Shown here: positions 1-35,904 of the stretch, in pieces
Numbering within the stretch: position 1 is the stretch's first letter
How the letters are laid out: every line of letters begins with the position of its first letter
Origin: Armatimonadota bacterium
GTDB taxonomy: Bacteria; Armatimonadota; Fervidibacteria; Fervidibacterales; Fervidibacteraceae
Assembly: GCA_025060305.1 (NCBI GenBank)
Contig: JANXCD010000004.1
Span: 1-35,904 of the forward strand
Reading direction: 5' to 3'
DNA length: 35,904 nucleotides
Translations under genes and position numbers: made by a program
The notes under the pieces: model-generated
Told to the model about the DNA's origin: nothing
Database searches by the model: none
Seen by the model: only the letters and a program-made list of their open reading frames with translations

Positions 1-435
1 ACTTGGGGCGGACATTGGTGGCATTTGAGCCCACGCATCAACTACCGCCTGCATTACGAGATTGAAGGCGATGGCATCGTTGTTCAAGCGAGCGTTGAGC
101 CAGTGAAGCCGATGCGCAAAGTCCGAGCGTTTTTGGCGTTGACGCTGACTTTTGTGGGCGTTGAGAAGGTTCTCGTGAACACCCTCAAGGGTTGGCACGA
201 AGTTTCTGAAATCGGCGAGCGGGATTGGCAATCACGCCACTTGCCCCTTAACCCCAATGACCCTCAAATTCAATTGCACACGAAAGCAGGCACCATTGCC
301 CTAAAGGACATCACAGGCGATTTGCAAAACTGCTTCGTGCTAAAAGATGGCGACCGATGCACTGTCTTTTTCGCTTGGCTTGACGGCGAGTTGACAGATT
401 TTGCAACTCGTTCATTGCGCTTCAGAGTTGAGTGA
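1..435 (+). CDS. Hypothetical protein, C-terminal part (5' end outside window)
   Basis: Frame is open from base 1 (TWGGHWWHLSPRINYRLHYEIEG...) to TGA at 433-435; no family recognised. Confidence 0.6.
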   Translation, partial: TWGGHWWHLSPRINYRLHYEIEGDGIVVQASVEPVKPMRKVRAFLALTLTFVGVEKVLVNTLKGWHEVSEIGERDWQSRHLPLNPNDPQIQLHTKAGTIALKDITGDLQNCFVLKDGDRCTVFFAWLDGELTDFATRSLRFRVE

Positions 436-571
436 AATTGAGAAAATCTAAGCCGATTTTTCGGTCAGGCATTAACCTGATGCTATGTAAAAGACAGATT
501 GCTTTGCTCTAAATCTTGCAAAGACAGATTTTGAGCGAAGACCGATGCGGGTTTTTACCGAACGCAAACTT

Positions 572-2710
572 TCACTTGCTGAACTGAACCAGCCAATCAA
601 CTTGCTGATTTTCCCTGCTCAACATTTCCACAAGGAGCAATTCACCCTCACTTTTGACCTCTGTTGAAATTTGGCTTTTGCAAGGATTGGAAATCAGTTG
701 AGCGAATTTGAAACCTTGTGGGACATGGATGTAAAGCCGATACAGGTCATTTCGGACGAGCAAACTACTACCGTGAAGTTCGTTATTTGCTTCATCCCAA
801 ACCAACTCAACAATGTCAACGATGCCTTGAGTTATGTGGCGTGATGTGGAAACCACTTGAGGATGACTTAAAGATTTTCGGATAGCGAAAACTTTGCAAG
901 TTCGGATTGGAAGAGTTACTGAAAAGCCATTTTCAAATTGACCTTCGTAACGCTTGTTCCAAAACTCAAAGACATGGTAGCGTATGCCATTGCCTGTCAA
1001 CAATCCGAGTTTGGCAAAGTCAACTTCAATTGTTTCTGGTTCTTCCTGCCAGTTAAAAACCGCTACAACATCCCAACTGCCATAATGCTTGGCAACTTTT
1101 AAGTCAAAGATTTTAGATCGCCCAAGTTTTTCTTCGTCCCAAGGATAAAACTCCATTGGGTGAATGTCAACAGTTGGGATAACTCGTCGCAAAATTTCAA
1201 CTCGTTCTTCTGGCAGTTCATACATCTTATCGCTGGTCATCAATGCTTGCCCGCTGATTGAAACGAGTGTCGCCATGATTCTGGCTTCATCCAAAGTTAA
1301 AGGTTCACGGACACACAAAGTATCAGGGTCACACCACCAAACGATGTTATTCAAAAAGCCCCACTTTGTGATAGTGCGAATCATCACTTGACAACCTTGC
1401 CAACTTGCTTCCATGTCGCCACCTGTTCGGCTTCCATTCATAATGCCGATACCATCAAGGGGAATCCCATAACAGCCAAGCAAGTATTTGTTCGGTCCGA
1501 TTGCCTCCCTGATCGCTTTTAATGTCATCCGATAGGCTTCGCTACCAGAAATTTCGGGGACTTTGCGAGCGTCAGCGTTTTCATCATACCATCGGCTAAA
1601 CTCAGGCTGGTTGTCAATTTTGAAGTAATCAAAGCCCCAATCGTGGGCAAGGGTATGAAATAAGCGCCTAATGTATTCCAACGCTTCAGGGTTGGTCGGG
1701 TCAACAACATAACTTTCAACCTTGCGTGGATGCCAATCACCAATGCGGACTGGAGTGCCATCAGGTTTGCGCAAGAACCAGTCTGGGTGCTCATTGTAAA
1801 CTTCATCGCTATCAGTCTTTTGCGGGATTAACCAAATGCCTGGCTTCATGGCATGTTGTTTTACAATTTCGGCTACCCATTTCATCCCTTTGCCGAATTT
1901 TTCGTTAGAGCCACGCCAATCACGACCACCTGAAGTTTTAGGGCTTCCGTTGTCAAGTTGCCAACCATCGTCAATTTGAACCCACTCAAGCCCAAAATCT
2001 CGTAGATTTTCGGCAAGCCAAAGGACATTTTTCTCCCACTCTTCTTGAGTGATGTTCTGGTAGTAGTAATACCACGAGCACCAACCTGTCGGTGCATGAG
2101 TGAAAACGGATTTATCAATGGGAGCGTAGTAGCGTATTCCTTGTCGCTTGATGACATCGGTGGTCACTTTGACGACAAACACAATTTCGCCAATTGCACC
2201 TTTGCTAACAAAACGGTAGCGGTCGGCAGGTTCTATCGGAGTTCGTTGAATTTCTGAAAGAGGCAAAGTCACAGCAATGTCGTTGTAGCGGTTGAAAAGT
2301 GTTTTTGCATTTTTGCTTGTTACTTGACCATGAGCGAGCGAAAAGATGCCAAAGTTTTCATCGTCAGATAGCCGACCGAGATATGGTTCAGGTCCCATCA
2401 TCAAATCGCCTTGAACTTCAACTTCGCCCTGAATTTCTTCATCGCATGAGACTTTCAAACTCATTGTCTCATCGTCAACTTGAAAAGCGATAGAAAATTT
2501 CGGTGAATTTGAATTTGGTTTCCAATCAAGGGTTAAAGACTCTTCGTCTTGCAAGACAATTTCAAAGTGAGCATCATGCGAAGAAGTGCACCAATGAAAT
2601 CCCTTAGCCGAAACAGCAACAGTGCCTTGTGCGAACATTCCAGCCACAGGGTGCATCAGACGAAACTTACCTTCAACCTCATCAAATGCCACGATGATCT
2701 TTTGTTTCAT
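572..2710 (-). CDS. GH36-like alpha-galactosidase / raffinose-synthase-type glycoside hydrolase
   Basis: 712 aa; motifs WCSWYYYYQNIT, WVQIDDGWQ, FDYFKIDNQPEF (nucleophile region), GGDMEASWQG; AAGGAAGGAG RBS upstream of the ATG. Confidence 0.85.
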   Translation of the reverse strand: MKQKIIVAFDEVEGKFRLMHPVAGMFAQGTVAVSAKGFHWCTSSHDAHFEIVLQDEESLTLDWKPNSNSPKFSIAFQVDDETMSLKVSCDEEIQGEVEVQGDLMMGPEPYLGRLSDDENFGIFSLAHGQVTSKNAKTLFNRYNDIAVTLPLSEIQRTPIEPADRYRFVSKGAIGEIVFVVKVTTDVIKRQGIRYYAPIDKSVFTHAPTGWCSWYYYYQNITQEEWEKNVLWLAENLRDFGLEWVQIDDGWQLDNGSPKTSGGRDWRGSNEKFGKGMKWVAEIVKQHAMKPGIWLIPQKTDSDEVYNEHPDWFLRKPDGTPVRIGDWHPRKVESYVVDPTNPEALEYIRRLFHTLAHDWGFDYFKIDNQPEFSRWYDENADARKVPEISGSEAYRMTLKAIREAIGPNKYLLGCYGIPLDGIGIMNGSRTGGDMEASWQGCQVMIRTITKWGFLNNIVWWCDPDTLCVREPLTLDEARIMATLVSISGQALMTSDKMYELPEERVEILRRVIPTVDIHPMEFYPWDEEKLGRSKIFDLKVAKHYGSWDVVAVFNWQEEPETIEVDFAKLGLLTGNGIRYHVFEFWNKRYEGQFENGFSVTLPIRTCKVFAIRKSLSHPQVVSTSRHITQGIVDIVELVWDEANNELHGSSLLVRNDLYRLYIHVPQGFKFAQLISNPCKSQISTEVKSEGELLLVEMLSRENQQVDWLVQFSK

Positions 2711-2905
2711 CTGTTACAACTCCTTCCTTCAACGCTAAAATTTCCTCGGCATCGGACGAATTTTGTTGCTATGTTAGCACTTGATAGCCTAACTGTCAAT
2801 TTGACGAAACTCAACCGAGCAACGAAACCGAAACCTTTTTGAGTTTTTCAGCGTCTAAAAACATGGCTTTGACAGGCAAAAGGAAAGTGGTTAATCAAGG
2901 AAACC

Positions 2906-2936
2906 CTGACAAATAAAAGCGATTTTGTGTTATAAT
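2906..2936 (+). promoter_or_regulatory. Candidate sigma70-type promoter
   Basis: TGACAA (2907-2912), 18-nt spacer, perfect TATAAT (2931-2936); no long ORF follows. Confidence 0.5.
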
Positions 2937-2942
2937 GAAACG

Positions 2943-3086
2943 ACGAACGAAAACGGAGGGAGAATGAAACGGTAATTGCAATCATAGGATAGCCAGCAAT
3001 TCAATGAATGTGAAGCCACACGCCGCATCATCACACCTCCCTCCCGGCCCTAAGGCGGTTTCCCTCCCGCCGCCTTAGGGTTTTTA
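2943..3086 (+). ncRNA. Candidate small RNA (~140 nt) or relic transcription unit with C-rich segments
   Basis: Lies between a promoter-like sequence and a strong terminator. Contains GGAGGGAG (2955-2962) complementary to CTCCCTCC (3037-3044), plus a second CCCTCCC in the terminator loop. Confidence 0.4.
3048..3085 (+). terminator. Rho-independent terminator
   Basis: Perfect 11-bp stem CCCTAAGGCGG (3048-3058) / CCGCCTTAGGG (3070-3080), followed by TTTTT. Confidence 0.85.
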
Positions 3087-3226
3087 ATTTTCACTTTCTT
3101 CCTTTGTCAAATTCATCTTTTTAGAAGGGCACTTTTTGCCCAATTGAACAAAAGTTCTTTGTTGCAGAGTTTGTTGGTGGCTCATTCTAATTTGTTGCGC
3201 ATTCCGATTTGCATTTTATATTCATT

Positions 3227-4162
3227 TCACACTGCTCTGACGAGCCTTACTGCTGCGATGAATGCGCTTAAGAAACTGAGTCCCATGCTCAAAAGCAGAA
3301 CTTGGCTAGCGAAAAAGCCATCAATTTGGACATCGCTTAGCAACATTCGCCATTCAACCCAACTGTTTACTAAGCCAGTCCAGTATCTTGGTTCTTGTGG
3401 GAAGGCTGAATTCAAAAGAAGCAGTAATTTTGTCAGCGCTAAAGTTCCCAATGCTCCCAAAACTCCGTAAAGCAAACCTTCCATCAATAGCGGTCCACGA
3501 ACTGTCCAAACAGTTGCGCCTACAAGTTGCATTATTCGGATTTCGTTTCGTCGTCCGTAAACGCTCACTCGCAAGGCATTGAAGATCAATATGAAAGCGA
3601 TGATAGCAAGCAAAATTGAAAGCATATGGTTGCGCCAACGGATGCTGCGAACCATCTGGATATATTTTTGGACGGCAACTGCTGGGAATGTCACTTCATC
3701 AACCATTGGCATCTGCTTGATTTTCGTTGCGCATTCTGCTGCTTCTTGAGGTGAGCGGCAAGTCACTTCCAAAGCATGTGGCAAGGGATTGTGTCCGACC
3801 AAATCTTCAAGTGGCACGGAATTGCCAAAGATTTCCTGCAACTTTTTGAGCCCCTCATTTTTGTGAACGAACCTGACTTGAACCACTTGTGGCAATTTTT
3901 GGACTTGCTCAGCCAAATTTGAGGCGGTTTTTTCATCGGCTTTAGGTTTAAGGAAAACGCATAAACGCTCTAACTTTTGACCTTCCCAAATCAGCAACTT
4001 TTCCCACGCTCTTGCCTCAAGGTAAAAAAGAACCCAAACCCCAATGGTGACAGCAATTGTAGTCACTGTTGCGATGGTGACCAACTTATGTCGCCTCAAG
4101 TTCACCAATGCCTCTTCAAGGAAAAAGGCGAGCAAACTAAGCCAACTCACGGCGAAACACAC
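3227..4162 (-). CDS. ftsX: Cell division ABC transporter permease FtsX
   Basis: FtsX architecture: N-terminal TM, extracellular domain, then IFNALRVSVYGRRNEIRIMQLVGAT; overlaps and follows ftsE. Confidence 0.85.
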   Translation of the reverse strand: MCFAVSWLSLLAFFLEEALVNLRRHKLVTIATVTTIAVTIGVWVLFYLEARAWEKLLIWEGQKLERLCVFLKPKADEKTASNLAEQVQKLPQVVQVRFVHKNEGLKKLQEIFGNSVPLEDLVGHNPLPHALEVTCRSPQEAAECATKIKQMPMVDEVTFPAVAVQKYIQMVRSIRWRNHMLSILLAIIAFILIFNALRVSVYGRRNEIRIMQLVGATVWTVRGPLLMEGLLYGVLGALGTLALTKLLLLLNSAFPQEPRYWTGLVNSWVEWRMLLSDVQIDGFFASQVLLLSMGLSFLSAFIAAVRLVRAV

Positions 4163-4826
4163 CTCTCAACTCATCTCGGACAATGCGTCCGCTGACAATT
4201 TCAACGACACGCTTTCGGTAAGCGTCCACAATCGTTTTATCGTGAGTTGCCATGATGACTGTTGTCCCTTGCCGATTGATTCTCAAAAGCAAATCAACGA
4301 TTTCAAAGGATGATGTTGGGTCTAAATTGCCTGTAGGTTCGTCAGCGAGCAAAAGCAATGGCTTAATAACGAGGGCACGAGCCAAAGAGACCTTTTGTTT
4401 CTCGCCACCAGAAAGTTCGGCAGGAAAGGCTTTTGCTTTGTAGAGCATCCCAACGGTCTCAAGGGCTTTTGGCACTTCTCTTGCGATTTCACTTGAAGAA
4501 GCGCCAGTGGCACGAAGCGCAAAAGCCACATTCTCCCAAACTGTTCGGTCAGGTAAAAGCAAAACATCTTGAAAGACTGTCCCAATTAACCTGCGCAAGT
4601 ATGGGACTTGAGAAGGTTTCATCTTTGTGACATCTTTGTCAGCAACAATCACCATTCCCTCATTTGGCACTATTTCACGGTTTAGGAGCCTAAGAAGCGT
4701 GGTCTTACCTGCACCTGTTGGACCGACAAGAAACAGAAACTCACTTTTTTCAACCGTCAAGTTGACATTTTGAAGGGCTACTGCGCCATTTTCATATTGC
4801 ACTGTCACATCCCGCAACTGAACCAT
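4137..4826 (-). CDS. ftsE: Cell division ATP-binding protein FtsE
   Basis: Walker A GPTGAGKTT, signature LSGGEKQKVSLARALV, Walker B LLLADEPTGNLDP; adjacent to ftsX. Confidence 0.9.
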   Translation of the reverse strand: MVQLRDVTVQYENGAVALQNVNLTVEKSEFLFLVGPTGAGKTTLLRLLNREIVPNEGMVIVADKDVTKMKPSQVPYLRRLIGTVFQDVLLLPDRTVWENVAFALRATGASSSEIAREVPKALETVGMLYKAKAFPAELSGGEKQKVSLARALVIKPLLLLADEPTGNLDPTSSFEIVDLLLRINRQGTTVIMATHDKTIVDAYRKRVVEIVSGRIVRDELRGVFRRELA

Positions 4827-4906
4827 GTTGCATCACCTAATCGCGCTTTACCCTTCGCTCCCTGAAGCCATTTTTATTTTGGCGCATGAGTAAATTTACT
4901 TCTCTG

Positions 4907-5815
4907 TCAATTGCTACCTAACTTGCGAACCTTATTGACTAACTTTCCGAGTTGCGGGCTTTCAATTTCAACGATATCGCCTTCAATCAAAGTCGCTTCA
5001 GGTGGTGGCATGATACCTGTTCCAGTCGTCAAGACTGTGCCAATTGGAACTGGGTTATCACGGCGCAAAAACGAAATCAGTTCGTCATAACGACGGCTCA
5101 GTTGGCTGGTGTTTGCTTCGCCTTCAAAAATCACTTTGCCATTGCGGATAACCCTACACTTGATAACAATATCGTAAGGGTCTCCAACTTGCTCTGGCGT
5201 GACAAGGCTCGGACCAAAGGAACAACAGCCAGCGTAAATTTTTGACTGTGGCAAGTAGAGAGGATTAAGACGCTCAATGTCCCAAGCGCTCACATCGTTG
5301 CAAAGGGTAAAAGCAACTGGTTGATTGTCAACCCCAACTATGACTGCCACTTCAGCCTCAACAGCAGTGAACTCCGAATCGCTCCTGACAGCAATTTCAC
5401 CAAAGGGCAGAGCACAACGGTGAACCGTCGCTTTGAAGAAAAGTTCTGGTCGGTCGCTAAAGTAAACTCGTGTGTAGATGTCCGTTTGACTGTCGGCATC
5501 ACGCTCTTCAGCGCTACGCTTATATGTCACTCCAGCACCCCAAACTTCAGTGGCGTCAATAGGCAAAAGCAAATGGGGCTTGTCAGGTGAAGGAGGGTTT
5601 TGAAGCAAAAGAAAGTCAAAAGTTTGAGCATTTTGACTCTTTGCTTCCTCAAGGGCTTCCTTCGTTTCTTCTTCCAAACTTCGCTTTTGGGCAATTGCTC
5701 GCTCAAGCAACGCTAAAGTTGAAGGCACAAATTCAGTGATGTCAAAAACCTTTTCTCCTTCAAAGACACCAACTCTTTTGCCAAGTTCAGGAACAAAAAA
5801 CTGAAGAATTTTCAT
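4907..5815 (-). CDS. Fumarylacetoacetate hydrolase (FAH) family protein
   Basis: FTAVEAEVAVIVG, FTLCNDVSAWD, TGTGIMPPPEATLIEGDIVEIE motifs. Confidence 0.85.
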   Translation of the reverse strand: MKILQFFVPELGKRVGVFEGEKVFDITEFVPSTLALLERAIAQKRSLEEETKEALEEAKSQNAQTFDFLLLQNPPSPDKPHLLLPIDATEVWGAGVTYKRSAEERDADSQTDIYTRVYFSDRPELFFKATVHRCALPFGEIAVRSDSEFTAVEAEVAVIVGVDNQPVAFTLCNDVSAWDIERLNPLYLPQSKIYAGCCSFGPSLVTPEQVGDPYDIVIKCRVIRNGKVIFEGEANTSQLSRRYDELISFLRRDNPVPIGTVLTTGTGIMPPPEATLIEGDIVEIESPQLGKLVNKVRKLGSN

Positions 5816-5903
5816 CCTTCAATCACCCTTACAGAAAATTCTAACGCTTGAAGAATGGCTCACTAAATTTTGGCTAATAGAAATTTTTCTGGGCAAAGGC
5901 TTA

Positions 5904-6782
5904 TCAGTATCCGCCTGTTGGCAAACCGTTTTTGTAAACAGCAATTCCGACGCTAAAAGCAGCAAGTGACAAGGAAATTAGAATTTGCAGGGCGATTTGC
6001 AACCAATTGGTCAAATTTCGGCTAAAGGGCAAACTGCGAACCCATCCAGATAAAGTCGCAAGCCAAATCAAAATTGCCGAAAGTAAAGGCAAGTCAGCAT
6101 AAAATATGCCACTAACATTGATGCCGAAAAGCAAAGAAGTGAACACACCTGACGCTCCCTTCGCTATTGACCATTGCCTTTGCCACAAGCAGAAAAGAAA
6201 GAATGTCCCCAAAACCGCCGTTAAAACTCCTGAAAGTTGGCTTAGTTTGGCTGAATGGGATATTAACAAGGCTGTGCTGTTGATTGCTGTGACCACTGAA
6301 AGCGATAGCGGCAAAAGGGCTTCGGTTTGTTTTTCCGAAAGTTCGTCCAAACCTGTCCAAAGGATAGCGAGCATCAAACCTAACCCAAAAGCCCAGCCCA
6401 ATTTTGAAGGAAGGCTCAAATTCGCTAACGGTATCAACAAAGCCAAAATTGAAGCAACGCTTAAAACCAGCCTTAAAAACAGCCGAATTGGGGCAGAAAT
6501 TTTCGGCAAGTTTTCAAAGAGCGAAAGCATCAAAGCAGCGAATGCTAATAATGGCAACCAATCTTCAACGGATCTCGGGATGAGCAAAAGTGAACCAGTT
6601 GCTATTCTGTGTCCTGTTGCGTAACCGAAGGCAACAGCCGAAGCAGTCAAAAATCGGCTAAGGATTTGCAATCTTCGCTTTGATGCGAACAAAGAAGCAA
6701 GCAAAAGCAAAACTGTGGCTATGAAAGGCGGTAGGCTCAAAGCCATAGCCGACTTGACGAAGAAAATCATTGAGATTACCAC
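5904..6782 (-). CDS. Hypothetical multi-pass membrane protein
   Basis: 292 aa, multiple hydrophobic segments; no family recognised. Confidence 0.6.
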   Translation of the reverse strand: MVISMIFFVKSAMALSLPPFIATVLLLLASLFASKRRLQILSRFLTASAVAFGYATGHRIATGSLLLIPRSVEDWLPLLAFAALMLSLFENLPKISAPIRLFLRLVLSVASILALLIPLANLSLPSKLGWAFGLGLMLAILWTGLDELSEKQTEALLPLSLSVVTAINSTALLISHSAKLSQLSGVLTAVLGTFFLFCLWQRQWSIAKGASGVFTSLLFGINVSGIFYADLPLLSAILIWLATLSGWVRSLPFSRNLTNWLQIALQILISLSLAAFSVGIAVYKNGLPTGGY

Positions 6783-6812
6783 CTACTTCCTTCAGTCACT
6801 TTTCTCGCAACT

Positions 6813-7403
6813 TTACTTCCTAATGCCCATGATGGCTATTGTCAAAGTCACTTCATCGGCGGCGACATTCATCAATCCCTTCATCCCGAAATCACTGCGC
6901 TTGATGGTGAAAGTCGTTTCAAAGCCAATGACTGGAACGCCCTTGAAGTTTTTGCCCTCGCCGACTTTCGCAACTGTTAAAGTGACAGTGCGAGTGACGC
7001 CATGTAAAGTCAAATCGCCGGTCACTCGGTAGCGGTTTTTACCTGCAGATTCAACTTTTTTGCTCTTGAAGGTTATGACTGGAAATTGCTTGGTGTTGAG
7101 GAAATCGGGGCTTTTGAGGTGTTTGTCTCTATCGGGCACGCCAGTGTCCAAACTTTCGGCGTTTATAGTGATTTCAACGGAACTTTTAGCGAGATCTTTG
7201 TCAATGACAATCCGTCCTTTTATGTCAGTGAAACGACCGTAAATAAAAACGGAACTTGCTTGAGCGACATTCAGACAACGGAAAATGACGAAAGAATGAG
7301 CAGGGTCAACTTCATAAGTATCAGCAGAAATTGCAAAGCCAACGATAAACGCTAAAACACTGAAGACTGTTCTAAGCGAAATGGGCTTGTGCACAGTATA
7401 CAC
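6813..7403 (-). CDS. YceI family protein (secreted, lipocalin-like)
   Basis: YEVDPAHSFVIFR...GRIVIDKDLAKSSVEITINAESLDTG...LNTKQFPVITFKS; N-terminal signal sequence. Confidence 0.9.
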   Translation of the reverse strand: MYTVHKPISLRTVFSVLAFIVGFAISADTYEVDPAHSFVIFRCLNVAQASSVFIYGRFTDIKGRIVIDKDLAKSSVEITINAESLDTGVPDRDKHLKSPDFLNTKQFPVITFKSKKVESAGKNRYRVTGDLTLHGVTRTVTLTVAKVGEGKNFKGVPVIGFETTFTIKRSDFGMKGLMNVAADEVTLTIAIMGIRK

Positions 7404-7536
7404 ACCTCCTTCGTTTTTTCAAAAATTCATCGGTTTAATTTTTGATGCCAGCAAGTTTAATTGTAAACACCACTTTTCGCTGCAAATGCTGTCGGCGAGT
7501 ATTACTTTGCTGTGAACTAAAGACAAAGTTGATAGT

Positions 7537-7594
7537 GAGTTTCACAAGCATTGACTTCAGTCAGCAAAATTTAAGGGAGCATTGAAATTCAATT
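7537..7594 (+). repeat. Degenerate dispersed repeat, copy 1 (upstream of the GT39-like gene)
   Basis: gagtttcacaagcattgacttcagtcagcaaaatttaagggagcattgaaattcaatt aligns to 9233-9288 with a few mismatches and 1-2 nt gaps. Confidence 0.5.
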
Positions 7595-7767
7595 GTCAAA
7601 CTTTTAGAACAGGTTTCAACTACCACAATAGAGTGAAATTTTTCGGTTTAGCGAGAGACAAACTTTTGGAACTCCAAATTCTATATGGAAGCATTGATCA
7701 AAATGAAGGCAAATTCTCATGTAATTATCATGCTGATCCCATTCCAAGAAAGAAGGAGGAAGCCATA

Positions 7768-9186
7768 ATGCAACGGATGTGGTGGCTTTTTATTCTTGCT
7801 GTTATTTGCCTAAGTTTTTTGTCCTTGCTTTACTATTATAGTGATGCCTTTTTGCCCTGTTGGCCTGACGAAGCCATTTTTATCCAGCCTGCTCAAAATT
7901 TTGCTCAAGGGAAGGGAATGGGCACACCCGCTTTAGATGATTTACTGCCTAATATTGATAAAAGGACTTATTGGCAGCCTCCTCTTTACTTTTTGACTTT
8001 GAGTGTGTGGGGGGAGATTTTCGGTTTTGACATCCTTTCAGCCCGTTGGTTTAGTCGCCTTTTGGGAGTTTTAGGTTTACTGCTGCTTTTTCTTCTTCTT
8101 CGTCAGTGGGGATTGCCCTTAGGACTTAGTATCCTTTGCGTTTTTCTGACAACTGTGGATTTGGATTATCAACGAAACGCTAATGTAGCAAGAATGGATA
8201 TGCTCAATCTTGTCCTTTTGCTGGCAAGCATTTTGACTTTCACGGACGGGATGAAGCGTCAAAACGATTTAGCCTTTTTAATTTCAGGCATTTTTGGGAC
8301 GCTATCGGTTCTCACTCACCTAATCTCTGCTCCTGTCGTCTTTTTCCTTTTCATGATTTTATTAGTGCGCCGATTAAAAAAACAAGCACTTTGGTTTCTT
8401 CTACCTTTGCTCTTGGGTCTTCTTGGATGGCTAATTTATGCTCTACAAGATTGGGAATCTTTCATTGGGCAAATGGCATTACAATTTCAGCGAAAAAGTG
8501 AGCGAGGTTTCTTAGAAAGGTTTCTTTTAGTTTTCTCCATGAAACGCTTGATGATAGTTTGGTTAGTTATGCTCTTAGCCACTGCCATCGCCTTTAAGTT
8601 CCGACGCTCACCTATGATGGTCTGGCAAGCCTTCATCATTGGTTTTTCATACCTATCAACAGTTTTTGGTCAGGAGATGTGGTATATCGGCTGGTTTGTT
8701 CCTTTCGGTTACCTAATGACAGTATTTTGGCTCAACGCTTCCCTTCGTATTCCCACCATGCGAATAGTTCTTTTGGTAGCAGTTTTACTTTGGTCAGTTA
8801 ATCGGTTCGCAATAATTTGGAAAGTTTTACAGGAAATACCTATAGCTAAAAGTGACACTTCACTGCTCATAAAGGACTTATCACAACTTTTGCCACCCAA
8901 AAGCACGGTAATAGTTTATAGCATTCCCGACCCTTACTTACCACTTAGCCAAAATCGCCCTGATTTGAAACTATTTCAACTTAGCCCTACACCGATGCAA
9001 TTTGAAGCACTTCAAAGGCTCAAAAGAAAAGCCGATTTCTTTCTCGGCTTATGGGAATTAGGCGAACCTTCTGGAGTATTAAGCGGGGCTCCTCAACCTC
9101 AATTCCGCTCATGGACAATACGTTCCACTTTAAGTCCTTTCCCTCTTCGCATTTGGTTAGTGCCGCTGTCAAAAATTCAGCATTGA
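7768..9186 (+). CDS. GT39-like (ArnT/PMT superfamily) membrane glycosyltransferase
   Basis: ORF 7582-9186; ATG at 7768 follows AGAAGGAGGAAG. WPDEAIFIQPAQNFAQGKG, WQPPLYFLTLSVWGEIFG, many TM helices. Confidence 0.75.
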   Translation: MQRMWWLFILAVICLSFLSLLYYYSDAFLPCWPDEAIFIQPAQNFAQGKGMGTPALDDLLPNIDKRTYWQPPLYFLTLSVWGEIFGFDILSARWFSRLLGVLGLLLLFLLLRQWGLPLGLSILCVFLTTVDLDYQRNANVARMDMLNLVLLLASILTFTDGMKRQNDLAFLISGIFGTLSVLTHLISAPVVFFLFMILLVRRLKKQALWFLLPLLLGLLGWLIYALQDWESFIGQMALQFQRKSERGFLERFLLVFSMKRLMIVWLVMLLATAIAFKFRRSPMMVWQAFIIGFSYLSTVFGQEMWYIGWFVPFGYLMTVFWLNASLRIPTMRIVLLVAVLLWSVNRFAIIWKVLQEIPIAKSDTSLLIKDLSQLLPPKSTVIVYSIPDPYLPLSQNRPDLKLFQLSPTPMQFEALQRLKRKADFFLGLWELGEPSGVLSGAPQPQFRSWTIRSTLSPFPLRIWLVPLSKIQH

Positions 9187-9232
9187 AAATCAATTCTATA
9201 CTCCGAGATTGGTAGGTTTATTTGGTGCTGGC

Positions 9233-9288
9233 GAGTTTTACGAGCATTGTCTTTGGTTAGTGAATTTAGGGGTGCATGAAATTCAGTT
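9233..9288 (+). repeat. Degenerate dispersed repeat, copy 2 (downstream of the GT39-like gene)
   Basis: gagttttacgagcattgtctttggttagtgaatttaggggtgcatgaaattcagtt; see copy at 7537-7594. Confidence 0.5.
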
Positions 9289-9307
9289 AGCGAGACTGAA
9301 AATTTTT

Positions 9308-10573
9308 TCACTGTTTAGGCAAAGGGCGAGTTAGCCTCTGAGTTTCGTATCGCAGCCGCTTTGTTCCTGTGCTTGTCATTTGCTGACCTTCTTCAAGTCG
9401 CTTTGCTTCTTCAAGGGCAACTGTCGCTAACTCCTGTTCTCCGACACTTAGCAATCTTGTTGCCGATTGACGCAAAAGCCTTGTGGCTGTCCCATAGTCA
9501 CCTGCTTTCGCCGCTTCAAGGGCACGAGTTTGCAACTTAAAGGCTGTTGCCTTTTCAACCAAGTTCATCACACGAGGATTAATTTGTTGGATAGCCTGTT
9601 GGTCATCAGTAAACTCAACGATGATGTCGGTTTTGACTTTTTCGCCGTAGCGATTTTCGTGAGGCAAATCGTAGGTCAATTCTGCTTGTGCGATTCTGAA
9701 AGTGCCTTTCGGCTTAGTTGCGACGGAAAGTTCAACCAAGATTGATTGTCCTTCGTCCCTTTCCAGATCGCCTAAGGACACTTGGACATCCCTGTCGGAA
9801 ATTGGTTGATAGCCTAAATTAGCAATTAAGGGCAAAATCCGCCAAACTTGGCGTGGCGCAATGCCTTGGGCAAGTTTTAGGGTTAAGTGAGAATTTCTGG
9901 CGACGACTCGCTTTGCGCTTCTGACCGCAAATTGGAAGTGCTGCAAGATTTGTTCAGGTCGCTCAATGAACTCTGAAAACCCTCCAAGGCTTTTAGTAGC
10001 GTTTGCTAAAGTGTCAAGTAAATCTTCGTTCCAATCTTCACCCAATCCAAAGGCATAAAGTGGGACACCTAACTCCCTTAGTTGGTTTGCCAACTTTTGG
10101 CATTCATCTTCATCGCCATAAGTCTGACCATCAGTTAGCAGCACCATTCGTGAGACTCTATCAGGTGTCAAATGCTTTTGAAGTTCTTGGATGCCAAGTT
10201 TCATGCCTTTGCTCATTTCCGTTCCGCCTCGGTCAGTAATTGTTTCAATTTGGCGCTTCAGTTGGTTTTTGTCGGAAGCAGTCGCTGCTGAGACGAGAAT
10301 TTCCGCTCGGTCATCAAAAATGATGATGCTGATAATGTCGGTTGGGTCAAGTTGATCAATGACCATTTTAACTGCTCGCTTTAAGTTTTCAATCTTCTCT
10401 CCAGCCATTGAGCCACTCCTGTCAAGGACGAAACAAAGGTTCAAAGGAGCAGACTGAGGAAGCCCTTCACCAACAGGAATAACTTCAACGAGTGCATATT
10501 GAATTTGCGGGGACGAGTTGGCAAGCATCTTTGGTCTCGCCAAAGTTACTGCCAATTTAACTTCGTCAGCCAT
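9308..10573 (-). CDS. VWA domain-containing protein
   Basis: MIDAS motif NLCFVLDRSGSMAGEKI; likely start MADEVKL with GGACAAGGAGGG upstream (ORF extends to 10612). Confidence 0.85.
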   Translation of the reverse strand: MADEVKLAVTLARPKMLANSSPQIQYALVEVIPVGEGLPQSAPLNLCFVLDRSGSMAGEKIENLKRAVKMVIDQLDPTDIISIIIFDDRAEILVSAATASDKNQLKRQIETITDRGGTEMSKGMKLGIQELQKHLTPDRVSRMVLLTDGQTYGDEDECQKLANQLRELGVPLYAFGLGEDWNEDLLDTLANATKSLGGFSEFIERPEQILQHFQFAVRSAKRVVARNSHLTLKLAQGIAPRQVWRILPLIANLGYQPISDRDVQVSLGDLERDEGQSILVELSVATKPKGTFRIAQAELTYDLPHENRYGEKVKTDIIVEFTDDQQAIQQINPRVMNLVEKATAFKLQTRALEAAKAGDYGTATRLLRQSATRLLSVGEQELATVALEEAKRLEEGQQMTSTGTKRLRYETQRLTRPLPKQ

Positions 10574-10773
10574 ATCTAATCCCTCCTTGTCCAAAACAAA
10601 ACAGTAGCACAAAAGACAGAGAAGGCAAGGCTTTGATTTTCAGAATTTTAGCGAATTAGCCTAACAGGTTTGTGATGAGGTTTCCAAAAATTCGTGATAA
10701 TCTTGTTGTAAGGCAGTTTTTAGTTGGGCGAAACTTAAGAGCACTTTGGAAAGAGAAGGGAAGGACGAAAGTT

Positions 10774-11742
10774 ATGCTTGAACTGCAAAAGTTGAAAGAA
10801 TTGGCGAAGGAATGGAGAGGGAAAAAAGTGCTCGTTCTTGGCGACTTGATGCTTGACGAATATATCATCGGCGTTGCTGAAAGAATTTCTCCTGAAGCGC
10901 CAGTCCCCGTGATTTTATGCGAACAAAGAAGTTACGGTGCTGGAGGAGCAGCGAACACAGCGATAAACCTGATTGCTTTGGGCGCAGAAGTTATAATTTG
11001 CGGTCTTGTAGGTAATGATTGGGCTGGCGAAAAGTTGAAGCAAATTTTGAGCGAAAGCGGCGCTGACATAACTGGAATTTTGATTGACCACAGTCGCCCA
11101 ACAACTCTCAAAATTCGCATCGTAGCCCAAACCCAACAGGTTGCACGAGTTGATGTTGAAAGTAGAATGCTTTTGAACGGTAGTATGGAAGCCTCTTTGC
11201 GTGGAATTGCCCGTGAATTGGGGCGTGGTTGTGACGCTATCGTCGTTTCTGATTACGCAAAGGGTGTCGTCACATCGGGCTTGCTTTCTGGATTGCGTGA
11301 ACTTAAAGGTCAAACTTTGCTCATATCAGGACCGAAACCGAAAAACATTTGGCACTTTGCTGGATTTGATTACTTAAGCCTTAACCGAAGCGAGGCTATG
11401 GCTTCGGTTAACGGTGTAGAATCTTTCATTGAGGCTGGCAAAAAAATTTCAAGTCAACTTGAACTTCAAGGGCTTGTCATAACGCTTAGTGGTGAAGGCT
11501 GCGCTTTATTTGCAAATGGCGAGCAGTTAGTTCAATTGCCAGCACTAAGGGTTCAAGTTTACGATGTTGCCGGCGCTGGAGATACTTTCCTTGCAGCCTT
11601 GACGCTCGGTTTAGTTGCTGGTTGTGATTTTGTTGATGCAGCGAAAGTGGCAACAGTAGCAGCAGCGGCAGTCGTCCGAAAAGTCGGAGTAGCCACAACT
11701 ACTGTTGATGAGATGCTACAATTGCTCAAAGGCGCAATTTAG
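10774..11742 (+). CDS. rfaE1: D-glycero-beta-D-manno-heptose-7-phosphate kinase (RfaE1/HldE N-terminal type, PfkB fold)
   Basis: VLVLGDLMLDEYIIGVAERISPEAPVPVI; YDVAGAGDTFLAALTLGL PfkB signature. ORF opens at 10672; ATG 10774 preferred. Confidence 0.85.
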   Translation: MLELQKLKELAKEWRGKKVLVLGDLMLDEYIIGVAERISPEAPVPVILCEQRSYGAGGAANTAINLIALGAEVIICGLVGNDWAGEKLKQILSESGADITGILIDHSRPTTLKIRIVAQTQQVARVDVESRMLLNGSMEASLRGIARELGRGCDAIVVSDYAKGVVTSGLLSGLRELKGQTLLISGPKPKNIWHFAGFDYLSLNRSEAMASVNGVESFIEAGKKISSQLELQGLVITLSGEGCALFANGEQLVQLPALRVQVYDVAGAGDTFLAALTLGLVAGCDFVDAAKVATVAAAAVVRKVGVATTTVDEMLQLLKGAI

Positions 11743-11762
11743 ACTTAGCCCTTTATTCAAGA

Positions 11763-11885
11763 TAGGACTTATGCAGTTGGCGTTATTTTTTAGGGGCGGA
11801 CGGAAGTCTGCCCAAAAACATCGCAAAAATTCAACAAAAATCAGGCGGATTTCATCTGCCTTTAACTTCAACTGCGTAATTCCTA
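11763..11885 (+). mobile_element. MITE-like element A (123 bp)
   Basis: TIRs TAGGACTTATGCAGTTG / CAACTGCGTAATTCCTA (15/17 matches); 5-bp direct repeat CAAGA at 11758-11762 and 11886-11890; hairpins GGGCGGAC-ggaa-GTCTGCCC and AGGCGGAT-ttc-ATCTGCCT. Confidence 0.75.
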
Positions 11886-12008
11886 CAAGAGTTTGTTGTT
11901 GCAATCTTAGGGTTTGGCAATGCCCAACTGAATTTCAGCAAGCCATTAGATTTGATCTGCGGTGAGAGAAACTAATGAAAGCGACTTAAATCAATTGGGT
12001 GAAACGAG

Positions 12009-13289
12009 ATGGAAGGACTTGAAAGCATAAAAGCAAAAATCAAAACCCTTGAGCAATTATTGCCCATTATTGACGATTTTAGGCGACAAGGGAAGAAAAT
12101 TGTTTTCACGAACGGTTGTTTTGACTTAATCCATATAGGTCATGTCAGTTACTTGGCTCAAGCGAAATTGCTTGGCGATGTCTTGATTGTCGGTCTTAAC
12201 TCCGATAGTTCAGTTCGGGCACTCAAAGGCGAAGAACGCCCTTTGATTCCGCAAGAGGAGCGGGCGATGCTTTTAGCCAGTTTTGCTTCAGTTGATTTTA
12301 TTGTCCTCTTTGACGAACTAACACCTCATCGTCTTATTGAGGCTATCAAGCCTGAAATTCATGTCAAGGGAGGTGACTACGCTGAAGCAGATTTGCCTGA
12401 GGCTCCTTTAGTTCGCTCCTATGGAGGTCAAGTAGTCATTTTGCCGAAAGTTGAGGGACGGTCAACTACGGAATTGGTTTCCCGAATACGAAGTAGGATT
12501 GCTGTCAATCAAATCAAATTGGTTATCGGCATAATTCCAGCGAGATATGCTTCTATGCGATTTCCTGGTAAAGTCCTCGCTGAACTTTGGGGCAAAACTA
12601 TTGTCCAGCATGTATACGAGCGAGCAAAACAAGCGAAAACCCTTAATGATGTCATCGTAGCGACAGACGACGAGAGAGTTAGAAGGACAGTTGAAAATTT
12701 TGGCGGCAAATGCATTATGACTTCGCCCGAACATCCTTCAGGAACTGATAGAATTGCTGAAGTTGCCTCTCAAATTGAGTGTGATGTCGTGGTCAACATT
12801 CAAGGCGATGAGCCTCTCATTGCTCCAGAGGCAATTGATGCTGCTGTCCAACCTTTTATTGATGCACCTTTTTTGAAAATGACGACTCTTGCGACGCCTA
12901 TTGTTGACGAAAGCGAATACACGAACCCAAATGTTGTCAAGGTAGTTGTTAACCGAGAGGGTTTCGCCCTTTACTTCTCACGCTCACCCTTGCCTTTTTT
13001 CCGATTGCAAAGCAAGATGCCAGAAACGCCTAACTTTTTCATTCCCCCAAACGCCCCTGTTCGCCCGCTGCGGCACATTGGGCTTTATGCTTACCGAAGA
13101 GAGTTTTTGCTTCAATTTGCAAAATGGTCTCCTACGGAACTGGAACGAACTGAAGGGTTGGAGCAATTGAGGGCTTTAGAACACGGTGTCCCTATAAAAG
13201 TCATCATCACGAATTACCGAAGCATCGGAGTTGACACTCCAGAAGACTTGGAGCGATTGGAGAAGATGGGAAAGCAAGGCAGTGAATGA
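12009..13289 (+). CDS. Fusion: D-glycero-beta-D-manno-heptose 1-phosphate adenylyltransferase (RfaE2) + CMP-KDO synthetase (KdsB)
   Basis: N-terminal IVFTNGCFDLIHIGHVSYLAQAK...IHVKGGDYAEADLPEAPLV...GRSTTELVSRIRSR; C-terminal GIIPARYASMRFPGKVLAELWGKTIVQHVYERA...VVVNIQGDEPLI...NPNVVKVV...IGLYAYRREFLL. One continuous frame. Confidence 0.9.
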   Translation: MEGLESIKAKIKTLEQLLPIIDDFRRQGKKIVFTNGCFDLIHIGHVSYLAQAKLLGDVLIVGLNSDSSVRALKGEERPLIPQEERAMLLASFASVDFIVLFDELTPHRLIEAIKPEIHVKGGDYAEADLPEAPLVRSYGGQVVILPKVEGRSTTELVSRIRSRIAVNQIKLVIGIIPARYASMRFPGKVLAELWGKTIVQHVYERAKQAKTLNDVIVATDDERVRRTVENFGGKCIMTSPEHPSGTDRIAEVASQIECDVVVNIQGDEPLIAPEAIDAAVQPFIDAPFLKMTTLATPIVDESEYTNPNVVKVVVNREGFALYFSRSPLPFFRLQSKMPETPNFFIPPNAPVRPLRHIGLYAYRREFLLQFAKWSPTELERTEGLEQLRALEHGVPIKVIITNYRSIGVDTPEDLERLEKMGKQGSE

Positions 13290-13446
13290 AACTATAGTTT
13301 TGCACATATTGGAACGCTCTACTTAAGTTGGCTTTCAAAAACTTGTTTAGCAATTATGGGCTGAGGCTAACGGTGTGATAGTGCTTATCAACAAAATTTA
13401 GTAAAGAAAAGCAAAAATTTGGCTACTTGCAAGTTTGGTGAGCGGA

Positions 13447-15441
13447 ATGGAAGAAGTGAAGGCTATTCCGATAAATTTTGAAAAGGTTCAAGTTGAAGCG
13501 AAGTTTCGTTGGTTTGTTTTTATAATAGCGTTTACTTTGGTGATGGCTTTTTCAGTTTTCAGCGGTTGGGCTGCTCTGCTTAGGCATGAGATTTTGGGAA
13601 CGGGTTATCTGCCAAGAGGGATTGTTCCTTTGTTTCTGCTTGTGGTGCTCTTCAACTCCATTGTCAAGATGACATTTCCAAAGTTTGCCTTGAGACGAAA
13701 GGAGTTGATTTTTGTCTTTGCCATCTTGACATCAATTGCTGCTATCCCAGGTCAAGAGTTTGGCATTCACTTTTACCTCAACTTGCTTGGTCTCGTCTAT
13801 TACAGTTCGCCTAAAAGTCAATGGTTCAATCTTATCACGCCTCATTTGCCATCTTGGCTTGTGCCTTCCCTGCAATTTCGTGACCCTGCGATTTTGTGGG
13901 CTTATGAAGGCATGCCAGCAGGAGCGAAGCCACCGCTTAGCGAATGGCTTATCCCTTTGATTTTTTGGACGCCATATTTGTTTAGCATTTACGCTTTGAT
14001 AGTTTGCCTTTGCGGTTTGGTGGCTCGCCAATGGGAAGAACACGAAAGGTTACTTTACCCTTTGACCCAAATCCCGATTGAACTTGCTGGCGATGAAAGG
14101 CAAATCTTGCCTAAGGTTTTTTCAAGTCTGTTTTTCTGGCTGGGATTTTTCATTGCAGCAATTCCAATTTCAATGCGAGGCTTGCACCTTTACTTCCCTC
14201 AAGTTCCTGACCCGCTATTGCAACGAAGTTTTGCCCAACTTTTTGGTTTACCTGCTGGCACACCGCTTTTTGCTTCTGGACCTATGAGCGCTTTCAATGG
14301 TTTACAGGCTCATCTTTACCCTGAAATGATTGGTATCGCTTATTTGCTTTCAACGGAAGTTAGTTTCAGTCTTTGGTTCTTTTTGCTTTTGCGACACATG
14401 GAAGTTGCTATCCGAATAGCGCTCGGTGTTGACATGTATCACTCTGAATTCCTCGCTTTTCAATCCATTGCCTCTTACACTGTGATGGCATTAGCAATTT
14501 TGTGGGTCTCAAGGCGTTACCTATTAGCGATAGTTTCGGACTCAGTTCAATGTTGTTTGAATTGCTTTTCAAAAAAGTCTTCCTCAATGCCACCTGAAGG
14601 ATGGGCTTTCTTTGGCAGCATTTTGGTTTTCGCAGGTTTGATTTGCTGGGCGAAGGTTATAGCGGGTGTCTCAGCGTTTTGGGCTGCTGCAATGCTTTTT
14701 GGGCTTTTGGTTACATCTTTGGTTGTTGCGAGAGTTGTGTCGGAGGCAGGGATTTACATCTACTCAGCACCTTTTAGGGTTAACCAAGTGCTTTTTGACA
14801 TCTTCGGCAAAGACCGAATTGGTGCAAGGAATGTTGTTTTGATGACGGCAATGAGTTGGGTTCAAATAAGGAGCACAGCCACGATGGCTTCTGGCTACAT
14901 TGTTAACGCTTTTAGGTTAACTAATCTTGCTGGACTTTTGCGTTCGTCGTCTGCCTTTTGGATGTTGGCAGCAATTTTGCTTTGTCTTCTCGTTTGTCAC
15001 TTGACTATCCCAACAGTAATTTACACTTACAGCGTTTCCAAATTGAGTTGGTGGGCGCAAAATTCTTCTTTGAACACAACGAATTTGATCGCTCAATATC
15101 TGACAACAACGAGACCACTAACAGTTCACCATTGGCTTGGATTGTTCATCGGCGCACTTACTTGCTGGATGCTCATAAAGATTAGGTTGACATTCATCGG
15201 CTTCCCTTTGCATCCTTTGGGTTTTGTCGCTTGGTATGGCTGGCCGATAGACCGTTATTGGTTTTCAATCCTTATCGGTTGGGCAACCAAATTGGCGATT
15301 TTGAAATATGGTGGTTTCAAAACCTTCCATCGTTTCCGACCTTTGGCTTATGGTCTCATCGTTGGTGGGACAACAACCTTGACTTTCTGGATTTTGCTGC
15401 GCCTTTTTTATCAAACTGCAGCGAGTATAATCGTTGATTGA
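13447..15441 (+). CDS. Large multi-pass membrane protein (DUF6785/OPT-like family suspected)
   Basis: ~664 aa polytopic protein; ATG 13447 within ORF 13435-15441. Family assignment from general resemblance only. Confidence 0.6.
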   Translation: MEEVKAIPINFEKVQVEAKFRWFVFIIAFTLVMAFSVFSGWAALLRHEILGTGYLPRGIVPLFLLVVLFNSIVKMTFPKFALRRKELIFVFAILTSIAAIPGQEFGIHFYLNLLGLVYYSSPKSQWFNLITPHLPSWLVPSLQFRDPAILWAYEGMPAGAKPPLSEWLIPLIFWTPYLFSIYALIVCLCGLVARQWEEHERLLYPLTQIPIELAGDERQILPKVFSSLFFWLGFFIAAIPISMRGLHLYFPQVPDPLLQRSFAQLFGLPAGTPLFASGPMSAFNGLQAHLYPEMIGIAYLLSTEVSFSLWFFLLLRHMEVAIRIALGVDMYHSEFLAFQSIASYTVMALAILWVSRRYLLAIVSDSVQCCLNCFSKKSSSMPPEGWAFFGSILVFAGLICWAKVIAGVSAFWAAAMLFGLLVTSLVVARVVSEAGIYIYSAPFRVNQVLFDIFGKDRIGARNVVLMTAMSWVQIRSTATMASGYIVNAFRLTNLAGLLRSSSAFWMLAAILLCLLVCHLTIPTVIYTYSVSKLSWWAQNSSLNTTNLIAQYLTTTRPLTVHHWLGLFIGALTCWMLIKIRLTFIGFPLHPLGFVAWYGWPIDRYWFSILIGWATKLAILKYGGFKTFHRFRPLAYGLIVGGTTTLTFWILLRLFYQTAASIIVD

Positions 15442-15501
15442 CTTTCTTCGTTAGTTTTTTTCTGCAAATGCCGTCAATATTGATGGTCTAACGAAAAGCC
15501 A

Positions 15502-16518
15502 TCAAATTTGCACAGAAATGCCTTCATTTGCTTCTGCTGCTTCATAGGCTGCTATCACAACTGCTAAACTTTTTCGTCCTTCTTCGCCGCTGGTCAATGG
15601 TGTCTTGCCTTCTTTGATGCATTCGCCGAAGTGGCGAATTTCGTTGACAAAACTGTCCTCTTCAGGCAAAGGTATTTGAACGAATTTGCCTTGCCATTCG
15701 GGAATTTTTTCGCTGGCTACATGCAAACCTGAGACATTGTGCAAACTTCCTTCAGTGCCATAAAGCCAAAGCAATTCATACCAAGGCGAAGATGGAGCGG
15801 CATAAACCGACCAGTTACAAGTCAACTCACCGATAGCACCATTGGCAAACTCAAAAATCGTCACTGATGCTGCTTCAACTTCGTTACTGAAGCATTCAGG
15901 CAAGATGACTTGCCGATGCCAAACCTTAACGATTTCACCGATGAGCCATCTTAAAATGTCAACTCTGTGTATGCCAGAACCTATGAGCACACCACCGCCT
16001 GCCGTTTCTTTTCGCCAAAGCCAATAATTCTGACTAATGCGGACAAACTGGTTATGGTCGGCACGAGCCAAAAAGATGCGACCCAAGAAACCTTGCTCAA
16101 CCAATTCTTTTGCTTTTCGGTAAACAGGCATGTATCGCTCATTGTGGGCTACCATTAAGATAACGCCAGCCCTTTTGGCAGCCTCAATCATCGCATCGGC
16201 TTCTTCCAGTGTGTTGGCGATCGGTTTTTCAACGAGCACATGTTTGCCCGACCGAGCAGCAGCAATAGTAACTTCAGCATGCAAGTGATGAGGCAAACAA
16301 ATGTCAACGGCGTCAATGTCATCACGAGCGATAACTTCACGGTAGTCAGTTGTCACAAATTTCGCATTCAACTGCTTCGCTCGCTCTTCTGCCATTTCCT
16401 TCCGTTCATCGCAACAAGCGACAACTTCAAAGAGTTCTGGCGATTGCAAATACCCACGAGCGTGTGCCCTTGATATTCCACCACAGCCAATCAATCCGAT
16501 GCGAATTCGCTCCGCCAT
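15502..16518 (-). CDS. Gfo/Idh/MocA family oxidoreductase
   Basis: IRIGLIGCGGISRAHARGY Rossmann motif; VDICLPHHLHAEVTIAAARSGKHVLVEKPIANTLEEAD. Confidence 0.95.
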   Translation of the reverse strand: MAERIRIGLIGCGGISRAHARGYLQSPELFEVVACCDERKEMAEERAKQLNAKFVTTDYREVIARDDIDAVDICLPHHLHAEVTIAAARSGKHVLVEKPIANTLEEADAMIEAAKRAGVILMVAHNERYMPVYRKAKELVEQGFLGRIFLARADHNQFVRISQNYWLWRKETAGGGVLIGSGIHRVDILRWLIGEIVKVWHRQVILPECFSNEVEAASVTIFEFANGAIGELTCNWSVYAAPSSPWYELLWLYGTEGSLHNVSGLHVASEKIPEWQGKFVQIPLPEEDSFVNEIRHFGECIKEGKTPLTSGEEGRKSLAVVIAAYEAAEANEGISVQI

Positions 16519-16595
16519 TTTTCATCCCTCCAGATCAAAAATTTACGAAAATTTCAAAGGAGTCTGAACCTTGAACAGTTTTGCCCAATATTTCT

Positions 16596-16707
16596 TCGGA
16601 CATACGCATTTGGTATTGCTTTGTAGGATGCGGGCGATAGTCCGCCCGAAAAATTATTGCAAAAACTTAACGAACCAAAGCGGATAACTTTAACTCCGCA
16701 ACTTCTA
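16596..16707 (+). mobile_element. MITE-like element B (~112 bp, degenerate)
   Basis: Left end TCGGACATACGCATTTGG, right end AACTCCGCAACTTCTA; internal GTAGGATGCGGGCGATAGTCCGCCCGAAAAA and GCGGATAACTTTAACTCCGC. Flanks TTTCT/ATTCT (4/5). Confidence 0.55.
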
Positions 16708-16711
16708 ATTC

Positions 16712-17377
16712 TTAAGAACTTTGCGAAAATTGAACCATCAAAGTGAACATTCCAAAAACGAGAGAATGTAGCAATATGGGCGCTAAGCATGATTTGGTTC
16801 GCCAAGCAATTAGGCACAATATTACACCTGCAAGGAAAGAGCCAACTAATTCTGGAAAAGGTTTGCCCCAATGGCTGAGCCCGAACAAAAGAGTTGAAAA
16901 ACCTATTGCAGCCCAAACCTTTAGTTTTTTCGGTAACAACTCGTTTTCGGTTGGTTTGCCTGCTATTCCGAAAAGCAAAAAGCCCCTAAACAAAAACTCC
17001 CAACCAATCATGTAAGCGAATAGCGAAAGCCAAAAAAGAAATGGCGAACTTTTGTGAAAGGAGACAATCATTGAGTAGTAAGCCTGAAACTCAGTCTGAA
17101 AGGATGCCCAAAGCCCGAACCCGAACATGATCAAAAGACCGAGCAAAATGCTTGCAATCCCAAATCGCCAGTCGCCCAACCTTAATCCCAAATCTTTTGC
17201 CTTCAAACCCAAAGCAAGGGAAACACCCAAAGGCAGTAGGAGACCACAAAAGAAACCCCAAAAACTCCATTGAACCCAATGAATGCGTTGGTTGTAAGGT
17301 GCAAAGTAGCAAGCGAGCGTCAGCAGAACTCCGTTAACGGCTATCACAAAGGCTTTCGCAGCATCAGCCATTTTCAA
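16712..17377 (-). CDS. CPBP family intramembrane protease-like protein
   Basis: GWEFLFRGFLLF, GFSTLLFGLSHW, and C-terminal LAPILLHSLVFG motifs in a TM-rich protein. Confidence 0.8.
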   Translation of the reverse strand: MKMADAAKAFVIAVNGVLLTLACYFAPYNQRIHWVQWSFWGFFCGLLLPLGVSLALGLKAKDLGLRLGDWRFGIASILLGLLIMFGFGLWASFQTEFQAYYSMIVSFHKSSPFLFWLSLFAYMIGWEFLFRGFLLFGIAGKPTENELLPKKLKVWAAIGFSTLLFGLSHWGKPFPELVGSFLAGVILCLIAWRTKSCLAPILLHSLVFGMFTLMVQFSQSS

Positions 17378-17386
17378 CCGCTCCTT

Positions 17387-18358
17387 TCATTGACCGCAAA
17401 GTTTCTGATACAACTTCAAAACCTTTTGCACATACCTTGGCGTGATGTTGTTTTGTGGAATTCCACCTGCTTTGATGACAGCATTCGGACCTGCATTGTA
17501 GGCAGCCAAAGCAAGTTCAAGAGAACCAAACCTGTCAAGTTGTTGACGAAGGTATTGAACACATCCATCAATGTTTTGAACGGGGTCGTAAGGGTTAACT
17601 CCAAGCCCAGCAGCAGTTTCAGGCTTTAATTGTCCAAGCCCTATTTCGCCTTTCTTGCCAACTGCCTCTGGCTTGAAAGAAGATTCGCAAGCGATAACTG
17701 CAACAACCAAGCGAGGGTCAATTCCCCTTTGTATGCTTGACCTTAGAATTGAAGCGGCAATGATTTCGGCTTGTTCATCGGGCAAGTTGGGATTAAAAAA
17801 CTTTGCAGCAGCCTTATAATGTGGCAGTAGCCTTTTCACCTCTGTCTCAACAGGGTCAATAGTTGCAATCCTTTCCCTCAAAGAGTCTAAACCTCTTGAA
17901 GCCAATTGCTTTTCCCTCAAATTGAGTGCAGAGCCTTGACGAGAAGGTGAAGCAGGTGCGCTCGGTTGCGGGTTTATGTTTTGCTGGCTTAGCACGGAAA
18001 CTGGCGATTGTGAAGAGACATGATAGATGAAAGGGTTCGTCGCAATTTCAGGTGGCTTATATGGGCTTATCTTTTCAATCCAAAAACTTCCATCAAATTC
18101 ACGCTTATAGTAAATTGTCACATCAATCCCACTGCGAACCCATTGAGGCATTTTGTCTGGATGAGTGTGTAGGAAAGTCACAATTTGGTTATGAGATAAA
18201 ACAGCCACAGTTACTCTGCTAAGCCCGACGATAATTCCCTTGATAGTTCCATCCAACCTTTCGGTTGAACTTAAGTCATTTTCTTGTGACCAACCAAAAG
18301 GACTACAAACCAACAAAAAAGCCACTCCCAAACTAAACCGATATCGCACAGCCATCAC
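17387..18358 (-). CDS. Lytic transglycosylase (SLT) domain protein
   Basis: VVAVIACESSFKPEAVGKKGEIGLGQLKPETAAGLG...LALAAYNAGPNAV; N-terminal signal sequence. Confidence 0.9.
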   Translation of the reverse strand: MMAVRYRFSLGVAFLLVCSPFGWSQENDLSSTERLDGTIKGIIVGLSRVTVAVLSHNQIVTFLHTHPDKMPQWVRSGIDVTIYYKREFDGSFWIEKISPYKPPEIATNPFIYHVSSQSPVSVLSQQNINPQPSAPASPSRQGSALNLREKQLASRGLDSLRERIATIDPVETEVKRLLPHYKAAAKFFNPNLPDEQAEIIAASILRSSIQRGIDPRLVVAVIACESSFKPEAVGKKGEIGLGQLKPETAAGLGVNPYDPVQNIDGCVQYLRQQLDRFGSLELALAAYNAGPNAVIKAGGIPQNNITPRYVQKVLKLYQKLCGQ

Positions 18359-18377
18359 CCTCCAGTGACCAAGAGAA

Positions 18378-18436
18378 GCAAAAATCCAACAATCAGGCAG
18401 ATTTTATCCGCTACTACCTTCAATTGCTCAGCCTAA
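18378..18436 (+). repeat. Right-half fragment of the MITE-like element
   Basis: gcaaaaatccaacaatcaggcagattttatccgctactaccttcaattgctcagcctaa matches the right half of elements A and C. Confidence 0.55.
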
Positions 18437-18473
18437 AGGATGACACACAAAACAATAAAAAGTCAACACTCCT

Positions 18474-18594
18474 TAGGGCTTAGGCGGTTGTGAATGTTTT
18501 GTAGGGGCAGACAATAGTCTGCCCGAAAAAATCACTGCAAAAATTCAACAAATCGGGCGGATTTCATTCGCTACATCCAACTGAGTAACTCCTA
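18474..18594 (+). mobile_element. MITE-like element C (~121 bp), overlapping the nadC 3' end
   Basis: GTAGGGGCAGAC-aata-GTCTGCCCGAAAAA hairpin, AATCGGGCGGATTTCATTCGC second hairpin, ends TAGGGCTTAGGCGGTTG / CAACTGAGTAACTCCTA. Confidence 0.65.
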
Positions 18595-19441
18595 ACTCAA
18601 TTTCCATGCTGATGTCAAGGGCAGGTGCAGAATGAGTTAGAGCACCAACAGAGATAAAATCAACACCAATTTGAGCGATTGCCTCAATGTTTTGCAAATT
18701 AACCCTCCCTGAAACTTCCAAAAGCGGTCTCCTTTTGCCTTTACCTTCACACCATTCTTCAATGAACTTAACAGCCCTTTGCAATTCATCAAGGGTAAAG
18801 TTGTCAAGCAGAATTGCATCTATATCGCATTCAAGAGCCTCAAGGATTTGCTCAAAGTTTTGGACTTCAACTTCAATGCGCAAGAGATGATGGGCTTTCG
18901 CTTTAACTCTTTTGATTGCTTCGGTAATGCTTCCAGCAACTCGTATGTGGTTGTCTTTCACAAGCACACCATCAGAAAGGGAAAAGCGGTGATTGAAGCC
19001 TCCACCGCATCGGACAGCATATTTTTCCAAAGCACGAAGCAAAGGCGTCGTTTTTCTCGTATCAAGTATTCGGACACCGTAAGGCATGACCCTTTCAACA
19101 AAATTTCTCGTCAAAGTGGCAATGCCAGAAAGGCGCTGAAGAAAGTTCAAAGCAGTCCTTTCGCCCATTAAAAGTGCTTTCAATTTACCTTCAACTTTCG
19201 CAATAGTTTTGCCTGCGTCCAACCAATCGCCGTCCTTAACGAAAGTAGTTGTCACTGACTGCTCATCAAGTAAGGTGAAAACCCTCTCAATGATAGGCAA
19301 GCCACAAATGACTCCATCTTGTTTCAGAACAATGACGGCGCTTCCCTTTTGATTTTCCGAAACGATTGCTTCCGTTGTGATGTCGCCAAAGGGCAAATCT
19401 TCTTGTAGGGCTTGGAGAATCAAATCGTCAAGCCATTTCAT
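18545..19441 (-). CDS. nadC: Nicotinate-nucleotide diphosphorylase (quinolinate phosphoribosyltransferase)
   Basis: LPFGDITTEAI, LMGERTALNFLQRLSGIATLT, ILDTRKTTPLLRALEKYAVRCGGGFNHRFSLSDGVLVKDNH; GGGGAGGAAG RBS before ATG 19441. Confidence 0.95.
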   Translation of the reverse strand: MKWLDDLILQALQEDLPFGDITTEAIVSENQKGSAVIVLKQDGVICGLPIIERVFTLLDEQSVTTTFVKDGDWLDAGKTIAKVEGKLKALLMGERTALNFLQRLSGIATLTRNFVERVMPYGVRILDTRKTTPLLRALEKYAVRCGGGFNHRFSLSDGVLVKDNHIRVAGSITEAIKRVKAKAHHLLRIEVEVQNFEQILEALECDIDAILLDNFTLDELQRAVKFIEEWCEGKGKRRPLLEVSGRVNLQNIEAIAQIGVDFISVGALTHSAPALDISMEIELGVTQLDVANEIRPIC

Positions 19442-19822
19442 TTTTCTCGCTTCCTCCCCATGCAAAACTTTTGATGTTTTTAGGTCTTAATCAATGTTGG
19501 AGCGAAAGATTAGTCTCAGTGGCAATTGAGACCTAACTGAAATTATAAGGTCAAATTTCATCCGTTCCTTCCAATCCGCTTCCTTCCTTTGCCAAACTTG
19601 GCATTGACTAAACTTGCGACAGTGTTAAACTTTTTGCGACAAAAGAGATGCGAGTGAAGTCTCAATTTTGTTAGGTTGGAAGGTTGCTTAATTGATGGGT
19701 TGAAAGTGCAGCGGTAAAGAGAATTCTGTTTTATCTGTGAAAGGATTGATAGAAGGGTTATAGTAACAAAGCCGTGAGTAAAGAGCGAAAAACCTTCAAG
19801 CAAAGAGTTTCGCTTTCCTTAA

Positions 19823-20998
19823 TCATTCTCCTTTTGCTGCTTGCTCAAAGGCATTCAAGGTCAAGCGGGCAGTTCTTTCCCATGAAAATTGCTTCACTCT
19901 CTCAAAGCCTTTTTGCCGAAGGGTTTTTCGCACATCTTCATTCTTCAAAATAAAATTCAGTGCATCCGATAATGCCTCCACACTTGTTGGTGGGAAAGTT
20001 ATTGCTGCATCGCCCACAACTTCTGGAAGCGCAGGCGAGTTGCTGCAAATAACGGGCGTTCCACATGCCATCGCTTCTAATGGTGGCAAACCAAAACCTT
20101 CAGCCAATGAAGGATAGACAAAAACTTCAGCGCCACTCATCAAAGGTGGCAAGTCATCGGCTGGAACATATTCAGTGTGAATTACACGATTTTGCAAACC
20201 CAAACTTTCTATTTCAGCAAAGACAGGTTCACTATACCAACCACGAGCACCAACCAAGACAAGGAGATGAGGAAAGTCTTTACGAATTTTAGCGAAAGCA
20301 TGCAAAAGAGTAATCACATTTTTGCGAGGCTCAATTGTTCCGACGAAAAGAATGTAAGGCTTGCTCAAACCATATTTGCTCCGAATACTGGCGATGCTTT
20401 CGGGAAGTTGTGGGTAAAAACGCTTGTCAGCAGCGAGTGGCGTGACAGTAATGCATTGGGAGTTAAAACCCAACCACTCAACTAATTGCCTCTTAACGGC
20501 TTCCGAAAAGGTGAGCAAATGCTTTGCTCTCTTTGCCCAAAGCAAGGTGAGTAGACTTACACGAACAGAAGTTGGAAGGTGAAAGTGAGGCAAAGTCAAA
20601 GGCGTTAAGTCAAAGATCGTCAAAACTAATGCCCCTCTCCGATGAGGCAAGAAAGGATAGAAAGGCGAAAAGTAAACTTGAGGGTTGTTGAAAAGCCAAT
20701 CGGCTAAGGGCAAAAAAGCAAATTTCAAAAGGAAGGAACGCATTTTGGGGTGATGAAAAAGACGAGTTGGAAAACGAGTTAAATGCACTTGCACTCTGTC
20801 AGACAAATCCGAAGGCGGTTGAAAAGGGCGAAGGTAAGGTGGCATTTTGACCATGCAACCATGCCAAACAATGTATCGGTTTTGGTCATCAATTTTCAGC
20901 AAGGTTTTAAGCAACTGACTTGTGTAAATGCCTGGTCCTGTTGGGCGATGGAATATTTCTAACGGCGCATAAAATAGGATGTTCACTGGTTCCATCAC
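19823..20998 (-). CDS. Glycosyltransferase family 4
   Basis: YILFVGTIEPRKNVITLLHAF; VFVYPSLAEGFGLPPLEAMACGTPVICSNSPALPEVVGDAA. Confidence 0.92.
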   Translation of the reverse strand: MMEPVNILFYAPLEIFHRPTGPGIYTSQLLKTLLKIDDQNRYIVWHGCMVKMPPYLRPFQPPSDLSDRVQVHLTRFPTRLFHHPKMRSFLLKFAFLPLADWLFNNPQVYFSPFYPFLPHRRGALVLTIFDLTPLTLPHFHLPTSVRVSLLTLLWAKRAKHLLTFSEAVKRQLVEWLGFNSQCITVTPLAADKRFYPQLPESIASIRSKYGLSKPYILFVGTIEPRKNVITLLHAFAKIRKDFPHLLVLVGARGWYSEPVFAEIESLGLQNRVIHTEYVPADDLPPLMSGAEVFVYPSLAEGFGLPPLEAMACGTPVICSNSPALPEVVGDAAITFPPTSVEALSDALNFILKNEDVRKTLRQKGFERVKQFSWERTARLTLNAFEQAAKGE

Positions 20999-21102
20999 TC
21001 CTCGGCGCTAACTTTTTAGCGTCATTTGCTCACATCGCCAAAATAAGTATGGCTAACCAACTCTTTTCCGAACATTGAAGCCAAAAGAGTGGTGACGGAT
21101 AA

Positions 21103-21630
21103 GTGTGTGTCCGCATTTGGCGCTTTCTCAAAAAGCCTTGGTCGACTAAAAAACAATCATTGCGCTATCATTTCAAGAGAGTTTGGAACTTGATTTTTCC
21201 TTTCCTCCCCTACCTGTCCGTTTGACCTTTGGGGCATGGTTTTTGACTTGGAACGACCTTTTTGGTGATGGCATTTTCATCGCTTGTGACCACGAACCTA
21301 AAGAACGAACTTTCGTGTAAAGTTTTTTGAGGGAAGGGATGACCGACATAGATACTGGCGCTCACCAAGGCTTTTACACTTTGCTATCGTCACTGAAGGT
21401 TGGTCCTGAAGGGAAATTAATTGCTTTTGAACTTTCCCCGAGGGGACGACAAAATTTGATTTGGAACTCGCATTAAGGGACTTGGCTTCTATTGGTTCGT
21501 CCCCATTGGGGACGGGAAATTGTCTCCTTCATCCGATGACACTGAAACCTTTGACAGTAACTTTGTAGCAGTGCCCGAAGAACGAATAAGAGAGATGACA
21601 ACTTTTATCATTGAGCAGACCTTGAGGTGA
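21103..21630 (+). pseudogene. Degenerate FkbM-family methyltransferase
   Basis: Frame-disrupted fragments: VRIWRFLKKPWSTKKQSLRYHFKRVW (from GTG 21103), then ELDFSFPPLPVRLTFGAWF...DHEPKERTFV*SFLREGMTDIDTGAHQGFYTLLSSLKVGPEGKLIAFELSP, with later frame changes. Confidence 0.7.
21498..21514 (+). repeat. Short perfect palindrome CGTCCCC-att-GGGGACG inside the FkbM relic
   Basis: Direct reading; a related CCCC-ga-GGGGACGA lies at 21436-21449. Confidence 0.6.
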
Positions 21631-21639
21631 AAATGTGAA

Positions 21640-22740
21640 ATGGCTCATATAGCCTTAGATGCCAGACCCCTTGTCAAAACCAAAAGGACAGGGGTGGAAA
21701 ATGTTAGTGCTCAGTTTGCCCGATTGATATTGAATGCGACTGACCGACACATTTGGCACTTTTATTTCACAGAGCCACCTAAAGAAACTTTTTCGCCTTT
21801 TATTCGTTGGCGCTATTATCGTGGTCCTGCATGGATGCGCCTAATTGTTCCCATCTGGCTTTGGTGCGACCGCATTGACCTTGTGCACTTTTACCTAAGT
21901 TATGTCCCAACTTTGGCTCGTTGGACACCTGCTAAGACTATGGTGACAGTTTGCGATGTTATGTGGTTGGATGACATAAACTTTATTGACCCACCTAGCC
22001 GAAAATTCATACTCAAAGGGGTTCTACCATCGCTTCAAAAACGCACAGACCATTTTATTGCCATCTCGGAAGCCACTAAACTTGAATTGATGAGCAAATT
22101 GGGAATCCCCTCAGAGCGCATTAGCATTGTTCTGCCTTACACTGACGAAAGTTGGCGACCCTACCCTGATGCTAAGGAAGCAGTGCGAAAGTTTTATGGC
22201 TTGGACAAAGATTTTTTCTTGTTTGTTGGCACAGCAAAACCTAACAAGAATGTTGGACGGTTGTTAGATGCCTTTGCTGGGCTGCGGTCAAAGTATCCTG
22301 AAGCGCAGTTGGTTATGGCTGGTTTTGTTTTGCCCTTTTGGAACGAGACACAACGCATTTTGAAGGGAGAGCCAGGAGTCCGTTGGTTGGAATATGTCCC
22401 TGATGAACATTTACCTTTGCTTTACAGTTCATGCATAGCACTTGTTTCTCCATCAATCAATGAAGGTTTCGGGTTGCCGCTGCTTGAGGCGATGGCTTGT
22501 GGTGCTGCCGTTATTGCTGGGAACACTGGCGCTCAACCTGAAGTGGTTGGTGATGCTGGTTTGCTTGTTGAACCATTTAACACTGAAGCCATATTTGAAG
22601 CCATGTTGGCTCTTTGGGAAGATGCTTCTTTGAGAGCCAAACTGAAACAAAGGGCAATTGAGCGGGCAAAAATTTTCAATATGCAGCAAACTTTATCACA
22701 ACTTTTGAGTGCTTACGAAGAAGCCTTGAAGTTAAGATGA
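21640..22740 (+). CDS. Glycosyltransferase family 4
   Basis: FFLFVGTAKPNKNVGRLLDAF; ALVSPSINEGFGLPLLEAMACGAAVIAGNTGAQPEVVGDAG. Confidence 0.92.
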   Translation: MAHIALDARPLVKTKRTGVENVSAQFARLILNATDRHIWHFYFTEPPKETFSPFIRWRYYRGPAWMRLIVPIWLWCDRIDLVHFYLSYVPTLARWTPAKTMVTVCDVMWLDDINFIDPPSRKFILKGVLPSLQKRTDHFIAISEATKLELMSKLGIPSERISIVLPYTDESWRPYPDAKEAVRKFYGLDKDFFLFVGTAKPNKNVGRLLDAFAGLRSKYPEAQLVMAGFVLPFWNETQRILKGEPGVRWLEYVPDEHLPLLYSSCIALVSPSINEGFGLPLLEAMACGAAVIAGNTGAQPEVVGDAGLLVEPFNTEAIFEAMLALWEDASLRAKLKQRAIERAKIFNMQQTLSQLLSAYEEALKLR

Positions 22741-23633
22741 ACGCTCAGTTTTTAGGTGACAGAGAAATGACTTGCAAGACTTTGAGCAAAAGCGTAAGGG
22801 TTGAAGGCATAGGTTTGCACACAGGCGAAAAATCAGTAGTTTGGCTTCATCCAGCCGATACTCAGACAGGGATTTTGTTTTGTGTCAGAAATTCACAAGG
22901 GGAAGCGACAATTCCTGCCTTCGTGCCTTTTGTAGCGGATACTAAGCGTCGTGTTTCGCTTCAAAAGGATGGAGTGACAATTCAAACAGTTGAACACTTG
23001 CTGGCAGCATCCTTTGGCTTTGGTTTGACCGATTTAATCGTTGAGGTTTACGGCTCTGAAATTCCTATTGGCGATGGTAGTGCGCAAGTTTGGATTGACG
23101 CTTTTAAGGAAACAGGAACGGTTGACTTGGGCGAAATTGCTCCCTTTTTCGTTCCTCAAAAAGTCTCAGTTGAATGTGGCGAAGCGGTTATGGTTGTTGA
23201 GCCAAGTGATGACTTCAAAGCCCATTATGTTTTTGTAACGAAACACCCACTGGTTGGTGTGCAAGAGGCGAGTTTTGATTTGCAAACTGACGACTTTGCA
23301 AAGGAAATTGCACCAGCGAGGACTTTTGGCTTTATTGAAGAAGTTCAAAACTTGTGGAAGCAAGGTTTAGCGAGAGGCGGAAGTTTAGAAAACGCAATTG
23401 TCGTCTTTACCGACCGTTATTCAGCACCACTTAGGTTTAACAATGAACTTGCCCGACACAAGTTGTTAGACTTAATGGGCGATTTGATGCTTCTTGGATT
23501 TAGGCTTAAAGCGAAAGTTCAAGCCCGTTCAAGCGGTCACACCTTGCACTTTAAGATGTGCCAAAATTTATGGCGACAGGTGGAACAGGAGGCGAGTGCG
23601 AGATGGTTGAAACACCGTGCAACTTGGATGTGA
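22737..23633 (+). CDS. lpxC: UDP-3-O-acyl-N-acetylglucosamine deacetylase
   Basis: KSVRVEGIGLHTGEKS, TVEHLLAASFGFG, IPIGDGSAQVWIDA, HKLLDLMGDLMLLG zinc-site region. Confidence 0.93.
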   Translation: MNAQFLGDREMTCKTLSKSVRVEGIGLHTGEKSVVWLHPADTQTGILFCVRNSQGEATIPAFVPFVADTKRRVSLQKDGVTIQTVEHLLAASFGFGLTDLIVEVYGSEIPIGDGSAQVWIDAFKETGTVDLGEIAPFFVPQKVSVECGEAVMVVEPSDDFKAHYVFVTKHPLVGVQEASFDLQTDDFAKEIAPARTFGFIEEVQNLWKQGLARGGSLENAIVVFTDRYSAPLRFNNELARHKLLDLMGDLMLLGFRLKAKVQARSSGHTLHFKMCQNLWRQVEQEASARWLKHRATWM

Positions 23634-24058
23634 GGCAAATTCAGGAGTTGTTGGCTCATCGTTTCCCATTCCTGATGGTGGATAAAGTGATAGAACTTGA
23701 ACCTGGTAAAAAAGCCGTCGGAGTCAAGTGTGTGACTTTCAATGAGTGGTTCTTTCAAGGTCACTTTCCCAACGAGCCTGTTATGCCTGGTGTGATGATT
23801 CTTGAGAGTATGGCTCAAGTTGGCGGAATAGCCATTTTGAGTGCACCAGAGAACAAAGGCTTGAATGGCTATCTTGTAGGCATTGAAAAGGCACGATTTA
23901 GACAACCTGTCTTACCTGGTGACCAATTGATTGTTTGTGCAGAAGTTACAGCCATCAAAACGAACATCTGTTTTGTTAAGGCTGAAGCCTTCGTTAACGA
24001 CCGTTTAGTAGCAGAAGCGACAATGACAATGGCTTTGAGAATACAAGGGAACGAGTGA
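23603..24058 (+). CDS. fabZ: 3-hydroxyacyl-ACP dehydratase FabZ
   Basis: LLAHRFPFLMVDKV, FFQGHFPNEPVMPGVMILESMAQVGG; ATG 23603 with AGGAGG upstream, overlapping the lpxC 3' end. Confidence 0.92.
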   Translation: MVETPCNLDVRQIQELLAHRFPFLMVDKVIELEPGKKAVGVKCVTFNEWFFQGHFPNEPVMPGVMILESMAQVGGIAILSAPENKGLNGYLVGIEKARFRQPVLPGDQLIVCAEVTAIKTNICFVKAEAFVNDRLVAEATMTMALRIQGNE

Positions 24059-24112
24059 ATTCTTTACCGCAAAATAAGTGCTAAAATGTTATGCGGTAAT
24101 TTCAGTCAGGTC

Positions 24113-24202
24113 GGAGGGGTTGGGGAGCCAGGCACCCCGCCGGACTTGAAATCCGGGCGCCCGTGAAGAACGGGTTCGCGGGTTCGAATCCCGCCCCCTC
24201 CG
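24113..24202 (+). tRNA. tRNA-Ser (anticodon TGA)
   Basis: Acceptor GGAGGGG/CCCCTCC, D-loop AGCCAGGCA, anticodon arm CCGGA-CTTGAAA-TCCGG, long variable arm CCCGT..ACGGG, T-arm GCGGG-TTCGAAT-CCCGC, discriminator G; CCA not encoded. Confidence 0.93.
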
Positions 24203-24302
24203 CTGAATTTTTGATTTTCATTATTGGTTCTCTGCCGAAATTTTGTTGATGCCTCAATGAGCGACCAACAAAATTTGCATTAAAGAGCGAAAAAATTTTT
24301 TA

Positions 24303-25025
24303 TTGTCGTCAGGAGAGTGGGAAGAAGTGAGTGAGGAGACTAAAAATCGTTGTAGGCTTAAAGATTTGCCACCTGAAATTCGCCCTCGTGAAAGGCTTGT
24401 TCGTGATGGCGAGCGTTCTTTGTCCAACGCTGAACTTCTCGCTATCATTTTGAGAACTGGAAACCAGAATGAGACTGCTTTGGAACTTGCCCAAAGATTG
24501 CTCTATCAGTTTGGCGGTTTGCAAGGTTTGTATCAATGTTCAGTGGCAGAACTTGCCAATATCAAAGGTGTAGGCATGGCAAAAGCCTGTCAAATCAAGG
24601 CTGCTATGGAGATAGGTCGCAGAACTTTTGAAAGTGGTCGTTCAGAAAAGGTGATTGTTCGCTCACCAAGGGATGCAGCCGAACTTGTTATGTCCGAAAT
24701 GAGATACCTTGACAGAGAGCACATGAAAGCAATTTTGCTGAACGCAAAGAACATGGTTGTTGATGTCATTACTATTTCTGTTGGGACACTGAATGCATCT
24801 TTGGCTCACCCAAGAGAGTGCTTCAAAGAGGCAATCCGTCAAAGTTCAGCAGCAGTTATCTTCGTGCACAATCATCCAAGTGGTGACCCATCACCGAGCC
24901 CCGAAGACATTTCCCTAACAAAACAACTCTTTGAGGCAGGCAAATTGCTCGGCATAGAAGTCTTAGACCATCTGATAATAGGCGACGGTGTTTTCGTGAG
25001 CCTAAAGGAGCGAGGTTTGATTTGA
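24303..25025 (+). CDS. radC: RadC family (JAB/MPN domain) protein
   Basis: N-terminal RPRERLVRDGERSLSNAELLAIILRTG; C-terminal FVHNHPSGDPSPSPEDISLTKQL. Confidence 0.92.
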   Translation: MSSGEWEEVSEETKNRCRLKDLPPEIRPRERLVRDGERSLSNAELLAIILRTGNQNETALELAQRLLYQFGGLQGLYQCSVAELANIKGVGMAKACQIKAAMEIGRRTFESGRSEKVIVRSPRDAAELVMSEMRYLDREHMKAILLNAKNMVVDVITISVGTLNASLAHPRECFKEAIRQSSAAVIFVHNHPSGDPSPSPEDISLTKQLFEAGKLLGIEVLDHLIIGDGVFVSLKERGLI

Positions 25026-25045
25026 TTGTGAGGAGGGATTGACAA

Positions 25046-26083
25046 ATGCTTACTGTTGTCAGGAAACTTTTGAGTGGTTTATCCCGCAATTTGGGGATTG
25101 ACCTTGGGACAGCCAATACTCTCGTTTATGTGCAAGGTAAAGGTATCATGCTCCGTGAACCTTCTGTCATTGCCGTTGACACTGAGACAAGTAGAATTTG
25201 CGCTGTTGGTGAAGAGGCGAAAAGGATGGTTGGTCGAACGCCAGGGCGAATTGTCGCCCGAAGACCACTTAAAGATGGAACAATCGCTGATTACGACACC
25301 ACTTTGAAAATGCTCAGTTACTTTATGCACCGAGTCCATCGTCGCCGCTATATGGTTTATCCAAGAGTTGTTATCGGCATTCCATCAGGATCAACAGAAG
25401 TTGAAAGAAGGGCAGTTATTCAAGCGGCAAAAGAAGCAGGTGCTATTGATGCCTATGTCGTTGAAGAATCTTTAGCAGCAGCGATAGGTGCTGGTTTGCC
25501 TGTCAATGAACCCGTAGGCAACATGGTCGTTGACATAGGCGGAGGAAGCACAGAAGTTGCTGTCATTTCTCTGGGCGGAATTGTTGTTGCTAACACCATC
25601 AGAGTTGCTGGCGATGAAATTGACGAGGCTATCATAAACTATGTCCGAAGAGCCTACAACTTGCTCATTGGCGAAAGGACAGCGGAAGAAATCAAAATCA
25701 ACATCGGTTCTGCTTACCCTTTGGAAAAAGAACTGAAAATGGAAGTTCGTGGTCGTGACTTAGTAAGCGGATTGCCAAAGAGTATCGTTCTGAGAAGCGA
25801 AGAAATTAGGGAAGCCATTGCCGAACCTGTTAGCCAAATTGTTGATGTAGTCAAGTTAACTTTGGAACAAACTCCACCTGAACTTGCAGCCGACATTATG
25901 GATCGTGGCGTTGTTTTATGTGGTGGTGGCGCTCTATTGCGTGGGCTTGACAAATTGCTGAAACAAGAGACGGGAACGCCAGTTTACATTTCTGAAGACC
26001 CACTAAGTTGTGTCGCTCTCGGGGCAGGTCGCATGGTTGAAGATGAACTTTTCTTCAGAGCATTGGACGGTCGTGGAACATAA
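25046..26083 (+). CDS. mreB: Rod shape-determining protein MreB
   Basis: [64 protein letters not shown]. Confidence 0.97.
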
Positions 26084-26096
26084 AGTCATTTCACTG

Positions 26097-26960
26097 ATGA
26101 CTTCTGAGGCGAAAGAGATGAATGTTCGCAGGGGAATTCAGCACCAACAACTGTCTGTAACTAAAGCCTTTTTCGGTGGCGTGATTTTCAGCATCATGCT
26201 TTTGGTCTTTGCCTTCAGTGGAAGAAATTTCATCGCTTCATTGCTGAACGCATTGAGGGCTGGAACTGTCAGTGCAATTTCGGCAGTATCTTATCTTCTG
26301 GACTCTGTAACTTCTTTGCCAAAACAATTCTTTCCTAATGCTAAACTTCAAAGTGAACTTAAACAACTTCGCTTCCAACTGGCAGAACTTCAGGCTGAAA
26401 GTTTGAGAATTCAAGAACTGACAGAGGAAAACCGAAGGCTAAGGCAACTTCTCGGTCTCGCTGAGAATGTAGGTCAACCATACATCGCTGCTGAAGTGAT
26501 TGCTATTGGAGGCAGTAACTGGTTTCATACCTTCATCATAAACAAGGGAAGTAAAGATGGGATAATTCAAGGAGCACCTGTCCTTTGCCATAAAGGTTTG
26601 GTCGGTCGGGTTTGGGAAGTGAGAAATTACCACAGTGTCATTTTGCTCATCACTGATAGACATAGTGCTGTCGGAGTTTCACTGACAGAACACGAAGGCG
26701 TTCACGGAATTTTGAAAGGGACAGGCAAAGGTTTGTGCGAATTGGCTCATCTTTCCAGACATGTTATCCCTAAGAAAGGTGAAACCTTGGTCACATCAGG
26801 TTTGGGAGGAGTTTTTCCGAAGGGAATCTCTGTCGGTGAAGTTGTCTCTGTTAAGATTGAAACTGAACCTCCTACTGTTAAAGTCAAGCCACTTTTCCGA
26901 CCAGATGAGTTGAGGGAAGTTATCGTTTTGACGAAACTGCCACCAATCGTTAATCAGTGA
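26097..26960 (+). CDS. mreC: Rod shape-determining protein MreC
   Basis: ELQAESLRIQELTEENRRLRQLLGL coiled coil; NWFHTFIINKGSKDGIIQGAPVLCHKGLVGRVWEV. Start 26097 or 26118; ORF opens at 26010 inside mreB. Confidence 0.9.
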   Translation: MTSEAKEMNVRRGIQHQQLSVTKAFFGGVIFSIMLLVFAFSGRNFIASLLNALRAGTVSAISAVSYLLDSVTSLPKQFFPNAKLQSELKQLRFQLAELQAESLRIQELTEENRRLRQLLGLAENVGQPYIAAEVIAIGGSNWFHTFIINKGSKDGIIQGAPVLCHKGLVGRVWEVRNYHSVILLITDRHSAVGVSLTEHEGVHGILKGTGKGLCELAHLSRHVIPKKGETLVTSGLGGVFPKGISVGEVVSVKIETEPPTVKVKPLFRPDELREVIVLTKLPPIVNQ

Positions 26961-27735
26961 ACCAAGCAATTGTTGCGATAATCAAGCAATAAAGACTGAA
27001 CCAACGCAACTTTGCCATTTGGACAAATTTCAGTGTCCAATGAATTGCTAGCCAACCGACTCCTAATGCGACCAAAGAGGCGATAAAAAGTGAGCCAGCA
27101 CTTACATTCAAACTGGCAACTTCTTTTGCCTCTAACAGGTTAGCACCCAACATCGCAGGTATCCCCACAACGAAGGCAAATCGCCCCGCTTGCTCTCGTC
27201 CCAACCCGAAAATCAGCCCCGTTGCTATAGTCGTTCCAGAGCGAGACAAACCAGGAAAGACAGCCAAACCTTGAGCGATGCCAACTAAAAGCGCTGTCCA
27301 CCAATCCAAAGGTTTGCTGTTTTTTTGGTTTGCCGAAATTTGCTCGCTCACAAATAACAAAAATGCTGTCAGCAAAAGGAAAATTGCAACGAATTTTGGC
27401 GAACCGAAGGCTTGTTCTACCTTTCTCTCCAAAGCGATTGCGATAATTGCTGTGGCAAAATTTGCGATGATGATAAAGAAAAGCAGTTTCCGACCCTCAT
27501 AGTCGCCCTTGAAAATTCCACGAAAAATTAACCATAGTTCGTTGCGAAAATAAGACAACAAAGCAATCAAAGTCCCAAAGTGAAGAAAGACCGTTACGGA
27601 AAGTCTGGCGCTTTCAGAGATGCCAAGCCAATGTTCAACTAAAGCCAAGTGACCACTGCTTGACACAGGCAAAAACTCAGTTAAACCTTGCAAAATTGCT
27701 AAAAGGACAAGTTGGAGAAAAGTAACTGTTTCCAA
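26950..27735 (-). CDS. uppP: Undecaprenyl-diphosphatase UppP/BacA
   Basis: AILQGLTEFLPVSSSGHLALVEHWLG; FPGLSRSGTTIATGLIFGLGREQAGRFAF. Confidence 0.95.
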   Translation of the reverse strand: METVTFLQLVLLAILQGLTEFLPVSSSGHLALVEHWLGISESARLSVTVFLHFGTLIALLSYFRNELWLIFRGIFKGDYEGRKLLFFIIIANFATAIIAIALERKVEQAFGSPKFVAIFLLLTAFLLFVSEQISANQKNSKPLDWWTALLVGIAQGLAVFPGLSRSGTTIATGLIFGLGREQAGRFAFVVGIPAMLGANLLEAKEVASLNVSAGSLFIASLVALGVGWLAIHWTLKFVQMAKLRWFSLYCLIIATIAWFTD

Positions 27736-27754
27736 AACTCAACCCTCACTTTCG

Positions 27755-28324
27755 CTAAGATTGACAAAGCCGAAGGAAATAGCGATGAATTCGGACATCG
27801 TCGGTCAATTCAGGATGAAAAGTTGTGGCAATTATATTGCCTTGCTGGACGAAAACAGGCTTGTCATTAAATTCCGCCAAAACATCAACGCCTTCACCGA
27901 CGGCTTCAATGACTGGCGCTCTAATGAATACACCTCGCACGGGAACTTCTCCCAACTTAGGAACATGGATGTCGGCTTCAAAACTATCTTTTTGCCGACC
28001 ATAAGCGTTTCGGTTGACAACGATGTCAATCACTCCAATTCTCGGTTGATCGCTTTCAAGGATTGTTTTTGCCAGAACAATCGCACCAGCACATGTCCCA
28101 AAGGCTGGCAACCCTTCCTTTAATATCTCATGCAAAGCATCAAAAAGTCCATAGCGATTTCCCACTATGCCTAAAGTTGTGCTTTCGCCTCCAGGGATGA
28201 TAACACCATCAACTCCTTCAAGGTCTTTCGGTAACCGAACTCCTTTCGCTTGGACATTCAACCTTCGTAACATTTCCAAATGCTCGGCAAAGTCGCCTTG
28301 AATTGTCACAACGCCGATGAGCAT
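27755..28324 (-). CDS. pdxT: Pyridoxal 5'-phosphate synthase glutaminase subunit
   Basis: GVVTIQGDFAEHLEMLRRL, IIPGGESTTLG, FGTCAGAIVLAK, TTFHPELTDD. Confidence 0.93.
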   Translation of the reverse strand: MLIGVVTIQGDFAEHLEMLRRLNVQAKGVRLPKDLEGVDGVIIPGGESTTLGIVGNRYGLFDALHEILKEGLPAFGTCAGAIVLAKTILESDQPRIGVIDIVVNRNAYGRQKDSFEADIHVPKLGEVPVRGVFIRAPVIEAVGEGVDVLAEFNDKPVFVQQGNIIATTFHPELTDDVRIHRYFLRLCQS

Positions 28325-28522
28325 TGGTAGTCACCTCGTGCAATACAAAGGTTACTGCTTTCGCAAAAAGTTATTTTGCTACACAATAAAGGTGAATGAA
28401 CAAGGAAACTTTACAAAGTTAACCTAAACTGGCGCTATATGCTCAAAGTTTGTTTTGTGCAAAAGAATTTTCGGATGATGCAAAATTGAAAAGTCCATCA
28501 CATTTAAGGCTTGTCTTTTACG

Positions 28523-28564
28523 ATGAAAGGTGGTGGGTTGATGATGAAAGGTGGTGGGTTGTTG
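28523..28564 (+). repeat. 21-bp tandem duplication spanning RBS-like sequence and start region
   Basis: ATGAAAGGTGGTGGGTTGatg / ATGAAAGGTGGTGGGTTGttg at 28523-28543 and 28544-28564. Confidence 0.8.
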
Positions 28565-30973
28565 TTTCTGGCAACAATGACAATAATTTGCGGGAATGTG
28601 GCAGCGCAAAGTGACATGCTTCCAATCTATGGAGTTCCATTTGCCGAAAAGTCACCAAAAATTGATGGGCAACTGGATGACGAATGTTGGCAAAATTTGC
28701 CGACAATGACTTTGCCCTTTGATTACTACGCCGTTGAGACTTCTGGTCGCCCTGTGGCAACGAAGTCACCACCAACTTTCGCAAAATTTTGCTACGACCA
28801 AAAGGCACTTTATGTCGCCATCCAATTGCAAGAGCAAAACTTGACGAAAACTCGCCGCTTCATCTTCGGAAGGGACGCCTATGACACTTGGACGGACGAT
28901 TGCGTTGAGTTGATGCTTTCGCCAAAGGACTTGAGTTACCGCTTCAAGTTCACTGTCAACGCTAACGGCGCTCACTACGATGAAGTTGACTTGGATTTCA
29001 CTCTCGTGCATCCGTCTTGGAATAGCACAAGTTGGCAAGCAGCAACAAGTCAAGGCGAAAATGCTTGGTTCATTGAAATTGCAATTCCCTTTCACGATTT
29101 AGGCGTGTCAACGCCTAAGCCCAAAGAAAGGTGGCGAGCGCTTTTAGTTCGCTTTCGTTGGGCAACAGGAAATTTTGAAGGCTCAAGTTGGACACCAACA
29201 GGTGCATTCAACCGACCGCACCTTTTTGGCATCTTGCAGTTTTTGAAGCGTGGCGAAAAGCCTTTCCATCGCAACCCTTTTGAACGATTGCTTCAATTGA
29301 CCTTTGAAGATCACGACCAAAAATTACAGCCATTGGTGAGCGAATTTTTGGTGCGAGGAGGCGATCAGAAAATGAAAGCCAAAATAACAGCAGCACTAAT
29401 GATGGCTTTGACAGCGACGAACGCTCCTACTGCTCTTTCGCAATGGTATCCCGCAGAAGGGCGACACGATGGCGCTTACTTGCACGAAGTCAAAACAGAA
29501 TTCATCACGCCACACCTAACTTGGGCTAAACCTTACGCTCGCAAAAAACTTAAAGTCTTTTGCCTAACGCCTATGTCAATGGCGCCAAGGGAAGTTGTTG
29601 AGTTATGGCAAAGGCTTGACATTGACTTTACCGCTGCGACTGTTGGGATGCCCGACCGATTTGACCGAGTGGTTGGTTTTCTCGGACCTTGGGCTTTTTC
29701 CGTTCAAGGCTCAACCCGTGCGGAAAAAGAAGCAGAAATTTTGCGAAAACTCAAAAGCCCTTACGATGTTTTGGTCATCGGCGATGTCTCCTTTGACATC
29801 TTACCACCGAGCATCCAACTGGCAATTTTGCAACAAGTTGATGATGGCGCTGGTTTGGTTTATGTCTTTGACCCACGAACCAAATTGCCTTTGTTTCAAA
29901 AGCCTTCGGACGAAGATGGCGAACTTTTGTTCAACGGGTTGCCTTGGTCAATTTCGCCATCTTTGAGTGTTTTCAAAGACAAGCCCGATCAACTCCTTCG
30001 CAGGTTCAGGTTGGGCAAGGGACGAATTGTTCAAATCGCATGGGCGCACTACTCTTATCCGCACTATGGTGGGCATGGCTTCACTCCGCCTGAACCTTTC
30101 TCGCCAAGATGGCATTTTGACTACGAACATTACATGCAAACACTCATCAAAGCAATCCTTTGGGCAGCACCGACAGAAAAGCGTCCCAACATCGTTTGGT
30201 TGAAAGTTAGCGAAGGCTTCAAAGTCAATCAAAGCGATGGCGCAAAAGTTGAGTTTGCTTTGGCTAACCGAAGTCAGAAAAGTTTTCAAGGCATTTTGCG
30301 CCAAATCATTCGCAACCGCTTCAATGAAACTGTCGCTAAAAGTGAGCATCCCGTCTCCATCGGTGCAGGTCAAACTCAAACAGTGACCGTTTTCGTTCCA
30401 GCCAATTTGCCTGCTGGCGATTACGCTTTGGACTTGCAAATTTTCACTGCTGTCAAGCCTTTTTCCGTTGAGCAATTTGGCTCTTTCGGTTTTAAGGTTG
30501 AAGCACCATTTGCCATTGCTGCTTTCTTAGACGAGTTGAAGTTTTTAGACAGGGAGAAAGCAACAGAAGGGATTGTCAAGTTCAACTCGCCAGCACCAGA
30601 AAATGCCAAATTCCGTTTAAGCCTGACGGACACTTACAGGCGTTTGTTTTTCCGCTATGAAGCAATTTTGCCGAAAGGAAGTCAGCAGTTGAAAGTTCCA
30701 ATTTCAGTTTCCGATGCGATGGCTCAAGGCATTTTGGCAAGGGGCGAACTTTTTGCCGGAAAGAACTTAGTTGATTTGGCTGTCAAGCACTTGTTTGCGC
30801 CATTTAGAGCGCCAACCCTTTCTGGTTTTCCGACTAACGAATTTGCTTCTTTGCTTTGGAACGGAATTTCGCACGGGCATACAGGTTTGGGCGTTTACGC
30901 TTTTGAGCAGGCGAGAAGAGCAGCTTCAACTTCACCTACGGCGGTGGCGAAACAACTTTTTGGGCAAACATGA
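28541..30973 (+). CDS. Secreted CBM9-like plus glycoside-hydrolase protein, N-terminal part of a likely frameshifted gene
   Basis: Signal-like LLFLATMTIICGNVAAQ; CBM9-like KIDGQLDDECWQNLP...DDCVELMLSP...FIEIAIPFHDLG; then GAT-like and barrel segments. ORF opens at 28511. Confidence 0.65.
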   Translation: MMKGGGLLFLATMTIICGNVAAQSDMLPIYGVPFAEKSPKIDGQLDDECWQNLPTMTLPFDYYAVETSGRPVATKSPPTFAKFCYDQKALYVAIQLQEQNLTKTRRFIFGRDAYDTWTDDCVELMLSPKDLSYRFKFTVNANGAHYDEVDLDFTLVHPSWNSTSWQAATSQGENAWFIEIAIPFHDLGVSTPKPKERWRALLVRFRWATGNFEGSSWTPTGAFNRPHLFGILQFLKRGEKPFHRNPFERLLQLTFEDHDQKLQPLVSEFLVRGGDQKMKAKITAALMMALTATNAPTALSQWYPAEGRHDGAYLHEVKTEFITPHLTWAKPYARKKLKVFCLTPMSMAPREVVELWQRLDIDFTAATVGMPDRFDRVVGFLGPWAFSVQGSTRAEKEAEILRKLKSPYDVLVIGDVSFDILPPSIQLAILQQVDDGAGLVYVFDPRTKLPLFQKPSDEDGELLFNGLPWSISPSLSVFKDKPDQLLRRFRLGKGRIVQIAWAHYSYPHYGGHGFTPPEPFSPRWHFDYEHYMQTLIKAILWAAPTEKRPNIVWLKVSEGFKVNQSDGAKVEFALANRSQKSFQGILRQIIRNRFNETVAKSEHPVSIGAGQTQTVTVFVPANLPAGDYALDLQIFTAVKPFSVEQFGSFGFKVEAPFAIAAFLDELKFLDREKATEGIVKFNSPAPENAKFRLSLTDTYRRLFFRYEAILPKGSQQLKVPISVSDAMAQGILARGELFAGKNLVDLAVKHLFAPFRAPTLSGFPTNEFASLLWNGISHGHTGLGVYAFEQARRAASTSPTAVAKQLFGQT

Positions 30974-32970
30974 CATATTCGCTCATCGTCACTCACATCG
31001 GTCGTGGCGCTGATGAGCGTGGCTATCCAACAGACCGACAATTCAAAGGTGAAGATGCTTCAGTTTACAATCCCGAATTACTCAAAGCCTACACCGAGCC
31101 TTTGGCGAAAGAACTGCCAAAGTTCCTTCCGATGAAACCTTTGATTTACGGTTTGGGTGACGAAACTTATTTCAGTTACGATGCTGGCTTTTCACCTTAC
31201 GACAAAAGGGCTTTTCGTGAATATGTTCGGCAACGCTATGGGACATTGGAGCGCCTTAACGCTGAGTGGGGAACTCAGTTTGCCAGTTGGGACGAAGTAG
31301 AGCCTATCCCTTACGAGCGATGCCGAAAGGAAGGAAAAATTGCTGCTGGCATTGACCTTCGCATGTTCAACGAACGCTCTTACGCTGACTTGCACGAAAT
31401 GCTTCGCCAGTTCATCAGAAAGTTTGACCCGCAAGCGAGAACGGCTTCCGAGTTGGGAATGATTGGCGATGTGCCTTACTTTTTTGACCGAATAGACTTT
31501 TTCTGCACAACAACTGACAGAAGGTTGCATGAACTTTTCCGCTCACTGCCAAGAGTTAAAAACGACCCGCTCTTTTTGCTTGGCGATTGGTGGGGCGGTT
31601 ATGTTTTCAATCACGGCGGTCGTGTCGGAGCAATTAGGCTTTGGCGACAAATTTTGCGTGGGCACGCAAACAGCAGTTGGTTCTTCTTCATCGTCCCAAG
31701 CGAAGAAGGTGCACTGGCTTGCGATTTGAGAATCGCTGAGTATGTGCAAGAGATGATGCCTGAGTTGCAAGAAATCGCAAACGGCATCGGACAGTTGATG
31801 GCGAATGCAAAAATCATTAGCGATGGCAATGCGATTTTCTACTCAACAGTCAACGAACATGTCCCGCAGTTTTATACGGCTTTTGATGGTCAACCTGCTG
31901 CTCAAGGCTCTATCATCGGAGTTTTGGACAAGTTGGGAGTGGGCTACGAGTTCGTCACAGAAGATGACATCGTAAAGGGAGCGTTAGACAAGGGCGACTA
32001 CCAAAGGCTTTTCCTTGCTGGCTCAATTGCTATAAGCGACGAAGCAGCGAAAGCCATAGCCGAGTTTGTCAGCAATGGCGGAATTGTCATCGCTGATTTG
32101 GCAACTGGCATCATGAATGGCTTTGGGCGACTTTTAGGCAAAGGGCAACTGGACGAACTTTTTGGCATCGCTCGCAACAGTGCACCAAAGCCAGTCACCA
32201 TCGTCATTAAAGGTTCGGTCGCTCTGAACGGACGAAAATGGACGACAGAAGATTTGCGAGTGCTTTCGGATGCCTCTGTGAAACCGACGAAAGCGAAGGC
32301 ATTGATGCAAATTGATGGCGTGCCCTTGTTTGTTGTGAACGAGTTTGGCAAAGGCAAAGTTTTGCTTTGCAACTTCACTTTGCCTGGTGAAGACCATCCC
32401 GATGCAGCATCTTTGATGCAAATCATACTGAACTGGGCAGGGTTTGAGTTAACTAACTCTGTTGCGGAAAAATGGTTGCTTCGTCGCTTCCGTTTGGGTG
32501 GCTTGACGCTTCTAAGCGCTATTGCTTTGCCAGGAGCAAAGGATGTTAAAGTGCGCCTTTCTTCGCCTGCTTGGGTTTACGATGTCCGAAAGGGCAAAAG
32601 GCTTGGGCGCACCAACGAAATTGAACTTTCAAGCAAGCAGCAAGCGTGGCTTTTCGCTTTAGCACCGACAGGAACAGTGAAACTTTCAGCACAAACTCAA
32701 AAGATTGTCCGATGCGGACAAAAGTTGAATTTGCAGTTGAAATTGGAACATCAAGGCGTAAATGTAACGGGGCGAATTTTGCGAGTTCAAATCTTTCGCC
32801 CAGACAAAAGCGAAGCCGTCGCTTATCGCTGGTATCCGTCACTATCCGAACCACAAACAGAAATTTCAATCCCCATCGCTCTCAACGACCCAGTGGGACG
32901 ATGGAGCGCAACAGTGACCGATGTGGCAACAGGAACGAAAGCGACAACTTTGTGGGAAGTGAAGCAATGA
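30970..32970 (+). CDS. GH42-like protein, C-terminal part (barrel end plus trimerisation-like domain)
   Basis: GLGDETYFSYDAGFSPYDKRAFREYVRQRYGTLERLNAEWGT; later domain FLAGSIAISDEAAKAIAEFVSNGGIVIADLATG. Coherent sequence continues in this frame upstream of the ATG. Confidence 0.65.
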   Translation: MTYSLIVTHIGRGADERGYPTDRQFKGEDASVYNPELLKAYTEPLAKELPKFLPMKPLIYGLGDETYFSYDAGFSPYDKRAFREYVRQRYGTLERLNAEWGTQFASWDEVEPIPYERCRKEGKIAAGIDLRMFNERSYADLHEMLRQFIRKFDPQARTASELGMIGDVPYFFDRIDFFCTTTDRRLHELFRSLPRVKNDPLFLLGDWWGGYVFNHGGRVGAIRLWRQILRGHANSSWFFFIVPSEEGALACDLRIAEYVQEMMPELQEIANGIGQLMANAKIISDGNAIFYSTVNEHVPQFYTAFDGQPAAQGSIIGVLDKLGVGYEFVTEDDIVKGALDKGDYQRLFLAGSIAISDEAAKAIAEFVSNGGIVIADLATGIMNGFGRLLGKGQLDELFGIARNSAPKPVTIVIKGSVALNGRKWTTEDLRVLSDASVKPTKAKALMQIDGVPLFVVNEFGKGKVLLCNFTLPGEDHPDAASLMQIILNWAGFELTNSVAEKWLLRRFRLGGLTLLSAIALPGAKDVKVRLSSPAWVYDVRKGKRLGRTNEIELSSKQQAWLFALAPTGTVKLSAQTQKIVRCGQKLNLQLKLEHQGVNVTGRILRVQIFRPDKSEAVAYRWYPSLSEPQTEISIPIALNDPVGRWSATVTDVATGTKATTLWEVKQ

Positions 32971-32984
32971 TGACAAGCATCAAT

Positions 32985-33050
32985 GTAGGGACAGGCAAAG
33001 CCTGTCCGAAAAACAAAATGGTAGGGACAGGCAAAGCCTGTCCGAAAAAA
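32985..33050 (+). repeat. Tandem pair of 36-bp-spaced hairpin repeats
   Basis: GTAGGGACAGGC-aaa-GCCTGTCCGAAAAA at 32985-33013 and again at 33021-33049; each has a perfect 8-bp stem. Confidence 0.9.
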
Positions 33051-33095
33051 TAATCGGGCAGTTTTCACCTGCAAATTTGAAGGAGTGATGGGACG

Positions 33096-34295
33096 ATGAA
33101 AATGGCAATTGGGCTAATGAGCGCCATCAGTTTGCTACTGTTTTCAATGACTTTTGGTCAAATGCCAATGACAGCAGTTGTTGTAGAAACCGAGCAAGAT
33201 GCTGGTCGTGGAAATTTGAAGCACATAGAGCGCTGGCTTCTTTTTCCAGGCGGCAAACTTCGCTACCAACGAACCTTCAACCCCGAAACGAGACAAACAG
33301 TGAGCGAGCGATATGACGATTACCTTCATGGGCTTGCATTTGCTGGCGAAGGAAGTGGTGGCAAATGGGGTTATCATTGGTCTGGCGGATGGGATTGGTG
33401 GCGTTGGCTCACTGTGACTGTTGAAAGAGATGGCAAAAAGCAAGATGTGACTGAAGAAGTTTTTCAAACTGCTATGGTCGTGCAAGAACAGGGCAAAAGG
33501 TTAGTTTTTGACGAAATTTGGCAGTTGGAAGACGGCTTCTTAGTCATTCGCTACTTGTTTGAAGCAAGTCAACCTGACTGGTTGTGGCTGGAAGTTGCTT
33601 TGGTCGGAGCAAAAAGGAGCAGGCTTGATAGAGTGCAAATTACTGCTTACCCAACTACTTCAACAGGACCGAGATACCGAAAACGATGGATGACAACCTT
33701 AACGCAAGATGCCACAACGGAAACAGGAAGGGGCTTGAAAGTTGCCAGTGAGTGGTGCATTGTGATGTATTCTCGTTATGCTCAAGAAGAACAAGGCTGT
33801 GTCGTTGTTTTTGACCCAAACGAGATAGCGGCTGGCATGGAAGCAGGTGGTGGCTATGGAATTGCCCTCTTTTTCAACCCATCGCCTAATGTCTCTCGTG
33901 TTCACTTTGCCCTAAATTACTTCAACCGAAAGCATTGGCGTGAAGCGGTTCGCCCCTTCCTTGAAAAAGCGCCACAAATTTTGCAGCAACTTCGTGCTAT
34001 GCGATGGGATGCTCAACTTGAAGATGATGGTGATGCTTTGATTGAATGGCAACCTTTGGCTTTCTCAGAAAAAGCAATTTGGGTTCAAAAAGTTCGCTCA
34101 GTTTTCTCTTTGGCAAGTGAAGAAAGCAAAGATGCAAGGGAAGCCTTCACAACACTTCAAAATCTTTGGCAAAAATCGTCGGGTATGGAAAGAAGGCTGT
34201 TTGAAGTTGAATATTCTCTGCAGTGGCGCAAGTTTGTGACAGCGTTCCAAAAGGCATCAAAAGATGCTGTGAATACATTTGTGCATAAGAGATGA
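33096..34295 (+). CDS. Hypothetical secreted protein
   Basis: Signal peptide MKMAIGLMSAISLLLFSMTFGQ; 399 aa; RBS GAAGGAG upstream. Confidence 0.7.
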   Translation: MKMAIGLMSAISLLLFSMTFGQMPMTAVVVETEQDAGRGNLKHIERWLLFPGGKLRYQRTFNPETRQTVSERYDDYLHGLAFAGEGSGGKWGYHWSGGWDWWRWLTVTVERDGKKQDVTEEVFQTAMVVQEQGKRLVFDEIWQLEDGFLVIRYLFEASQPDWLWLEVALVGAKRSRLDRVQITAYPTTSTGPRYRKRWMTTLTQDATTETGRGLKVASEWCIVMYSRYAQEEQGCVVVFDPNEIAAGMEAGGGYGIALFFNPSPNVSRVHFALNYFNRKHWREAVRPFLEKAPQILQQLRAMRWDAQLEDDGDALIEWQPLAFSEKAIWVQKVRSVFSLASEESKDAREAFTTLQNLWQKSSGMERRLFEVEYSLQWRKFVTAFQKASKDAVNTFVHKR

Positions 34296-34302
34296 CTGAA
34301 GG

Positions 34303-34990
34303 ATGGGGCGTTGCCTGTTGCTAACAGGCTTAACTGTAGGATTAGCCTTTTGGCAGTATGCTGTCTATGGGCTTCAGAAAGGGGTGAGGACAAGCAAATG
34401 TTGAAAGCCAGTGAGTTCAAAGACTTCTCATAAGCAATTAAAGGCGAATTCAAAAACTCTTTTCGTTGACCGAACTCAACCAATCACTTCCAACTTGACT
34501 ATCCCTTCCGATGTTCACTTGGCTCTCAATACATGGAGTTTCGTGACTTGGCTGTTGAAGGCGATCAAACCAAACCGTCAACCATTGCTTTCCTTTTTGC
34601 TCGTTCGGCAAAAATTGAATACACCAAGTATGCTCAATTTCAATCGTTGACAAATGTTCATGTCTATCTGCCTTCAATCCCACAGGCAAAAAACGGCAAA
34701 GGGACAGTTGCAGTTTACAACTATGCTGCTGAACTTTGGAGGGGTTGAAATGTTTACTTGATGTCGGATCACCCTTTGGTTTTTACTGGCTACAACATTT
34801 TTGGTGTCAAGTCGCCTTTCACTGAACTTTGGGCTGGCTATCCTTCTGACTTAAAAATCGTGACGAAAAAATCGGAGGGCAGGGTTACTACCCTGCCGAA
34901 AAAAATCAAAAATCGGCACACCATTAGTCGTGCTCTCCGATGGCTTGTCAGAAGGAGATAGTTTCTTTGCTTGAGAAGCAAAGCCATTAT
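34303..34990 (+). pseudogene. Degenerate secreted-protein gene
   Basis: Signal-like MGRCLLLTGLTVGLAFWQYAVYG, then STNHFQLDYPFRCSLGSQYMEFRDLAVEG...NYAAELWRG*NVYLMSDHPLVFTGYNIFGVKSPFTELWAGYPSDLKIV, then TPLVVLSDGLSEGDSFF in another frame after a hairpin repeat. Confidence 0.5.
34878..34897 (+). repeat. Hairpin repeat inside the decayed gene
   Basis: Perfect GGCAGGGT-tact-ACCCTGCC followed by GAAAAAAA, same layout as other copies. Confidence 0.75.
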
Positions 34991-35014
34991 TTGTTATAAA
35001 GCGTTACTCAATTT

Positions 35015-35904
35015 TCACTTCATTGCTTCCCAAAGGATGTCTCCTTTCTCCCTTCGCACTGCTCCTTTGGATTCCACACCGCCATCGTCTTTCAAGTTTT
35101 CGCCGACGCTCCAAATTTTGAAGCCTTGTTTTAAGCGCTTGTAACGAATTGGTTTGCCGTCAAAAGGGTCAATGGGAACTGATGACAAGAATTTGGGCAC
35201 AAGTTGGCTAAGGTTTTCGGGGTAGCGACCATGTTCGTGCCAATACAAGCGCAAAGCAATTGCCGTTTGAGCAATCCGCTGCATTGCATGATAATAGTTG
35301 GCTTTTTGAAAGAAGTTTGAAAAAGCGGGAACGAGCATTTTAGCAATTGCCTTTTCGTCCCAAACTAATTCCAAACCTGACAAGTTGACACTTTTGACAG
35401 TGTTCTCAACTTCACTTTGCCATCGTTCTTCAAGTTGCCTGATGGCTTCTTGGTCGTATGGTGCACCTTTGCGGGCTATGGCTATAACTTCATTTTGGTA
35501 ATTCACCATCTTCAGGCAATTTTGAGCAATTAAAACACTTCGTGGCTTCAGCAAGACTGCCAAATTCACTTTGAATGGTTGTTCGCTCGCAAATAATCTG
35601 TGCAGCATTTTCTTTGAAGCCTTTCTCTGCATCCAATCACAGACGACGAAGGTGTAAACTCGTTCCGATTGGAGTGCTCTCACGAAATCTCGGTCAATAT
35701 CCCACGATTTCAACTCTGCTATAAGTGAACGGTAAGATTGCAGCGAAGGATCAGCGTCGGACAAAACTTGTTGCAAACCATTGTAGGCAGTCATGTAAAT
35801 TGAACCTTGAACAAGGAAGCCAATGACAAGTGATGGCTCATCGCTCATTCGCCTCACCAACTTCAAAATCGTCATGTGACTTTCAACTGCGCCATTAATG
35901 TCGC
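35015..35904 (-). CDS. Hypothetical protein (5' end probably outside window)
   Basis: 286 aa ORF to ATG 35875, but the frame stays open to the window edge (DINGAVESHMTILKLV...). C-terminal HGRYPENLSQLVPKFLSSVPIDPFDGKPIRYKR pattern. Confidence 0.65.
   Translation of the reverse strand, partial: DINGAVESHMTILKLVRRMSDEPSLVIGFLVQGSIYMTAYNGLQQVLSDADPSLQSYRSLIAELKSWDIDRDFVRALQSERVYTFVVCDWMQRKASKKMLHRLFASEQPFKVNLAVLLKPRSVLIAQNCLKMVNYQNEVIAIARKGAPYDQEAIRQLEERWQSEVENTVKSVNLSGLELVWDEKAIAKMLVPAFSNFFQKANYYHAMQRIAQTAIALRLYWHEHGRYPENLSQLVPKFLSSVPIDPFDGKPIRYKRLKQGFKIWSVGENLKDDGGVESKGAVRREKGDILWEAMK

Follow-up and report, generated by a model that had tools for sequence, protein, structure and literature searches.

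The hldE2.kdsB locus

The window, that is, the whole stretch of 35,904 nucleotides that was analyzed, carries a fused gene, hldE2.kdsB, on the forward strand at 12009-13289. The gene starts with ATG, stops with TGA and encodes 426 aa in one uninterrupted ORF that is open throughout, as an earlier note on this DNA had described. A heptose-1-phosphate adenylyltransferase domain of the HldE2/HldC type (12069-12491, forward strand, aa 21-161) is followed by a linker (12492-12521, forward strand, aa 162-171) with a TTG codon at 12519 (AAA TTG GTT), and then by a KdsB CMP-KDO synthetase domain (12522-13277, forward strand, aa 172-423). The gap between the domains, put at about five residues in the earlier note, is about 10 residues between the two models.

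A separate heptose-7-phosphate kinase of the HldE1/HldA type (PfkB family) lies just upstream at 10774-11742 on the forward strand, in its own ORF as had been noted. It scored 288.6 bits against TIGR02198 (rfaE_dom_I), below the cut-off of 345, and was the sole TIGR02198 match at E <= 1e-20 in the genome searched (63% complete). The interval between the kinase and the fusion contains a dispersed repeat of ∼123 bp (11763-11885, forward strand). Its description as MITE-like was upheld by its imperfect terminal inverted repeats (TAGGACTTATGCAGTTG / TAGGAATTACGCAGTTG) and by matches at 40 or more places in the window's genome, including 18474-18594. The next gene downstream (13435-15441) encodes a DUF6785/DUF6784 membrane protein of unknown function and is not kdsA.

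Domain assignment, conserved residues and structure

The 426-aa protein was searched against NCBIfam, where it scored above the curated cut-off with TIGR02199 (rfaE_dom_II, aa 21-161, 202.5 bits, cut-off 181.5), TIGR00466 (kdsB, aa 175-415, 234.2 bits, cut-off 155.2) and NF003952 (KdsB, aa 172-423, 314.5 bits, cut-off 193). The Pfam assignment agreed. The domain search that the earlier note had called for thus returned the two identities it had proposed, and both domains also exceeded the NCBIfam cut-offs in four further fused homologues. No match to a PfkB kinase domain was found within the protein with Pfam or NCBIfam, which sets it apart from the kinase/adenylyltransferase HldE. The window gene is confirmed to join two standard outer-membrane sugar-activating enzymes in one protein.

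The substrate motifs listed for BpHldC, TNG, NSD, KG, EXTP and KGG (PMC7993394), were all located in the window protein, at residues 34-36 (TNG), 64-66 (NSD), 73-74 (KG), 103-106 (ELTP) and 120-122 (KGG). The 12 fused proteins compared all share T34, N35, G36, N64, D66, K73, G74 and K120-G122, and NSD is replaced by NTD in some of them. In KdsB of A. aeolicus the catalytic lysine is K19 and the Mg-binding aspartates are D95 and D219 (PMC3149649). The counterparts of the catalytic lysine and of the two aspartates in the window protein are K188, D267 and D409, which are likewise invariant in the 12 fused proteins.

Comparison with the PDB matched KdsB structures to the C-terminal half and B. pseudomallei HldC (5x9q) to the N-terminal half, over aa 30-163. 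An AlphaFold model generated from 12 fused homologues had a mean pLDDT of 84.7 and a pTM of 0.60, with both domains confident and the linker at low confidence (pLDDT < 50 at 162-167). The pTM and the low-confidence linker mean that the arrangement of the domains is not established by the model. A fold search with the model returned the CMP-KDO synthetases 1h6j, 3k8d and 2y6p for the KdsB half and HldC 5xf2 for the HldE2 half. From these sequence comparisons we infer that the window protein has adenylyltransferase (ADP-heptose) and CMP-KDO synthetase activities, the C-terminal half being predicted to convert KDO and CTP to CMP-KDO.

Distribution of the fusion in Armatimonadota

The fusion was searched for in 61 relatives and 292 genomes of the phylum. 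It is present in at least 14 Armatimonadota genomes, including that of the window (G000), from at least seven families; most genomes of the phylum are without it. Full-length uninterrupted matches were obtained in G002 and G003 (both of the window's family), G004 (of its order), G055, G062, G047, G009, G232, G233, G022 and G008. The G035 gene is also fused, with a longer linker; the search gave two matches and the fusion was recognised on reading the locus. The G056 fusion is open to the end of its contig and the remaining KdsB starts another contig. In G046 (L153), which belongs to the genus of the fused G022, KdsB starts at an ATG of its own, and no HldE2 turned up in the genome.

The window comes from a fragmented, 63%-complete genome, in which an assembly or sequencing error could have erased a stop codon or frameshift that separated two genes. 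The same uninterrupted fusion occurs in independent genomes, at 46-76% identity and on different contigs, and the linker diverges between them with the frame never broken. This recurrence rules out an assembly artefact, and an error of either kind is vanishingly improbable. The fusion is therefore real in the window, as had been noted, and the architecture search that had been proposed extends it to at least 13 other Armatimonadota genomes, so that it is not peculiar to this one. It is a new architecture of well-known enzymes, conserved and recurrent. The earlier note knew of no characterisation of such a fusion, and no description was found in the literature searched either; coverage of subscription journals was scant and the result is weak evidence of novelty.

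Gene neighborhood and pathway partners

The genes are usually ordered hldE1 - hldE2.kdsB - kdsA. Outside the window's order, most loci with fused or adjacent hldE2 and kdsB have hldE1 a short distance upstream. The kdsA gene is directly downstream in the fused G233, G232, G047, G009, G056, G062 and G035 and in the unfused G017, G030, G049 and G265. G002, G003 and G004 keep the fusion but carry the kinase gene and kdsA on contigs other than its own; with its partners dispersed and itself intact, the fusion therefore outlasts the operon there.

KdsA scored above its cut-off in 19 of the 21 genomes checked, with none above cut-off in the window's genome (63% complete). A KDO transferase was present in 20 of 21, the sole exception being again the window's genome at 63% completeness. 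The KDO transferase in these 20 genomes and the neighboring kdsA in several relatives indirectly support KDO over a related acid as the substrate of KdsB. The heptose epimerase HldD (TIGR02197) was not found above cut-off in the fused genomes checked and, among the genomes checked, exceeded it only in the unfused G017 and G030. In the fused lineages ADP-D,D-heptose itself may be the form used.

Linker and number of products

The window and its sister species G002 differ by a dN of 0.17 in HldE2 and 0.15 in KdsB, with dS saturated, and by a dN of 0.8 in a 14-codon linker segment in which the frame is kept. Between clades the linker varies in both length and sequence. The TTG at 12519, just ahead of the KdsB core, had been singled out in the earlier note for a test of internal initiation, which would yield free KdsB beside the full-length protein, and GTG or ATG codons lie near the corresponding position in G055, G022, G047 and G056. 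There is no convincing ribosome-binding site ahead of the TTG. G002 lacks both the TTG of the window's linker and any start codon close to the KdsB core, and the linkers of five fused genes (G003, G004, G008, G232 and G233) contain no ATG, GTG or TTG. Free KdsB would therefore not generally come from a standard internal start, and two products are improbable. Post-translational cleavage or non-standard internal initiation may act on the fused protein.

Adjacent genes, phylogeny and probable origin

The hldE2 and kdsB genes are separate and adjacent in 16 other Armatimonadota genomes; in many others they are far apart or on different contigs. The start codon gives a 4-nt ATGA/GTGA overlap in 11 of the adjacent pairs; two have other overlaps, and in three an in-frame TGA is followed by ATG. 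The overlap is one base in G033 and more in G228. Apparent fusions with one in-frame TGA in G049, G265 and G230 were rejected: they are neighboring genes, of which the downstream one begins with an ATG of its own.

A two-domain tree was calculated from 51 genomes and 394 columns. The fused genes fall into four groups, requiring four state changes. A single clade of all fused genes was rejected by the AU test (p-AU 1e-5) at a cost of 79.9 log-likelihood units; joining the window's clade to the G055/G062/G035 clade was not rejected (p 0.26). In a quick tree of KdsB only, three of the four fused clades were not monophyletic, in one case perhaps owing to the unfused G046, which groups with its fused relatives; single-domain trees lack the power to position all clades.

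The tree is unrooted and state changes were only counted, so that the tree alone cannot separate repeated fusion from one old fusion that was later split several times. Because the linkers differ between clades and overlapping pairs are widespread, we favor repeated fusion, with change from adjacent to fused, over the older single event. The join most likely recurred because the two genes were already neighbors overlapping by a few bases. An ancestral operon hldE1 - hldE2 - kdsB - kdsA, with an ATGA or GTGA overlap of a few bases between hldE2 and kdsB, would have needed a small frame change in that overlap to join the two, and this would have happened more than once.

Fusions outside Armatimonadota

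Most of the loci read in the phylum of G293, a genome titled Candidatus Methylomirabilis, combine a GmhA-HldE2 fusion with kdsB beside or near it and hldE1 upstream. Genomes related to G341 have GmhA-HldE2 with adjacent kdsB at L225, L228, L229, L026 and other loci, and G341 itself encodes a GmhA-HldE2-KdsB triple fusion of 638 aa (L221:3401-5314, reverse strand). NCBIfam recognises all three parts, with KdsB above its cut-off and GmhA and HldE2 below theirs. The triple fusion contains the same HldE2-KdsB join as the window protein and likewise has hldE1 upstream, and differs in the extra N-terminal sedoheptulose-7-phosphate isomerase. No paper describing either GmhA fusion was found in the literature searched. 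In a third phylum (that of G301, 118 genomes), none among the matches listed spans both domains.

Comparison with known systems

HldE (RfaE) has the same adenylyltransferase domain and also fuses neighboring inner-core sugar enzymes, with the adenylyltransferase following the kinase there too. HldE combines two steps of one pathway, whereas the window protein pairs the adenylyltransferase with KdsB, whose pathway runs in parallel, and leaves the kinase to a separate gene. In this separation the locus resembles the HldA and HldC pair of Burkholderia pseudomallei (PMC7993394), and the window domain aligns to BpHldC 5x9q; BpHldC is a stand-alone protein (PMC7993394), in contrast to the fused domain in the window. 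The KdsB part is a full-length domain with the catalytic lysine, both Mg-binding aspartates and the same predicted fold as KdsB of known structure (3k8d, 2y6p, 1h7e). The matched solved chains are single-domain, whereas the window KdsB is the C-terminal half of a fusion.

Function and possible benefit of joining

Activation of heptose and activation of KDO are parallel reactions, and neither product is a substrate of the other enzyme. Because the reactions are not consecutive, substrate channelling between the sites is not expected. The coupled activation that had been suggested for the two sugars is thus retained as co-expression at a fixed ratio, to which the overlapping pairs and the operon point, and is set aside as channelling. 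Very probably, judging from sequence, hldE2.kdsB encodes one bifunctional protein that arose by repeated joining of overlapping operon genes, with halves serving parallel pathways. The halves would act independently, tied by a short, flexible and poorly conserved linker, and their pathways would meet at the LPS inner core. The gain would be synthesis of both activating enzymes in a fixed 1:1 ratio and their co-localisation, and it would be kept even where the operon fell apart, for example in the window's own order.

The possibility that the fusion arose neutrally has to be taken seriously beside any such gain. The join of adjacent genes may simply have been tolerated and brought no benefit, with the protein still bifunctional; overlapping neighbors are common and need a single small frame change to become fused, the linker differs by clade in length and sequence, and most of the phylum is unfused. 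We regard this as quite possible. The recurrence of fused clades, and the intact fusion in the window's order where the operon is otherwise dispersed, argue against it. Tentatively, the join may have been selected, having fused independently in several Armatimonadota lineages and in one genome of another phylum, for the supply of ADP-heptose and CMP-KDO in fixed proportion and in one place.

The fusion gives two textbook LPS enzymes an undescribed domain architecture, and its likely origin is visible as coexisting stages, from unlinked genes through adjacent and overlapping genes to the fused gene. Where annotation tools or pathway reconstructions look for HldE or for KdsB on its own, one of the activities can be given a wrong name or overlooked. 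With recurrence, the benefit of joining parallel sugar-activation steps becomes a testable question; if the join is selected, it would act to balance supply for the LPS inner core, a mechanism for which model bacteria offer no known example.
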